Shown here piece by piece: positions 1-64,000 of a DNA stretch of 64,000 nucleotides (positions are counted from its first letter, which is position 1; the number at the start of each line of letters is the position of its first letter). A program made the translations under genes and the position numbers. This stretch comes from an uncultured Alphaproteobacteria bacterium (GTDB lineage Bacteria; Pseudomonadota; Alphaproteobacteria; GCA-2731375), in assembly GCA_951812805.1 (NCBI GenBank), contig CATOSZ010000001.1, positions 310,001-374,000 on the forward strand, in the 5' to 3' direction. The notes under the pieces are model-generated. The model had not been told where the DNA came from, did not search any database, and worked only from the letters and a program-made list of their open reading frames with translations.

Positions 1-228
1 GTTGCTCGCGAGGTCGAGCGCCATGACCTCCAGCCTGCCGTCCGGCACGTCGCTTTGGATTTCGGCGCGTGCGGCCTCCGCCCGCGCGGCATCACGACAG
101 GCCATGACGACGGTGATGCCGGTGCGCGCGAGGGCGCGGGCCGTTTCCTTGCCGATGCCCGCGTTGGCGCCGGTAACGACGGCGGTGCGCCCGATTTGCG
201 GGGGTATGTTGTCGATGTCGAAGGTCAT
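1..228 (-). CDS. Short-chain dehydrogenase/reductase, N-terminal part (cut by window edge)
   Basis: Reading leftwards from an ATG at 228, the frame stays open to base 1 (76 codons). About 15 residues in, it has the nucleotide-binding glycine motif TGANAGIGKETA, then a beta-strand ending in MACRD and the adenine-pocket segment MALDLASN. These are hallmarks of the Rossmann fold of classical SDR enzymes. The catalytic Ser-Tyr-Lys region lies outside the window, so the substrate cannot be judged; the protochlorophyllide reductase/retinol dehydrogenase-like branch is possible. The product is expected to be cytosolic. There is no operon partner on its upstream side. Confidence 0.85.
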   Translation of the reverse strand, partial: MTFDIDNIPPQIGRTAVVTGANAGIGKETARALARTGITVVMACRDAARAEAARAEIQSDVPDGRLEVMALDLASN

Positions 229-585
229 GTTTCTTCCAAATCAGCATATTCCGCCGCATTGTGAAACTTGGCCTTCACGCCACGGGTCGTTTCCGGCGTA
301 GTGCTCCGACGCTCGGATACGGGCCTTCGGCCGGTCGATGATCGTACACCGGCCGGGGGCCGGTCCCGAATCAAGAGCTTACATACCGCGCAAGTCCTGT
401 CCCGAAGGTGGTTGGGTAATGGCGGGTTGCATTGCCGCGGTATGCCTCCGGGTGACTTTGAAGGCCGAATTCCCGACGATGAGGAAAAACTTTATTAACT
501 TCTCTTTCCTAAAATCAACTTAATTGCCCTCGATCTCTTATCACATCTAGGGTGCGGACGACTTAGAAATAGAGGGAATCGAAAA
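229..585. other. Intergenic region between divergent SDR and chemoreceptor genes
   Basis: No convincing gene lies here: the short open frames lack ribosome sites and resemble no family. The stretch from about 485 to 545 is markedly AT-rich against GC-rich surroundings. It probably holds the chemoreceptor promoter, and an AGAGGG ribosome site precedes the ATG at 586. I could not assign -35/-10 boxes with confidence. Confidence 0.5.
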
Positions 586-2385
586 ATGAAGCCGACGATC
601 CGGAACTTATCCGTATCACTTTTGATTGTTAATGTGTTGGCTGTTGGCGCTTTGATTTCGTCTTATATTCTCTATAGTAATTCTCAGAAGAGTATATACG
701 AAGGATACCAGTTAAAGTATCAATCCTACCTACTTGCCGACGAGTTGCGTCAGAGCTCCGATGACCTAACACGTCTGGGGAGAACTTATGTTGTTACTGG
801 AGATGAAAAATACGAGAAGCAATACTTTGACATTTTGGACATCCGGAACGGGAAAAAGCCACGCCCGATCGATTATCACCGGATTTACTGGGATTTCTTC
901 ACAGTTAGTATGGAGAAGCCGCGCGCTGACGGCGAGACGGTAGCCCTCCAAGAGCTGATGAAGAAGGCAGGGTTTACCGACAAGGAATTCGGTTTCTTGA
1001 AACAAGCGCAGGCAAACTCGGACGGCCTTGTCTCGCTCGAAGTCAAGGCGATGAACGCCGTGAAGGGACTCTTTCAGGATGCCGAGGGTAAGTATACGGT
1101 GAAGAAAGAGCCAGACTTCGCCTTGGCACGGGAGTTAGTACATTCGGAAGAATATCATCGCTTCAAGGCCGACATCATGCGCCCGGTCGACGCGTTCTTC
1201 ATAGCGCTCGAGGAACGGACCAATCAGAGTATTCTAGCCGCCGAGAGCACGTCGCAAGTATACGGATTCGCGGTTTTGACCATAATTGGTGTCATGTTGG
1301 TCATCTTTGCCTTTACCGGCTGGGTTATTTACGCCCGGGTCGTCGCACCGCTCGACGTGCTGAAGCGGGTCATGAATGCACTTTCTTCCGGTGATCTCGA
1401 TGTCGAAGTTCCAGGAATGGAAAAGCGCGACGAATTCGGCGAGATGGGACGGGCGGCCGGCGTCTTCAAGGAAGCGGCACGGGTCCAAGAAAAGTCCATG
1501 AGCCAACGAGAGGCCGATGCGGCGACGCACGCGGCTCGGGCGGGCGCAATCGATGCTTTGTGCAACACGTTCGACGAAGCGGTTGCCGTCGTCCTGAACG
1601 ACGTCTCGTCGGCTTCGTCCAAGTTGGAGGAAACGGCCATATCAATGTCCGGTACCGCAGATACCGCGAGCCGGCGTTCCGATGTCGTTGCCAACAGCGT
1701 TCATCAGGCGAGCTCGAATGTGGAAACCGTGGCCGCGGCCTCGGAAGAGTTGTCGGCCTCGATCCACGAGATTTCCAGCCGGGTCGCCAGTTCGACGGAT
1801 ATCACGCAGACGGCCGTCGTCGCCGCGGAGACGGCCACCGGTCAGGTTCAGGGCCTGTCGGACGCCGCGCAGAAGATGGCCGGTGTGGTCGATCTGATCA
1901 ACGATATCGCCAGTCAGACCAATCTGCTGGCCCTCAACGCCACCATCGAGGCGGCCCGTGCCGGCGATGCGGGCAAGGGATTCGCCGTCGTCGCCTCGGA
2001 AGTCAAGAACCTGGCGAGCCAGACGGCCAGCGCGACGGAGGACATCGCCTCTCAGATCACCGAGATCCAGCATGCGACCGGTGAGGCGGTTGCTGGGATC
2101 GAAGACATTACCAAGACCATCGTCCAGGTTAACGAGGTTGCAACGACCATAGCTTCCGCGGTGGAAGAGCAAAGTTCCGCCACGGCCGAGATCAGTCGCA
2201 ACGCGCAGGAGGCCGCCTCCGGTACGCAACAGGTGAACAGCAACATCTCCGAAGTCCGCGATGCCGCCGTCGCGACCGGCACGTCGGCCGACGAGGTGCT
2301 CGGCTCCGCAAAGGATCTCGCGAACCAGTCGGAAACGCTCGGCACGGAGATCAGGAAGTTCCTCGATGGGATCAGGGCGGCGTAA
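586..2385 (+). CDS. Methyl-accepting chemotaxis protein
   Basis: A 599-residue transmembrane chemoreceptor. A first membrane helix lies at about residues 9-29. A periplasmic sensing region of about 190 residues follows, then a second helix at about 223-247 ([19 protein letters not shown]), a HAMP linker to about 300, and a long coiled-coil signalling domain. The hairpin tip that contacts CheA and CheW is at about 445 ([20 protein letters not shown]). It should relay a periplasmic stimulus to the flagellar motor, but the ligand is unknown. No che genes are nearby, so it is an orphan receptor. The first 300 bases or so are clearly richer in A/T than the signalling half, which hints at a mosaic origin. 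AGAGGG sits 10 bases before the ATG. Confidence 0.95.
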
Positions 2386-2404
2386 GAGCTGAACGGCGAA
2401 GAAT

Positions 2405-2438
2405 GGCCCCGGCGAGGCCTCATGGGCCTGCCGGGGCC
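2405..2438 (+). terminator. Hairpin between convergent genes, likely terminator
   Basis: GGCCCCGGC (2405-2413) pairs perfectly with GCCGGGGCC (2430-2438). The inner bases AGGCC and GGCCT extend the stem around a short loop. It lies 20 bases after the chemoreceptor stop and before the end of the opposing quinone oxidoreductase gene, so it could serve both. The trailing T-run is weak. Confidence 0.6.
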
Positions 2439-2470
2439 GCGTTCGTCTCGAGCATTGTTCCGTCGCGAAC

Positions 2471-3451
2471 TCAGTCCGCTATTTTTAGAACGATTCGCCC
2501 GTAGGCGCCCGGCTCCAGAACCGCTTCGTGGGCGCCGGCGGCGTCGGCGAGCCGCATCTCGCGGCCGATGACGGGGCGTAGCGTGCCGTTCTCCAGGCCG
2601 GCGACGAGGGCCTTGTGGATCGCCGCGAGATCGTCGGGCGGGCAGTTCCAGAGCGCGATGCCGATGACGTCGAGTTCCTTCATCATCGCCGTGCGGGGAT
2701 TGACCTCGATGGTGCCGCGGTTGCCGACGACGACGATTCGCCCGAACGGTGCGACCAGGTCGAGATCGGCCTGCAGATTGACGTTGGCCAGCATCTCCAG
2801 AATCAGTTCAGGCCCCCTCCCGCCGGCCCGCGCGCGCACCTCGTCGAGATAGCCGGCGGCACGGTGGTCGACGGCGTGGTGCGCGCCCTGTTCGCGGACC
2901 AGGTCCAGGCCGCGTTCGCTGCCGGCGCTGCCGATCACGGTCAGGCCCTGGGCGCGGGCGAGCTGGATCGCCGCTGTTCCGACGGCACCGCTGGCGCCGT
3001 GGATGAAGAGGGTTTCGCCCGGTTTCGCCCGGCCGCGGTTGAAGAGGCCGTAATAGGCGGTGGCATAGGGCACGCCGATGCCCGCCCCGGCGGCGAAGGT
3101 CGTGTTGTCGGGCAGCGGGAAGACCTCGCCCGCGCCGCGGATGGTGCATTCGGCGTAGGTCCCGGACAGCAGGCCGCCGACGGTGCCGGCGATATAGACC
3201 CGGTCGCCGATATTCCAGTCCGCGACGCCGGCGCCCAGGGCGTCGATCCGGCCGGCCCCGTCGCCGCCCAGGATCGCCGGCAACGTTGGCATATGGGCAT
3301 AGACGCCGGAGCGGATATAGGTTTCGGCCGGATTGATGCCGGCCGCGGCGAGGCGGATCCGCACCTCGCCCGGGCCCGGCTCGGGCGTCGCCACCTCATT
3401 CAGTTGCAGAACCTCGGGCCCGCCCCACTCATGGGCAACAATCGCCTTCAT
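2471..3451 (-). CDS. NADPH:quinone reductase-like zinc-independent alcohol dehydrogenase
   Basis: A 326-residue medium-chain dehydrogenase/reductase of the quinone oxidoreductase branch. It opens with MKAIVAHEWGGPEVLQL, typical of this family, followed by the GroES-like fold. The Rossmann motif is at about 148 (GASGAVGTAAIQLARAQG). The zinc-ligand cysteines of true alcohol dehydrogenases are absent. Members pass electrons from NADPH to quinones or reduce enone double bonds in the cytosol. The frame is open further upstream, but the ATG at 3451 has a GGGAGGG ribosome site and matches the family N-terminus. The native substrate cannot be read from the sequence. Confidence 0.9.
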   Translation of the reverse strand: MKAIVAHEWGGPEVLQLNEVATPEPGPGEVRIRLAAAGINPAETYIRSGVYAHMPTLPAILGGDGAGRIDALGAGVADWNIGDRVYIAGTVGGLLSGTYAECTIRGAGEVFPLPDNTTFAAGAGIGVPYATAYYGLFNRGRAKPGETLFIHGASGAVGTAAIQLARAQGLTVIGSAGSERGLDLVREQGAHHAVDHRAAGYLDEVRARAGGRGPELILEMLANVNLQADLDLVAPFGRIVVVGNRGTIEVNPRTAMMKELDVIGIALWNCPPDDLAAIHKALVAGLENGTLRPVIGREMRLADAAGAHEAVLEPGAYGRIVLKIAD

Positions 3452-3539
3452 CGCTTTCCCTCCCGCACGGTGTCGGGAGGCAGGGTAGGCGCGCGTTGCC
3501 CGTAGAGCAACGCGCAGCCCGGCCCTCGAGTGTCGGCGC

Positions 3540-3833
3540 TTACAACGCCGGGTGGATCTCCTGACGGCCGGCGGCTTCGTCGCGCGGCGCATCGTCGCCG
3601 TCGCCCTGCGGGTTCGCCTCACCCGCCGTCTCCGCCGCCTTGGCGGCGCGCCAGGCGGCCCAGCGTTTGCGTTGCGCCTGGCTGATTCGGTAGCGCCCCT
3701 CTTCGGTCTTGGGGCCCGTGGCCAGGCCGCCGTGCAGCCGGCAGCGCCCGTTGCGCATCGCCGCGCGCTGACAGGGACGTCCATCGGACTTCCGGCGGGC
3801 ACCGCAGACACCGTAGATGGTCGGGAATTCCAT
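3540..3833 (-). CDS. Small conserved HGG-motif protein of unknown function
   Basis: A 97-residue protein. Four N-terminal cysteines appear in a CGARRKSDGRPC...RCRLHGG arrangement, followed by TGPKTEEGRYRISQAQRKRW. This HGG-x-x-TGPKT-EG signature recurs in small proteins of alphaproteobacterial genomes, phages and mobile elements. The Cys/His spacing looks like a zinc knuckle, which suggests nucleic-acid contact, but no function is established. The C-terminal third is low-complexity and acidic. It lies just downstream of a small helix-turn-helix gene on the same strand and may be co-transcribed with it. Confidence 0.75.
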   Translation of the reverse strand: MEFPTIYGVCGARRKSDGRPCQRAAMRNGRCRLHGGLATGPKTEEGRYRISQAQRKRWAAWRAAKAAETAGEANPQGDGDDAPRDEAAGRQEIHPAL

Positions 3834-3880
3834 GATCGGGCTACTCCTTTATGTCGTGACAGTTGGCAATGGGGGCGAGT

Positions 3881-4144
3881 TCAGCCGAGGACCGCGGCCG
3901 GCCGTTCTTCGCCCCTATCGCGGCTGGTCAGCTGCAAATGGCGGGCAAGGGCATGAGAGACGCCGAGTTCCGCCGCGATGCGATCGGTCGAAGCGCCGCC
4001 GCGGTCGAGGCGGGCGGCCTGGCTCAACAGGCGCGGATCGAGGCGCTGGCCCTCGATGGATGTTTGATCGATGACCCGGTGCGTTTCGCGACGACGAACA
4101 TTGCGAATACGATTGCGGTCGATGACGTGTTGTATGGCTCGCAT
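3881..4144 (-). CDS. Small putative helix-turn-helix protein
   Basis: An 87-residue basic protein starting at the ATG at 4144. A near-perfect AAGGAGG ribosome site lies seven bases before the start. The frame is open further upstream, but no other start has such a site. The C-terminal half contains LDRGGASTDRIAAELGVSHA, a helix-turn-helix pattern. It resembles the small regulators often found beside HGG-motif proteins, and the 3540-3833 gene follows 47 bases downstream. Its upstream region is the 3' flank of the intron array, so its original promoter may have been separated or altered. Its exact role is unknown. Confidence 0.65.
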   Translation of the reverse strand: MRAIQHVIDRNRIRNVRRRETHRVIDQTSIEGQRLDPRLLSQAARLDRGGASTDRIAAELGVSHALARHLQLTSRDRGEERPAAVLG

Positions 4145-4270
4145 GACGACCTCCTTCAAGTGATGACCGTCACCAAGCATGTAGAGACGAAGGTGGAGGC
4201 TCGCAACATAAACCGTTGACGATAAAGGTAAAATTGTATCCGAATTTGATCGGTATTCGGTCGGCACGCA

Positions 4271-6177
4271 ATCGGGTAGGAGGGGTCCTCTCGGCGCCCC
4301 TCCTCCCACACCACCGGGCATACGTTCTACGTACCACGGCGGTTTCCGGTCAGTTGTAACGCGAGATACCTATCGGTCATAGGGACAAGCCCCTGGCCTT
4401 CGAACCAAGCCAGGGTCATGGCTTCGGTGGCTTGATAGCTGAGGGACTTGCGCCACCAGCCCTTGCCGGAGAGAGCCAAGATCCAGGCCCGCCGCTCGGG
4501 CACCCCGAGGCTTCGCAGGAAGTCCGCTTGCGCCTTGGTGCGCTTGCATTGCTTGAGCCGGACACAGCGCAGTTTTCGACGGATCCAGCCGTCGAGACGC
4601 CGAAGCTGGCTCGCGCAACGGGCATGGCGGAAGTACGTCACCCAGCCGGCGAGGAAGCCGTTGAGTTCGCCGACCATGCGCGCGAGGCTGATGCCCCGGT
4701 TGCGCCGGGTGATCTCGCGAACCCGTTGCTTCGCCCGCCGCAGGCTTTGCGGCGCGATGCCGAGCGATCCATCCGACAACAGCCGGTGGCCGAGGAACTT
4801 GCGGTCCCCGGCCGGAGCGACGGCACTTTTCTCCTGGTTGACCCGCAGATGCAACCTGCCTTGGAGGAATTCGGCGACCGAGGCCATCACCCGCTCGCCC
4901 GCCGCTCGAGTGCGAACGTAGATGTTCACGTCGTCGGCATAACGGCAGAAGCTATGGCCCCGCGCCTCCAGCATCCGGTCCAGATCGTCCAGTAGAAGAT
5001 TGGCCAGCAGCGGCGACAGCGGGCCGCCTTGCGGCGTGCCCTCATGGCGCCGGATGCAGACGCCGGTCTGCATCATCCCCGCTTGCAGAAAGCGACGGAT
5101 GGTGCGCAGCAGGCGCTTGTCGCCAATCCGCCCAGCCAGTCGGGACATCAGAATGTCGTGATTGACCCGGTCGAAGAACGCCTCCAGATCCAGGTCGACC
5201 ACAATCCCGCGGCCTTCGGCAACGTACTTACCCGCTTGGGCCAGAGCATCGTGAGCGCTCCGGCCCGGACGGAAGCCGAAACTCGAAGCCGAGAAACCCG
5301 GATCGAGGATCGGCTGAAGGACGTGCAGGATGGCTTGCTGAACCAGACGATCCAGCACCGTCGGGATGCCCAATTGCCGCATCCCGCCTCCCGGCTTGGG
5401 GATCGAGACCCCCTTCACCGGTTGGGGCCGATAGTCGCCTCGCGACAACGCCGCCACCAGCGCGTCCTTGTGATCGACGAGCCAGAGCCGCAGGTCTTGG
5501 ATGGTCATCCCATCCACGCCCGCCGACCCCTTGTTCGCCTTCACCCGCTTGTAGGCTTGGTTCAGGTTGGCGGAACTCACCACCCGTTCCATCAGGTCTT
5601 GCGTCAAGGCTCGTTGCCGGTCCAACGCCGTGCGCACTTGTGGCACCTCGCAGGCTCCAGTTCCGGTTCCGCCGTCACCAGGGGCCTCGGGGCGCAGCGC
5701 CTTCATCAGGGCCTCGTCGAAAAGGTCCAATTGATAGCCACCGCCTTGCTGCCGCTCCATGCTCATCGAGTTGGTCCAGACTGCTCCTTGCTATTCGGAT
5801 TCGGCCCTTCGGCGCCTCGCGGCCCCTACTATGGCCTCGGCTGACTTCTCCACCGCCGTCGCTCCCCGTCGCCGGGTCGCTACTCGGTTCCCCCGAGAGC
5901 GCTGGAGATCTCCCTGGGTAAAACCTTGATCTTTCCGCCGGTCGCGGCCGGATTTACCAATGCGATGTCCGAACGACTATCGGGCATCGCCATCCATTGC
6001 TGGCTTACCCCATCGCACCGGCCTGATATCCGGTTTCTGTTCGTCCGCTCCGGATTTTGCCTCCGGCTTCCTCCCCACCCCACCTCGCGGCGACGCAGTT
6101 GCCTTCAGCTAACGGTTCCGGTCGTTACGGCCCGTAGAGAACTTCCATCTCCTAGATCAACGCCATGCCAGGCACAC
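4271..6177 (-). mobile_element. Group II intron (class C-like), copy 3 in transcription order
   Basis: The ribozyme ends are visible on the minus strand. The 5' end is GTGTG at 6177. Domain V is a 34-base hairpin at 4310-4343 with a CGC rather than AGC triad near its 5' strand. Domain VI is at 4271-4307, where GGG-AGGAGGGG pairs with CCCCTCCT-A-CCC. This leaves a single bulged adenosine seven bases from the 3' end (complement of 4277), the expected branch point. About 410 bases of ribozyme precede the maturase gene. The CGC triad, the absence of an endonuclease domain and a terminator target all fit class C introns. Confidence 0.9.
4327..5766 (-). CDS. ltrA: Group II intron reverse transcriptase/maturase (copy 3)
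   Basis: A 479-residue intron-encoded protein. Reverse transcriptase blocks run from about 50 to 330: the segment LVQQAILHVLQPILDP, FGFRPGRSAHDAL, the block with VDLDLEAFFDRVNHD, GTPQGGPLSPLLANLLLD, and the catalytic CRYADDVNIYV. A maturase X domain follows (GWVTYFRHA...). There is no C-terminal HNH/endonuclease domain, as in class C enzymes. The protein helps the RNA to fold and copies it during retrohoming. The stop codon (4327-4329) lies inside the domain V hairpin, so the last codons are shared with the ribozyme core. Confidence 0.95.
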   Translation of the reverse strand: MSMERQQGGGYQLDLFDEALMKALRPEAPGDGGTGTGACEVPQVRTALDRQRALTQDLMERVVSSANLNQAYKRVKANKGSAGVDGMTIQDLRLWLVDHKDALVAALSRGDYRPQPVKGVSIPKPGGGMRQLGIPTVLDRLVQQAILHVLQPILDPGFSASSFGFRPGRSAHDALAQAGKYVAEGRGIVVDLDLEAFFDRVNHDILMSRLAGRIGDKRLLRTIRRFLQAGMMQTGVCIRRHEGTPQGGPLSPLLANLLLDDLDRMLEARGHSFCRYADDVNIYVRTRAAGERVMASVAEFLQGRLHLRVNQEKSAVAPAGDRKFLGHRLLSDGSLGIAPQSLRRAKQRVREITRRNRGISLARMVGELNGFLAGWVTYFRHARCASQLRRLDGWIRRKLRCVRLKQCKRTKAQADFLRSLGVPERRAWILALSGKGWWRKSLSYQATEAMTLAWFEGQGLVPMTDRYLALQLTGNRRGT

Positions 6178-8084
6178 ATCGGGTAGGAGGGGTCCTCTCG
6201 GCGCCCCTCCTCCCACACCACCGGGCATACGTTCTACGTACCACGGCGGTTTCCGGTCAGTTGTAACGCGAGATACCTATCGGTCATAGGGACAAGCCCC
6301 TGGCCTTCGAACCAAGCCAGGGTCATGGCTTCGGTGGCTTGATAGCTGAGGGACTTGCGCCACCAGCCCTTGCCGGAGAGAGCCAAGATCCAGGCCCGCC
6401 GCTCGGGCACCCCGAGGCTTCGCAGGAAGTCCGCTTGCGCCTTGGTGCGCTTGCATTGCTTGAGCCGGACACAGCGCAGTTTTCGACGGATCCAGCCGTC
6501 GAGACGCCGAAGCTGGCTCGCGCAACGGGCATGGCGGAAGTACGTCACCCAGCCGGCGAGGAAGCCGTTGAGTTCGCCGACCATGCGCGCGAGGCTGATG
6601 CCCCGGTTGCGCCGGGTGATCTCGCGAACCCGTTGCTTCGCCCGCCGCAGGCTTTGCGGCGCGATGCCGAGCGATCCATCCGACAACAGCCGGTGGCCGA
6701 GGAACTTGCGGTCCCCGGCCGGAGCGACGGCACTTTTCTCCTGGTTGACCCGCAGATGCAACCTGCCTTGGAGGAATTCGGCGACCGAGGCCATCACCCG
6801 CTCGCCCGCCGCTCGAGTGCGAACGTAGATGTTCACGTCGTCGGCATAACGGCAGAAGCTATGGCCCCGCGCCTCCAGCATCCGGTCCAGATCGTCCAGT
6901 AGAAGATTGGCCAGCAGCGGCGACAGCGGGCCGCCTTGCGGCGTGCCCTCATGGCGCCGGATGCAGACGCCGGTCTGCATCATCCCCGCTTGCAGAAAGC
7001 GACGGATGGTGCGCAGCAGGCGCTTGTCGCCAATCCGCCCAGCCAGTCGGGACATCAGAATGTCGTGATTGACCCGGTCGAAGAACGCCTCCAGATCCAG
7101 GTCGACCACAATCCCGCGGCCTTCGGCAACGTACTTACCCGCTTGGGCCAGAGCATCGTGAGCGCTCCGGCCCGGACGGAAGCCGAAACTCGAAGCCGAG
7201 AAACCCGGATCGAGGATCGGCTGAAGGACGTGCAGGATGGCTTGCTGAACCAGACGATCCAGCACCGTCGGGATGCCCAATTGCCGCATCCCGCCTCCCG
7301 GCTTGGGGATCGAGACCCCCTTCACCGGTTGGGGCCGATAGTCGCCTCGCGACAACGCCGCCACCAGCGCGTCCTTGTGATCGACGAGCCAGAGCCGCAG
7401 GTCTTGGATGGTCATCCCATCCACGCCCGCCGACCCCTTGTTCGCCTTCACCCGCTTGTAGGCTTGGTTCAGGTTGGCGGAACTCACCACCCGTTCCATC
7501 AGGTCTTGCGTCAAGGCTCGTTGCCGGTCCAACGCCGTGCGCACTTGTGGCACCTCGCAGGCTCCAGTTCCGGTTCCGCCGTCACCAGGGGCCTCGGGGC
7601 GCAGCGCCTTCATCAGGGCCTCGTCGAAAAGGTCCAATTGATAGCCACCGCCTTGCTGCCGCTCCATGCTCATCGAGTTGGTCCAGACTGCTCCTTGCTA
7701 TTCGGATTCGGCCCTTCGGCGCCTCGCGGCCCCTACTATGGCCTCGGCTGACTTCTCCACCGCCGTCGCTCCCCGTCGCCGGGTCGCTACTCGGTTCCCC
7801 CGAGAGCGCTGGAGATCTCCCTGGGTAAAACCTTGATCTTTCCGCCGGTCGCGGCCGGATTTACCAATGCGATGTCCGAACGACTATCGGGCATCGCCAT
7901 CCATTGCTGGCTTACCCCATCGCACCGGCCTGATATCCGGTTTCTGTTCGTCCGCTCCGGATTTTGCCTCCGGCTTCCTCCCCACCCCACCTCGCGGCGA
8001 CGCAGTTGCCTTCAGCTAACGGTTCCGGTCGTTACGGCCCGTAGAGAACTTCCATCTCCTAGATCAACGCCATGCCAGGCACAC
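6178..8084 (-). mobile_element. Group II intron (class C-like), copy 2 in transcription order
   Basis: Same 1907-bp unit as its neighbours, from GTGTG at 8084 to CCCGAT at 6178. Its 5' flank is the last base of the preceding intron rather than an exon, so the usual exon-binding target is missing at this junction. It may be unable to splice independently unless it uses the distant terminator exon. Confidence 0.9.
6234..7673 (-). CDS. ltrA: Group II intron reverse transcriptase/maturase (copy 2)
   Basis: A 479-residue protein identical along its length to the products at 4327-5766 and 8141-9580. It has an intact YADD active site, all reverse transcriptase blocks and the X domain, and lacks an endonuclease domain. 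No decay is visible, so all three copies should make active protein if transcribed. Transcription would have to come from within the array or from read-through past the etfA terminator. Confidence 0.95.
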   Translation of the reverse strand: MSMERQQGGGYQLDLFDEALMKALRPEAPGDGGTGTGACEVPQVRTALDRQRALTQDLMERVVSSANLNQAYKRVKANKGSAGVDGMTIQDLRLWLVDHKDALVAALSRGDYRPQPVKGVSIPKPGGGMRQLGIPTVLDRLVQQAILHVLQPILDPGFSASSFGFRPGRSAHDALAQAGKYVAEGRGIVVDLDLEAFFDRVNHDILMSRLAGRIGDKRLLRTIRRFLQAGMMQTGVCIRRHEGTPQGGPLSPLLANLLLDDLDRMLEARGHSFCRYADDVNIYVRTRAAGERVMASVAEFLQGRLHLRVNQEKSAVAPAGDRKFLGHRLLSDGSLGIAPQSLRRAKQRVREITRRNRGISLARMVGELNGFLAGWVTYFRHARCASQLRRLDGWIRRKLRCVRLKQCKRTKAQADFLRSLGVPERRAWILALSGKGWWRKSLSYQATEAMTLAWFEGQGLVPMTDRYLALQLTGNRRGT

Positions 8085-9991
8085 ATCGGGTAGGAGGGGT
8101 CCTCTCGGCGCCCCTCCTCCCACACCACCGGGCATACGTTCTACGTACCACGGCGGTTTCCGGTCAGTTGTAACGCGAGATACCTATCGGTCATAGGGAC
8201 AAGCCCCTGGCCTTCGAACCAAGCCAGGGTCATGGCTTCGGTGGCTTGATAGCTGAGGGACTTGCGCCACCAGCCCTTGCCGGAGAGAGCCAAGATCCAG
8301 GCCCGCCGCTCGGGCACCCCGAGGCTTCGCAGGAAGTCCGCTTGCGCCTTGGTGCGCTTGCATTGCTTGAGCCGGACACAGCGCAGTTTTCGACGGATCC
8401 AGCCGTCGAGACGCCGAAGCTGGCTCGCGCAACGGGCATGGCGGAAGTACGTCACCCAGCCGGCGAGGAAGCCGTTGAGTTCGCCGACCATGCGCGCGAG
8501 GCTGATGCCCCGGTTGCGCCGGGTGATCTCGCGAACCCGTTGCTTCGCCCGCCGCAGGCTTTGCGGCGCGATGCCGAGCGATCCATCCGACAACAGCCGG
8601 TGGCCGAGGAACTTGCGGTCCCCGGCCGGAGCGACGGCACTTTTCTCCTGGTTGACCCGCAGATGCAACCTGCCTTGGAGGAATTCGGCGACCGAGGCCA
8701 TCACCCGCTCGCCCGCCGCTCGAGTGCGAACGTAGATGTTCACGTCGTCGGCATAACGGCAGAAGCTATGGCCCCGCGCCTCCAGCATCCGGTCCAGATC
8801 GTCCAGTAGAAGATTGGCCAGCAGCGGCGACAGCGGGCCGCCTTGCGGCGTGCCCTCATGGCGCCGGATGCAGACGCCGGTCTGCATCATCCCCGCTTGC
8901 AGAAAGCGACGGATGGTGCGCAGCAGGCGCTTGTCGCCAATCCGCCCAGCCAGTCGGGACATCAGAATGTCGTGATTGACCCGGTCGAAGAACGCCTCCA
9001 GATCCAGGTCGACCACAATCCCGCGGCCTTCGGCAACGTACTTACCCGCTTGGGCCAGAGCATCGTGAGCGCTCCGGCCCGGACGGAAGCCGAAACTCGA
9101 AGCCGAGAAACCCGGATCGAGGATCGGCTGAAGGACGTGCAGGATGGCTTGCTGAACCAGACGATCCAGCACCGTCGGGATGCCCAATTGCCGCATCCCG
9201 CCTCCCGGCTTGGGGATCGAGACCCCCTTCACCGGTTGGGGCCGATAGTCGCCTCGCGACAACGCCGCCACCAGCGCGTCCTTGTGATCGACGAGCCAGA
9301 GCCGCAGGTCTTGGATGGTCATCCCATCCACGCCCGCCGACCCCTTGTTCGCCTTCACCCGCTTGTAGGCTTGGTTCAGGTTGGCGGAACTCACCACCCG
9401 TTCCATCAGGTCTTGCGTCAAGGCTCGTTGCCGGTCCAACGCCGTGCGCACTTGTGGCACCTCGCAGGCTCCAGTTCCGGTTCCGCCGTCACCAGGGGCC
9501 TCGGGGCGCAGCGCCTTCATCAGGGCCTCGTCGAAAAGGTCCAATTGATAGCCACCGCCTTGCTGCCGCTCCATGCTCATCGAGTTGGTCCAGACTGCTC
9601 CTTGCTATTCGGATTCGGCCCTTCGGCGCCTCGCGGCCCCTACTATGGCCTCGGCTGACTTCTCCACCGCCGTCGCTCCCCGTCGCCGGGTCGCTACTCG
9701 GTTCCCCCGAGAGCGCTGGAGATCTCCCTGGGTAAAACCTTGATCTTTCCGCCGGTCGCGGCCGGATTTACCAATGCGATGTCCGAACGACTATCGGGCA
9801 TCGCCATCCATTGCTGGCTTACCCCATCGCACCGGCCTGATATCCGGTTTCTGTTCGTCCGCTCCGGATTTTGCCTCCGGCTTCCTCCCCACCCCACCTC
9901 GCGGCGACGCAGTTGCCTTCAGCTAACGGTTCCGGTCGTTACGGCCCGTAGAGAACTTCCATCTCCTAGATCAACGCCATGCCAGGCACAC
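8085..9991 (-). mobile_element. Group II intron (class C-like), copy 1, adjoining the etfA terminator
   Basis: This copy has the authentic 5' exon. On the minus strand a 12-bp terminator stem and then TTCTTT directly precede the intron's GTGTG at 9991. Class C introns are known to insert just after Rho-independent terminators at short T-rich sites, and this matches that habit. A possible exon-binding segment AAAGA (complement of 9744-9748) could pair with TCTTT, but this is only a candidate. The copy has the same maturase gene and 3' domains as the other two. Confidence 0.92.
8141..9580 (-). CDS. ltrA: Group II intron reverse transcriptase/maturase (copy 1)
   Basis: The third identical 479-residue reverse transcriptase/maturase, with YADD at about residues 280-283 and the RT blocks listed for the 4327-5766 copy. 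It is the copy nearest etfA. About 411 bases of ribozyme (9581-9991) separate the intron 5' end from the ATG at 9580, as in the other copies. The protein lacks an endonuclease domain, so mobility probably relies on nascent lagging strands or on structured single-stranded targets such as terminator hairpins, as known for class C introns. Confidence 0.95.
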   Translation of the reverse strand: MSMERQQGGGYQLDLFDEALMKALRPEAPGDGGTGTGACEVPQVRTALDRQRALTQDLMERVVSSANLNQAYKRVKANKGSAGVDGMTIQDLRLWLVDHKDALVAALSRGDYRPQPVKGVSIPKPGGGMRQLGIPTVLDRLVQQAILHVLQPILDPGFSASSFGFRPGRSAHDALAQAGKYVAEGRGIVVDLDLEAFFDRVNHDILMSRLAGRIGDKRLLRTIRRFLQAGMMQTGVCIRRHEGTPQGGPLSPLLANLLLDDLDRMLEARGHSFCRYADDVNIYVRTRAAGERVMASVAEFLQGRLHLRVNQEKSAVAPAGDRKFLGHRLLSDGSLGIAPQSLRRAKQRVREITRRNRGISLARMVGELNGFLAGWVTYFRHARCASQLRRLDGWIRRKLRCVRLKQCKRTKAQADFLRSLGVPERRAWILALSGKGWWRKSLSYQATEAMTLAWFEGQGLVPMTDRYLALQLTGNRRGT

Positions 9992-10026
9992 AAAGAAGAG
10001 GCCGGCGCGTGTTCCGCGCCGGCCTC
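9992..10026 (-). terminator. Rho-independent terminator of etfA; insertion site of the intron array
   Basis: On the minus strand a perfect 12-bp stem (GAGGCCGGCGCG with CGCGCCGGCCTC) encloses the loop GAACA. TTCTTT follows, and then the intron begins. It lies 29 bases after the etfA stop. The T-tract is cut short by the intron, so the intron's first bases now replace whatever followed it. Confidence 0.9.
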
Positions 10027-10055
10027 GAAAATCCGCTTGAAACGGCGAAAAACGC

Positions 10056-11003
10056 TCAGGCGGGAGGAAGCTTCTCCAGCTCTTCCTTCAGCTCTGGCAC
10101 CGCCTTGAACAGGTCGGCGACGAGGCCGAAATCGGCGATCTGGAAGATCGGCGCTTCCTCGTCCTTGTTGATGGCGACGATGACCTTGGAGTCCTTCATG
10201 CCCGCCAGGTGCTGAATCGCCCCTGAGATGCCGACGGCGATATAGAGCTCGGGTGCTACGACCTTGCCGGTCTGGCCAACCTGGAATTCGTTCGGCACAT
10301 AGCCGGCGTCGACGGCGGCGCGGCTGGCGCCGACGGCGGCGCCGAGCTGGTCGGCGACCTCGAACAGCATCGGGAAGTTGTCGCCCGACTGCATGCCCCG
10401 ACCGCCGGAGACGACGATGCGGGCCGAGGTCAGCTCCGGCCGCTCGCTCTCCGACAGCTCGTTCTTGACGAAGCTGGAGATGCCGGGATCGTCCGCCGCC
10501 GAGACGTCCTCGACCGGGGCGCTGCCGCCGGTCAGCTCCGCCTTGGCGAAGGTGGTGGTGCGCACGGTGATGATCTTGATGGCGTCGCCCGACTGCACGG
10601 TGGCCATGGCGTTGCCGGCATAGATCGGCCGCACGAAGGTATCGGCGGAGACGACCTCGGTGATGTCGGAGATCTGGCTGACGTCGAGCAGGGCGGCGAG
10701 ACGCGGCATGAAGTTCTTGCCGTCGGTGTTGGCGACGGCGAGGATCGCCGCATAGTCGCCCGACAGCGCGCGCAGCAGCTCCGCCATCGGCTCGGCCAGC
10801 ATGGCCTTGTAATGGGCGGCGTCGGCGACGCGGACCTTGGCGACGCCCTGGATTTCGGCGGCCTGTCCGGCGACGGCGCCGACGTCCTGGCCGGCGACCA
10901 GCACGTGGACGTCCGCATCGATGGCCGCGGCGGCGGTGACGACGGCCGCGGCTCCGGGTTTCAGTTCGCCGTTTTCGTAATCGGCTATGACCAGGACGCT
11001 CAT
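10056..11003 (-). CDS. etfA: Electron transfer flavoprotein, alpha subunit
   Basis: A 315-residue ETF alpha subunit. The N-terminal domain opens [17 protein letters not shown]. The C-terminal FAD domain carries the signature [20 protein letters not shown] followed by [16 protein letters not shown]. With EtfB it binds FAD and AMP and carries electrons from acyl-CoA and related dehydrogenases to ETF:quinone oxidoreductase at the membrane. The start codon overlaps the etfB stop by one base (TGATG), so the two are translationally coupled. In many alphaproteobacteria a 3-hydroxybutyryl-CoA dehydrogenase gene follows; here the operon ends at a terminator with introns behind it. Confidence 0.97.
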
Positions 11004-11752
11004 CAGATCACTCCCGCTTCGTTTCTCAGCTTGTCGACCAGGTCGCCGACGGTTTCGACCTTGATGCCAGCCTCGCGCTTCGGCGGCTCCTCCACCTTCA
11101 GCACGGAGAGGCGCGGCGCGATGTCGATGCCCATATCCTCGGGCGTATTCTCGATGATCGGCTTCTTCTTCGCCTTCATGATGTTCGGCAGCGAGGCGTA
11201 GCGCGGCTCGTTCAGGCGCAGGTCGGTCGTGACGATCGCCGGCATATCGATGGTGATGGTCTGCAGGCCGGCGTCGACCTCGCGGGTCACGTTCAGCTTG
11301 CCGTCGACCAGCTCGAGCTTGGAGGCGAAGGTACCCTGTGGGCGGCCGAGAAGGGCGGCCAGCATCTGTCCGGTCTGGTTGCAGTCGTCGTCGATCGCCT
11401 GCTTGCCGAGGATCACCAGCTCCGGGTTCTCCTCGTCGATGACGGCTTTCAGGATCTTGGCGACATGCAGCGGCTCCAGCTCCGCGTCAGTCTTCACCAG
11501 GATGCCGCGATCGGCGCCCATGGCGAGCGCGGTGCGGATCGTCTCCTGGCACTGCTGAACGCCGATCGAGACGGCGACGACTTCGTCGGCGCTGCCGGCC
11601 TCCTTCATGCGGAGCGCCTCTTCGACGGCGATTTCGTCGAAGGGGTTCATCGACATCTTGACGTTGTTGAGGTCGACCCCGGTCTGATCCGCTTTCACCC
11701 GGATCTTCACGTTGTAGTCGACGACTCGTTTCACCGGGACAAGGATCTTCAT
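11003..11752 (-). CDS. etfB: Electron transfer flavoprotein, beta subunit
   Basis: A 249-residue ETF beta subunit beginning [19 protein letters not shown]. It has the family segments [16 protein letters not shown] and [19 protein letters not shown], which form the AMP-binding domain. It pairs with EtfA as the soluble electron carrier of fatty-acid and amino-acid oxidation. It is the third gene of a minus-strand cluster (HIG1 protein, adenosyltransferase, etfB, etfA). The 159 bases separating it from the adenosyltransferase gene could hold a promoter, but none is obvious. Confidence 0.97.
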
Positions 11753-11911
11753 GGCGTCTGCCGCTCCTCGGATTGCGGTTGCTGGTGGGCCGTTGCGGTT
11801 TCGACCGGTCGGCCGTACGGAATCAAAGGGTTGCCGGCCCCCTTGCGGGTGCCGTTGCGCGGCGCAACCTAGGGCCCGGACCCCGCCCTGTCAACGCGCG
11901 TGGGCCTGCTT

Positions 11912-12475
11912 TCAGAGGTTGGCGCCGGGCTTCCAGAGCACGTCCGAGGCGCCGTTGTCGTTGACCATGCGGCCCAGCACGAAGAGATGGTCGGAGAGCC
12001 GGTTGATATAGGCGATCGCCAGCGGATTGAGCGTCTCCGCCGCCGCCAGGTCGACCATCAACCGCTCCGCCCGGCGAACGATCACGCGGGCCATGTGGAG
12101 ATGGGCGCCGGCCGCCGAGCCGCCCGGCAGGATGAAGGACTCGAGCGGCTGCAGATCGGCGTTAATGGCGTCGATCTCGCCTTCCAGCCGGTCGACCTGG
12201 GTCTGCTGGATGCGCAGCGCGCCGGCCCGGCGTTCAGAGTCCTCCGGCGTGCAGAGATCCGCGCCGAGATCGAACAGGTCGTTCTGGATGCGGGCCAGCA
12301 TCTCGTCCGCCGGGCCCGTCGTGTGCAGGCGGGCGAGGCCGATCGCCGCGTTCGCCTCGTCGACCGTGCCGTAGGCGGCGACCCGGGTCGATCCCTTGGC
12401 CACCCGGCTGCCGTCGCCGAGGCTGGTCTCGCCGGCGTCCCCGCCGCGGGTATAGATCTTCGTCAGTCGCACCAT
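11912..12475 (-). CDS. PduO-type cob(I)alamin adenosyltransferase
   Basis: A 187-residue enzyme that transfers the adenosyl group of ATP to cob(I)alamin to make coenzyme B12. The N-terminal ATP-binding motif YTRGGDAGETSLGDG is followed by KGSTRVAAYGTVDEANA. The conserved arginine segment MARVIVRRAERL lies near residue 130, all in a four-helix-bundle fold. It is PduO/MMAB type and unrelated to the CobA/BtuR type. Its position beside etfBA is common in alphaproteobacteria and suggests supply of cofactor to methylmalonyl-CoA or ethylmalonyl-CoA mutases in acyl-CoA metabolism, although no mutase is in the window. Confidence 0.95.
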   Translation of the reverse strand: MVRLTKIYTRGGDAGETSLGDGSRVAKGSTRVAAYGTVDEANAAIGLARLHTTGPADEMLARIQNDLFDLGADLCTPEDSERRAGALRIQQTQVDRLEGEIDAINADLQPLESFILPGGSAAGAHLHMARVIVRRAERLMVDLAAAETLNPLAIAYINRLSDHLFVLGRMVNDNGASDVLWKPGANL

Positions 12476-12491
12476 CGCCGGACCCGTCTCC

Positions 12492-12689
12492 TCAAGCGCC
12501 TTGTGAGAGCAGCAGCAGAACGAACAGCATCACGGCCAGCAGCTGCAGCCCGATCCGCCAGCGCATGAGCTTGTTGGACCTAACGGCGCCGTCCTTGCCG
12601 CCTCTGCCCATGGTGACGACGCCCGCCAACAGGACGCCGACCACGGCGACCAGCGCGACGACGACGGCGATGCCAAGGAACCCGCTCAT
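12492..12689 (-). CDS. HIG1-domain twin transmembrane protein
   Basis: A 65-residue inner-membrane protein with two hydrophobic helices, at about residues 4-26 and 47-62. A basic loop joins them and contains RSNKLMRWRIGLQ, which matches the HIG1 (hypoxia-induced gene 1) signature. Mitochondrial relatives (Rcf1) associate with respiratory complexes III and IV, so a respiratory-chain role is a reasonable inference. It ends 16 bases before the adenosyltransferase start and is probably the first gene of the operon leading into etfBA. Confidence 0.85.
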   Translation of the reverse strand: MSGFLGIAVVVALVAVVGVLLAGVVTMGRGGKDGAVRSNKLMRWRIGLQLLAVMLFVLLLLSQGA

Positions 12690-12732
12690 GGCCCGGGGTG
12701 TACACCTCTTCGCCGGCCGGAGCCACCTAGTT

Positions 12733-14352
12733 TCAAAGGCGGCCGTCGTAGGCCATGCGTTCGATCCGGCAGGCCAGCACCGTGAAGCTGTCGGCCTCGA
12801 GCGCCGCCGTGACCTCGGCCGCGAGGCTCTCCCGGTCCTCGACCACGCGGCCGCGCCCGCCCATGGCCTCGGCGACGGCGGCGAAATCGGTCTCCTGGAA
12901 GTCGACGCCGAGATTGGCGAGGCCGGTGCCGCGCTGCTTCAATTCGATGAGGGCGAGGGAGGCGTCGACGAAGACGACGATGATGACGGGCACGCGGAGG
13001 TCGCGCAGGCTCGCCAATTCGCCCAGGATCATTTCCAGCCCGGCATCGCCCGTGAAGGCGACGACGGCGCGCCGCGGATCGGCCAGCTTGGCGCCGGCGG
13101 CCAGCGGCACGGCGCAGCCCATGGTGCAAAGGCCCGTCGACTGCAACAACGTGCGGGGCTGGTAGCACTCCCAAACCTGGCTCAGCAGGATGCGGTGGGC
13201 ACCGCTGTCGGCCGTGGCGATGGCGTCGCGGGGCAGCGCCGCTCGCACGGTCCGGGTGATTGCCGCCGGGCCCCAGGCCTCGTTCTGGCGGAAGGCGCCG
13301 GCCAGGGTCTCGCGCGCGCGGGCCGGCGCCCCGTCCGGCCAGACGGCGCGCGGTGCGACGTCCTCGGCGATGGCCCGCAGGGCGGGCGCCACGTCGCAGG
13401 TGAAGCTGAGGCCCGCATGGTGCATGTAGTGATCGTTGGAGACGGCCTGGATGTCGATCACGTGCTGGCGTGCCGGATCCCAGGCGTCGCGCCAGCCGGT
13501 GCGCATCTCGATCGGGTCGTAGCCGGCGAGCATGATCAGATCGGCGTCGCGGACCAGCGGCAGCAACTCAGCGTCGGCCGTCGGCGAAAGGCCGGCACCG
13601 CCGAGGGCCAAGGGATCGTCCTCCGCTAGTATGCCCTTGGCCTTGTAGCTGGTGACGAGCGGCATCGAATAGCGCCGCGCGAAGTCCGCCACCGCGTTTG
13701 CGTCGGCCCCGTCCATGGCGTCCAGGCCCGCCAGCAGCAACGGCCGCTCCGCCGCCGCGAGCCAGGTGCGGGCCCGCTCCAGGTCCGGGCCCGGCGCCGG
13801 CGCGGTGGGGGAGGGGCGGACACGGCGCGGGCCGGCCTCGTCGACGGCGCGTGCCGTATCCGAGATCGGCAGGTCGATATGGACGGGACCCGGTCGGGGA
13901 TCGAGGGCGAGGGCCACCGCCTTGTCCGCCAGCGTCGCCGCGCCGCCGGCCCCCAGGCGAAAGCTCGCCTTGGTGATGGGGCGGAAGATCTCCCGGTGGT
14001 CGAAGACCTGGTGCGTGTAGGTCAGCGCCTCGTCCTCGTCGACGCAGCCGGTGAGTACGATCAGCGGTACCCGGTCCTGCCAGGCGTTCGCTGTGACGTT
14101 GACCGCGTTGGCCGCCCCCGGCCCGATGGTCGCCAGCAGGATGCCGGGTGCCCCGCTCACGTGATGGGTGCCCTCGGCCATGAAGCCGGCGGCGTTCTCG
14201 TGCTTGGCCAGGTGAAATTCGATGCCCGCCGCGCGCAGCGCGTTCATCATGGTCAGCACCTCGCCGCCCGGAATGCCGAAGGCGTGCCGGCAGCCGGCCT
14301 CGTAGAGCCGGCGGGCGATCAGGTCCGCCGCGGTCGTCGTCGTTGTCGTCAT
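12733..14352 (-). CDS. Thiamine-pyrophosphate enzyme, acetolactate synthase-like
   Basis: A 539-residue three-domain TPP enzyme. The N-terminal pyrimidine-binding domain carries the catalytic glutamate in AKHENAAGFMAEG at about residue 51. A central domain follows, then a C-terminal pyrophosphate-binding domain with GDAGLEMILGELASL. The usual Asn-Asn after this motif is replaced by Asp-Ala-Ser (FVDASLALIELKQ), so this is not a standard IlvB. It probably decarboxylates or condenses a 2-oxo acid. Its start is 4 bases after the aminotransferase stop, so the aminotransferase could make the 2-oxo acid that this enzyme uses. The substrate is unknown. Confidence 0.88.
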   Translation of the reverse strand: MTTTTTTAADLIARRLYEAGCRHAFGIPGGEVLTMMNALRAAGIEFHLAKHENAAGFMAEGTHHVSGAPGILLATIGPGAANAVNVTANAWQDRVPLIVLTGCVDEDEALTYTHQVFDHREIFRPITKASFRLGAGGAATLADKAVALALDPRPGPVHIDLPISDTARAVDEAGPRRVRPSPTAPAPGPDLERARTWLAAAERPLLLAGLDAMDGADANAVADFARRYSMPLVTSYKAKGILAEDDPLALGGAGLSPTADAELLPLVRDADLIMLAGYDPIEMRTGWRDAWDPARQHVIDIQAVSNDHYMHHAGLSFTCDVAPALRAIAEDVAPRAVWPDGAPARARETLAGAFRQNEAWGPAAITRTVRAALPRDAIATADSGAHRILLSQVWECYQPRTLLQSTGLCTMGCAVPLAAGAKLADPRRAVVAFTGDAGLEMILGELASLRDLRVPVIIVVFVDASLALIELKQRGTGLANLGVDFQETDFAAVAEAMGGRGRVVEDRESLAAEVTAALEADSFTVLACRIERMAYDGRL

Positions 14353-14356
14353 GGGG

Positions 14357-15670
14357 TTAACCGTCCAGGCCGTCGCGGATCGCGGTATCGAGGATTTCCA
14401 GGCCGCTGTCGATCTCGGCCACGGTCGCGGTCAGTGGTGGTGCAAACCGCATGGAGCTTTGGAAATCGGCGCGCACCGTGTGCAGGACCAGACCGAGTTC
14501 GAGGGCGCGGCGCTGGATGCGTGCGGCCAGCTCGCGGTCCGGCTCCCGGCTTTCGCGGTCCTTCACGAACTCCATGCCGATCAGCAGGCCGCGCCCGCGA
14601 ACGTCGCCGATCGATTCGTAGCGTTGCTGCAGGTCGCGCAAGCCCGCCATGAAGTGGGCGCCGAGCTCCGCGGCGCGGCTCGCGAGATCCTCCTCCCGCA
14701 GGATCCGCATGACGGCGACGCCGACGGCGGCGGGCAGGGGATCGGAGAGGTGCGAGGTGTAGAACAGGAAATCCTTGTCGACGCAGGCCTGTTCGATCTC
14801 GTCGCTGGTAATCGTCGCGGAAAGCGGGATGCCGTTGCCCAGCGTCTTCGACAGCGAGAGCACGTCCGGCGGCGCGTCGTCGTGCTCGTAGGCGAAGGTT
14901 CGGCCCGTGCGGCCGAGGCCGGTCTGTGCCTCGTCGAGGATCAGCAGCATGCCGCGCTCCCCGGCCAGCTGCTTGAGCCGCGCGATATAGCCGTCGGGCG
15001 GCACGATGACGCCGCCCGAGCTCTGGATCGGCTCGGCGATGACCGCGGCGGGCGCCCCGCCGGACTGCGCGTCGTAAAGGCCGAAGCCGACCTCCAGGCA
15101 GGTCATGTCGCAGGCGTCGCGGCAATGGCGGATCGGACAGCGATAGCAGTTCGGATTGGGGATCTGGCTCACGCCCGGCGTGCTCGGCCCGTGGCCGCGC
15201 CGGCCGCCGTTCATGGTCACCGCCTGGGCGCCGCCGGTCTGGCCATGCCACGAGCCCGCGAGCGAGAGAACCTCGAAGCCGCCGGTCGCGGTCTTGGCGA
15301 TGCGCAGCGCGGCCTCGTTGCTCTCGCCGCCGGTGGAGAGGAACATCATCCGCGTGAGATTGTCCGGCAGGACCGCGGCGAGCTCGCCGGCGAGGCGGGC
15401 GACGGGCGGCGACATCACGCCCGAGAAGAGGTGCAACACGTCGCGGCAGCTGTCCTCGATCGCCTCGCGGATCGCCGGGTGATTGTGACCCAGCGTCGCG
15501 CACATCTGGCCGGAGCAGAAATCGAGGATGGCGCGCCCGTCCTCGTCATAGACGTAGCTGCCCTCGGCGCGCACGCCGAGATAGGGCGCAAAGCTGGTGC
15601 CGTAGCGAAAGATGTGCTTCTCGACCAGGCCCTTCAATTCGGCCGTCTCGCTTGCGGTGATCTCGCTCAT
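14357..15670 (-). CDS. Class III PLP-dependent aminotransferase (dialkylglycine decarboxylase-like)
   Basis: A 437-residue fold-type I PLP enzyme. The segment LDFCSGQMCATLGHNHPAIR near residue 50 and LILDEAQTGLGRTG near 245 carry the conserved cofactor-binding aspartate region. The PLP lysine is in SLSKTLGNGIPL at about residue 276. The sequence resembles 2,2-dialkylglycine decarboxylase and other omega-aminotransferases. It is immediately followed by the TPP enzyme and faces an M19 dipeptidase-like gene across a 133-base gap, suggesting a small amino-acid or peptide catabolic locus. The amino donor cannot be read from sequence. Confidence 0.9.
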   Translation of the reverse strand: MSEITASETAELKGLVEKHIFRYGTSFAPYLGVRAEGSYVYDEDGRAILDFCSGQMCATLGHNHPAIREAIEDSCRDVLHLFSGVMSPPVARLAGELAAVLPDNLTRMMFLSTGGESNEAALRIAKTATGGFEVLSLAGSWHGQTGGAQAVTMNGGRRGHGPSTPGVSQIPNPNCYRCPIRHCRDACDMTCLEVGFGLYDAQSGGAPAAVIAEPIQSSGGVIVPPDGYIARLKQLAGERGMLLILDEAQTGLGRTGRTFAYEHDDAPPDVLSLSKTLGNGIPLSATITSDEIEQACVDKDFLFYTSHLSDPLPAAVGVAVMRILREEDLASRAAELGAHFMAGLRDLQQRYESIGDVRGRGLLIGMEFVKDRESREPDRELAARIQRRALELGLVLHTVRADFQSSMRFAPPLTATVAEIDSGLEILDTAIRDGLDG

Positions 15671-15803
15671 GGCGCTGCTCCCATACCGTCCGCCGCCAGC
15701 ATCGCTGAAAGCCCGGATCGACGGAAGGGCTTTCCACGTTGTGCCGGCGGCGTTCTCTCAATAGGTTTGCGCGGACGATATGACACGGGGAGGAATGCGG
15801 GCC

Positions 15804-16790
15804 ATGAACGCGGAAGAACTGCATCGCGAGGCGTTGCTGATCGACGGATTGATCATCTCGAATTGGAGCCGCTCGGTCTTCGAGGATATGGCGCGGGGCG
15901 GCGTCAACGTCGCCAACTGCACCTGCAGCGTCTGGGAAGGCTTCCGCGATACGATGAGCAACATCGCCCGCTGGAAGATCTGGCTGGAGGAACACGACGA
16001 CCTGCTCCGCCCGGTGCGCCGGATTTCCGATATCCAGGCGGCGAAGGACGAGGGGCGCGTCGGCATCATCCTCGGCTGGCAGAACACCAGCGCGATCGAG
16101 GACCGGGTCGAATATCTCCGGCTTTTCCATGAATTGGGCGTCCGGGTGATTCAGCTCACCTACAATACCCAGAACCTGGTCGGCAGCGGCTGCTGGGAGG
16201 GACGCGACGGCGGGCTTTCGGACTTCGGCCGCGATGTCATCGACGAGATGAACCGCCTCGGCATCCTGGTCGACCTCTCCCATGTCGGCCCGGTGACCAG
16301 CCGGGAGGCGATCGAGCATTCGAAGGTCCCCGTCGCCTATACCCATTGTTGCCCGACGGGACTGCGCGAGCACCCCCGCAACAAGACGGACGAGGAATTG
16401 CAGCGGATCGTCGCGGCGGGCGGCTTCGTCGGCATCGCCACCTATCCACCTTTCCTGCCGAAGGGGCCGGATACCACGGTCGACGACTGCGTCGATGCCT
16501 TTGATTACACGATTGACCTGGTGGGCGAGGACAATGTCGGCATCGGCACCGACTTCACGCAGGACCAGGGGCCGAGCTTTTTCGAGTGGTTGCGCAGCGA
16601 CAAGGGCGATGGCCGTTCGCTCGCGCCGAACATGACGACGCACGTCACCATGCCGATCGGGTTCGAGACCATCGCCAACTACCCCAACCTCACCGCCGCG
16701 ATGCTCCGGCGCGGCTGGAGCGAGGGACGTGTGCGCAAGATCCTGGGGGAGAACTGGCTGCGCTTCCTCGGCGAGGTCTGGGCGAGCTGA
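15804..16790 (+). CDS. Membrane dipeptidase-like protein (peptidase M19 family)
   Basis: A 328-residue TIM-barrel metallo-hydrolase of the renal dipeptidase family. Recognisable blocks are GIILGWQNTSAIED, VIQLTYNTQNLVGSG, GILVDLSHVGPVTS, VAYTHC and DNVGIGTDFTQDQG. The first metal motif (His-x-Asp after IDG) is missing: the sequence there is IDGLIISNW. A subset of proteobacterial homologues seems to share this, and metal content or activity may differ from true dipeptidases. The ATG at 15804 is chosen because GGGGAGG lies 10 bases upstream; two earlier in-frame ATGs (15780, 15795) lack that spacing. It is divergent from the aminotransferase operon. Confidence 0.85.
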   Translation: MNAEELHREALLIDGLIISNWSRSVFEDMARGGVNVANCTCSVWEGFRDTMSNIARWKIWLEEHDDLLRPVRRISDIQAAKDEGRVGIILGWQNTSAIEDRVEYLRLFHELGVRVIQLTYNTQNLVGSGCWEGRDGGLSDFGRDVIDEMNRLGILVDLSHVGPVTSREAIEHSKVPVAYTHCCPTGLREHPRNKTDEELQRIVAAGGFVGIATYPPFLPKGPDTTVDDCVDAFDYTIDLVGEDNVGIGTDFTQDQGPSFFEWLRSDKGDGRSLAPNMTTHVTMPIGFETIANYPNLTAAMLRRGWSEGRVRKILGENWLRFLGEVWAS

Positions 16791-16818
16791 CGTCACCGAG
16801 GCGAGGCCGAGGGACCGC

Positions 16819-19800
16819 ATGACGATCGAGACGCGGACGGACGAGGACCTCGAAGGCGAACTCGCCGGCTTGCGCGCCCGCCTTCGCGCCCTGGAGGCGG
16901 AGAACCGGGCGCTGCGCGCGCAGCGGGCTGCCGGACGGCTGGATCCCGTCATCCGCGATGCCCTGGAGAGCCTGCGCGAGGGCGTGGCCCTCTATGACGC
17001 CGAGGACCGGCTGGTCCTGTTCAACAATCGCTACGTCGAGCTCTACCATCCGATCGCCGCGCGGATCGTTCCCGGTGCCAGTTTCCACGATCTGGGCGAG
17101 GCTTCGATCGCCGGCGGCCTGTTCGCCGGCGACGATGCAGCTGGTCGTGCCCTTTTCGCCAAGCGGGCGGCGAACCGGGAGGACCGCCTGGGCGTTATCG
17201 ACATCGAACTCGCCGATGGATCCTGGCGGCGGATTTCAGAGCGACGGACGAGCGATGGCGGCATCGTGTCGGTCCATTCCGATATTACGGACTATGTGAC
17301 CGCGATCCGCCTGGCGACCGAGGCCAGCACAAATCTCTACGACGCCATCGAGGCGATCCCCCAGGCGATCATCCTTTACGATGCGGAAGGCCGGCTCACC
17401 CATCTGAACCGGCAGGCACATGATTTCTTCCCCAACAGTGGCGAGGTGCTGAGGCCCGGGAATACCTTTGCCGGAATCCTGCGCGCGATGATCGAGAATG
17501 GAGATGCGGCGGATCCGGTCGACGATATCGATGCCTATGTCGCCGGCCGACTGTCGCATCATCTCCGAGCCGACGGTGCGCCGCGCTTGCGCACGCTCGG
17601 CGACGGCCGCATCGCCGAGGTTCGTGAATGGCGCACCGATGCGGGTGGCATCGTCGCCGTTACGACGGATATTTCCGCGGACGTCGAGCGGGAGGCCGCG
17701 CTGCGCGAACAACGCGACAAGCTGCGCCTGGTGACGGACAGCCTGCCCGCCGTCGTCGGCTATCTCGACGGGCGACAGCGCCTCCAGCTGTTCAATCGAC
17801 AGGGCCGGGAGTGGCTCGGGCTGGATCAGGGCATCGCCATCGGAGATCTCGACATCATTCCCCTGTTGGATGGCGCGGGTGCCGGGGCCCTGGTCGGATT
17901 CCGGGACCGGGCTTTGGCGGGCGAGGCCGTCAGTTTCGAGGAGACGCTCGGTTATCCCGACGGCAAGACGCGGGACGTATCGATCACCTATGTGCCGGAT
18001 CACGGCGAGGACGGCACGGTACGCGGCATATTCTCCTTCGTGATCGACATCACCGAGCGCAACCAGGCCCAGGCGACGTTGCGGGACAACGAGACGCGGT
18101 TTCGCGATTTCGCGCTGGCCACATCCGATTGGCTGTGGGAAGCCGATGCGAGCTTCCGGATTACCTGGGCGAGCGACGATCTGCTGCATCTCGGCGGGAC
18201 GGAGGGGATCGCGGTTCTAGGCCATCCGCCCTGGGGCGTCGGCGAGGTGGACAAGGTCGGCGAGGCGGCCTGGATATGGGCACGTGATCGTCTGATGCCG
18301 GGCATTCCCATTCGCGACATCCGTCACCGCGTGACGTTGCCCGGCGGCGGGACCCGCGAGGTTTCCTCGAGCTGCATCGGGCTTTTCGATTCCGAGGGCC
18401 GTCTCGTCGGGGTGCGCGGCAGCACCTCGGACGTCAGCCAGGCGGTGGCGGCGGGTCGGCGTGCCATCCAGGCCGAGACGCGCCTTCGCGACGCGCTCGA
18501 AGCCCTGCCGGTCGGCCTCCTCTGGTTCGATGCCGACGACCGTTTGATTCTGCGAAACCAGGAGGTGGTCGGCAGTGCCGAGCGGGACCGGCTTTCCGTC
18601 TCCCTCGGCGCGAGTTTCGAAACCCTGGTGCGGGACAGTATCGCCAGCGGCGGCCTGCTCGACGGCATCGACGACGAGGAGCGGTTCGTGGCCGAGCGTA
18701 TGGCGGCGCACCGCGATCCCGCCGACTCCTTCGAAGTGCGGTTGCCGCGCGATCGCTGGGCACGCATTCGTGAGCATCGCATGGCCGATGGTGGCACCCT
18801 GCTCATCCGTATCGACATTACCGATCTGAAGCGTCATCAGCGCGCCCTGGTCGAGGCCAAGCGGAACGCGGACGAAGCCAAGTCCAACTTCCTTGCCGCC
18901 GCCAGCCACGATTTGCGTCAACCCTTGCAGGCGCTCACCTTGATGTTGAGCATGCTCTCCGATCATGTCGAGGACGACGTCGCGAGCGAGCTGGTCCGCG
19001 ATGCCGGCGTCACGCTCGGTGTGATGTCGACGCTGCTGAACAGCCTGCTCGACATCACGAAGCTGGATGCGGGCCTCGTGCTGCCGGCACCGGAAACCTT
19101 CCGTGTCGGCGATCTGATGGATCGCTTGGCGCGGCAGTATCGGGCCCGCGCCGCGGCCGCCGAGATTCGCTTCGACGTGGTCCGGTCCGAAGCACTCGTC
19201 TGGAGCGATCCCGCCCTGCTGGAGCGTATCTTCGGCAACCTTTTGGCCAACGCGTTGCGCTATGCGCCCAAGGGGCGGGTGTTACTGGGGTGCCGCAGGG
19301 TCGCCGGCGCGGTCCGTCTGGAGGTCTGGGATACCGGCATCGGCATTCCTGAGAGGGAGCTCGACGCGGTTTTTCGCGAGTTTCACCAGATCGGCAACCC
19401 GGACCGTAGCCTGACGCGGGGGCTGGGCCTCGGCCTGGCCATCGTCGACCGGCTCTCGCGGCTCCTCAATCTCAGGGTGTCGGTTCGCTCGGCCGAGGGG
19501 AGGGGCTCCGTCTTCGCCGCGGAAATTCCGTTGTCGACCAATGTCGACCCGATACCGATGGTCATCGGCGACGGCGACGTCGCGCCGGAACGGCTGGTGG
19601 GTCTGCGCGTTCTATTGATCGAGGACGACGGGGAGGTGCGACGCATCATGACCCGGGCGTTGCAAGGTCTCGGCGTCGAGGTCTGGGCGGCGGAAGGACG
19701 CGCCCAGGCGATGGCGGCGCTGGACGACTTGATGACCGGGCAAGGGCTTGATCTGATCATTGCCGACTATCGCCTGGCCGGCGGCGAACGCGGTTCCCGT

Positions 19801-19992
19801 CTCGTCGCGGAGATTCGCGATCGATTGGGGCATCCGGTCGCCGCGTCGATCATTACCGGCGATACGACGCCCGAGCCACTGCGCGAAATTCACGCCAGCG
19901 GGTGCCGGCCGCTCTACAAGCCCGTCGGCATGGAAACCTTGAAGGGCATCCTCGGTCAGGCACTCACGCTCAGAGCGGACGAACCGGCTTAG
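16819..19992 (+). CDS. Soluble multi-PAS hybrid sensor histidine kinase
   Basis: A 1057-residue cytosolic hybrid kinase with no membrane segment. A short coiled coil (residues 8-35) precedes about five PAS modules, several with the repeated pattern DAIEAIPQAIILYDAEGRLT, spanning about 40-680. A HisKA domain has the phospho-acceptor in LAAASHDLRQPLQAL (about 695). The HATPase follows (LLANALRYAPKG, DTGIGIPERELD, GLGLGLAIVDRLS), then a receiver domain (VLLIEDDGEVRRIM, phospho-Asp in LIIADYRLAGG). The architecture resembles NahK/ErcS-type kinases. The ATG at 16819 is preferred over an upstream frame extension that overlaps the dipeptidase gene. A NarL-type regulator at 21034-21696 is a possible partner. 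Confidence 0.93.
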   Translation: MTIETRTDEDLEGELAGLRARLRALEAENRALRAQRAAGRLDPVIRDALESLREGVALYDAEDRLVLFNNRYVELYHPIAARIVPGASFHDLGEASIAGGLFAGDDAAGRALFAKRAANREDRLGVIDIELADGSWRRISERRTSDGGIVSVHSDITDYVTAIRLATEASTNLYDAIEAIPQAIILYDAEGRLTHLNRQAHDFFPNSGEVLRPGNTFAGILRAMIENGDAADPVDDIDAYVAGRLSHHLRADGAPRLRTLGDGRIAEVREWRTDAGGIVAVTTDISADVEREAALREQRDKLRLVTDSLPAVVGYLDGRQRLQLFNRQGREWLGLDQGIAIGDLDIIPLLDGAGAGALVGFRDRALAGEAVSFEETLGYPDGKTRDVSITYVPDHGEDGTVRGIFSFVIDITERNQAQATLRDNETRFRDFALATSDWLWEADASFRITWASDDLLHLGGTEGIAVLGHPPWGVGEVDKVGEAAWIWARDRLMPGIPIRDIRHRVTLPGGGTREVSSSCIGLFDSEGRLVGVRGSTSDVSQAVAAGRRAIQAETRLRDALEALPVGLLWFDADDRLILRNQEVVGSAERDRLSVSLGASFETLVRDSIASGGLLDGIDDEERFVAERMAAHRDPADSFEVRLPRDRWARIREHRMADGGTLLIRIDITDLKRHQRALVEAKRNADEAKSNFLAAASHDLRQPLQALTLMLSMLSDHVEDDVASELVRDAGVTLGVMSTLLNSLLDITKLDAGLVLPAPETFRVGDLMDRLARQYRARAAAAEIRFDVVRSEALVWSDPALLERIFGNLLANALRYAPKGRVLLGCRRVAGAVRLEVWDTGIGIPERELDAVFREFHQIGNPDRSLTRGLGLGLAIVDRLSRLLNLRVSVRSAEGRGSVFAAEIPLSTNVDPIPMVIGDGDVAPERLVGLRVLLIEDDGEVRRIMTRALQGLGVEVWAAEGRAQAMAALDDLMTGQGLDLIIADYRLAGGERGSRLVAEIRDRLGHPVAASIITGDTTPEPLREIHASGCRPLYKPVGMETLKGILGQALTLRADEPA

Positions 19993-20055
19993 CGACGCTC
20001 ATTGCCGGTGCGGGATGCATTTCTTTCGCGCGGGGGTATATCTTCGCATTGAAAC

Positions 20056-20075
20056 GATACAAATTGTAATGTATC
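20056..20075. promoter_or_regulatory. AT-rich inverted repeat, possible operator
   Basis: GATACA and TGTATC form a perfect 6-bp dyad around AATTGTAA in an AT-rich island 64 bases after the kinase stop. It lies upstream of the DUF6456-like gene. The dyad form and base composition suggest a protein-binding site, but there is no direct evidence. Confidence 0.25.
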
Positions 20076-20270
20076 TATGTGGTGTTACCTGAGGTATCGA
20101 CTGAGATCACCGGAAAATTGCGATCGAGGGCCGAATTGGACTCGATACGAAACGTAACTGTATGTCGACCACTCGCAATACGGAGAGGGTATGCAAAATT
20201 CTCAAAAATTAGGATCTGTCGTATCGTCCACGAAATCTCCGAGCGCTGGGCGCTCGGGACGGCCCGTCAC

Positions 20271-20996
20271 ATGACCCCGCTCATCACGGACAAGGCGCGG
20301 CGCGTGGCTGAGCAGCGCGCACGCCTCGCTTGCGAGGGCTCACCCGCCGAGGACGGCGGGGACGACCGCGTCGCGGCGGGAATCGAGGACGCATTGGCCC
20401 GCGTCCGGCAGAGTCGGCGCCGTTTGCGCGCCGCCGGGCGAAACCCGCGCGCGCGGGTCGACGACGGGGGCGAGGATCCGGCGCCGACACCCGAGCAGCG
20501 CGCGCGAAACAGCTATGGCGATGTCGAAACATTGACCCATGACGCGCGTGGCAATCCGGTGCGCGCCGTCGCCAAGCGGAATCTCACCGCCGCGCCCTTG
20601 GATCGCTATCTCAAACGCGGCCGTATCGATCGCGGGGCCTGGGAAGCCGGCGATCGGCTGCGCCGGCAATGGCATGTCTCCGGCCTGGAGCGCAACATGA
20701 CCACGGGTTATGACGGTGTTCGCATCGACGGCGGCGACCCGGCTTGGCAAATGCCGGCGACGGAACGCCAGGCGCATGCCCGGGCGGCGGTGCGCGATGC
20801 CCTTGCAGGCGTCGGCAAGGTGGCCGCCGGCGTCCTCGTCAATCTGTTGATCTACGAGCATGACGCACGGGATATCGGCCACCTGGCGGGTCGGCGCGGC
20901 AAATACGCCGACGTCGCGGGAATGGAGCGAATTCAAATGGCCCTCGCGGCCCTGGCCCATGGCTATGGCATTTCCACGGGCGACGGCCGTGGATAG
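20271..20996 (+). CDS. DUF6456-like alphaproteobacterial protein
   Basis: A 241-residue basic, Arg/Ala-rich soluble protein. The N-terminal half is disordered-looking. The second half, from about 125, reads WEAGDRLRRQWHVSG... and ends AGMERIQMALAALAHGYGI. This fits the alphaproteobacterial DUF6456 domain, whose function is not well established. The start is uncertain: the ATG at 20271 is the likely one by composition, but the frame is open back to 20079 and no strong ribosome site was found. It sits between a hybrid kinase and a convergent response regulator. A link to them is conjecture. Confidence 0.65.
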   Translation: MTPLITDKARRVAEQRARLACEGSPAEDGGDDRVAAGIEDALARVRQSRRRLRAAGRNPRARVDDGGEDPAPTPEQRARNSYGDVETLTHDARGNPVRAVAKRNLTAAPLDRYLKRGRIDRGAWEAGDRLRRQWHVSGLERNMTTGYDGVRIDGGDPAWQMPATERQAHARAAVRDALAGVGKVAAGVLVNLLIYEHDARDIGHLAGRRGKYADVAGMERIQMALAALAHGYGISTGDGRG

Positions 20997-21033
20997 GGGC
21001 GGGGATAGGGGCGGCGGGGGATCGTCTCGCGGC

Positions 21034-21696
21034 CTATTCCGGCATGATTTCCGAGGCCAGCAGGGCGGCCTGGGTTTTATTGTCCAGGCCGAGTTTTCGC
21101 AGAATGGCCGCAATGTGCCCGCGCACGGTGAATTCGGTAATCTCGAGTTCGCGGGCGATCTGGCCGGTGGCCTGGCCGGTGCCCAACCTCATGAAGACCT
21201 CGCGTTGGCGTCGGGTCAGGCCGGCAATCCGCTGTTGCGTCGAATCGACCTCCTCGGTCGTCTCGCCCTCTCCCGCCGCGCCGATCAGATCGGCCGGCAG
21301 GTAGGCATTTCCCGCCAGCACGGTCCGAATCGCCGACAAGGTTTCCTCCGCATCCCCTGTTTTCGGAATGTAGCCGATGGCACCGAGTTCGATGGCCCGC
21401 TTGGCGTAACGTCGGTCTTCGATCATCGAGAGCACGACGACCGGGCAAGCCCCGGCGGCCGACACGATGGCGCTGAGACCCTCGAAGGCGTCTCGGTCCG
21501 GCATCAGCAGGTCGAGGACCACGAGGTCGAGGGGTCGGGTGTTGGCGACGAGCTCCAGCGCCTCGCCGAAACTCGCGGCCTCCCGCATCGTGACGTCACG
21601 CTCGAGGCCCCGCAGCAGATGGCGCATGCCGGTCCGCGAAACCCAATGGTCGTCGGCAACCAGAATCGTCACCGGGCGGGAGGTATCTTCGGTCAC
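21034..21696 (-). CDS. NarL/FixJ-type (LuxR family) response regulator
   Basis: A 220-residue two-domain response regulator. The receiver domain starts VTILVADDHWVSRTGMRHLL with the phospho-accepting Asp in LDLVVLDLLMPDRD (about residue 58) and the switch lysine in IGYIPKTG. The C-terminal LuxR-type helix-turn-helix reads LTRRQREVFMRLGTGQATGQ. It should bind DNA as a dimer after phosphorylation. No cognate kinase is directly adjacent. The soluble hybrid kinase at 16819-19992 ends about 1 kb away on the opposite strand and is the nearest candidate. Confidence 0.95.
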   Translation of the reverse strand: MTEDTSRPVTILVADDHWVSRTGMRHLLRGLERDVTMREAASFGEALELVANTRPLDLVVLDLLMPDRDAFEGLSAIVSAAGACPVVVLSMIEDRRYAKRAIELGAIGYIPKTGDAEETLSAIRTVLAGNAYLPADLIGAAGEGETTEEVDSTQQRIAGLTRRQREVFMRLGTGQATGQIARELEITEFTVRGHIAAILRKLGLDNKTQAALLASEIMPE

Positions 21697-21766
21697 GGAT
21701 GGCTTTCCTTGCCCTTATTGCGCGCCGGCCCGACTATATTAGCACCCAGCGAAAAAACAAGTCGCG

Positions 21767-22504
21767 CTAGAAGGGATCGATTTCGCCATGGCGCCCCGCG
21801 CCGGCGGCGAATCGGGCCGCACCGGGCGCCGCTTCCTCTCGCTTGGCCGCCTCCGCCAATCTGGTTTCCGCGGCCAAGGCTTCGGCAAAGGGTTGATCGA
21901 GACCCCCGTAGGTCGCGGCCCGGTCCGACAGCATGGCGATTTCCGGAAACCCTGCGATCCGGTCCGCGAGGGCGACGGCTTCGCGCAGAGCTGTCCCGGT
22001 GGGCACCAGACGATTGGCGAGGCCGATGTCGACCGCCTCGGCTGCGGCCACCGGCCTGGCCGTCAACATCAAGTCGAGGGCACGGGAAAGACCGATGAGG
22101 CGGGGCAGGCGAACGGTGGTGCCGTCGCTCATCGGGACACCCCAGCGTCGGGAAAAGACGCCGAAGACGGCCGTTTCGTCGACGATGCGGAGGTCGCAGC
22201 GCAGCGCCAGGCCCAGGCCGCCCGCGCAGGCGTGCCCGGCGATCGCCGCGATCACCGGTTTCGAAAGCAGCGGTCCCGTCGGCCCGTCGGGCCCCGTTGC
22301 CCAGGCTTCGTAGTCGGCGCCGTCGGATCCGGTCAGCACCGCGACCTTCGCGCCTTCGTCCGCCTCGAAGGCGCGGAACGCCCGGCCGAGGGCGCGGGCC
22401 GTCGTCGTGTCGAGGGCGTTGCGGGCCCAGGGGCGCCGGATCGTCAAAATTGTCGTCGTGCCCTCATGTGCAACATCGAGGTCGGCCGTCTGTTCATCAT
22501 TCAT
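21767..22504 (-). CDS. Enoyl-CoA hydratase/isomerase family protein
   Basis: A 245-residue crotonase-fold protein. The oxyanion-hole segment is partly recognisable near VAVLTGSDGADYEAW, although the usual A-[FG]-xAGAD pattern is replaced. The CoA-binding strand AAIAGHACAGGLGLALRCDLRI near 100-120 is typical. VFGVFSRRWGVPMSDGTTVRL follows, with Arg-Trp-Gly-Val rather than the hydratase glutamate arrangement, so catalytic type is unclear. The ATG at 22504 (GAGGG seven bases upstream) is preferred to an earlier ATG at 22561 that adds an unrelated tail. It is divergently oriented to the molybdopterin-binding gene. Confidence 0.9.
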   Translation of the reverse strand: MNDEQTADLDVAHEGTTTILTIRRPWARNALDTTTARALGRAFRAFEADEGAKVAVLTGSDGADYEAWATGPDGPTGPLLSKPVIAAIAGHACAGGLGLALRCDLRIVDETAVFGVFSRRWGVPMSDGTTVRLPRLIGLSRALDLMLTARPVAAAEAVDIGLANRLVPTGTALREAVALADRIAGFPEIAMLSDRAATYGGLDQPFAEALAAETRLAEAAKREEAAPGAARFAAGAGRHGEIDPF

Positions 22505-22629
22505 CGCGCTGCCCTCATGCCCGCTGTTTCTCCCCGCCGCTCGGACCGCTATCATCGACACCGGCGGACCGATCGTCCAGGGCCTGCGCGCTGGCGTGCC
22601 GCCGTCCGATTCACGCCATCGAGAGAGCC

Positions 22630-23394
22630 ATGACCAAGACTGTGACCGCCGCCCTGCTGCTGATCGGCAACGAGATCCTCTCGGGCCGGGTCCGTGATGA
22701 AAACCTGCCGTTCCTCGCCGAACAGCTCAATGATATCGGCGTACAGCTGCGCGAATGCCGGGTCGTGCGCGACGAGGAGGGCGAAATCGTGACGGCGGTC
22801 AACGCGCTGCGCGCCAGCCACGATTACGTCTTCACCACCGGCGGCATCGGCCCCACGCACGACGATATCACCGCCGACAGCATCGCCAAGGCCTTCGGTC
22901 GGGAGATCGGTTACCACCCCGAGGCCCGGGCCCGTCTGGAGGCCCACTATGCCCGCACCGGGGCCGAATTGAACGAGGCCCGTCTGCGCATGGCTCGGGT
23001 GCCGGACGGCGGCAGCCTGGTCGACAATCCAATCAGTACGGCGCCCGGCTTTCGGGTGGAGAACGTCTTCGTCCTGGCCGGTGTCCCGGTGGTCATGCGG
23101 GCGATGTTCGAGAGCCTGCGCCATGAACTCGACGGCGGCGCGCCGGTTCGTTCGCTGGCGATCGCCGCGCATCTCTCCGAAGGCGTCATGGCCGCCGGGC
23201 TCGCCGAGCTGCAGGGCCGCTACGCGGGCATCGATATCGGCTCCTACCCCTTCTATCGCGGCGGTCGGGTCGGCACCTCGATCGTCTCGCGCGGCACGGA
23301 CGAGGCGGCGCTCGAGGCGTTGGGTGGGGAGCTTCGCGCGCTGATGCGCGAACTGGGTTCCGAGCCGATCGAAGAGGTCAACGATCCGGCATGA
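22630..23394 (+). CDS. Competence/damage-inducible CinA-like molybdopterin-binding domain protein
   Basis: A 254-residue protein with the MoaB/MogA/CinA-type molybdopterin-binding fold: LLLIGNEILSGRVRDENLPF at the start, then VFTTGGIGPTHDDITADSIA around 75. The C-terminal nicotinamide-mononucleotide deamidase domain of full-length CinA is absent, as in many alphaproteobacterial homologues. The molecular role of such stand-alone proteins is poorly defined. The stop overlaps the next start by 4 bases (ATGA at 23391), so the two are coupled. Confidence 0.9.
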   Translation: MTKTVTAALLLIGNEILSGRVRDENLPFLAEQLNDIGVQLRECRVVRDEEGEIVTAVNALRASHDYVFTTGGIGPTHDDITADSIAKAFGREIGYHPEARARLEAHYARTGAELNEARLRMARVPDGGSLVDNPISTAPGFRVENVFVLAGVPVVMRAMFESLRHELDGGAPVRSLAIAAHLSEGVMAAGLAELQGRYAGIDIGSYPFYRGGRVGTSIVSRGTDEAALEALGGELRALMRELGSEPIEEVNDPA

Positions 23395-23666
23395 AGCCGT
23401 CGCTTCCCGCCAATGTGGTGCCCTACAGGCGCACGCCCGAGTTCACGGCGGAGACGACGCCCGCCGGTCTGCGCCGTGATCACAGCACCCGCGCCGGGAC
23501 CTGGGGACGTATCGTCGTGCTCGCCGGGACGCTGCGCTATGAGATTGCCGGAAGCGACGACGCCCAGCTGCTGGATTGCGAGACGCCGGGCATCATCGAA
23601 CCCGAAGTCCTGCACAAGGTGACGCCGTCGGCCGACGCGCGCTTCTACGTCGAGTTCCTGCGCTGA
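23391..23666 (+). CDS. DUF1971-type small cupin-like protein
   Basis: A 91-residue protein opening LPANVVPYRRTPEFTAETTP followed by LRRDHSTRAGTWGRIVVLAG. This is the pattern of the DUF1971 family, also seen at the C-terminus of some tellurite-resistance TehB proteins. The fold is a small beta-barrel, and Glu-Pro-Glu-x-x-His (EPEVLHKV) near the end could be a metal or ligand site. Function is unknown. Its start overlaps the CinA-like gene by 4 bases, so it is translated from the same message. Confidence 0.85.
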   Translation: MKPSLPANVVPYRRTPEFTAETTPAGLRRDHSTRAGTWGRIVVLAGTLRYEIAGSDDAQLLDCETPGIIEPEVLHKVTPSADARFYVEFLR

Positions 23667-23675
23667 GGAGAGAGG

Positions 23676-24920
23676 CTAGGAAACCGGCCGGCGGACCGAT
23701 GTCGCGCTGCGCGAGGGCGGCAAGGCTAGGCAGTCGATGCGTTGCGATTTGAGGGCCCGGCAGGCCCGCTGCGCATGTTCCCGGCGAAGCCCGACCAGTC
23801 GCGCCCGGTAGATATGCTTGCCGTCGACGACGGCGTTGACGGCGCCGCCCTGGCGGCGCAGCAGGTCTTCGATCGCATCGCCGGCGCGCAGGGCCTGGCG
23901 GCGCGCCTTGTGGAAATCGTTGTAGGCACCGACCTGCACCACCCAGCGACCGTGCACGATCGGACGCGAGGGCAATGTGGCCGGCTTCGGGCCCGGGGTG
24001 ACGATTCGCGCCGAGCGGATCGGCTTTCGCGTCGGGATCGGCGGGCCGAACCGGCGCGGCGGCGGCAAAATTTTCGCGGCGCGGGCGAAGCCCTGATCGA
24101 GCAATCGGCGCATCTGTCGGTCACGGCGGGCGCCGGTTTTGCCACCGAAGACGACGCCGATCAAACGTCGGCCCCGCCGCTTGACCGAGGCGACGAGATT
24201 GAAGCCGGAGGCCTGGATGAAGCCGGTCTTGATGCCGTCCGTGCCCTTGTAGTTGGCCAGCAGCTTGTTGTGGTTGGTGTACTTCCGGCCCTTGAAGTTA
24301 AAGCTTCGCTCGCTGAAGTAGCGATAGCGTCGGGGATGGTTGCGCAGCATCGCGAGCGCCAGCCGCGACATGTCGCGCGCCGTGCTGCGCTGGCCGGAAT
24401 GCGGCAGACCGGACGCGTTTCGGAACGTCGTTCGTGACATGCCGAGCCGACGCGCGGTGCGCGTCATACGCTTCGCAAAAGCGGATTCGGAGCCGGAGAT
24501 CCGTTCCGCCAGCGCGGTGGCGACATCGTTCGCGGACTTTGTCACCAGGGCGAGGATCGCCTGTTTCACCGAGATCGATTTGCCGGCGCGCAACCCCAGT
24601 TTCGAGGGCGGCTGGCGCGCCGCACGGCGGGAGAAGGGGACGCGGTCACGCAGTTTCAAGCGGCCGGCGCGCAGTTCGTCGAAAGTGACATAGAGGGCCA
24701 TGATCTTCGTGAGCGAGGCGGGATAGCGCTGGTGGTCCGCGCTGCGGGCATGCAGGACGCGCCCGGTCTCAACGTCGACGACGATGGCGGCATACTTGGA
24801 TTTGGCCGCAAAGGCGGGTGCGGCGGTCAGGACGGCCAGAAAAACCAGCGCCAGAGGCAAGGCAACCACCCACCGCCATAGGGGGGATGGCTCTGCCGGG
24901 ATTGGCCGCGTTCGGTGCAT
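23676..24920 (-). CDS. D-alanyl-D-alanine carboxypeptidase (S11) with SPOR domain
   Basis: A 414-residue penicillin-binding protein of the DacA/DacF class. A signal peptide covers about 1-38 (WVVALPLALVFLAVLTAAPA). The active-site serine is in ASLTKIMA (about 68-72), the second motif is SAN (about 130) and the third is KTG in DGIKTGFIQ (about 228). A C-terminal SPOR domain from about 323 (WVVQVGAYNDFHKARRQAL) binds denuded septal peptidoglycan. It trims terminal D-Ala from pentapeptides in the periplasm, probably at the division site. It is divergent from clpS. Confidence 0.96.
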   Translation of the reverse strand: MHRTRPIPAEPSPLWRWVVALPLALVFLAVLTAAPAFAAKSKYAAIVVDVETGRVLHARSADHQRYPASLTKIMALYVTFDELRAGRLKLRDRVPFSRRAARQPPSKLGLRAGKSISVKQAILALVTKSANDVATALAERISGSESAFAKRMTRTARRLGMSRTTFRNASGLPHSGQRSTARDMSRLALAMLRNHPRRYRYFSERSFNFKGRKYTNHNKLLANYKGTDGIKTGFIQASGFNLVASVKRRGRRLIGVVFGGKTGARRDRQMRRLLDQGFARAAKILPPPRRFGPPIPTRKPIRSARIVTPGPKPATLPSRPIVHGRWVVQVGAYNDFHKARRQALRAGDAIEDLLRRQGGAVNAVVDGKHIYRARLVGLRREHAQRACRALKSQRIDCLALPPSRSATSVRRPVS

Positions 24921-25112
24921 TCGACCCTACGCCTCTGTATTCCCAGGCGAATCGAGACACACTCTAAGGAAACTCGGGAACGCTTGTCCACCGAAGGCGA
25001 AGCGGGCGGCGCTTTCCATCGATTGTCGCGCCTTTGCCCTTTCAAAGCGCCGATGGATCGCCGATATTAGGGGCTGGCGCCCTGGGCGCGCATCGGACTT
25101 TCGGGCGAGGAC

Positions 25113-25439
25113 ATGCGAGACGACGGCAACGACCACGATAACGGCACCGGCACCGGCGTCGTCACCAGCACCAAGACACGGACGAAGAAGCCGTCCATGT
25201 ACAAGGTGCTGTTGCTGAACGACGACTACACGCCGATGGAATTCGTGGTCCACGTCCTCGAACGCTTCTTCCACAAGAACCGGGAGGAGGCGACGGAAAT
25301 CATGCTGGCCGTTCATCGCCGTGGTGTCGGTATCTGCGGTGTCTATACTTACGACGTGGCGGAGACCAAGGTCGTGCAGGTCATCGACTTTGCCCGCCGC
25401 CATCAGCACCCCCTTCAGTGCACCATGGAGAAGGATTGA
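25113..25439 (+). CDS. clpS: ATP-dependent Clp protease adaptor ClpS
   Basis: A 108-residue N-end-rule adaptor. After a disordered Thr/Lys-rich tail comes the ClpS fold: [20 protein letters not shown], with the Asn-Asp-Asp and Met that line the N-degron pocket, then [19 protein letters not shown]. It delivers substrates with N-terminal bulky residues to ClpA. Its TGA stop overlaps the clpA ATG by one base (TGATG), so the two genes are translationally coupled. Confidence 0.97.
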
Positions 25440-27799
25440 TGCCTTCTTTCGCTTCCGAACTCGAGCAGAGCCTGCACCGCGCCTTGCGTTACGCGAACGA
25501 GCGCCGGCACGAATATGCGACGTTGGAGCATTTGCTGCTCGCCCTCGTCGATGATGCCGATGCGCTGGCGGTGCTGCGCGCCTGCAACGTCAAGGTGGAC
25601 GAGCTGCGCGATCAGCTGACCGGCTACCTGGAGGAGGAGTTGACCAGCCTCGTGGTCGACGAGGAGGAGGACGCCAAGCCGACCACCGGCTTCCAGCGGG
25701 TCATCCAGCGCGCGGTCTATCACGTGCAGTCGTCGGGCCGCGACGAAGTGACCGGCGCCAACGTCCTGGTTGCGATCTTCGCGGAGCGGGAGAGCCACGC
25801 GGTGTTCTATCTCCAGGAGCAGGAGATGACCCGGCTCGACGCGGTCTCCTACATCAGCCACGGCATCGCCAAGTCGCCGGGCGCGGACGAAAGCCGGCCG
25901 GTGCGCGGCGCCGGTGACGGCGGCGAGGGCGGCGAGAGCGAGGACGAGGGCGGCCAGAAGACGGAGCCGGGCGAGGCACTGGACGCCTATTGCGTCAACC
26001 TCAACGAAAAGGCCAAGAGCGGCCGCATCGACCCCCTCATCGGGCGGGAGCTGGAGCTGGAGCGGACGATCCAGATTCTCTGTCGGCGGCAGAAGAACAA
26101 TCCCCTCTATGTCGGCGATCCGGGCGTGGGCAAGACGGCGATCGCCGAAGGCCTGGCCCGCCGCATCGTGTTGGGCGAGGTGCCGGAGGTTCTGGTCGAC
26201 GCCACCATCTTCTCCCTCGACATGGGCTCGCTGCTCGCCGGCACGCGCTACCGCGGCGACTTCGAGGAACGGCTGAAGGCCGTGATGGACGAGTTGGAGA
26301 ATTACGACGGCGCCATCCTGTTCATCGACGAGATCCACACGGTGATCGGCGCCGGCGCAACCTCGGGCGGCGCCATGGACGCCTCCAACATGTTGAAGCC
26401 GGCGTTGCAGAACGGTGGCATCCGCTGCATGGGCTCGACCACCTACAAGGAATTCCGCAATCACTTCGAGAAGGACCGCGCCCTGCTGCGCCGCTTCCAG
26501 AAGATCGACGTGCACGAGCCCTCGATTCCCGATGCGGTGAAGATCCTGAAGGGACTGAAGCCCTATTTCGAGGACTACCATCGCATCCGCTATACCAACG
26601 AGGCGGTGAAGGCGGCGGTCGAGCTGTCGTCGAAATACATTCACGACCGCAAGCTGCCGGACAAGGCGATCGACGTCATCGACGAGGTCGGCGCGGCGCA
26701 GATGCTGGTGCCCGAGGCGCGCCGGCGCAAGACCATCGGCGTGAAGGAGGTCGAGAGCATCGTCGCCAAGATCGCCCGCATCCCGCCGAAGAGCGTCTCC
26801 AAGACCGATACCGAAAGCCTGCGCAACCTGGAGGACGAGCTGAAGCGCGTCGTCTACGGCCAGGACAAGGCGATCGGCACGCTATCGACCGCCTTCAAGA
26901 TGTCACGGGCCGGCCTGCGCGAGCCGGAGAAGCCGATCGGCAGCTACCTGTTCTCGGGCCCGACCGGTGTCGGCAAGACCGAAGTCGCCCGCCAGCTCGC
27001 CCGCATCATGGGCATGGAGCTGGTCCGTTTCGACATGTCGGAATACATGGAACGGCATTCGATCAGCCGCCTGATCGGTGCGCCGCCGGGCTATGTCGGT
27101 TTCGACCAGGGCGGCATGCTGACCGACGCGATCGATAAGAACCCGCACTGCGTTCTGCTGCTGGACGAGATCGAGAAGGCGCATCCCGACCTGTTCAACG
27201 TGCTGCTGCAGATCATGGATTACGGCAAGCTCACCGACCACAACGGCAAGCAGGTCGATTTCCGCAACGTCGTGCTGATCATGACGACGAATGCCGGCGC
27301 CGCCGAGATGAGCAAGATGGCCATGGGCTTCGGCCGCGAAGTTCGCGAGGGCGAGGACGAAGAGGCGATCAAGCGGATGTTCACGCCGGAGTTCCGCAAC
27401 CGCCTCGACGCCGTGGTCGGGTTCGACTCGCTGCCGCCGGAGGTCATCCACAAGGTCGTCGTCAAGTTCGTCGACGAGCTCGAAGCGCAGCTCGCCGACC
27501 GCAACGTCCGCTTCGAGTTGAGCGATGCGGCCGCCACGTGGCTTGCCGACAAGGGCTACGACCGCCTGTACGGGGCCCGGCCGCTCTCCCGCGTCATCCA
27601 GGAGAGCATCAAGAAACCGCTGGCGGAGGAGCTGCTGTTCGGCAAGCTGGTGAAGGGCGGGGTCGTCCACATCGGCGTCAAGGGCGGCGAGCTGGTCTTC
27701 GACATCACGGAAGCCAAACGGCCGGAACGCAAGAAGAAGGACGACGACACCTCGTCCTCCGACGGCGAGGCCGAGCGGATCCCGGAGCCCGTCGAATAG
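25439..27799 (+). CDS. clpA: ATP-dependent Clp protease ATP-binding subunit ClpA
   Basis: A 786-residue AAA+ unfoldase. The N-domain (about 1-150) begins [20 protein letters not shown] and docks ClpS. The first ATPase has Walker [14 protein letters not shown] (about 226) and Walker [10 protein letters not shown]. The second has [13 protein letters not shown] (about 507) and [12 protein letters not shown], followed by the C-terminal sensor-2 segment [11 protein letters not shown]. It feeds unfolded proteins to ClpP, which is not in the window. The acidic C-terminal tail is a little longer than in E. coli. The start at 25439 fits the known N-terminus and the overlap with clpS. Confidence 0.97.
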
Positions 27800-27854
27800 G
27801 GCATTTCGCGGGCGGGTCGGATGCGGCCCGCACCGGACCCGGGACGGTCGCGAA

Positions 27855-28787
27855 ATGAGCAAGACGTATGTCCTGGATCTGGCGCTGCAATCGGGCGAGG
27901 TGTGTCACGACGCGCAGCTCGTTTATGAAACCCATGGCGCGCTGAACGACGACCGCTCCAACGCGATTATCTACCCGACGGCGTTCGCCGGGCAGCATCC
28001 CGATCTGGCCTGGACCATCGGGCCGGACCGCCTGTTCGATCCGACGCGCTACTTCATCGTCGTGGCCAACCTGTTCGGCAACGGTTTGTCGACGGCCCCC
28101 GGGTGGCCGGATATGACCGTCTACGACAATGTCATAGCCCAACACCGGCTGTTGACGGAACGCCTCGGCGTCCGGCGCGTCGCCATGGCCTACGGCCGTT
28201 CCATGGGCGCGATGCAGGCCTTCCATTGGGCGGCGCTTTATCCCGACATGGTCGAACGGGCCTGTTGCGTCGTCGGCATGGCGAAGGCCTCGCCGCACAA
28301 CCGCCTGTTCGTGCAAGGCATCCGCGCCGCCCTCGAGCACGGCGGCACCCCGACCATGGCGCGCGTCTACGCCGCCTGGGGTTTGAGCCAGGCGTTCTAC
28401 AGGGAAGAGGCATGGCGCAGCCTCGGCCACGCCTCGATGGAAGACTTCGTGGTCGCGCGCTGGGAGGCGTTCCTCGCGCGGCGGACGCCGCAAGAGATCC
28501 TGGCCATGCTCTGGACCTGGGAGCATTGCGACATCAGCGCGAACGACAGGTTCAACGGCGATCTCAGGGCGGCGCTCGCCGCGATCCGGGCGAAAGTGCT
28601 GGTGATGCCTTGCGAAAGCGATCTCTATTTCCCCGTCGAGGACAACCGCCGCGAGGTGGCCCTGATGGCGAACGGCGAACTTCGCCCGATACCGTCGATC
28701 TGGGGACACATGGCGGGCTCGTGGGCCGAAAACCCGGAGGACGTGCGTTTCGTCGAAACGGCGGCCCGGGACCTGCTCGCTCGGTAG
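27855..28787 (+). CDS. Alpha/beta hydrolase of the homoserine O-acetyltransferase (MetX-like) family
   Basis: A 310-residue alpha/beta hydrolase. The nucleophile elbow is GRSMGAMQAFHWAALYPDMV (serine about 116), the acid is in CESDLYFPVEDN (about 256) and the histidine in IWGHMAGS (about 284). The N-terminal layout YETHGALNDDRSNAIIYPTA matches the MetX family. True MetX usually has about 370 or more residues with a longer lid; this one is shorter. It therefore belongs to the group of MetX-like proteins whose acyl acceptor is unproven. It follows clpA by 55 bases on the same strand but is probably independent of it in function. Confidence 0.88.
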   Translation: MSKTYVLDLALQSGEVCHDAQLVYETHGALNDDRSNAIIYPTAFAGQHPDLAWTIGPDRLFDPTRYFIVVANLFGNGLSTAPGWPDMTVYDNVIAQHRLLTERLGVRRVAMAYGRSMGAMQAFHWAALYPDMVERACCVVGMAKASPHNRLFVQGIRAALEHGGTPTMARVYAAWGLSQAFYREEAWRSLGHASMEDFVVARWEAFLARRTPQEILAMLWTWEHCDISANDRFNGDLRAALAAIRAKVLVMPCESDLYFPVEDNRREVALMANGELRPIPSIWGHMAGSWAENPEDVRFVETAARDLLAR

Positions 28788-29225
28788 CATCGCCCGTGGT
28801 TTCCGATGTCGAGAGGCAACGGATTCATCGACGATCGCATACGCCGCCTGTCTCGTCGTCGACCCAATCGCGGGCGCGGCTCCGGCTCCCATAGCGAAGG
28901 ACTGGATCGTGGCGATATCGACGGCTGCCTGATCTCGCGGCGTCCGAACTCAAGGGCATAATCCCTATAGGGCCTCGACGATGCCATGCCCGGGATTAGC
29001 CAAAGGCGGAAATTGCTCTTGAACTAAACAATGGCTTCGCTTCGTGTTTATGTTGCCAAGACTCGAAGACCGTTACGCGTTATTTATTTTCAGCAACACC
29101 AACATGAAATGTGATTTTCGCCTTCGTCGACACCATGGCGTATCAACGGGTTCCGGCTACAGTGACACGGAAACCCACCGGGCGGCCTGAGGTGCTGGCG
29201 GGTCCGGTCATGCCCGCGCCGGGCG
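28788..29225. other. Non-coding gap between MetX-like and MFS genes
   Basis: No frame here looks real. A block from about 29010 to 29110 is AT-rich. It marks the left edge of a region (about 28.8-37.3 kb) with lower coding density and several mobile or decayed genes. I see no RNA gene or clear promoter. Confidence 0.4.
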
Positions 29226-30434
29226 TTAGCGAGCCCGCCCGTCGTGCCGTGCGGACCAGACGGCGACGGCCGAGACCAAGGAACCAAGGGAGAGCACGAA
29301 GAAAGCAGCCGTCCAGCCACTGGCACTCTCGGGCCCGCCGAAGCGGTCGAGGACCCAGCCCACGGCGACCGGGCCGAGGAAGGCCGCGACGTAGCCGCCG
29401 AAGGCGTATATCGCCAGCGCCATGCCGCGGCCCTTGGACTCCGAAGTTGCGACGGCGCCGGCGCCGAGGGCGCCGACGTCGGCGAAGCTAGAGATCTGCA
29501 CAATCACCAGCAAGACCAGGACAAGGAGGATTGGGCCGCCAGCCGTGGCGGCGAGGGCGAGGCAGACGACGACCGAGAACAGGCAGGTGGCGACGACGAC
29601 GGCGACGCGGTTCCACTTCAGCGCCAGCTCCGCGACCAACAGGCTCGCCGGCACGCTGGCCAGGGCCGCCAGCCCGCCGACGACGGCCGGCGATGGAAGG
29701 TCCATCTCGTTGCCCGGCAGCCCGAGCGTCCAGGCGAGGCAGGTCACGAACCAGACCCGGACTCCGAACACCTCCCAAGTATTGCCGGCAAAACCGACCA
29801 CATAGGCCATGAAGGGCCGATTGGTGACGATGCGGCGGAGCTTCACCGGCGCCCGCGCCGCCACGGTCGGCCGCGCCGAAGGCGGCAGCCATGTCACAAC
29901 GACGATTGCAGCGAGTGGCAGCAGTCCGGCCACCAAGAAGGTCGCGCGCCAACCGACCAGGCCCTCGACCACGCCGGCGACGAGGAACGAGCCGGCGCCA
30001 CCGAGCGCGTAACTGGAAGTGTAGATTGCGGCACCCCGCTCACGCCAACCACCCTCGACCCGATCGGTCAGCAGCTTCAGTCCCGGCATGTGGATGCCCG
30101 CGAGTGCCATACCGGCCAGCAGCCTGAGCACGAGCGCGACCCAGAAACCGTCGGCCAGGAAATAGAAGGCGATGGCCGCGAGCGCCGTCGCGGCCGAGGA
30201 GGCGAGGATCATGCGCCGGCCGTCGAAGCGGTCCGTCGCGCTCGACAGCACCAACACGGCCGAGGCGTAGCCGGCGAAATAGATGCCGCCGATCCAGCCT
30301 ATCTCCGTCGCATCGAGACCCCATTCCCGAGCCACCGCGGGACTGATGGCGGGAAATGTCATCAGCGGCGCTAGATTGGCGATGAGGCAGAACGAGAGCG
30401 CGGCTACGACGGCGGCGGGCCGCATACCGCCCAT
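29226..30434 (-). CDS. Major facilitator superfamily transporter
   Basis: A 402-residue, 12-helix inner-membrane transporter of the cyanate/nitrate-like MFS type. The first helix is in AAVVAALSFCLIANLAPLM, then WIGGIYFAGYASAVLVLSSA with the MFS loop motif region ATDRFDGRR between helices 2 and 3. The frame extends upstream of 30434, but that part is not membrane-like, so the ATG at 30434 is preferred; 30425 is also possible. The substrate is unknown. A fragment of an oxygenase gene lies just upstream on the same strand, and a divergent ArsR regulator lies beyond it. Confidence 0.88.
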   Translation of the reverse strand: MGGMRPAAVVAALSFCLIANLAPLMTFPAISPAVAREWGLDATEIGWIGGIYFAGYASAVLVLSSATDRFDGRRMILASSAATALAAIAFYFLADGFWVALVLRLLAGMALAGIHMPGLKLLTDRVEGGWRERGAAIYTSSYALGGAGSFLVAGVVEGLVGWRATFLVAGLLPLAAIVVVTWLPPSARPTVAARAPVKLRRIVTNRPFMAYVVGFAGNTWEVFGVRVWFVTCLAWTLGLPGNEMDLPSPAVVGGLAALASVPASLLVAELALKWNRVAVVVATCLFSVVVCLALAATAGGPILLVLVLLVIVQISSFADVGALGAGAVATSESKGRGMALAIYAFGGYVAAFLGPVAVGWVLDRFGGPESASGWTAAFFVLSLGSLVSAVAVWSARHDGRAR

Positions 30435-30585
30435 GGCGGGCTGCGGGTTCAATCTGCGACACTCCGGTTCGCAGCATGCCCCCCAGGCCCCACTCGCCCG
30501 TCCAACCGCCAGCGTATGGCCTCGGTACCGCAGCACGTCGAAAATTTGTAAGTGGCCGCAGCGACTTCCGCGACCTGAACCCAGA

Positions 30586-30819
30586 TCATCCGTTGTCCCT
30601 GGCATGGGCGCATTTCGCGGCGAGACGTTCGGCGAGATCGTCACAGAAGTGAACCGGATCATAGTGCGGCGGATGCTCGGAACCGCACCAAGTCGGCAAG
30701 ACTCCGATGATGGCATCGGCATCGAGGCGGAAAAAGAACGGGATGGCGTAACGTTCTCGATCGCGCGTCATCGAGGCGACCCTGTGTGGCGTCGAGCGGA
30801 TCCGATGTCCCGCGCGACG
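30586..30819 (-). pseudogene. Remnant of a 2-oxoglutarate/Fe(II) oxygenase (isopenicillin N synthase family), C-terminal end
   Basis: On the minus strand the frame reads GHRIRSTPHRVASMTRDRER and continues YAIPFFFRLDADAI, then PHYDPVHFCDDLAERLAA. Ser-Thr-Pro-His-Arg-Val contains the metal-binding histidine and its neighbours, and RYAIPFF is the 2-oxoglutarate-binding arginine region typical of IPNS-type oxygenases. Only about 75 residues remain: an in-frame TAA (30838-30840) lies just upstream, and no N-terminal part is found before the ArsR gene. It therefore appears to be a 5'-deleted relic. The MFS gene downstream may once have been its partner. Confidence 0.7.
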
Positions 30820-31093
30820 GGCTCCAGTGCCTGTGGGTTACCTCTCGAGAGAGTCGACATGTCGTTTGTGGGAATTTCGCCAGACATCACAGCTGATCTT
30901 TCAGATTTGCTCTATATTCCTTCAGGGAGTGAGCATGACCCATGGTCGCCAGTCTGGCTGGAACCCGTCCCGAAATGCCCTTACCCTTCTCTGCACACCT
31001 TGAAAATAGCGCCGGAGGCTGACTGAAGCTTCGATGCGTGTCGAACCAATTCGCCGACACGTCCGAGTATTGTCGCCCGGAACGAGGGGAGCC

Positions 31094-31807
31094 ATGGTCA
31101 ACACCAATCGAATTGCGGAGATCGGATCGCTGGTGGGCGAGCCGGCGCGGGCATCGATACTTGGCGCACTACTGGACGGCCGGGCACTGACCGCCAGAGA
31201 ACTGGCTGGCGTTGCCGGGATCACCCCACAAACTGCAAGTAGCCACTTGTCCCGGTTGACGATGGCAGGACTATTGAAGGTCGAGAAGCAAGGGCGCCAT
31301 CGATACCATCGCTTGGCGTCGCCCGATGTGGCCCGGATGTTGGAGGGCATCATGCAGCTCGCCTCGACGAACACGACCAATGCACGCCAGAAACTGGTCG
31401 TCGGGCCGCGAGATGCCGCAATGCGGATGGCGAGATCCTGCTACGACCATTTTGCCGGCCGACTCGGGGTGGCGATCACCGACGGCCTAATTGCAAAAGG
31501 CGCCGTCGAATTCGATGACGAATCCGGGCTGGTCACACCAAGCGGCCTTGAACTCCTGCATCGCGTAGGAATTGAGGTAGGAGAAACTTCGCTACACCAC
31601 AGGCGCTCGTCACGGCCGCTCTGCCGGCCCTGTCTGGACTGGAGCGAGCGCCGACACCATATCGCCGGCCGACTCGGGGCCGCAATCTCCACCCACTATA
31701 TTGAGAATGGATATGTCCGGCGGATCGGCAGCTCTCGCGCATTGGCCATTACGCCGCACGGTAGAATCGCCCTGCGGGAGATGTTTGGCGTTCGAGACCT
31801 GCAATAG
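31094..31807 (+). CDS. ArsR-family winged-helix regulator with duplicated C-terminal module
   Basis: A 237-residue protein. The N-terminal winged helix reads EPARASILGALLDGRALTA and GITPQTASSHLSRLTMAGLL (residues 15-70). Two related C-terminal modules follow: HFAGRLGVAITDGLIAKGAV and HIAGRLGAAISTHYIENGYV, the second after CLDWSERR, a hallmark of this ArsR subgroup. No thiol metal-binding pair is evident, so it probably senses an organic ligand. GAGGGGA lies before the ATG at 31094. The MFS gene and oxygenase relic, transcribed in the opposite direction, are natural targets. Confidence 0.9.
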   Translation: MVNTNRIAEIGSLVGEPARASILGALLDGRALTARELAGVAGITPQTASSHLSRLTMAGLLKVEKQGRHRYHRLASPDVARMLEGIMQLASTNTTNARQKLVVGPRDAAMRMARSCYDHFAGRLGVAITDGLIAKGAVEFDDESGLVTPSGLELLHRVGIEVGETSLHHRRSSRPLCRPCLDWSERRHHIAGRLGAAISTHYIENGYVRRIGSSRALAITPHGRIALREMFGVRDLQ

Positions 31808-32141
31808 CAGGCCGGATGCCGCCCGCGGCGAATCTTTGGCGAACCAACACCGTTCGCGATTGTATCTGCGATGCTCCGCTGACAGCGATGTCCAAACATT
31901 TTGACGGCCTGAATCTTTTGTTCGAAACGACGAAAGGCGGAAAGCATCAACGATCAGGATGCGTGTCCGGAATCGCCTTCGTTCGTCCGGAGATGCCCCG
32001 AGACTTGCCGTTCCATTAGCAACATCTGTCGGGATCTTTGTAGCCAATTTTGACCGTTGGGGGATATTCGCCTCCGCGTAGAGAACAGGTCCTTCGTGCC
32101 AAAGCTCGAAGCTCAAGAACGTCGCACGCGACCCAGGCCAA
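31808..32141. other. Non-coding gap between convergent ArsR and hydrolase genes
   Basis: Only short frames antisense or unrelated to known families are present. No hairpin with a T-run, RNA gene or repeat stood out to me. Confidence 0.35.
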
Positions 32142-33737
32142 TCAATCGCAAAACGCACGAACATGGTCGGCTACGATCCGAATGTCGGAACTGTCCCAAG
32201 TGCCGGGGTTGCTATCGGTGCCATCGGCAAATCGAAAGCCGGTCAGTCCCTTCGGCATCAATAGAATGTAGTTGCCACCGACGCCGACCATCGTCGGAAT
32301 AAACGTCCTGCACCCACGCCGGGGCTCAAACTCGATCCGCCAAAAGCCCATATGATAATAAGACTTCGTGCCATCTTCGTAGGTCCATCCCGTGGGCAGC
32401 CCTTTACGCCGGCTCATGTCGACTACATCCCGGGTGACGCTTGGATGCAAGATCTGGTGTTCGCCCGCGCGCCCATGATGTCGCAGCAGGATGGTCAGGC
32501 GCGCCGCTTCATCGAGTGTTGGCAGCATGCCAAAGCCAAGCTCGGGGATGCTCGGATCATCGCCTAGAGACTGGCTGTGGGTGATCGGAATTCGATGGAT
32601 GCCGAGAGGTCGGAAGACTTCGTCGCGGAGCATTTTCGTCAAGCTTGCTTGCAGGCCCTCTCGGCTCTTGAGGAAACCGTCCATGGCGGCGGCAAGGGTG
32701 AAGGTGTCCGAAGTGCGATAACGGAAGACTTTCGCCGGCCCCCAGGGATATGCATCGAAGGCTGAAATGAGCGCGAACTTACGCCTCGTCGTCGGCGTCG
32801 AGCCAATTCGCATTGCGAGCGCTGTGTCGTCCGCCTCGACATAATGGTCGACGTCGACGGGCGTGATGTTACCGATGCCGGTTGCCATGTTGAGTGCGTC
32901 GCGGAACGTAACAGCGGCCCACCCATCGTGCTTCGCCGTCAGGGGAACGTGGTCGATGATCCGTGCATCGAGCACCTCTTCCCCATATTTCTGGGCGAGG
33001 CGCAACAAACCGACCGCGGCGCCCAGGGATTTACCAACGGAGTAGACGGCATGGCGCATTTCCGGACAGAAGGGATATGGGCCGTGCCGCGTGCGGCAGC
33101 CTCGGCTATAAATCACGTCGTCGATCAACAGCGCGCTCACGGAAATATTCTCGTGATTGAAGCGCCCGTCGAATCGCGCCAACTGAGTGGCATCGTGGCC
33201 GTCTTCCAGATCCCGCCATGGCCGCGTTGTCAGGCGGCTCGCGAGCTCTTTCGAGAAGGCCCGGCGAAACTTCGTCCTGTCGGTAAGCAGATGCGGGTGG
33301 TAGATCAAGTTGCCGTGGCCCCAGAGGTCCGCCTTGGCGCCGAAAACCGCCTCCTGGGCAATTTGTACGTAGAGATCGGATACATCACCGTCGCGATACA
33401 GGAAGGTCGCCACGCCGTTGCGCGTAGAACTCCAAGGCGAACCGACCAGAGTGAAGGGGAAGGACGCGCGCGACCAGCCATCGTCCTCGACCTCCGACCA
33501 AGCATGGCCGGCGCCGAGAACTATCTTCCACGCGCTGGCGCCGCTCGCGAGTAGGATGCCGCGGTTGCGCGGAACGATGCGGCCGTCGCTAACCAAAACC
33601 TCACTGGTGAAACCGGGAAAGGCCATGCTTGTCGTTAGGTCCGGCGCGAAAGTTGAGCGCCGACGGATTTCCATGGGTGGAAGCGTGATTGTTCCCTCGA
33701 AGGGCTCCGGTGGCTCCGCCTGGGTGTCAATCAGCAT
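32142..33737 (-). CDS. Beta-lactamase-fold serine hydrolase, possibly 5'-truncated
   Basis: A 531-residue frame. The C-terminal 330 residues have the class C beta-lactamase/penicillin-binding fold: nucleophile motif YSVGKSLG (Ser-x-x-Lys at about 235), a Tyr-x-Ser-type segment YRTSDTFTLAAAMDG, and a late glycine-rich strand GVGGNYILLMPKG. About 200 N-terminal residues do not match a family I know. The protein has no signal peptide, although relatives are usually exported. The only start (33737) has no ribosome site and falls at the junction with mobile-element sequence, with a TAA just upstream. The native 5' end may therefore have been lost. Codons are less GC-rich than in surrounding core genes. 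Confidence 0.75.
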   Translation of the reverse strand: MLIDTQAEPPEPFEGTITLPPMEIRRRSTFAPDLTTSMAFPGFTSEVLVSDGRIVPRNRGILLASGASAWKIVLGAGHAWSEVEDDGWSRASFPFTLVGSPWSSTRNGVATFLYRDGDVSDLYVQIAQEAVFGAKADLWGHGNLIYHPHLLTDRTKFRRAFSKELASRLTTRPWRDLEDGHDATQLARFDGRFNHENISVSALLIDDVIYSRGCRTRHGPYPFCPEMRHAVYSVGKSLGAAVGLLRLAQKYGEEVLDARIIDHVPLTAKHDGWAAVTFRDALNMATGIGNITPVDVDHYVEADDTALAMRIGSTPTTRRKFALISAFDAYPWGPAKVFRYRTSDTFTLAAAMDGFLKSREGLQASLTKMLRDEVFRPLGIHRIPITHSQSLGDDPSIPELGFGMLPTLDEAARLTILLRHHGRAGEHQILHPSVTRDVVDMSRRKGLPTGWTYEDGTKSYYHMGFWRIEFEPRRGCRTFIPTMVGVGGNYILLMPKGLTGFRFADGTDSNPGTWDSSDIRIVADHVRAFCD

Positions 33738-33793
33738 TTAATTCTGACCCCCTATCGGCGTGCAAAATTGACCCCCCCCCTTGCTTCGACGGA

Positions 33794-33900
33794 GGTTGTC
33801 CCGGTAGTCCACGGGAGGGCCCCGCGCGGCTTCGTGTAGCGCTTTGCGTTACGCGGAGCGAAGCCGCGTGGGAGGGGCCTGTGGGCCCACCGGGACAACC
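33794..33900. repeat. 107-bp imperfect palindrome (MITE- or REP-like)
   Basis: GGTTGTCCCGGT at the left edge is matched by ACCGGGACAACC at the right edge. Inside, GCGCGGCTTCG and CGAAGCCGCG continue the pairing around a central AGCGCTTTGCGTTACG. Nearly the whole stretch could fold as one long hairpin. It contains no gene. The compact symmetric form suggests a small non-autonomous mobile element or structured intergenic repeat. Confidence 0.7.
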
Positions 33901-34012
33901 GGGCCGGCGGCGGAACGTGGGGATCAGGTGGGGTTCTTGAAGTGGCAATGAGCTTTTGAAGTAGTGTCCAGACTGTTCTGCAAGTTTGTCATGGCTGCCG
34001 ATGAGGGCCACC

Positions 34013-34060
34013 GGCATGCCTGGCGCGGAGATTTCGATTGCTCGGAGCGCCAGGCATGCC
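34013..34060. repeat. Perfect 14-bp inverted repeat
   Basis: GGCATGCCTGGCGC at 34013-34026 is exactly reverse-complemented at 34047-34060 around a 20-base loop. A second hairpin (AGCCGCC, loop GTCA, GGCGGCT; 34062-34079) follows at once. Both lie just beyond the stop of the IS256 transposase relic and may have been its terminator structures. Confidence 0.6.
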
Positions 34061-34069
34061 GAGCCGCCG

Positions 34070-34207
34070 TCAGGCGGCTTTCTGGATGCGTTCGCTTTTG
34101 CTCTCCTTGAGATGGATCATGTTGAGCTAGCGGTTGGCATCCAGCCAGTCCTCATGGATTTCGATCGCGAGAGCCCGGACCAGCCGGAGGCAGCTCATCC
34201 ACCCCAT
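34070..34207 (-). pseudogene. IS256-family transposase relic, C-terminal fragment
   Basis: The minus-strand frame reads CLRLVRALAIEIHEDWLDAN, then a premature TAG, then LNMIHLKESKSERIQ. This matches the end of IS256-type (mutator) transposases, where a Tyr codon normally occupies the position of this stop. The DDE catalytic core is missing. It is non-functional. Confidence 0.65.
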
Positions 34208-34293
34208 CGGCCCGGACTTGTGCCCCAGCTACGAAACCCCTTTTGCAGAACAATCTGTACAGGACCCGTTTTGATTTGCCCGCCTTTGCGATG

Positions 34294-34342
34294 AAAGCCC
34301 CCAGGCTGATTGGCTCCATATAGCGGATCAGCCTGGGGCTTT
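34294..34342 (-). terminator. Terminator-like hairpin after istB
   Basis: On the minus strand AAAGCCCCAGGCTGAT pairs with ATCAGCCTGGGGGCTTT around a 16-base loop, and a short T-run is included in the 3' arm. It lies 14 bases downstream of the istB stop and would end the istAB transcript. Confidence 0.7.
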
Positions 34343-34355
34343 GCTTACAGGGCGG

Positions 34356-35087
34356 CTACTTTTGTCGTCGCTGTTTGCTTTGTGCGAAGCGGTAAGACAT
34401 GTTGCCTGTTTCGATGATTGCGCAGTGATGCGTTACACGATCCAGCAACGCGGTTGTCATTTTTGCATCTCCGAAGACGGAGACCCATTCCCCGAACTCC
34501 AGATTGGTGGTGATGATGACGCTGGTCTTCTCATAGAGTTTGCTGATCAGGTGGAACAAGAGCGCACCGCCGGATTTGGGGAATGGGATATAGCCCAGTT
34601 CGTCGATGATGACGCAATCCATGGCCGTCAGTTGCCGGATGATCTTGCCGGCGTTGCCTTCGGCCTGTTCCTTGATCAGCGCATTGATCAGATCGACGGC
34701 GTTGAAGAAACGGACCTTCTTTCCCTGATTGATCAACAGCGTCCCCAGAGCAATGGCGATGTGGGTTTTGCCCGTACCGGTTCCGCCCACCAGAATGAGG
34801 TTGTGGGCCTCCTGGGTGAACTGCCCTGAGCAGAAGGGGTCGATTTGCGCTTGGGTGACGGCGGCTAGGCCGTAATCGAAAGTGGCGAAGTCCTTATGGT
34901 GGGGGAACTTCGAGGCCCGCATTTGGTGCTGGATAGAGCGCACCCGGCGCTCTACAGTCTCGGCGTCGATCAGTTGCTTTATCGCAGTGGTCAGACTTGG
35001 CGGCTTGCGCGCGGCCAGCAAAGCTTCGGCGCAAGCCGCCATTCCATACAGCCTCAGGGCGATCAGTTGGTCTATCAAAGCTTTCAT
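34356..35087 (-). CDS. istB: IS21-family ATP-binding helper protein IstB
   Basis: A 243-residue AAA+ ATPase of the DnaC/IstB type: Walker [17 protein letters not shown] (about 105), Walker [21 protein letters not shown], sensor-1 [12 protein letters not shown]. It stimulates strand transfer by the IstA transposase and helps to choose targets. The ATG at 35087 overlaps the istA stop by 4 bases (ATGA), the usual IS21 coupling, and an upstream in-frame ATG within istA is less likely. The gene appears intact. Confidence 0.95.
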
Positions 35088-36583
35088 GCGACGGCCTCCC
35101 CGGCAACGCACAGCGTCTCATAGCGCTTGCAGTCCGCTTCGGGCCGCAAGGTCAGTTGCGGATAGGCGTGGCTCTCGCCCCATGGCGCGATGACCGGCTC
35201 CACCAGTTGGTTGATCAGATTGATGATGGCCGGAAGGCGCAGCGTGTTCTGCTCCACGGCCAGTTCACAGGCTATCTCGACCACCTCGATCCCGTGATCC
35301 TGGGCCAGCAGGAGCAGATCGACAAACTCCCGGTCCCCGCCTTTGCCGGCCATGTAATGCGCCCTGACCCGGTGCATCGCCTCAGGCAATTGCCAACCCA
35401 CAAAGGGCGCGCCATCTCTCAGCGCGCCGGGCTTGCGGTCGAGTAGGGGCAGGTAATGCCAGGGCTCGAAATAGCTGGCGTTGCGGGTAAAGCGGCGCTT
35501 GTGCTCGGCAATCACATTCTGCCCTGACACAACCACGATCCGGTCCGCATAGGCGCGCAGAGAGACAAGCTCCCCGGCGAACCGGGAGGGGACGCTATAG
35601 CGATTGGTGGCATATTGGACCAGACAGGTAGAGCGGACACGAGCGGCCTTCTCAACATAGCCGTCAAAAGCCCGGCCCAGGGGACGCAGTTCGGCGCACT
35701 CGTCTGCGAACACGTCCGAGATCTTGCGATCCGATTGTTCGGGGTGGGCGCGATTCGCCGATTCCTCGCAGCGCAGACGCAACCAGCCGTTCAGCGCATC
35801 CAGATCGTCAAAGGCGGGCTTGGGCGCAAACAGCTGTCCCCGCAGGAACCCAACCTGGTTCTCAATCTGACCCTTCTCCCACCCCGCCGCGGGTGTGCAA
35901 GCAACCGGTTCCATCACATAGTGGTTCATCAACGCCAGAAAGCGCGGATGGAACACACGGTCCTTAGAGCGCGAAACATAGGTTACCATCGTCTTGGGGT
36001 TGTCGATGATCACCCGGCGCGGTACGCCGCCATAGAAAGACATCGCCCGTGCAAAGGCGTCCAGCACCATCTCCTGAGATTCGCTGGGATAGGCAACAAC
36101 AAAGGGCTTGCGGCTATGACATAGGCGGAAGTGGGCAACCTTTACCTTCTGCTCGACACCGCCCAGGACAGCGTATTCCGTGCTCCAGTCAAACTGGAGC
36201 GCGTCACCTGCCGTAAAGTGCAACGGAATGAACGCATCCCCCGATCCGGCGCCAGAACGCTTCAGGTCGCGGACAAACCTCTGAACCGTCGAGTAGGATC
36301 CGCTATAGCCTTCCGACACAAGCTGCTCATAAAGCTTCTTGGCCGTCCGGCGCTCACGGCGCGGGCGCCCCAGGTCCTGCTCAAAGAGCGCCCGAAGCCG
36401 GCTGGCGAAGCCATCGCTAAGCTTACGCCGGACGGGTGAAACGCGCCGCTGATAGCTCGGTGGATCGCCGTCCTTCAGATACTTCTTAATCGTGTTCCGC
36501 GACAAACCAGTCTGACGAGATACAGATCGGATACTCCGACCCTCCCGTAATATCCAACGTCGGATCTTCAATACGCTTTCCAT
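35084..36583 (-). CDS. istA: IS21-family transposase IstA
   Basis: A 499-residue DDE transposase. The N-terminal helix-turn-helix reads [20 protein letters not shown]. The integrase-like core includes [14 protein letters not shown] (first Asp), [16 protein letters not shown] (second Asp) and a Glu-containing segment near [20 protein letters not shown]-terminal DNA-binding part contains [14 protein letters not shown]. It cuts and joins the element ends with IstB. An in-frame GTG at 36610 could extend it by nine residues, but the ATG at 36583 begins the conserved region ([11 protein letters not shown]). It appears full-length. Confidence 0.95.
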
Positions 36584-36703
36584 CAATACCACCTGCTCTT
36601 TCCTCCGCACTGTTCCGTGCGGATGCTAGCGTTCCAGGTGGGTCAATTCTTACCGCTCATAACCCACCAAAGTGGGTCAGTTTTGCATGCCGATTCACAG
36701 CCT

Positions 36704-36935
36704 GGGCACCGACCGGCAGGAAATAGGCATGGTCGACTGGTCCCGACGGTAGGCCCCGACCGCGCAGCATCGCAATCGCGGACAGGTGCTCTCTCGTAAT
36801 TGGCATCGCCGTTTCCTGAAGGACGGCGAACCGGCCGCGGTTGTCTGACGCGAAGGTCGATGCCAGCGCGTAAATCAAGACACCAGTGCCGGCAAAACCG
36901 ATCAGGCAAACGAACATGGCACGCTTCAAACGCAC
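36704..36935 (-). pseudogene. N-terminal fragment of a membrane-anchored protein, cut by the IS21 element
   Basis: A good GGGAGGG site precedes a GTG at 36935. The frame encodes RLKRAMFVCLIGFAGTGVLI, a signal anchor of one hydrophobic helix, followed by about 55 soluble residues ending PVDHAYFLPVGAQAV. It then runs into the right terminal repeat of the IS21 element and stops inside it. The rest of the gene is missing on this side. The family was not recognised. It could be the lost 5' end of the serine hydrolase at 32142-33737, which lies beyond the element in the same orientation, but no sequence bridge proves this. Confidence 0.6.
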
Positions 36936-37375
36936 AAGCGACCCTCCCTTTGCCTCGCGGGAAACGCTACTGGAAATCGTACACAGTCATAGATGGGGAA
37001 AACAAGAAATTAGATCGGCCGCGAGGTACCCCAGGATATTCCTGTGCTTTTCAACGGCCCTTTCGTCGAGATGTCTCGATCCGCATGGAATAACCCCATA
37101 AGGACGCTGAGGGATCTTGGCTCAGGAAATTGGAAGCCCTTGAAAGACCGCCTTGGGTCAACATGTCATATGAGGCGGCCCTGGATCCATGTCCGCGCCT
37201 GAGGCACCACTGGAAGTAGATCGGGTGAAAGCGGACGTCGGCCTACTGATGCCTGAGCCTCAACCTGATAGGCCCGTCCATGTTTGACCAGAACAGCATT
37301 TTTTTTCCACGCCCGTTGCCGGTCGCGGGCCGCAACGGCTTCGACAAACGAGCCGGATCATCCCGCCCTCGATTC
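36936..37375. other. Non-coding gap
   Basis: I see no plausible gene, RNA or repeat here. It separates the truncated gene from the DsbA-like gene and is moderately AT-rich around 36960-37020. Confidence 0.4.
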
Positions 37376-38128
37376 TCAGCAGATCGCGCAGTTCTCCCGC
37401 GCCTGGGCGACCAGGGCGACCATCTGTTCGTAGGACACCGCGCCCGGGACGTAGGTATCGCCGATGAACATCGCCGGCGTGCCGCGCACCTGGAGGCTTT
37501 GGCCCAGCTGCAAGTTCCGGTCCAGCACCGCCTGCACCTCCGACGAAGCCATATCCTTCTGCAGTTGGGCGACGTCGAGGCCGGTTTTGCCGGCGAGGTC
37601 GAGGATGCTGCGCTCGCTCAACCGGCCGCGGTTGCTCATCATCGCGTCGTGAAAGGCGATGTATTTGCCCTGCGCCCGGCTGGCGACGGCGGCGCGGGCG
37701 GCGAAGGTCGAGACGGGGCCGAGGATCGGGTATTCCTTGTAGATGATGCGAACGTCCTTGCCCTCGGCGCGCAGCTTCTGCACCGCCGGCAGGACGCGTT
37801 TGCAATAGCCGCATTGATAATCGAAGAACTCGACCACCGGCACGGCGCCGTCCGGGTTGTGGACGTAGTCGGTGGCGGAGGCCAGCAACAGGCCCTTGTT
37901 CTCCTGCATCCGGCGGGCCTGGGCGATCTTTTCCTCGGCCTGCTGGCGGCGCTCCAGCTCCTGCGCGACTTCCGCCAGGACGTTCGGGTTCGCCAGCAGA
38001 TACTCGCGGACGATCTTTTCGATTTCCGTCCGTTGCGAGGGCGAAAAGGACTGCTGCGCGCCCGCCGGTGCCGCCAGAGCCAGGCCCAGAAAGGCCGCGA
38101 GCGCCACGCCCAGGAATTTGCCGATCAT
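37376..38128 (-). CDS. DsbA-family periplasmic thiol:disulfide protein
   Basis: A 250-residue exported thioredoxin-fold protein. The signal peptide is MIGKFLGVALAAFLGLALAA, cleaved near GAQQ. A helical N-terminal extension (residues 25-85, EIEKIVREYLLANPNVLAEV) is typical of the Com1/ScsC-like branch. The active site is FFDYQCGYCKRVLPAV (Cys-Gly-Tyr-Cys, about 123-126), and the cis-proline loop is LQVRGTPAMFIGD. It probably oxidises or isomerises disulfides in the periplasm. The start at 38128 has GGAG eight bases upstream; an earlier frame start lacks a proper signal peptide. No dsbB or dsbD partner is adjacent. Confidence 0.93.
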   Translation of the reverse strand: MIGKFLGVALAAFLGLALAAPAGAQQSFSPSQRTEIEKIVREYLLANPNVLAEVAQELERRQQAEEKIAQARRMQENKGLLLASATDYVHNPDGAVPVVEFFDYQCGYCKRVLPAVQKLRAEGKDVRIIYKEYPILGPVSTFAARAAVASRAQGKYIAFHDAMMSNRGRLSERSILDLAGKTGLDVAQLQKDMASSEVQAVLDRNLQLGQSLQVRGTPAMFIGDTYVPGAVSYEQMVALVAQARENCAIC

Positions 38129-38221
38129 CACCGTCACTCCACCACTCGTCCCCGATAGATTTCGCGCCAAGACATGCGCCAAGCCGGCCCCAAAGGCAAG
38201 CGCGCGGCCTTCACGCTTTGC

Positions 38222-39712
<1,491 letters not shown>

Positions 39713-41077
39713 CTAACGCCGGACGCTCCCGTCCTTCTTGCGCGCCTTCTGTTCGGCGACCTGGGCGATGTCGCTCGCGCGGCGCCAGCTCGGTGTCCCG
39801 CTTGAGAGGCCTTTGAGCGCCCGGCGGGCCTGGCCGCCTGCCTCGCGCCAGCGATTGATCAGCGCATAGCGTTCCGCCGTCGCCAGGGCCGCCAAAGCAT
39901 CCTCGCCGACGGCGCCGTGCGCCGCGGCCAGCCAGCGCCAGACGGCGGGATCCTCAGGCTCGCGCTGACGGGCGATTTCCAGGTTCGCAATCGCCGCGCG
40001 GGCCGCTTCCGGCTGCTGGGTTTCGACCTGCGCCTGGGCCAGGCCGAGGCGCAGCAGCGTCGACTTGGGATGCAGCTTCACCGCCTCGGCATAGGCGTGC
40101 ATGCCGGGTTCGACCTTGCCCGACTCGACCAGGATCTGCCCCTTCAACTCCCAGAAATAGGGATCCTTCGGAAACGCTGCGATCAGGGCCTCGGTCATCC
40201 GGACCGCGTCGTCCGAGCGTCTGTGACGATGCGTGGCGATCGCCCGGGCATAGCGGGCGGGCAGGCTGGTATCGCTCTTGGGATATCGCCTCAAAGTGAT
40301 CGCATAGCCCTCGAGAAAGGCGTGCAGCTTGGCGCGCATCCGGGCGTGCTTCGCCAGGCGCTGGGGTGAATCGAGCGTCGCGGAATTGGGCGAACGTTCG
40401 ACATGGGTGCGCAGCGACTGGGCGCGATCGCGGGTGAGGGGGTGGGTGCGGACATAAGGATCCTGGCTGGCGCTCACCAGCAGTTCCTGATCGCCGAGCT
40501 TCTGGATGAATTGCAGCAATCCGCGCGCCGAATGGCCGGTTTGGTCCAGGATCTTCAGCGCCGCCTGGTCCGCGGCGCCTTCCTGGGTGCGGGTATAGCG
40601 CAGGAAGACGGAGTGGCCGGCGGCCGGTGCGCCGGCGATGACCGCGCCTGCCCCGGGCCCGCCGCCCGCCGCCGCCGCGATACCGCCCAGCACCACGGCC
40701 AGGATCGTCGCGGCCGTCGCATCGCGCAGCGCCTCGTGGGAACGGGCCAAATGCCCGCCCGAAATATGCCCCGTCTCGTGCGCGATGATGCCGATGAGTT
40801 GATTCGGCGTCTCCGCCTCCATCAACAGGCCGGTATGCAGGAAGATCCGCTGTCCGCCCGCGACGAAGGCGTTGAGTGCGGTGTCCCGCACGATATGAAT
40901 GCGCACCGCCTCCGGATCCAGGCCGGCGGCCCGAAAGATTGGCGTCGCGTAGTCGCGGATGGTAGTTTCCACCTCCTCGTCGCGGATGAGCGACAAGCGC
41001 TGCGCCTCGGCCGTGCTGGACAGCAAGACCGCGGTGAGCGTCATAGAAACCATCAATCGTCGGAGTGTGATGAGCAC
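39713..41077 (-). CDS. M48-family periplasmic metalloprotease with TPR repeats (BepA/YfgC-like)
   Basis: A protein of about 454 residues. The signal peptide is LITLRRLMVSMTLTAVLLSS cleaved near TAEA. The zinc motif is His-Glu-Thr-Gly-His in IIAHETGHISGGHL (about residue 100), and the third ligand glutamate is probably in RTQEGAADQAALKIL. Tetratricopeptide-like repeats fill 290-440. BepA-type proteases guard outer-membrane protein and LPS-transport assembly in the periplasm. The start is uncertain: GTG at 41077 has GGAG eight bases upstream and gives a normal signal peptide, while an ATG at 41098 adds MGPGDGR. Either start overlaps the start of the divergent lipoprotein gene. Confidence 0.9.
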   Translation of the reverse strand: MLITLRRLMVSMTLTAVLLSSTAEAQRLSLIRDEEVETTIRDYATPIFRAAGLDPEAVRIHIVRDTALNAFVAGGQRIFLHTGLLMEAETPNQLIGIIAHETGHISGGHLARSHEALRDATAATILAVVLGGIAAAAGGGPGAGAVIAGAPAAGHSVFLRYTRTQEGAADQAALKILDQTGHSARGLLQFIQKLGDQELLVSASQDPYVRTHPLTRDRAQSLRTHVERSPNSATLDSPQRLAKHARMRAKLHAFLEGYAITLRRYPKSDTSLPARYARAIATHRHRRSDDAVRMTEALIAAFPKDPYFWELKGQILVESGKVEPGMHAYAEAVKLHPKSTLLRLGLAQAQVETQQPEAARAAIANLEIARQREPEDPAVWRWLAAAHGAVGEDALAALATAERYALINRWREAGGQARRALKGLSSGTPSWRRASDIAQVAEQKARKKDGSVRR

Positions 41078-42536
41078 GCGTCCATCTCCAGGCCCCATCG
41101 GTGAACGTAGGAGCCGAGGTCGGGTAGGTCAATGCATTGCCTTGGGCGCGGCCCTCGGCATTTTCCTGTCGGCATGCGACGAGCGCCCGCCCGTGGGCGA
41201 GATCGGTGCGGTCGACGGCTTCATCGGCGGCGTCTCGGTGGAGGAGCCGCATGCCGCCGTCGTCGCGCGCGATGTGCTGTCCGCCGGGGGAACCGCGAGC
41301 GATGCCGTCATCGCCGCCTTCTTCACCTTGTCGGTGACCTATCCCGTCGGCGCCGGGCTCGCCGGCGGCGGCGCCTGCGTCGTCTACGATCCCGCCACTA
41401 ACCAGGCGCAGGGCCTCGAATTCCTGCCCCGCCCGGCGGCATCCGGCGGCGCGGTCGCAGTCCCGGGCGTGGTGCGTGGGATGGCGGCGTTGCACGCGAG
41501 GTACGGCCGCCTCGGCTGGGGCGCGCTGGTGGCGCCGGGCGAACGCATGGCCCGCTTCGGCCACAACGTCTCCCGCGCCTTTGCCCGCCGGCTGCAGGCG
41601 AGCGAAGGCACGGTGCTGCGCGAAGCGGGCCTGCGCGGCCTGTTCGAAACACGAGAACGCGGCATGATTCGCGAGGGCGACCCCTGGACCCAGGTGGAAC
41701 TCGCCAGCATGCTCACGCAGATCCGCTCGAAGGGTGCGGGCGATCTTTACGGCGGTACGGCCGGGCGCATTTTCATCGACGGCGCCGAGGCGGTCGGCGG
41801 CAAGCTGACGCTCGCCGATCTGCGCGGCTACCGGGCCAACTGGCTGGAAAGCCAGCAGGTCGAATTCGGCCAGGAGGTCGCCCATTTCCTGCCCGCGACA
41901 CCCGAGGGCCTGGGCGTGCTGCACGGGCTGGCGACGGCGCTGCGCCCGGGCGACGTTCGCGCCTCGGCGGACGGGCGCGTGCAGGCGATCGCCGAGGCCT
42001 ATGGCAGCGGCGGCGGCGTCACCCGACAGGCGGAAAGCGGCGAGGTCGGGGTGGCGGCCGGTGCGGCGGACGGCTCCGTCGCGGCCTGCACCTTCACCAT
42101 GGGCCGGGCCTTCGGTTCGGGCCGCGTGGCCCGGGGGACCGGCCTCGTCACGACCTCGCCCGAGGGCTGGGACAGAGCACGGCTCTCGCCCCTGGTCGTG
42201 GTCAATCCGAACGTGAACCAGGGCTATTTAGCGCTTGCCGGGTCCGGACCCGCCGGGGCCTCGGCGGCGGCGCAGGTGGCGATCGACCTGCTGGAGGAGA
42301 GCCGCCCGCTCGACGAGGCGATCGGCGCCGGACGGCTGTTGCGCCTGGGGACGGGGGGCGATATCCGCCAGGAGGCACGCGAAGGCTCGGCGCCCGCCAG
42401 CGGTGCCACGCCGGCCAAATCGCTTGGCCGGGTACAGGCGATCTGGTGTCCGGCCGGTCTGTTCCGGGGTGCGGATAGCTGCCGTTTCGCCACCGACCCG
42501 CGCGGCTTCGGCCTGGCCCTCGGCGCCGCGCTTTGA
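41070..42536 (+). CDS. Gamma-glutamyltransferase-like lipoprotein lacking the catalytic threonine
   Basis: A 488-residue protein with an Arg-rich signal and lipobox FLSAC (Cys36), so it is a predicted lipoprotein. The first half follows the gamma-glutamyltransferase large subunit (PHAAVVARDVLSAGGTASDA, AGLAGGGACVVYD, AVAVPGVVRGMAALH). At the expected start of the small subunit the sequence is ESGEVGVAAGAADGSVAACT, followed by FGSGRVARGTG. The conserved Thr-Thr-His-x-Ser that supplies the nucleophile and self-cleavage site is replaced. Autoprocessing and normal catalysis are therefore unlikely. The start overlaps that of the M48 gene on the opposite strand. Confidence 0.85.
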   Translation: MSTRPSPGPIGERRSRGRVGQCIALGAALGIFLSACDERPPVGEIGAVDGFIGGVSVEEPHAAVVARDVLSAGGTASDAVIAAFFTLSVTYPVGAGLAGGGACVVYDPATNQAQGLEFLPRPAASGGAVAVPGVVRGMAALHARYGRLGWGALVAPGERMARFGHNVSRAFARRLQASEGTVLREAGLRGLFETRERGMIREGDPWTQVELASMLTQIRSKGAGDLYGGTAGRIFIDGAEAVGGKLTLADLRGYRANWLESQQVEFGQEVAHFLPATPEGLGVLHGLATALRPGDVRASADGRVQAIAEAYGSGGGVTRQAESGEVGVAAGAADGSVAACTFTMGRAFGSGRVARGTGLVTTSPEGWDRARLSPLVVVNPNVNQGYLALAGSGPAGASAAAQVAIDLLEESRPLDEAIGAGRLLRLGTGGDIRQEAREGSAPASGATPAKSLGRVQAIWCPAGLFRGADSCRFATDPRGFGLALGAAL

Positions 42537-42571
42537 GCGTTACTGTTTGAGCGATACCAGAGGACGTTGCC

Positions 42572-42720
42572 ATGAAAGTCGGTAGTCGGGCGGCGATCCC
42601 GCCCTTCATCGTGATGGACGTCATGAAGGCGGCGGCCGACCGCCAGGCCGCGGGCGAGGACGTGCTGCACATGGAGGTCGGGCAACCCTCGACCTCGGCA
42701 CCCCGCGGCGTCATCGAAGC
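42572..42720 (+). pseudogene. 5' fragment of aminotransferase gene interrupted by IS66-family element
   Basis: This fragment begins MKVGSRAAIPPFIVMDVMKA and contains VLHMEVGQPSTSAPRGVIEA. Those are the N-terminal residues of a class I/II PLP aminotransferase with the GQP substrate-binding motif. The frame stops at a TAA made by the insertion element's left end, one base into it. Joined to 44500-45496, it restores 382 codons in frame. The last eight bases, ATCGAAGC, are the left copy of the target duplication. Confidence 0.92.
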
Positions 42721-44491
42721 GTAACCGGGGCAAAAGGCCGGGCCTGGGGACGGGGGGATCTGGCCTGGGTATAGGGGTGAGTCTCAACGGCCACATCTTG
42801 TGAGGCTTCCGCGTCAAGTGACCAGATATCGATGTTCGCGGCGGGAGGTCTGTGATTCGATCCCGTCATGGCCGAATCGCTTCCGGATCTCGACGATCTT
42901 GATGTCGCCGCCCTGAAGGCGCTGGTTCTGACGCTGCTTGAGGAGCAGGCGGCCCTGCGTGCCGAGAACGCGACATTGCGCGAAGAGATCCGCCGTCTCA
43001 AAGGCCTTTCCGGGCCACCGGATATCAAGCCGAGCGGCATGGACAAGCAGGCCGTATCCCGGGGCCGGACGGGGCGGAAGGCGGGACGGCGGGCCAAGAA
43101 GGGCCGGGTTCCCATCGACGAGAGGCGGATCGTCCGGGCCGCCGTGCCGGCGGGCTCGCGCTTCAAGGGCTATGAAGACTATCTGGTTCAGGACCTGCTC
43201 TGCCGGCCGAACACTGTCCTGTTACGCCGCGAGCGCTGGCTGACGCCCGAGGGGGCCACGATCGTGGCGCCGCTGCCGGCGGGGACGCGCGGCCACTTCG
43301 GCCCGGCGCTCAGGCGTTTCGTGCTGGCGCTCTATCATGGCGGCCAGACCAGCGCGGAGCGCTTGGCGCGGCTCTTGGACGACCTCGGCATCAAGATCTC
43401 CAAGCGCCAGGTGGTGCGGTTGTTGAACGAGGGCCATGACGGCTTCGTCGCCGAGGGCGAGGCGGTGCTGCGCGCCGGCCTGGAGACGGCGCCCTGGATC
43501 AGCGTCGACGATACCGGCGCCCGCCACGCCAACCGCAACGGGGTGACGAGCGGGATCGGCAACGACGCCTTCGCTTGGTTCGCCACGACGTTTTCCAAGA
43601 GCCGCTTGAACTTCCTGGAACGGCTGCGGGCCGGCCACGCGGACTATGTGCTCAATGCCGCCGCCTTCGCCTACATGGCCGAGCGCGACCTGGCCGCATC
43701 GGTGATCGCCCGTCTGGCCGAGGGCTGCCCGCGGCGCTTCACCAACGAAGATGCCTGGCTGGCCCACCTGGGGCGGCTCGCCATCACCGGGCACGGGGAC
43801 GGGCGCGGGGCCGCGCGGACCGCCACCGAGGGGGCGCTGTGGGGCGCCATCGCCGCGCACGGCCTGCTCAGGGGCACGGCCGCGGGCGCCTGCGTCGTCC
43901 TGAGTGACGATGCTGGCCAGTTCAACGTCGGCCGCCACGCGCTCTGCTGGGTCCATGCGGAGCGCTTGATCCACAAGCTGATGACCTTCTCCCGGAGCCA
44001 GCGGCGCGAGAAGGAACACATCCAGGCACGGCTCTGGCAACTCTACGCCGATCTCAAAGCCTATCGCGAAAGGCCGGCGCCAGGACGGCGGGCCCACCTG
44101 GCATGCCGCTTCGATGCGCTCTTCGCGACCAAGACCGGATTCCTCCGCCTCGACCGGCTCCTGGCTCGCCTGCATGCCAACCGCGACGAACTGCTCGTCG
44201 TCCTCGACCGCCCGGAGGTCCCGCTCAACACCAACGGCGCGGAACGCGACATCCGCGCCATGGTCACAAGGCGAAAATTCTCCGGCGGCACACGCTCCGA
44301 GGACGGCAAGCAGGCCCGAGACACATTCCTCGGCCTCTACAAGACCTGCCAGAAACTTGGCCTCTCCTTCTGGGATTATCTCGGCGACCGCCTCAAGGTC
44401 CCCGGCGCCCCACCCGTGCCCCCACTGCCGATCCTCGTCAGACAACGCTGCATCGAAATGGCTTGACCGCCCGGGGTTTTGCCCCTGTTAC
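42721..44491 (+). mobile_element. IS66-family insertion sequence (single-transposase type)
   Basis: A 1771-bp element with ends GTAACCGGGGCAAAA and, inverted, GTAACAGGGGCAAAA (14 of 15 identical). It is flanked by direct copies of ATCGAAGC (42713-42720 and 44492-44499). An 8-bp target duplication and GTAA ends are IS66-family traits. It carries one transposase and lacks the tnpA/tnpB accessory genes, as in the ISBst12 subgroup. Intact ends and a full-length transposase suggest a recent insertion. Confidence 0.95.
42868..44466 (+). CDS. IS66-family transposase (TnpC type)
   Basis: A 532-residue transposase. An N-terminal leucine-zipper coiled coil (LTLLEEQAALRAENATLREE) precedes a basic linker. 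The DDE core has the first Asp in PWISVDDTGARHANRNG, the second in CVVLSDDAGQFN with HALCWVHAERLIHKL, and the glutamate in LNTNGAERDIRAMV. The C-terminal segment FLGLYKTCQKLGLSFWDYL is typical. It catalyses cut-and-join of the element that splits the aminotransferase gene. It looks intact and active. Confidence 0.95.
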   Translation: MAESLPDLDDLDVAALKALVLTLLEEQAALRAENATLREEIRRLKGLSGPPDIKPSGMDKQAVSRGRTGRKAGRRAKKGRVPIDERRIVRAAVPAGSRFKGYEDYLVQDLLCRPNTVLLRRERWLTPEGATIVAPLPAGTRGHFGPALRRFVLALYHGGQTSAERLARLLDDLGIKISKRQVVRLLNEGHDGFVAEGEAVLRAGLETAPWISVDDTGARHANRNGVTSGIGNDAFAWFATTFSKSRLNFLERLRAGHADYVLNAAAFAYMAERDLAASVIARLAEGCPRRFTNEDAWLAHLGRLAITGHGDGRGAARTATEGALWGAIAAHGLLRGTAAGACVVLSDDAGQFNVGRHALCWVHAERLIHKLMTFSRSQRREKEHIQARLWQLYADLKAYRERPAPGRRAHLACRFDALFATKTGFLRLDRLLARLHANRDELLVVLDRPEVPLNTNGAERDIRAMVTRRKFSGGTRSEDGKQARDTFLGLYKTCQKLGLSFWDYLGDRLKVPGAPPVPPLPILVRQRCIEMA

Positions 44492-45496
44492 ATCGAAGCG
44501 GCCAAGCGGGCGCTGGACGAGGATGTGCTGGGCTATACGCTGGCGCTCGGAATAGAGCCTTTGCGTACGGCGATTTCAGATCATTATCGCGACTACTACG
44601 CCCTGGACGTGCCGGCCTCGCGTATCGCGGTGACAACGGGTTCGTCGGCGGCCTTCCTGTTGAGCTTTCTCGCGGCCTTCGATGCGGGCGACAAGGTGGC
44701 GATCCTGCGGCCCGGCTATCCCTGCTACCGCAATATTCTTGGGGCGCTTGGCATCGAGGCGGTCGACGTGCCGGTCGGCCCGGAGACCCGCTATCAACCG
44801 ACGCTCGCGGCGCTGGAGGCGGCGGGCGGCGCGGCGCTCGACGGGCTGCTGATTGCCAGCCCGGCCAATCCGACCGGTTCGATGCTGAGCGCGGCGGAAC
44901 TTGAAGCGATCCTCGCCTATTGCCGGGAGCATTCGATCCGCTACATCTCGGATGAGATCTACCACGGCATTACCTATGGCGGTCGCGCGCCGAGTGCCCT
45001 CGACTTCGATACCGACACGGTCGTGATCAACAGTTTTTCGAAGTATTTCTCCATGACCGGCTGGCGGCTCGGCTGGACGGTACTGCCCGATGACCTGCTG
45101 CGCCCCTTCGAGCGGCTGGCGCAGAACCTGTTCATCTCGGCGCCGACGCTGGCGCAGCACGCCGCCGTTGCCGCCTTCGATTGCCATGCCGAGTTGCAGG
45201 GAAACGTCGCCCGCTATACCGCGAACCGGGAGCTGCTTCTCCGCCGCCTGCCGGAAATCGGCTTCGACAAGCTCGCGCCGGCCGACGGGGCCTTCTACAT
45301 CTATGCCGACGTCAGGGCGCTGACCAACGACGCCGGGCGCTTCTGCCGCGAGATGCTGCAGGCGACCGGGATCGCCGCGACGCCGGGCGACGACTTCGAT
45401 CCCGTCGACGGGCACGGCCATGTCCGCTTCTCCTTCGCCGGCGCGACGGCGGAAATGGACGAGGCCTGCGCGCGTCTGGCGCACTGGCTGGGCTGA
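44492..45496 (+). pseudogene. 3' fragment of interrupted class I/II aminotransferase
   Basis: Starting with the right copy of the 8-bp duplication, the sequence encodes about 332 residues: LGIEPLRTAISDHYRDYY, ASPANPTGSM (PLP-contact asparagine), RYISDEIYHGITYGG (Asp-Glu-x-Tyr), and the PLP lysine in NSFSKYFSMTGWRLGW. All catalytic residues are in this part, but the first 50 are separated by 1.77 kb of insertion sequence. Without excision the enzyme should be lost, unless translation re-initiates within it. The intact ancestor had 381 residues and was probably an aspartate-type or general amino-acid transaminase. Confidence 0.93.
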
Positions 45497-45506
45497 GGGA
45501 CGCGCG

Positions 45507-46142
45507 ATGTATATACCGAGCATGTACCGGGAAGACCGCGTCGAGGTCATGCAGGCTCTGATGCGCGATCGGCCCTTCGCCACGCTCGTCGCCATGGGCG
45601 AGGACGGCCCCATCATCGACCATCTGCCGATCCTGCTGGATGCGGCGGCCGGGCCGCAGGGGATGCTTCGCGGCCATGTCGCCAGGGCCAACCGCCTCTG
45701 GCGCGAATGCGACACGGCCCGCGACGTGACCGTTGTCTTCCATGGCCCGCAGGCCTACGTCACGCCCTCCTGGTACCCCTCGAAGAAGGAGCACGGCAAG
45801 GTCGTGCCGACCTGGGTCTATGCGGTGGTCCATGCCCGCGGCACGATCCGCTTCATCGAGGACGCGGCATGGCTGCGCCGCCTGGTCGACGCGCTGACGG
45901 CCGGCCAGGAAGACCATCGCCCGGTTCCCTGGGCACCCTCCGATGCGCCCGAGGACTACATCGACGGCATGGTGAAGGCGATTGTCGGCCTGGAAATCGA
46001 GGTGACGCATCTCGATGGAAAATGGAAGATGAGCCAGAACCAGGACGAGGCCAATCGTCGCGGCGCCAGCCGCGGCCTGCGCTTGGAGCCGGGCTCGGAC
46101 GCGGTGGCCGCCGCGGCGCTGGTCGGCGACGGACTGGACTAA
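45507..46142 (+). CDS. PaiB-type FMN-binding split-barrel protein
   Basis: A 211-residue protein of the PaiB/FMN-binding negative transcriptional regulator family. It begins MYIPSMYREDRVEVMQALM. The family signature is YVTPSWYPSKKEHGKVVPTW, followed by YAVVHARG. PaiB proteins form a flavin-binding split barrel, and their proposed role in repressing degradative enzymes rests on limited data. It starts 10 bases after the aminotransferase stop and would share its message, so the upstream IS66 insertion may reduce its expression. Confidence 0.92.
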   Translation: MYIPSMYREDRVEVMQALMRDRPFATLVAMGEDGPIIDHLPILLDAAAGPQGMLRGHVARANRLWRECDTARDVTVVFHGPQAYVTPSWYPSKKEHGKVVPTWVYAVVHARGTIRFIEDAAWLRRLVDALTAGQEDHRPVPWAPSDAPEDYIDGMVKAIVGLEIEVTHLDGKWKMSQNQDEANRRGASRGLRLEPGSDAVAAAALVGDGLD

Positions 46143-46195
46143 CGCATAGGCCTGCGTGTTACGCTTTGCCCGAAACCATGATATCGGGTGCCGCC

Positions 46196-46624
46196 ATGTC
46201 GGAAATCAAAAGGAACGCCGTAGCCATCGGGTTGGTTGCCATTCTGGTGGCGATCGGTGGCGCCTATTTCAGCTATGACGCCATCGAAAAGCAGAAGTAT
46301 TTCCGCGACAACGGGAAAACCATACAGGCCGTGGTCGTCGGCAAGAATCGCGATTATGACGAGGGCTGGAGCTATTGGGTCGAGTTCGCCTTCACCGACG
46401 AGCAGGGCGGCAAGTTCGAAGGCTGGTACGACATCGACGCCGCCGCCTACAAGAAGCTCGTGACGGCGCAATCCCGGGTTCCGGTGATTTATCTGCCCGA
46501 GAACCCGGAAGCGCAGATGTCGCCGGCCCAGCTCGCGAGCAAGGTCTTTGAGATGCTGCTGATCGGCAGTGCCTTGTTCGGCTTCCTCGGTATCGGCCTG
46601 CAGATCTTCGCGTTCTTCTTCTGA
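46196..46624 (+). CDS. DUF3592-type small membrane protein
   Basis: A 142-residue protein. A first hydrophobic helix lies at about 8-26 (AVAIGLVAILVAIGGAYFSY), a soluble middle follows (residues 30-105), and a second helix is at the C-terminus (about 120-142). The middle reads IQAVVVGKNRDYDEGWSYWV and PVIYLPENPEAQ, matching the DUF3592 beta-domain layout. Function is unknown. The ATG at 46196 is used; one at 46178 would add six residues. It follows the PaiB-like gene on the same strand. Confidence 0.8.
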   Translation: MSEIKRNAVAIGLVAILVAIGGAYFSYDAIEKQKYFRDNGKTIQAVVVGKNRDYDEGWSYWVEFAFTDEQGGKFEGWYDIDAAAYKKLVTAQSRVPVIYLPENPEAQMSPAQLASKVFEMLLIGSALFGFLGIGLQIFAFFF

Positions 46625-46841
46625 ACAGGCCTCAGAACTTCTCCACCCAGGGCCCGATCTCTGTGTTCCAAGTCTGCACGCAGCGCCCCACGGCTGCGCG
46701 CAATGTCGCCGAGACTTTGCTTCCGCAGTCTCAAATATTTCCGGCCTATCGCCACGAGATGGGACAAGGCCGATGCCAGCTGAACCGCGATATTGGGATT
46801 CGCTCTCGAATCAATACCGACAGCCCCCGGCTCGGGACGCT

Positions 46842-47630
46842 TCAGCCAGCGAGAAGTTGCCGTCGCGCGGTACGCGCCATGGCGTCGACGTCAATCGGTG
46901 CGCTATCGCCTATCAGAATGTATGCAAACCCGTTGTCGCGCCAATGGGTAAATCTCAGGCCTTCGGCCATGCCGGGTGAAGGCGCGAGATTCCCCTCGAC
47001 CGTCGCCATGATGCAAAGCGCGATTGGTTTGCCGGCCTTCGGCAGATAGACCAGCTGCGCGATTGGCTGCCCAGCGCGGAACAAGAGCTGCCCACGCTTG
47101 AACTCCAGATCATGTTCCGTCAGGTCCGGGGGTACGACCGGCCGTCCCAGTCGCTGACTCAGGCGGCGGGTAGTCTCTGCCATGGTCGCCGGGGTTGCCT
47201 TGGCGTTCGAGACGGTTTCTCGCCCGTAAAGCACCTGGTACTCGGCAACCTGGAGGATCCAGGACTTGGCCATCGCCACCGGTGTCTCTTGGGTCGGCTG
47301 CCAGGCTCCGACCGTGTAGCCGAGGCCGGTGAAAATAATACAGAAGGCGATGGACGCGGCGATCAGCCAGCGCGGATATGCGGGCCCCGGGACCGCTATG
47401 TCGGCTTCGAGAGTCATCCCGCCGACGCGCCGCGCCAACGCGGGCGGGACGTGTTCCGGCGTGTCCAGCTCGAGGGCCGCCTTGATATCGTCGGTGGTGA
47501 TGGAAGCCAAATGCTCCATCCGATCGCTTGTTTCCGGATCTTCGCGTAGCGCCGTCTCGACCCGTCGCTGATCCTCATCGTTCAGTTCGCCATCCAGATA
47601 AGCGACGAGCAGGCCATCATCCAACTTCAT
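46842..47630 (-). CDS. Transmembrane anti-sigma factor
   Basis: A 262-residue membrane regulator. A short cytosolic anti-sigma head (LVAYLDGELNDEDQRRVETA) is followed by one membrane helix at about 86-110 (LIAASIAFCIIFTGLGYTVG) and a periplasmic domain with GRPVVPPDLTEHDLEFKRGQ. It lacks the His-x3-Cys-x2-Cys zinc motif. Its start lies 14 bases inside the end of the sigma gene, the usual coupling. It should hold the ECF sigma factor until a periplasmic signal releases it. Confidence 0.92.
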   Translation of the reverse strand: MKLDDGLLVAYLDGELNDEDQRRVETALREDPETSDRMEHLASITTDDIKAALELDTPEHVPPALARRVGGMTLEADIAVPGPAYPRWLIAASIAFCIIFTGLGYTVGAWQPTQETPVAMAKSWILQVAEYQVLYGRETVSNAKATPATMAETTRRLSQRLGRPVVPPDLTEHDLEFKRGQLLFRAGQPIAQLVYLPKAGKPIALCIMATVEGNLAPSPGMAEGLRFTHWRDNGFAYILIGDSAPIDVDAMARTARRQLLAG

Positions 47631-48183
47631 GGTCGGTCCTCCCCGCCTTCAGATGGTCCGCCAAATAGAGTCGGGCCCGGGACAACCTACTCATCACCGT
47701 GCCGATCGGAATCTGCAACAACTCCGAGACTTCGCGATAGCTGTGTCCCTCAACGTAAATCAAGTATAGCGGTACGCGCTGTTCCTCGGGTAGATTTTGC
47801 GCAGCTTCGGCAATCTCGCGGATCCGCAATCGCGTATCGGCCTCGCGCTGGCCATCACTCACAAGATAAATTTCCGCATCGACGGTGCCCTCGCCGAGAC
47901 GGACGCGATCGGCGCGCAGTTGGTTCTTCCAAAGGGAATGCATGATCGCCATCGTCCAGCTGTCCAGCCTGACGATCCCGTGCCACCGATCATGCCGCTC
48001 CAGCGCGCGTTCGCATGTCGATTGTACGAGATCTTCGCTTCGGTCCCGCGATCCGGTGAGGAAGAGTCCAAGCCGCCAAAGACGCGGGAGGATGTCCACA
48101 AGTCGTTGATGGGGGCAGTCACTGCTGGTCGCCATTGCCATTGAGTCACGACTGCTCGTCAGGTTGCTCGATGGCGTGCGCAT
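47617..48183 (-). CDS. ECF-type RNA polymerase sigma factor
   Basis: A 188-residue sigma-70-family factor with regions 2 and 4 only. Region 2 contains LFLTGSRDRSEDLVQSTCER and the -10 recognition segment LDSWTMAIMHSLWKNQLRA. Region 4 is LPEEQRVPLYLIYVEGHSYR then EVSELLQIPIGTVMSRLSRA. The first 15 residues may be non-native; an ATG at 48138 (MAMATSSD) is an alternative start. It is coupled to the anti-sigma gene and diverges from the spondin/CHRD gene, which is a likely regulon member. Such factors commonly activate their own promoters. Confidence 0.94.
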   Translation of the reverse strand: MRTPSSNLTSSRDSMAMATSSDCPHQRLVDILPRLWRLGLFLTGSRDRSEDLVQSTCERALERHDRWHGIVRLDSWTMAIMHSLWKNQLRADRVRLGEGTVDAEIYLVSDGQREADTRLRIREIAEAAQNLPEEQRVPLYLIYVEGHSYREVSELLQIPIGTVMSRLSRARLYLADHLKAGRTDHEVG

Positions 48184-48410
48184 CTCTGCTCCGGCGACTG
48201 ACGCGGCATTCTTTCAATGACTTCCGGGCCAAGTACCAATCAACCGCGCTCGTCTGTCTCACCGCCCATAGGACATGGGGATCCTCCCAAAGGGGACAGC
48301 ATTTGGACACGGAAACGTGAGCCGAGTTGAGGGATGAAAACGGCGCCCTGGCGTGTCCTCCCCACGTAGGCACGAGGAGGCCTGCGGGTAGGATTACAGG
48401 AGAGACTGAC
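48184..48410. promoter_or_regulatory. Divergent promoter region of the sigma gene and spondin/CHRD gene
   Basis: The 227 bases between two outward-facing genes must contain both promoters. GGAAACGTGAGCC near 48314 is the closest I see to an ECF-type -35 element (GGAAC), but it is weak. No matching pair of boxes was found. Confidence 0.35.
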
Positions 48411-49574
48411 ATGCCCTTCAAAAATAGACTGCTGGCCGGGACGATGCTTGCGATCGGCCTGTCCCTTCCGGGACTGGCGCTGGCCGAGTCCATACCTTCC
48501 GTCGTGGTGACGATCGAGAATGTGCAACCCTCGCGCGGGGTCTTCCTGACGCCGGTCTGGATCGGCTTCCATGACGGCGGCTTCGATTCCTATGACGGTG
48601 GCCAATTGGCCTCGGTGCCACTCGGTGGCAACGAAATCGAAAGTCTGGCCGAGGACGGCAACAACGGACCGATTACGGCGACCTTTGATCAACTGACCCT
48701 CGGCGGGCCGCAGGTGTCCGGCTTGGAGGGGCCGGCCGGGCCGCTCGCGCCGGGCGATCGTGCCTCGGTCACATTGAACGTCGATCCGGGCATTGACCGT
48801 TTCTTCAGCTACGCCTCGATGATCATCCCCAGTAACGACTTCTTCATCGCGAACGGCAATCCCGAAGCGCACGAAATTTTTGACGACACGGGCGCATTCG
48901 TCGGTGAGGGTTTCATCGTTTCGGGCGATGAAACGAACGACGCCGGCACCGAGTTGAACGACGAACTGGCCGAGAACGTGGCCTTCCTGAACCAGGGTGG
49001 TCCGAACACCGGCACCACGACCAACCAGTCGGTTGCGACCCCCGCGCCCGGCTTTGCCGCGCCCGGAACTCTTGCGTATCCCGACGGTGTCTTGAACCAT
49101 CCGGTCTTTGGCAATGGTGAGTTCAACGGCGCCGACGATCGCATCCTCGCGGTATCCTTCCGCTATGTCGACTTTGGCGACAACGTCAGATTCAGTGCAA
49201 GTCTGTCACCGGACCAGGAGGTCCAATCGGACCCGGTCGATAGCGCTGGCACGGGCGGTGCCAACCTGATTTCGAAAGATGCCGACCGACTGCTGGTGAA
49301 TATCAGGTTCAACAACACCACTGGTCCAATCACCGCGGCGCACCTGCACCTGGCCCCGGCCGGCAGCAACGGAGCTATCGTCGCTAACCTGAGCGATGCC
49401 ATCACCGCCGGCAACGTAAACCAGACGATCGACGCCGGCGACCTGATCGGCCCACTCGTCGGGAATGACCTCCTGGCTTTGCTCAACGAGCTGGCCGCGG
49501 GGAATATTTACATCAACCTCCACAGCGACGCGTTTCCGGGCGGCGAGCTGAGAGGACAGATCGGGTTGCGCTGA
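48411..49574 (+). CDS. Secreted spondin/CHRD-domain protein
   Basis: A 387-residue exported protein. The signal peptide is LLAGTMLAIGLSLPGLALAE. A spondin-like domain starts around residue 27 (VVVTIENVQPSRGVFLTPVW), with SMIIPSNDFFIANGNPEAHE typical of that fold. A C-terminal CHRD domain spans about 285-385: FSASLSPDQEVQSDP, AAHLHLAPAGSNGA and IYINLHSDAFPGGELRGQI. Both domains bind proteins or glycans in animals; bacterial roles are unclear. AGGAGA lies seven bases before the ATG. The divergent ECF sigma/anti-sigma pair suggests it is made in response to an envelope signal. Confidence 0.93.
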   Translation: MPFKNRLLAGTMLAIGLSLPGLALAESIPSVVVTIENVQPSRGVFLTPVWIGFHDGGFDSYDGGQLASVPLGGNEIESLAEDGNNGPITATFDQLTLGGPQVSGLEGPAGPLAPGDRASVTLNVDPGIDRFFSYASMIIPSNDFFIANGNPEAHEIFDDTGAFVGEGFIVSGDETNDAGTELNDELAENVAFLNQGGPNTGTTTNQSVATPAPGFAAPGTLAYPDGVLNHPVFGNGEFNGADDRILAVSFRYVDFGDNVRFSASLSPDQEVQSDPVDSAGTGGANLISKDADRLLVNIRFNNTTGPITAAHLHLAPAGSNGAIVANLSDAITAGNVNQTIDAGDLIGPLVGNDLLALLNELAAGNIYINLHSDAFPGGELRGQIGLR

Positions 49575-49597
49575 CGTCCGGCGCATGGATGATCGTG

Positions 49598-49625
49598 GAC
49601 GGTCCGGGCCTCGGCTCGGACCGTC
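49598..49625 (+). terminator. Hairpin after spondin/CHRD gene, possibly bidirectional
   Basis: GACGGTCCG (49598-49606) pairs with CGGACCGTC (49617-49625) around a GGCCTCGGCT loop, 23 bases after the stop codon. It also lies 13 bases beyond the end of the opposing SDR gene, so it could serve both transcripts. Confidence 0.6.
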
Positions 49626-49637
49626 TATCGATCGTTC

Positions 49638-50339
49638 TCAGAAATTCTCCACCCAGGGCCGGACCTCGATCTCCCAGGTCCAGGAGCTGCGATCCTGCGA
49701 GAGCAGCGCCCAATAGGTGCGGGCGATATCGTCGGGGTCGAGCATGCTGTCGGGGTTGTCGGCGGAATCGACCCGTTCCGGGCGCAGCGGATTGCGGATC
49801 CCGCCGTCGATGACGAAGTGGCCGATGTGCACGCCCTTGGGATGCAGCTCACGCGCAAGGCTCTGGGCGAGGCCGCGCAATCCGAACTTGCCCATGGCGA
49901 AGGCGGCGGAGCGGGGATAGCCCTTGACGCTGGCCGAGGCACCGGTGAACAGGATCGCGCCGTGGCCGGCGGGAACCATCCGTTTGGCCGCCTGGTGCGC
50001 CACCAGGAAACCGCCATAGGCGCTGATCAACAGGGCCCGTTTGAAGTCCGCCGGGTCGACATCGATGAAGTCGCCGTGCGCGCGGGCGCTGGGATTGAAG
50101 ATGACGACATCGGGGCTGTCGCCTTCGAGCGCGGCGAACAGCCCGGCGACGTCCTCTTCCGAGGTGGCATCGCAGGTGTGCGCCGTCGCCCCGGTCTCGG
50201 CGGCGAGCGCCTCCATGGTGCCGCCGGTCCGCGCGGCGAGGGAGACCTTCAGGCCTTCCGCCGTGAACAGACGGGCGAGCGACGACGACAGGCCCGGGCC
50301 GACTCCGACGATGAGGGCATGCTTGTAACTGGGTTTCAT
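49638..50339 (-). CDS. SDR-family oxidoreductase with Phe at the catalytic Tyr position
   Basis: A 233-residue Rossmann-fold protein. The nucleotide motif is IVGVGPGLSSSLARLF (variant Gly-x-Gly-x-Gly), followed by VSLAARTGGTMEAL. At the usual Tyr-x3-Lys site it reads SAAFAMGKFGLRGLAQSLAR, with Phe where the proton-donating Tyr should be. A group of bacterial SDRs shares this pattern, so it may be native to the subfamily, but ordinary dehydrogenase chemistry is doubtful. It lies 14 bases downstream of the CoA-transferase gene, in the same transcription direction. Confidence 0.88.
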   Translation of the reverse strand: MKPSYKHALIVGVGPGLSSSLARLFTAEGLKVSLAARTGGTMEALAAETGATAHTCDATSEEDVAGLFAALEGDSPDVVIFNPSARAHGDFIDVDPADFKRALLISAYGGFLVAHQAAKRMVPAGHGAILFTGASASVKGYPRSAAFAMGKFGLRGLAQSLARELHPKGVHIGHFVIDGGIRNPLRPERVDSADNPDSMLDPDDIARTYWALLSQDRSSWTWEIEVRPWVENF

Positions 50340-50353
50340 AATGGTTTCCTTCC

Positions 50354-51568
50354 TCAGCTCGGCGCGTCGCCGCGCGCTTCCAGGGCGACGCCCTGTTCGA
50401 TCAACCGTTCGATCTCGCCGGCATCATAGCCGGCTTCCGCCAGGACCGCGCGCGTCGCCGCGCCGAAAAGGGGTGGCTTGCTGCGCACCGCGCCGGGCGT
50501 GCGGCCGAACTTGATCGGCAAGCCCGTGCCCCGGTAGCCGTCGAGCGCCACGGTCATCTCCCGGGCCGCCGTGTGGGCATGCTCCATCACCTCGGGGATC
50601 GTCAGCACTGCGCCCGCCGGCGCGCCCTTGGCCGAAAGGCGGCGTGAGAGATCCTCCGCCTCGCAACCGGCCAGCAGCTCGACCAGCCGGGCGTTCAGGG
50701 CATCGCGGTTAATCACCCGGTCCGGGTTGTGCAGAAAGCGCTCGTCCTCGGCCAATTCCGGCGCGCCCAGTTCTTCCGCCAACAGCCGGAACTGCCGGTC
50801 GTTGCCGATGCCGAGGAAGATCTGCCCGCGGCCCGTGGGGTATTGGTCATAGGGCGAGATGTTGGGGTGCGAGTTGCCGGTCAAGGTCGGGGCCTTGCCG
50901 CTCATGAAGTAGTTGGCCGCATGGGGGTGCATGAGGGCGACGCCGGTGTCGAACAGACAGGCGTCGATCCGCTGCCCGCGCCCGCTGCGCCGCCGTTCCT
51001 CCGCCGCCATCAGGATGCCGATCGCGGCATAGAGACCGGTGCCGAGGTCGACCAGCGGCGTGCCGATCCGGGTCGGCCCGCTCTCCGGCGAGCCGTTGAC
51101 CGAGATGTTGCCGGCCAGCGCCTGCGCGACCGCGTCATAGCCGGGAAACCCGCCGAACGGGCCTTCGGCACCGAAACCGGTGATGGAGCAATAGATCAGG
51201 GCCGGAAACGTCTCCGCCAGCACCTCTTCATAGCCGAGGCCCCAGCGGGCCATGGTGCCGGGTTTGAAGTTCTCGATCACCGCGTCCGCACCGTCCAGCA
51301 GGCGTAGCAGCACCGCCTTGCCCTCGTCGGTCCGCAGGTCGAGGGCGACGGCTCGCTTGTTGCGATTGACGCCGGCGAAATAGGCCGAGAGGCCATCCTT
51401 GAAAGGCGGGCCCCAATCGCGCACCTCGTCGCCCTGGGGCGGCTCGATCTTGATCACTTCGGCGCCGTTGTCAGCCAGGATCTGCGTGCAGTAGGGCCCG
51501 CCCAGCACGCGGGACAGGTCGATCACCTTGAAGCCGGCAAGCGCGCCGACAGGTGCGGAATCGGTCAT
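50354..51568 (-). CDS. CaiB/BaiF family CoA-transferase
   Basis: A 404-residue type III CoA-transferase, which moves CoA between carboxylic acids through an active-site aspartate. The start MTDSAPVGALAGFKVIDLSR is followed by VLGGPYCTQILADNGAEVIK and a catalytic aspartate region in GGFPGYDAVAQALAG. The ATG at 51568 has AAGGAGG about eight bases before it; a longer frame upstream has no such site and overlaps the divergent secreted-protein gene. The substrate is unknown, but the SDR immediately downstream suggests a short catabolic unit. Confidence 0.93.
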   Translation of the reverse strand: MTDSAPVGALAGFKVIDLSRVLGGPYCTQILADNGAEVIKIEPPQGDEVRDWGPPFKDGLSAYFAGVNRNKRAVALDLRTDEGKAVLLRLLDGADAVIENFKPGTMARWGLGYEEVLAETFPALIYCSITGFGAEGPFGGFPGYDAVAQALAGNISVNGSPESGPTRIGTPLVDLGTGLYAAIGILMAAEERRRSGRGQRIDACLFDTGVALMHPHAANYFMSGKAPTLTGNSHPNISPYDQYPTGRGQIFLGIGNDRQFRLLAEELGAPELAEDERFLHNPDRVINRDALNARLVELLAGCEAEDLSRRLSAKGAPAGAVLTIPEVMEHAHTAAREMTVALDGYRGTGLPIKFGRTPGAVRSKPPLFGAATRAVLAEAGYDAGEIERLIEQGVALEARGDAPS

Positions 51569-51750
51569 CGGATCATCCTCCTTGGTCGAACCGAGCGCTG
51601 GATAATAGGCCCCGCGCGACGGGATGCAATCGGTGGTGGCGATGCCCGGATTCTGTGGCAATGGCCACATCGGGCGGCCGTGCCGCCCTGCTTGACTCGT
51701 CTTTCCAATGGTGAGCGAATGGCCGCTCATGAAGAGGGGAGAAATGATCG

Positions 51751-52674
51751 ATGAAGTTCGATATTGCGTATCGTCTATCACGTGGTGCGGCGATGGCGGC
51801 ACTGGTGTTCGCGGCCTCGGCGACCGTCGCCACGGCGCAGAAAAGTTGGCAGGCCGTCACACCGACGAACCTTCTGGTCAACGGGAAGAGCGCCGACGTC
51901 ACTCTCGCGAACGAAAGCGACCTTCGCGCGGCACTCGGTTCCATGCTGCCGACGGGCGAGCCGAAGCCGGGGAACCTCGGCCGGTTGATCACCAAGATCG
52001 AGAATGCGGTGAAGGCCAACAACGGCAAGGCGCCGGGCGTACAGGGCCTTGCCGGTCCGCTCGGCGAAGCCGTCCTGGCGGCGGGCCGGAACGCCCTCGA
52101 CCGCAACGGCAACTACGACAGCCGGGTCCAGGTGCTGGTCTCCATGTCCGGGCAGATTGTCGATTTTGCCTATGATTCCGGGGCGAAAACCGGCCGTCTC
52201 GGCGTGAAGACCTATGTCACCACGACGACGATTCCGCAGAACGGGCCGAACCGGACCAAGGTCGACAGCTTTTGGTACAAAGTGAAGATCGGCGCCCGCA
52301 ACGCGGGCGGCACCGGCTGGGTGAAATACGGCAAGGCGGAATGCAATGGTCAGCTGTTCTGCGACGTGATGCCGTTTTCGCAGGCGATGAAGGACCGGAT
52401 CAATCTGCTCGGCTTCCAGCACAAGCTTTGGGCCAAGGGCGCCGACAACATCGAGATCACCGAAGTCCTGCAAAAGCCCTGGGGCGGGCGTCAATTCGTC
52501 AAGATCCAGAACACGCCGGGCCGCGGTGCGAAGTTCTATTCCGTTGGCCCCGACAGCTGCGTCGACATGCTGTTCGTGAACCAGCCGCCGGCGAGCTTCC
52601 CTGACAATTTCAAGCCGCCGATGTATTGTCTCGGCCGGTGCGAGAACCCGGCGATCATCAACACCGGCCTTTAG
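51751..52674 (+). CDS. Secreted protein of unknown family
   Basis: A 307-residue protein with a clear Sec signal peptide (about 1-29, GAAMAALVFAASATVATAQ). The mature part shows no domain I recognise. It has five cysteines, four in two close pairs (AECNGQLFC and MYCLGRC) and one in DSCVDM, which suggests disulfides. A Gly/Asn-rich first half is followed by a segment rich in aromatic residues. GAGGGGAG precedes the ATG. The Crp/Fnr-type regulator gene follows 27 bases downstream, so the two are probably one transcript. Confidence 0.8.
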   Translation: MKFDIAYRLSRGAAMAALVFAASATVATAQKSWQAVTPTNLLVNGKSADVTLANESDLRAALGSMLPTGEPKPGNLGRLITKIENAVKANNGKAPGVQGLAGPLGEAVLAAGRNALDRNGNYDSRVQVLVSMSGQIVDFAYDSGAKTGRLGVKTYVTTTTIPQNGPNRTKVDSFWYKVKIGARNAGGTGWVKYGKAECNGQLFCDVMPFSQAMKDRINLLGFQHKLWAKGADNIEITEVLQKPWGGRQFVKIQNTPGRGAKFYSVGPDSCVDMLFVNQPPASFPDNFKPPMYCLGRCENPAIINTGL

Positions 52675-52700
52675 CAGGCCGATCACCACGGCGAGGGACA

Positions 52701-53402
52701 GTGAGCGTAACGACCGGCACGCTGGACCAAATCGCCGTGTTGGCGGAGATGGCGCCGGCGGCGCGCACGGCTTTGGCCGAGGCGTGTTGCTGGCGCCTTT
52801 TCGCGCGGGGGGAGTTGATCGTCGGACGGGCGGATACGACCCGCGACGTCCTGTTCATCGCCCGGGGCCGCGTTCGGGCCACCAGCTATTCCCTGTCCGG
52901 TAAGGAAGTGAGCTACCGGGACCTGAACGCGGGCGAGATGGTCGGCGAATTCTCCGCCATCGACGGCGCGCCGCGCTCGGCCGATGTCATCGCCCTCGAG
53001 GAAACCCGTATCGCCACCCTCTCGCAGGACCGTTTCTGGCGCCTGCTGACGGGCGAACCTACGGTGGCCGCGGCCACGTTGATGTCGCTCACCGGGCAAC
53101 TGCGGGCGCTTACTGAACGGGTCTTCGAGTTTTCCACCCTCGCCGTGAACAACCGTATTCACGCGGAGTTGCTGCGTCTCGCGGGGCTCGACGGCGCGGC
53201 CGGCGCCAGCGCGCATATCCGGCCCGCGCCCACCCATGCCGAACTGGCGAGCCGCATCTCCACCCACCGCGAGGCGGTCACCCGCGAGTTGAACCGTCTC
53301 GCCCGAACCGGCCTGATCGTCCGCGACGGCAATGGCCTGCGGATCACCGATGTGGGCGAGCTCTCGCGCATGGTGGAACAGGTGCTCGGCGACCTGGACT
53401 GA
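52701..53402 (+). CDS. Crp/Fnr-family transcriptional regulator
   Basis: A 233-residue regulator. The N-terminal cyclic-nucleotide-binding fold spans about 10-125 (FARGELIVGRADTTRDVLFI, LNAGEMVGEFSAIDGAPRSA, with the Gly-Glu and Arg-Ser residues that contact cyclic nucleotides in Crp). A C-terminal winged helix contains PTHAELASRISTHREAVTRE. There is no Fnr-type cysteine cluster. The start is a GTG at 52701 after GAGGGA. The upstream secreted-protein gene suggests co-regulation. The effector may be cAMP from a class III cyclase such as the one encoded at 53681-56962. Confidence 0.92.
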   Translation: MSVTTGTLDQIAVLAEMAPAARTALAEACCWRLFARGELIVGRADTTRDVLFIARGRVRATSYSLSGKEVSYRDLNAGEMVGEFSAIDGAPRSADVIALEETRIATLSQDRFWRLLTGEPTVAAATLMSLTGQLRALTERVFEFSTLAVNNRIHAELLRLAGLDGAAGASAHIRPAPTHAELASRISTHREAVTRELNRLARTGLIVRDGNGLRITDVGELSRMVEQVLGDLD

Positions 53403-53559
53403 TCCGGCACGGGCGACGTTTCGATTATTTTCACTATTTTTTCGGCTTGTGCGAAAGCCCACAGCCGCCTCGCGCCGCACCGGCGAAACTGTCCCCATCG
53501 AGAGAGCAGAACGGCCGGCGCCCGGATGGCCCGGTAACCGGCCGAGCGGGGAGGCCAAA

Positions 53560-53673
53560 ATGATGTGTGACGACTACAGGATGCATTACAAACCGAACGG
53601 CGGCGATATCGTCACGGCGTGGATCTGCGCGGGCGCCTTGGTTCTGCTGCTGCTCGCGGGCTCGCTGGTCTGA
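53560..53673 (+). CDS. 37-residue single-pass membrane protein
   Basis: A very short gene: MMCDDYRMHYKPNGGDIVTA then WICAGALVLLLLAGSLV. It has a polar head and one C-terminal membrane helix of about 18 residues. A strong GGGGAGG ribosome site lies six bases before the ATG, and the stop comes just before the convergent cyclase gene ends. No family is known to me. The site and clean helix argue that it is a real microprotein rather than a chance frame. Confidence 0.6.
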   Translation: MMCDDYRMHYKPNGGDIVTAWICAGALVLLLLAGSLV

Positions 53674-53680
53674 ACCGTCC

Positions 53681-56600
53681 TCAGGCCGAGGCCTCGTCGA
53701 GCAGGCGGCGTGCGTCCAGCATATCGACATCGCCCGCCTCGGAACCGAATGGCGTCAGCACCGCCTGGAGCAGGTCGTGCGCTTCCCGACGCTCCCCCGC
53801 GGCCAGCAACGCCCGACCGGCGCTGATCGCGGCGCGAAGCTCCAGCCCCCGGGCGCCCTGACGCCGGGCGGTGGCGAGGGCGCCGGTGAACTCGGCCCGG
53901 CCGTCGCCGAGGCCGGCAGCGATCTGCAGCTCACCCGCCAATCTTTGCGATTCCGCTTCGTAGAAGGAAACGTCGGTCGTATTGCCCGCTCCGAAGGCGT
54001 TTGCCAAAACCGCCAAGCCGCGTTCGGGCCTGCCGGCCCAACCCTCCATCTCCGCCAGCAGCGTGAGGATATAAGGCGTGATCTGCCGCGCGCCCGTCGC
54101 CTCGTAGGCGGCATGTGCCCCCGCCAGCACCTCGATGCCCCGCTCCGCTTCTCCCAGCGCGGCGAGGGCCCAGCCGCGCAGAACGCCGGACCAGGCACGC
54201 CAATAGGGAAAATCGTGGCGTTCGGAAATCGTGATCGAGTCCTCCGCTCGCGCCAGCGCCGCGGCGGGATCGCGCCGGCCCTGGTAGACCACGGCGGCGA
54301 GGCCCTGGGCATAGGCCTGGCTGAAGGGGTGGGCATACTCGTCCGCCAGATCGAGGGCGGTTCGTATCGTCTCCTGCGCGTCCACGCCGGCACCGAGAAA
54401 CCAGTGGCACCAGGCGAGAACGGACTGCGCGATGACCGCCGGGTCGGTCCCGTGCACATAGGCCTGGGCATGGTGGCGGGCGGGATCGTAGATTGAGAGG
54501 GAGTGCTGCAAATGTTCCCGCGCGGCCTGAAATTCGCCGACGAAGAAGGAACACATGCCGACGGAGCGGTGGCCGCCGAGCAGCAGCGTCGCGTCGTCGC
54601 GTTCACGGGCGAGCGTCAGTTCCCGGTCCGCCAGGCGGCGCGCCTTCACCACTTCGCCGCGCAGGAAGAGCACGTTGGTCTGTCCGCGCAAGGCCAGCAG
54701 CAGCTGATGCACGTCGCCGAGACCGCCGGCCAGGTCCAGGGCCGCCTCGTAGTTTTGCGCGACCTCCGGTGCGGACCAGCCCTTGACCGAGAGCAGGGAG
54801 GCGCCGAGCGCGATGCGGATGGCGAATTCCATCTCGCGGCGCCGGTCGTCGCTGGCCAGACCCTCGAGGTCGGCGAGGCCCTGTTCCAACAGCGCGATCG
54901 CCTCGAAATGTTCGGAGCGTTCACCGGCCCGTTTGCCGGCGGCGAGCCAGCTCTCGACCGCCTTCTCGGCCCGCCCGGCGAGTGACCAGTGTCGCGCGAC
55001 CAGTTCGGGCGTCGTCGCCGAGAGGTCGGCGAACTCGCGCGAGAGGACCTCGGCGACTTTCTCGTGAGTTTCCTGCCGGCTGCTGCGAAGCTGCGTTTCG
55101 TAGGCCGCGTCCTGGATCAGGGCATGCTTGAAGGTATAGGTCGGCTCGGGCGCATTGTGGCTTTGTAGCAGCAGGCCGGCGACCAGCATGGCCGAGAGGG
55201 CCTGGTCGAGCCGTCCGGCATCCAGGCCGCTGACGGCTTTGATGACGCGGTAGGGAAAGCTGCGGCCGAGCGTGGCGGCCAGTTGCGCCAGCCGTCCCGC
55301 TTCGCCCAAACGGTCGATGCGGGCGACCAGCGAGGCTTGCAGCGAGGCCGGAATCTCCGCGCCGGCGCCGTTGGTTTCCAGGATCGATTTCGTCAGTTCT
55401 TCGACATAGAGGGGGATGCCGTCGGCCCGGGCGACGATTTGGTCGATAACGTCCGCTTCGAGACGGTCGCCGCCGATGGCGTTGACGATGGCGCGACTGT
55501 CCTCGTTCGAAAGCCGGGCGAGGTTCACGGGCGTGACATGGGCCGGACCGATCCAGGGCGGCGTGTATTCGCCGCGATGTGTGATCAGGAAAAAGATCCC
55601 TCGCTGCGCCATGCCTGCCACCAGGCTGCCGACCAGGCCTTCGGTCGTGGGGTCGAGCCAATGTGCGTCCTCCAGCACGACGAACACGGGTCGGTCCTCG
55701 CTCAACCGATAGAGCTGGTCGAGCAGTGCGGCAATGGTTTCGTCTCGTTGTTGTTGGGAGGAGAGCCCGAGGTCGCCGTAACGCGCCTCACCGGGCAGCG
55801 ACAGCAGGGCGGCGAAGAGATTGGTCGTTCTCGTCGCGTGGCCGGGAAAGCGTCGGAGATAGCCCTCCAGCTTGTCGAGCCGCGCCTCCGTGTCGTCTTC
55901 GGCGGCGAAGCCGGCGGCGCGCTCCAACCGCTGGATGACGGGATGGAGGGCGGTGTTCGTGTGATAGGGCGAGCATTGATAGCGCAGGCGAAATTGACCG
56001 GCTTCGCCCAATTCGTCGACGAAGGCCTGGACGAGACGCGACTTGCCGATGCCCGCATCGCCGCCGACCAGCGCCATTTGGCCCCGGCCCGCCTGCGCGA
56101 GACGCCAACGCTCCGCCAGCAGGTCCAGCTTGCCGCGCTGCCCGATCAGGGGGCGTCGCGTCTCGGTCCGGGCCGCCTCGAACCGGCTTTCGGCGTTGCT
56201 GGTGCCGGTGACGCGCCAGGCGGGGACCGGATCGGGAAGCCCCTTCAGTTCATGATGGCCCATCTCGGCGAGATCGAAGGTGGCGCCGACGAGGCGGCGC
56301 GTTTCACCGTCGATGACCAGCTGGTCGGGCAGCGCCAGGCCCTGCAATCGTGCGGCGAGGTTGGGCGTCTCGCCGGTGACGGCGGCGACGTCGCGTCCAC
56401 CGGTGGCGACGATGTCGCCGACGACCACCAACCCCGAGGCGATGCCGACGCGGGCCTGCAGGCGCAGCTCGTCCCCCTCGAAGGTCAGCGCGACGACCCG
56501 GGAGATAGACTCGAGGCCAGCCCGGATCGCCCGTTCCGCCTGGTCTTCGTGCGCCGTCGGCCAGCCGAAATAGGCCAGGACGCCATCGCCGAGGTAGCGG

Positions 56601-56962
56601 GCGATATGGCCGTCGTAGCTCCCGATCGCCCGGCCGACCGCATCCTGATAGCGACGGATGATCTCGCGCATGTCCTCGGGGTCGTAGCGATAGGAAAGCG
56701 CGGTGGAGCCGACCAGATCGCAGAAGAAGACGCTGAGATGACGTCGTTCGGCCGTGGTGCCGCGTTCGGGCGCGATTCCATCCGTCGCTTCCGCGACGGC
56801 TTTGAGGAACCGCCGCCGGTGCCCCAGCGAAAGGCCCAGGTCCTTCAGGTCGTCGTCGCTGAGTTCGGGCAGAAGGTCGAGGTCGACATCGGCCTCGATA
56901 AAGGCCTGGGCATACCGGCCGAGACCTTGATCTTCCAGCCACTGTGCGATGTCGCGAACCAT
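53681..56962 (-). CDS. SAM-domain class III nucleotide cyclase fused to AAA ATPase and TPR
   Basis: A 1093-residue multidomain protein. A SAM domain occupies residues 1-62 (WLEDQGLGRYAQAFIEADVD). The cyclase domain (75-230) has LSVFFCDLVGSTALSYRYD with metal-binding Asp and later RYLGDGVLAYFGWPTAHEDQ. A STAND-type ATPase has Walker A GGDAGIGKSRLVQAF near 298 and Walker B FVVLEDAHWLDPTT. About 430 C-terminal residues form TPR-like helical repeats. The full set resembles actinobacterial and alphaproteobacterial signalling ATPases. Whether the cyclase makes cAMP or cGMP, or is active, cannot be read from sequence. Confidence 0.93.
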   Translation of the reverse strand: MVRDIAQWLEDQGLGRYAQAFIEADVDLDLLPELSDDDLKDLGLSLGHRRRFLKAVAEATDGIAPERGTTAERRHLSVFFCDLVGSTALSYRYDPEDMREIIRRYQDAVGRAIGSYDGHIARYLGDGVLAYFGWPTAHEDQAERAIRAGLESISRVVALTFEGDELRLQARVGIASGLVVVGDIVATGGRDVAAVTGETPNLAARLQGLALPDQLVIDGETRRLVGATFDLAEMGHHELKGLPDPVPAWRVTGTSNAESRFEAARTETRRPLIGQRGKLDLLAERWRLAQAGRGQMALVGGDAGIGKSRLVQAFVDELGEAGQFRLRYQCSPYHTNTALHPVIQRLERAAGFAAEDDTEARLDKLEGYLRRFPGHATRTTNLFAALLSLPGEARYGDLGLSSQQQRDETIAALLDQLYRLSEDRPVFVVLEDAHWLDPTTEGLVGSLVAGMAQRGIFFLITHRGEYTPPWIGPAHVTPVNLARLSNEDSRAIVNAIGGDRLEADVIDQIVARADGIPLYVEELTKSILETNGAGAEIPASLQASLVARIDRLGEAGRLAQLAATLGRSFPYRVIKAVSGLDAGRLDQALSAMLVAGLLLQSHNAPEPTYTFKHALIQDAAYETQLRSSRQETHEKVAEVLSREFADLSATTPELVARHWSLAGRAEKAVESWLAAGKRAGERSEHFEAIALLEQGLADLEGLASDDRRREMEFAIRIALGASLLSVKGWSAPEVAQNYEAALDLAGGLGDVHQLLLALRGQTNVLFLRGEVVKARRLADRELTLARERDDATLLLGGHRSVGMCSFFVGEFQAAREHLQHSLSIYDPARHHAQAYVHGTDPAVIAQSVLAWCHWFLGAGVDAQETIRTALDLADEYAHPFSQAYAQGLAAVVYQGRRDPAAALARAEDSITISERHDFPYWRAWSGVLRGWALAALGEAERGIEVLAGAHAAYEATGARQITPYILTLLAEMEGWAGRPERGLAVLANAFGAGNTTDVSFYEAESQRLAGELQIAAGLGDGRAEFTGALATARRQGARGLELRAAISAGRALLAAGERREAHDLLQAVLTPFGSEAGDVDMLDARRLLDEASA

Positions 56963-57026
56963 ACTCGTCTCGTGCCACGGCCGATGCGGGGGAGCTTACG
57001 GCCTTTGGGTGGAACGATCCACGGGA

Positions 57027-58253
57027 TTAGGCCGGCGGGCGGAGAAAGAGACAGAGGGTGATCGCGACGAGGTTGAGGCCGGCGGCGACCCCGTAGGCCA
57101 GCGCGAAGTCGCCGCTGAGGTTCGCCAGCACACCGGCGCCGGCGGGGCCGAGGACCTGGCCGAGCGCGAAGGTCAGGGTGAGGATGGCGAAGCCGGCCGC
57201 TGCCTTCTCGGCCCCCAGGTAGTCGCCGGCGGCGGCGGCGACGATCGAGGGCAGGCCCCAGGCCGAAAGCCCGAACAGCAGAATCGAAACGTAGAGCCCG
57301 CCGACGCCCGTCCCGGCGGCGACCAGCGCGTAGGCGACGGCCTGGAAGGCGAGCGCGGACAGCATGCCGAGACGGTGACCGAAACGGTCGGAGAGGTTGC
57401 CGAACAGGGTGCCGGAAAAGATGCTGAGGCCGCCGACACCGGCCCACAGCAGCCCGGCCGTCGCCGCCGTGATGCCCAGCTGGTCGACCATGGTGGTGAC
57501 GATGAAGGTCGAGTAGGTCAGCGCCGTCGCGGCGAACAGGGCGTAGATCGCGCCGAGATGGGTGAGGAAGGGCCAGACCCGCGTCGGGCCCGTGCCGGCC
57601 GCGGCCCGGCCGTCCGCACCGATCCGTCCCCGGCCAAAGGGCTCGAGGCCGAGGTCGGCCGGCCGGTCGCGAACGAGAAGCACCGAGAGCAGGCAGAAGA
57701 GGGCGGCGAAGGCGGCGAAGACGAGCCAGAGGATCTGCCAGGCGGCGAAGCCGCCGCCGCCGGGAACCCAGGGCACCAGCAGGCCGGACAGCAGGATCCC
57801 GACACCCGCGCCGGCCGTCGCCACGCCGGCGCCGCGCGCCCGGTGCGAGGGATGAAACCAATGGGAGGGGAGGGCGAGGGCGCCGATAAAGGCGCCGCCG
57901 CTGCCGATACCGGTGAGGAAGTAGGCGGCGGAGAGTGCGAGGTAGTCGCGTTGCGGCGCCATCGCCGCCAGGCTCGCCGCGACCAGCGCAAGGCCGGCGA
58001 TACACAGGCGGCGCGAGCCGAGGCGGGGGGCCAGCCAGGGCATCGCGACGACGACGGCGAGATAGCCGAGAAAGTAGCTAGCGCCGAGGAAGCCCTGCTC
58101 GCGGTAGTCGAGACCGAGGTCGGCGGCCATCGCCGGCAGCACCATGCCGAAGGCGAAACGCGCCAGGCCCACCGCGCCCAGCACCACGAGCATCGCCATG
58201 CCGGCGATGATCCAGGCGTAATGGAGGCCGGTTGAAGGCGGGGCGGTTCGCAT
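57027..58253 (-). CDS. Major facilitator superfamily transporter (YbfB/YjiJ-like)
   Basis: A 408-residue, 12-helix inner-membrane transporter. The N-terminal helix starts YAWIIAGMAMLVVLGAVGLA with FAFGMVLPAMAADLGLDYRE typical of the YbfB/YjiJ group. A loop with NLSDRFGHRLGMLSAL between helices 8 and 9 is the usual MFS repeat. The substrate is unknown; relatives are proposed to move organic acids or aromatic compounds. The long frames on the opposite strand here are shadows caused by high GC. Confidence 0.92.
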   Translation of the reverse strand: MRTAPPSTGLHYAWIIAGMAMLVVLGAVGLARFAFGMVLPAMAADLGLDYREQGFLGASYFLGYLAVVVAMPWLAPRLGSRRLCIAGLALVAASLAAMAPQRDYLALSAAYFLTGIGSGGAFIGALALPSHWFHPSHRARGAGVATAGAGVGILLSGLLVPWVPGGGGFAAWQILWLVFAAFAALFCLLSVLLVRDRPADLGLEPFGRGRIGADGRAAAGTGPTRVWPFLTHLGAIYALFAATALTYSTFIVTTMVDQLGITAATAGLLWAGVGGLSIFSGTLFGNLSDRFGHRLGMLSALAFQAVAYALVAAGTGVGGLYVSILLFGLSAWGLPSIVAAAAGDYLGAEKAAAGFAILTLTFALGQVLGPAGAGVLANLSGDFALAYGVAAGLNLVAITLCLFLRPPA

Positions 58254-58312
58254 CGTGTGGTTTAGCCCGCGCGCGGGCCGGTGGGAACCGCCGAGTTCGG
58301 TTTCGGCCCGGG

Positions 58313-60718
58313 CTAGACGTCGAGGACCCGGCGGACCTCACGGGTGAGGTCGCCCAGCAGAAAGGGTTTCGCGATCAGCCGGACGCCGGGATCGATCTGG
58401 CCGTCCTGGACGATGGCGCCCTCCGCATAGCCGGACATGTAGATGACCGGTACATCGGGCGCGGTCTGCGACAGCGCTTTGGCGACGGCCTTGCCGCCGA
58501 TGCCGCCCGGCAAGGCGACGTCGGTCAGCAATAGGTTGATACCATCGGCGTGCGTGGCAATTTGTTCGAGGGCCGCGGCGCCGGTGCCGGCCTCCAGTAC
58601 CTCATAGCCGAGGGTGGTGAGCGAGACGACGATCAACCGCCTGAGATCGGGCTCGTCCTCGACGACGAGTATGACCTCGCCCGCCGCTTCCCCGGCAGCC
58701 CGGTCCGCTTCGGCCGCCTCGTTCTGTGGGCCCGCTTCTGCCCGGGGGAGATGCAGATGGAAGGTCGTGCCCTCTCCCGGAACGCTTTCCACCTCGATAT
58801 GTCCGCCCGACTGCGTCAGGTAGCCATAGACCATGGAGAGGCCGAGGCCCGTACCCTTGTCCGGCGCCTTGGTGGTGAAGAAGGGATCGAAGATCCGCGC
58901 CAGGACGTCCTCCGACATGCCGGTACCGGTATCGGCGAAGGAGACCGTGACGTAATCTCCGTGCTCGCCGCGGGCTTCGTTGTGTGCGGAGATCGTCAGG
59001 CGCCCGCCGCTCGGCATGGCGTCGCGCGCGTTGTTGGCGAGGTTGAGGAGGGCCTGCTCGAGCTGGCCGCGATCGGCCTCGCAAGGCCAAAGGTCGTCGT
59101 CAATCCGCGTCCGAAGCGCGATCCGCTCGCCGAGGCTGGCGCCCAGCACGTCGCTCAGCTCGGAAATCACCCGGCCGACATGGAGCGAGGTTCCCTGAAG
59201 AGGCTGCCGTCCGGCGAAGGCCAGCAAGCGGCTGGTGATGGAAGCGCCGCGCTGCGCCGCGCGAAGCACCGGATCGATCAGGGCCGTCGCCCCGCTGTCG
59301 GCGCCGATGCGGCGGGCCAGCAGCTCGACGTTGCCCTGGATGATCGCCAGCAGGTTGTTGAAGTCGTGCGCGACCCCGCCGGTGAGCTGGCCGAGCGCCT
59401 CCATCTTCTGCGCCTGTCGTAGACCGGCCTCGGAGCGGCGTAGCTCCGTGATGTCGAAGATGGTGCCGTGTTCGCGGACGACGCGACCCGTCTCGTCCAG
59501 GATCGGCCGCGCCAACTCGCGAACGTGACGGGTATCGCCCGCGGGCGTGGTGATCCGATATTCGAGCTCGATCGCCTCGCCACACCGCAACGCGTGGAAC
59601 GCCGTCTGCACCGCCTCACGGTCGTCTTCGTGGACCAGGGTGAAGTCGTCCTCCAGGGTGGCCGCGCGCGCCATATAGTCGTTTGCACTCAAGCCGTGAA
59701 GTTCGGCGCATTCCTCGGAACAGAACAGGCAGCGATCGGTGATGGCGTCCCAGATCCAATAGCCGAGCCCGGCGATGGCGGCGGCCTGCTGCAATCGCTG
59801 TTCGCCGAGATGTGCCGCCTCCCGTGCCGCTTCGAGGGCGGCCGTCCGCTCCCGCACGCGGCGTTCCAGGTCGACGCTGGCCAGCACCGTCATGGTGACG
59901 TCGGCGCCGATCCCCCGGTAGCCTTGGAACTGTCCCTGGGAATCGAACACCGGATCGCCGGAAATCGCGGCGTGCCCGAGTTCTCCCGAAGCGCGCCGGA
60001 ATGCGAAACGGAAATCACGAAACGGACGGTGGCCCCCGAGGTCGGCTTCGAGCGCTGCACGCCTCTCGCTTCCCGCGCCGCCATCGACCATGCCGATGCG
60101 CGCCATGACGGCGCGCCGTGACAAGCCGACGATGTCTTCGGGTCGGTAGCCGGTGTGTCGGGTGATGGAGGAGGACACATAGGTGAAGCGGTGCGCCGCG
60201 TCGGTTTCCCACAGCCAATCGGAGCCGATCTCCGCGAAGGCGCGGAAGCGGGCTTCGGCCTGGGCGAGGCGGTCGCGGGCGTGGCGCAGCTCTTCCGAGG
60301 CATCTATGGCCGCCACTTCGTCGGTGCTGTCGTCCCGCAGGGAGAGGACATGGGTCAGCATGGCCAGTCGCCCGTCCGCGAGGGGGACGCCGCTGCATCG
60401 ACAGCGCACCGTCGTCGGCACGCCCGCCGGCATCAGCGTCCAGCTCGCCATCACCGTCTCCCCGAGCGCGAAGCGATCCGCATAGTCGCGAAGCCGTGCC
60501 CGGGCCACGTCGGACTTGGCGGTCATGTCCCGCCCGGCCAGCTCCGCCAAGCTGGTCCCGTGCCAGAACGCGAGCCCCGCCGCGTTGGCCCAGACGACGC
60601 GGCTCTCGTCGAGATCGAAAACCCACAACGGATCTTCGATCGAGCTCCATCCCGTTGGATCGAGCCCCAGGACCGCGCTCGGGTCGATGGCATGAGAATC
60701 GTTGTGATGGGACGTCAT
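58313..60718 (-). CDS. PAS-domain hybrid sensor histidine kinase
   Basis: An 801-residue cytosolic hybrid kinase. Three PAS modules lie at about 20-120 ([20 protein letters not shown]), 165-285 ([20 protein letters not shown]) and 315-430 ([20 protein letters not shown]). The phospho-acceptor histidine is in [20 protein letters not shown] (about 448). The ATPase motifs are [17 protein letters not shown] and [22 protein letters not shown]-terminal receiver follows ([18 protein letters not shown], phospho-Asp in [11 protein letters not shown]). The AHDFNN type fits kinases that signal through their own receiver. No response regulator is adjacent. Confidence 0.94.
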
Positions 60719-60894
60719 GAGAACCGTTTCGAGGGACGAGCCCGAAGGCTCGCACTTGTCACGATGATGTGATGGATTGGATTTTGTTTAGACACCTATG
60801 AGTAAAGCGTCAACGAAAGAAACGCGGCCCGGGCTGGATGTTTTCCGCCGGCATGGTTAGAGAGGGGGACCGCATTCCGTCGGCCGGTGGGGCC

Positions 60895-62127
60895 ATGTCC
60901 GCAGGCAACTATCTGACCTTCGCGCGCGACAATGCGCGCCTGCTCGGCTTCGGCTTCACCATGGCCTTCGCCTCGAGCGTCGGGCAGACCTATTTCATCG
61001 GCGTGTTCGGCCCATCGATCCGGGCCGAGTTCGATCTGACCCATACCTCCTGGAGCGCCATCTACATGGGCGGCACCCTGGCGAGTGCTCTGGTGCTGAC
61101 CTGGACCGGGGCGCAGATCGATCGCTTGCGGCTCGGCGCCTATACGTTTCTCGTGTGCCTGCTGCTCGTCGCGGCGGCGGCCTTTGTGGCGATCGTCCCG
61201 CACGCGGTGTGGCTGGTCCTGGCGATCTTCCTGCTCCGCCAAGCCGGGCAGGGGCTTGCCAGTCACACCAGCACCGTCGCCATGGCGCGCTTCTTCGACG
61301 CCAACCGCGGCAAGGCGGTGGCCGTCGCCTCGCTCGGCTTCGCCGCCGGTCAGAGCGTGCTGCCGCTCATCGTGGTGCTCGCGATCGGCGTTATCGGCTG
61401 GCGGGCGAGCTACGGGGCGGCCGCGGCCATCCTCGCCCTGTTGTTGCCGCCGCTGGTCTGGTGGCTGCTGCGCGGCGCCCGCGTCGATGCGGCAGGCGGT
61501 GGGGATGCGCCCGCCGCCCCGCGGGGAGATGCGCCGGCACCGCGTCGGTCGTGGACCCGGGGCGAGGTCTTGCGCCACCGCGCCTTTCATCTGCTGCTGC
61601 CCGCCGTCGTCGCCCCCTCGATCATTCACACCGCCCTGTTCTTCCGCGCGCTCGAGCTGGCGACGGTGAAGGGGTGGAGTACAGCGTGGTTCACCGGGCA
61701 ATACTGGGTGCATGCCATCGGTACCGTGGCGGCCGCCCTCCTCGCCGGGCCGCTGATCGACCGGCTGACCGCGGCCCGGGTCCTGCCGGGCTTCCTGGCG
61801 CCGATGGTGCTGGGGCTGGGATTGCTCTGGCTGTTCGACGCGGCCTTCTGGGCGCTGCCCTATCTCTGCCTGATGGGGATCACGGTGGGCCTCGGCTACA
61901 CCGTGCTGACCTCGCTGTGGGCCGAGGCTTACGGACCCGGCCACCTGGGCGCGATCCGCGCCTTCGCCGCCGCGCTGTCGTCCTTCTCCTCGGCGCTCGG
62001 GCCGGTGATCATGGGCGCGCTGATGGACGTCGGCGTCTCGGTCGAGACGATCTGCGCCCTCTTCGCCCTGTTCTGTATCGGGGCGACGATCTCGATGCTG
62101 TTCGGCCTGCGCGCGTTGCCGCGTTAG
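60895..62127 (+). CDS. Major facilitator superfamily transporter
   Basis: A 410-residue, 12-helix inner-membrane carrier. It begins MSAGNYLTFARDNARLLGFG then FTMAFASSVGQTYFIGVFGP, with WTGAQIDRLRLGAYTFLVCL between helices 2 and 3. The frame is open from 60838, but the ATG at 60895 fits the expected N-terminus best. The substrate is unknown. Its stop directly abuts that of the convergent amidohydrolase gene, with zero bases between the two stop codons. Confidence 0.9.
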   Translation: MSAGNYLTFARDNARLLGFGFTMAFASSVGQTYFIGVFGPSIRAEFDLTHTSWSAIYMGGTLASALVLTWTGAQIDRLRLGAYTFLVCLLLVAAAAFVAIVPHAVWLVLAIFLLRQAGQGLASHTSTVAMARFFDANRGKAVAVASLGFAAGQSVLPLIVVLAIGVIGWRASYGAAAAILALLLPPLVWWLLRGARVDAAGGGDAPAAPRGDAPAPRRSWTRGEVLRHRAFHLLLPAVVAPSIIHTALFFRALELATVKGWSTAWFTGQYWVHAIGTVAAALLAGPLIDRLTAARVLPGFLAPMVLGLGLLWLFDAAFWALPYLCLMGITVGLGYTVLTSLWAEAYGPGHLGAIRAFAAALSSFSSALGPVIMGALMDVGVSVETICALFALFCIGATISMLFGLRALPR

Positions 62128-63816
62128 CTAAGCGGCGAACTCGCGCAGGACCTGGCCGGGGCCGTTGCCGGCGGCGACATAGTCCGTGCCGTCGAAGACC
62201 TCGGTGCCGTTGACCCAGACGCCGTGCACGCCGGTCGGCTGGCGGATGGTGCGCGGGCCGCCGCCCGGCAGGTCCGAGATCCGGCTCGGCTGGCTGACGC
62301 CCACGGTCGCGGGATCGAACAGCAGCATGTCGGCACACGAGCCCGGCACCAGGCGACCGCGGTTCGCTATGCCGTAGAGGTCGGCGGGGTGGCTGGTCAG
62401 GCGGCGCACGCCCTCCGCCATCGTGAAGTGGCCGAGTTCGCGCACCCAATGGGCCAGGAAGTGCAGGCCGAAGCCGGCATCGCACATGTAGATCAGGTGC
62501 GCGCCTGCGTCGGACAGGCTGATGACGCCCGACTCGTGCTTCAATAACCGGCCGACGCCCTCATCCCCGACGTTCAGGAACTTGCCGAGGAAATAGGTCC
62601 CGAGATCCTCTTCCAGCGCCAGATCCAGCATGGTGTCGAGGGGGTCGGTGCCGCGTTTCGCCGCCAGCTCGGCGATCGTCATGTTTTGCAGCGGCTCATT
62701 TTCCGCTTTGGCGACGGCGGCGATGAAGACCTGGTCCCAGTTGCCCTTGAAGATCGTGCCGACCACCGGGTTCTCCAGGTCCTTGCGGAAGCGGGCGCGG
62801 AACTCGGGGTCGCGGTAGACCGGCAGCAACTCGTCCGGACCATAGGCCTTGATCGCCGAGAACGTCGCGTGGCTGTGGAAGGGATAGGCGTTCGCCATGG
62901 TGAAGTCGAAGCTGAGCGGCTGGCAGGGGATCTGGATGTAAAACGGGTTGCCGCGTGTGCGGGCTTCGGCGCAGGCCTCGAACCATTGGATCGAGCGGTC
63001 CGGTTCGCTGGCGCTGTACATGGCGGCGCCGGTGGTGAGGAACATCGGCCGGCCGTTTCGCGCCACGATCGGCTCCAGCGCCTCGACCGTGCCGCGCCCG
63101 CCGGCGGCGATCTGGCAGATGCCGCGGCCCGCGGCGCCCAGGGAATCGGCGAGGCGGCCGAACTCCTCCACACTAGCGATGGTGGACGGCATGGGGATGC
63201 CGCCATAGCCCGAATGGTTGATCGAGAAGGAGGAGGCGAAGCCGACCGCGCCGTCCGCGAGGGCCCGGTCGATCAGGCCTCGCATCTCCGCCATTTCATC
63301 CTCGCTCGGTGTTTCACGGGTCCAGGCCTCGTCGCGCATGACGGCGGTGCGCACGGCGGAATGCCCGGCCAGCACGGCGAGGTTGGGTGCCGGCTTCAGG
63401 GCCGCCAGCACGTCGAGATACTCGGCGAAGGTCTCGAAGCGCCAGTTGGTGCCGACGCGGAGCGCATCGAGATCCATCCCCTCGACGACGGAAAGGTTGC
63501 GCAGGATGGTATCGCGAATGTCGGGCGGGCTCGGCACGATGCCGAAGCCGCAGTTGCCCATGACGCAGGTCGTCACACCGAGGGAGGGGGAGGGCGAGCA
63601 GGTCGGATCCCAGGTCACCTGGGCGTCGTAGTGGGTGTGCAGGTCGACGATGCCCGGCATCAAGGTCAGGCCGCCGGCATCGACCTCGCGCCGTGCTTCG
63701 GGCGCCTCTCGGCCGATCCCCGCGACCTTGCCATCCTGGATCCAGAGGTTGCCATGGACCGGCGCCGAGCCCAGTCCGTCGTGAATCTCGGCGTTGCGAA
63801 TGATCAGGTCGTACAT
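62128..63816 (-). CDS. N-acyl-D-amino-acid deacylase-like amidohydrolase
   Basis: A 562-residue amidohydrolase-superfamily enzyme. The metal-binding His-x-His is in GIVDLHTHYDAQVTWDPTCS (about 59-61). Further residues lie in GVTTCVMGNCGFGIVPSPPD (metal cysteine region of D-aminoacylases), VLAGHSAVRTAVM and SLSDAGAHLIYMCDAG. The C-terminal strand GVWVNGTEVFDG is the usual beta-sandwich return. It probably hydrolyses N-acyl-D-amino acids or similar amides in the cytosol, using zinc. The exact substrate is unknown. Confidence 0.92.
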   Translation of the reverse strand: MYDLIIRNAEIHDGLGSAPVHGNLWIQDGKVAGIGREAPEARREVDAGGLTLMPGIVDLHTHYDAQVTWDPTCSPSPSLGVTTCVMGNCGFGIVPSPPDIRDTILRNLSVVEGMDLDALRVGTNWRFETFAEYLDVLAALKPAPNLAVLAGHSAVRTAVMRDEAWTRETPSEDEMAEMRGLIDRALADGAVGFASSFSINHSGYGGIPMPSTIASVEEFGRLADSLGAAGRGICQIAAGGRGTVEALEPIVARNGRPMFLTTGAAMYSASEPDRSIQWFEACAEARTRGNPFYIQIPCQPLSFDFTMANAYPFHSHATFSAIKAYGPDELLPVYRDPEFRARFRKDLENPVVGTIFKGNWDQVFIAAVAKAENEPLQNMTIAELAAKRGTDPLDTMLDLALEEDLGTYFLGKFLNVGDEGVGRLLKHESGVISLSDAGAHLIYMCDAGFGLHFLAHWVRELGHFTMAEGVRRLTSHPADLYGIANRGRLVPGSCADMLLFDPATVGVSQPSRISDLPGGGPRTIRQPTGVHGVWVNGTEVFDGTDYVAAGNGPGQVLREFAA

Positions 63817-63967
63817 CGGGGAGCCTCCGGGCCGTGTCGTCGATCGGGAGCACCGATGGTAGTCCGCGGCCCGTCACCTGTCGATGTGGTGTCGCCGCTT
63901 AAGCCTTCCCTAACCATGTGTCGCCAACATGGCGCCGGCGGCGGGCGCGACAGGAGGAGCGATAGCA

Positions 63968-64000
63968 ATGCACAGTCTGGAGCTGGAAGACGTTACGGGC
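63968..64000 (+). CDS. Start of a gene cut by the window edge
   Basis: An ATG at 63968 with an AGGAGGAG ribosome site ten bases upstream begins MHSLELEDVTG, which stays open to the last base. Only 11 codons are visible, so no family can be named. The strength of the ribosome site is the reason for calling it. Confidence 0.5.
   Translation, partial: MHSLELEDVTG

Follow-up and report, generated by a model that had tools for sequence, protein, structure and literature searches.

Does a protein that keeps the framework of a gamma-glutamyltransferase (GGT), the enzyme of MEROPS T03, still act as one when its nucleophile is missing, and, if it does not, what could it do instead? The question is raised by a gene in a stretch of 64,000 nucleotides, hereafter the window, from a contig of an uncultured alphaproteobacterium (GenBank CATOSZ010000001.1, positions 310,001 to 374,000). 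The initial annotation described the product of this gene as a GGT-like lipoprotein without its nucleophile, and allowed for either a membrane-anchored, non-catalytic binding protein or an enzyme with a new mechanism. The description is borne out by an unbroken frame, a PF01019 match, a lipobox and a glutamate at position 325. The finding is also larger than was then noted: the gene belongs to a class-wide family of pseudo-GGT lipoproteins with a conserved neighbourhood. The protein of the window and its family are called GGTL here, and the features that are discussed are collected in Table 1.

Table 1. Features of the GGTL locus, with positions in the window.
Feature	Position	Strand	Remark
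DsbA/ScsC-like thiol oxidoreductase	37376..38182	-	ScsC_N match
FGGY-family kinase, glycerol-kinase-like	38222..39712	-	name is our own reading; 13 of 33 related regions have it too
M48 protease with TPR, HETGH, BepA-like; divergent neighbour	39713..41098	-	start uncertain
GGT-fold lipoprotein (pseudo-GGT, GGTL)	41070..42536	+	488 aa
Lipobox LSAC, predicted lipidated Cys36, +2 residue Asp	41166..41177	+	from sequence
Cys103	41376..41378	+	73/73 family members, 0/51 GGTs
EVGVAAGAADGS, residues 325-336, which align with the start of the GGT small subunit and have Glu325 at the position of the Thr nucleophile	42042..42077	+	from alignment
Cys340	42087..42089	+	73/73 family members, 0/51 GGTs
Cys460	42447..42449	+	72/73 family members, 1/51 GGTs
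Cys471	42480..42482	+	72/73 family members, 1/51 GGTs
Class I/II aminotransferase, first piece, conserved downstream gene	42572..42720	+	split by an IS66-type element
Class I/II aminotransferase, second piece	44492..45496	+	PF00155

Gene frame and profile matches

The GGTL frame runs through 488 codons without a break and has a GC3 of 0.848; together with the orthologues in relatives, these properties rule out a chance frame or a frame artefact. Its product scores 145.7 bits against PF01019, for which the Pfam gathering cut-off is 27, and is thereby placed in the superfamily of this fold. With TIGR00066, the GGT equivalog model, it reaches 111.2 bits and stays below the cut-off of 357.85. By sequence, GGT large chains are its best relatives among solved structures. 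Since the closest named relatives of GGTL are gamma-glutamyltransferases, automatic annotation would likely give the gene that name.

Loss of the active site

Active-site positions were counted in an alignment of 73 GGTL family members and 51 GGTs, from which duplicates, the window's own copies (L005, L006 and L152), the fragment L088 and the incomplete GGTs L115, L124 and L137 had been left out. Family members and GGTs were separated by profile score, with complete GGTL members at 306 or more and GGTs at 251 or less in this alignment set.

The nucleophile column holds Thr in all 51 GGTs versus 8 of the 73 family members, and it is occupied by Glu325 in the window protein. Across the family, the column contains Ser (26), Glu (13), Ala (11), Gly (9), Thr (8) and Gln (2), with Asp, Trp, Met and Asn occurring once each; Ser or Thr thus remains in 34 of 73 members, and Thr stands at the +1 position in 37 of 73. 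The residue is acidic in all 13 compared sequences of the window's own taxonomic family (12 Glu and 1 Asp). The surrounding TTHxS context of self-cleavage reads EVGVA in the window protein, and the His at +2, which is present in 46 of 51 GGTs, occurs in none of the 73 family members. The same holds for Asp433 (43/51 GGTs versus 0/73), whose column is empty in all 73; in the window protein the loop is deleted. Arg114 is found in 44/51 GGTs versus 12/73 family members, Ser462 in 47/51 versus 2/73 and Ser463 in 39/51 versus 11/73; the window protein has Leu, Ala and Arg at these three positions, respectively. Asn411 is retained in 50 of 73 members and the first Gly of the GG pair in 67 of 73, which indicates that part of the GGT framework remains. 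When seven active-site positions are taken together, 42 of the 51 GGTs have six or seven of them and the other nine have two to five, versus at most three in any GGTL family member. His and Asp are both missing from each of the eight members that bear Thr at the nucleophile column; Ser462 and Ser463 are absent from all eight as well, and one of them has Thr where Ser463 would stand.

The initial annotation would have been contradicted by a conserved Thr at another position of the small-subunit start; none is found in the window protein, in which residues 319-340 contain no Thr and the nearest one, Thr318, lies seven residues before Glu325. A shifted alignment that hides the nucleophile of this protein is ruled out on the same ground. 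The loss of the nucleophile therefore stands for the window protein, and the claim is weaker for the wider family, given the 34 members with Ser or Thr. We regard it as very probable that the window protein has no GGT activity; in branches with Ser or Thr at the nucleophile column, weak activity may persist. The genome of the window encodes four further PF01019 proteins, all of them with Thr at the nucleophile position.

Predicted fold, cysteines and lipid anchor

An AlphaFold2 model of GGTL, built from 28 sequences, has a pLDDT of 86.4 and a pTM of 0.87, and this predicted model shows the three-dimensional fold of GGT. The comparison with known GGT structures that had been proposed for this protein gave its best superposition with the uncleaved T391A precursor of E. 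coli GGT (2e0w_A; VIA Z 44.6, 426 residues, 2.6 A), with which GGTL residues 50-486 share the PF01019 fold at 23% identity. In contrast to E. coli Ggt, GGTL lacks the Thr nucleophile, the TTHxS context, the Asp433 loop, Ser462/463 and Arg114, and adds a lipobox and four extra cysteines. The same fold is found in 2i3o from Thermoplasma (Z 39.3; sequence match 3.3e-6), in 2nlz from B. halodurans, which is titled a cephalosporin acylase (Z 37.6; 7.4e-10), and in CapD (3g9k; Z 23.1; 7.5e-15), as well as in LmbA (6j3i; Z 33.1) and HpxW (5hft; Z 22.8), neither of which gives a sequence match at 0.001.

The four cysteines probably form two disulfides, Cys103-Cys340 and Cys460-Cys471, a pairing that is taken solely from strand positions. 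GGTL is predicted not to cleave itself, and it would persist as one chain held by these two bonds; a single-chain lipoprotein is, in our judgement, highly probable.

At the N-terminus, a hydrophobic signal with FLSAC at its end has the form of a bacterial lipobox, and the signal segment is modelled as a helix (residues 19-34) at low confidence. The protein is thus predicted to be exported, lipidated on Cys36 and anchored at the periplasmic side of the envelope. A Cys aligns with Cys36 in all but one of the 73 family members, and also in 19 of the 51 GGTs, so that a lipid anchor is not exclusive to the GGTL family. Some of these 19 true GGTs are perhaps lipoproteins also. Of the 73 members, 68 have a lipobox pattern close to the aligned Cys, though the pattern is loose and probably picks the wrong Cys in L023; in four of the five misses the Cys follows a less usual residue, and the fifth, L026, has no signal at the start chosen. 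Among the 68 scored members, the +2 residue is Gly, Ser or Ala in 52 and Asp in 8, including the window protein. Under the sorting rule of E. coli, Asp at +2 would lead to retention in the inner membrane.

Phylogeny, selection and distribution

After removal of the motif columns, a tree was computed with IQ-TREE from the complete set of 73 family rows together with 23 of the 51 GGTs. The 73 GGTL sequences lie on one side of a branch that separates them from the 23 GGTs; its support is 100/100, and all 200 bootstrap trees (100%) show it. The tree carries warnings for two long rows (L104 and L082) and for odd composition in 24 rows. The homologues with the same loss, whose phylogeny the initial annotation had proposed as a check, thus form a single clade. 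Ten close pairs within the family gave dN/dS values of 0.057-0.378. For the window protein, the values are 0.375 against L014 and 0.654 against L008, at distances too large for a reliable estimate. GGTL is one old orthologous family that has lost the nucleophile, the TTHxS context and the gamma-glutamyl pocket, and in which the fold, the lipobox and the four new cysteines are kept under purifying selection.

Of 289 genomes sampled evenly across the class, 96 contain a GGTL match of at least 244 bits, one being listed per genome. The split between family and GGTs falls here between 244.7 bits, the lowest family row, and 237.5 bits, the row that follows, which is a GGT; short partial matches below 237.5 bits, which probably belong to the GGTL family, were left out of this count. 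A phylum-wide sample of 299 genomes, whose make-up by class is only partly listed, contains 11 with a match of at least 311 bits, and all of these belong to the class of the window. Within the window's taxonomic family, 12 of 14 other genomes in a 61-genome set have a long match, and pieces only are found in G001 and G004. Named carriers among the matches listed are Gluconobacter, Bombella, Elioraea, Roseomonas, Skermanella and Reyranella, together with metagenome-assembled genomes of Sneathiella and Parvibaculum. A contig scan yielded at least 30 family loci (L070-L097, L099 and L132, by our own assignment), all of which are alphaproteobacterial by title, which points to Alphaproteobacteria as the class of the window. 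A plasmid-borne gene was considered and rejected, as none of the nine records from a plasmid collection reached 80% query coverage. The best of them, a 1.1-Mb Tistrella replicon with 35.4% identity over 69%, is possibly a GGTL family member.

Gene neighbourhood

The divergent neighbour of GGTL encodes an M48 protease, with a PF01435 score of 96.1 bits, TPR matches and the motif HETGH (HExxH). BepA chains are its best match among solved chains (94.6 bits), which makes it BepA-like, and, counted from its listed ATG, it shares 29 bases with the start of GGTL. The arrangement recurs in relatives: the GGTL gene is held by 33 of 34 fetched regions, some of which end at contig edges, and among these 33 the M48 gene occurs 30 times, the DsbA-like and aminotransferase genes 26 times each and the glycerol-kinase-like gene 13 times. 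Across the class sample, all 86 genomes for which both positions are listed have M48 as the divergent neighbour of GGTL, with a median gap of 87.5 bases between the matches. The other 10 of the 96 GGTL genomes comprise seven with a lower-ranked M48 match and three without any, and these three all belong to one taxonomic family. Among the matches listed for 30 named loci, DsbA is found in 26, M48 in 20 and the aminotransferase in 21, including two distant weak matches.

M48 was not found in the fetched flank of 10 of the 30 named loci. In nine of these (L079, L086, L089, L090, L091, L092, L094, L095 and L096), which are from Acetobacteraceae and relatives, the DsbA-like gene adjoins the GGTL gene; at L099, neither M48 nor DsbA was found in the fetched flank. 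Among the named carriers, Gluconobacter shows no M48 next to GGTL, and a Skermanella-type relative does.

As a control, 20 genomes with M48 and without a GGTL match were chosen (L180-L199). All 20 of their regions contain M48; DsbA adjoins it in 19 and the aminotransferase is present in 13, with the order kept, and neither tblastn nor the family HMM detected a diverged GGTL copy in them. As the order DsbA-M48-aminotransferase exists without GGTL, the adjacency may reflect inherited position and not function, and synteny, once considered as proof of a functional partnership, is weakened by this control. Within a wider gene frame, GGTL is a component that may be present or absent. M48 is found in 93 of the 96 genomes with GGTL, as against 157 of the other 193 (Fisher p 0.00017; 96, 93 and 157 are hand counts from match lists), which is weak evidence, as relatedness is ignored.

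An IS66-type element (42721-44491, within 42713-44499) has a PF03050 transposase and a target duplication of 8 bases; it interrupts the aminotransferase gene usually found 3' of GGTL and leaves the GGTL gene itself intact. An IstB-like ATPase gene adjoins a Mu/rve-type transposase gene at 34356-36610, forming an IS21-type element. At 4271-9580, three tandem units follow one another at a spacing of 1907 bases, with a 300-base stretch that is 100% identical in all three; each unit has a 479-codon frame, and units 1 and 2 match a group II intron reverse transcriptase-maturase. These units may be a real array or an assembly artefact.

Possible functions

That GGTL is a non-catalytic envelope lipoprotein is well supported. 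Alignment, tree and predicted fold agree with the part of the initial annotation in which the GGT framework is kept, the nucleophile is lost and the protein would be membrane-anchored and non-catalytic. A non-catalytic accessory role, taken as a whole, is the reading to which we incline with some reserve. The simplest functional guess, a structural or adaptor role in a BepA/DsbA system, is put forward tentatively: GGTL would act as a partner in the envelope step that the neighbouring M48 protease of BepA type and the DsbA-like oxidoreductase serve, which could be outer-membrane protein assembly or quality control. Its link to BepA and DsbA, read from gene position only, is itself conceivable and at present doubtful. 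Against this proposal stand the gene order that exists without GGTL, the carriers in which M48 was not detected and the Asp at +2. Slightly less probable still is the fullest version of this proposal, in which a GGT would have been converted once, early in the Alphaproteobacteria, into a disulfide-locked lipoprotein with a dedicated BepA-like protease partner, for which it would serve as adaptor, inhibitor or substrate-holding chaperone, as a new component of outer-membrane quality control.

The main rival to a structural role beside BepA and DsbA is ligand binding in the old cleft. GGTL would then be a periplasmic binding lipoprotein whose former gamma-glutamyl cleft captures a peptide or amino acid, for instance a cell-wall peptide, and leaves it uncleaved. 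The kept fold and the lipobox suit such a protein, and so do the family-specific conserved residues, which besides the cysteines are mostly charged: E59, R136, E158, R169 and R219 are each found in 89-96% of GGTL members and in fewer than 25% of GGTs. However, the residues for the glutamate moiety, Arg114, Asp433 and Ser462/463, are lost or deleted in the window protein, and no transport gene occurs among the five that were traced (DsbA, kinase, M48, GGTL and aminotransferase), so that we consider this reading rather unlikely. The same charged residues amount to no demonstrated site for an enzyme with a new mechanism, and this suggestion of the initial annotation gains no positive support. Such an enzyme would catalyse another reaction, either at a site of new origin or through the residue in the nucleophile column (Ser, Thr or, in the window protein, Glu), in keeping with the Ser or Thr of 34 of the 73 members and with the acidic residue in all 13 sequences from the window's taxonomic family. 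The tree, however, requires at least 28 residue changes at this column (17 if the states are coded as Thr, Ser or other), which speaks against a common constraint for shared chemistry, and Gly, Pro or Cys account for 14 of the 20 columns that are invariant in an alignment of 30 sequences; altered chemistry is accordingly judged improbable. A decaying, functionless relic of a GGT would fit the loss of the catalytic residues and the presence, in the same genome, of four other PF01019 genes with Thr at the nucleophile position. It is very hard to reconcile with the presence of the gene in 96 of 289 genomes, at one listed copy each, with dN/dS well below 1 in the ten close pairs, with four cysteines that are kept in 72 or 73 of 73 members and with the unbroken frame and its GC3, and we give it hardly any credence.

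Relation to known systems and significance

The mammalian GGT family has members without activity, which sets a precedent for inactive GGT homologues; these are eukaryotic, and their loss is presumably unrelated to that of GGTL. In a literature search that covered titles and abstract openings and included few subscription journals, neither a bacterial GGT-fold pseudoenzyme lipoprotein nor a GGT homologue beside bepA was found described. To our knowledge, the BepA/DsbA system has no GGT-fold component. The genes beside GGTL, for a DsbA-like protein and for an M48-TPR protease that resembles BepA, recall the outer-membrane quality control by BepA and DsbA in E. coli. A paper on BepA (PMC7950410) describes this protease as handling LptD and BamA, and the disulfides of LptD as dependent on DsbA; the term 'glutamyl' is absent from it.

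GGTL cannot be a canonical GGT, and it represents a large family of envelope lipoproteins in the Alphaproteobacteria. Should it act together with the BepA-like protease, it would be an alphaproteobacterial addition to the control of outer-membrane assembly and a clear case of an N-terminal-nucleophile hydrolase that has become a structural protein.
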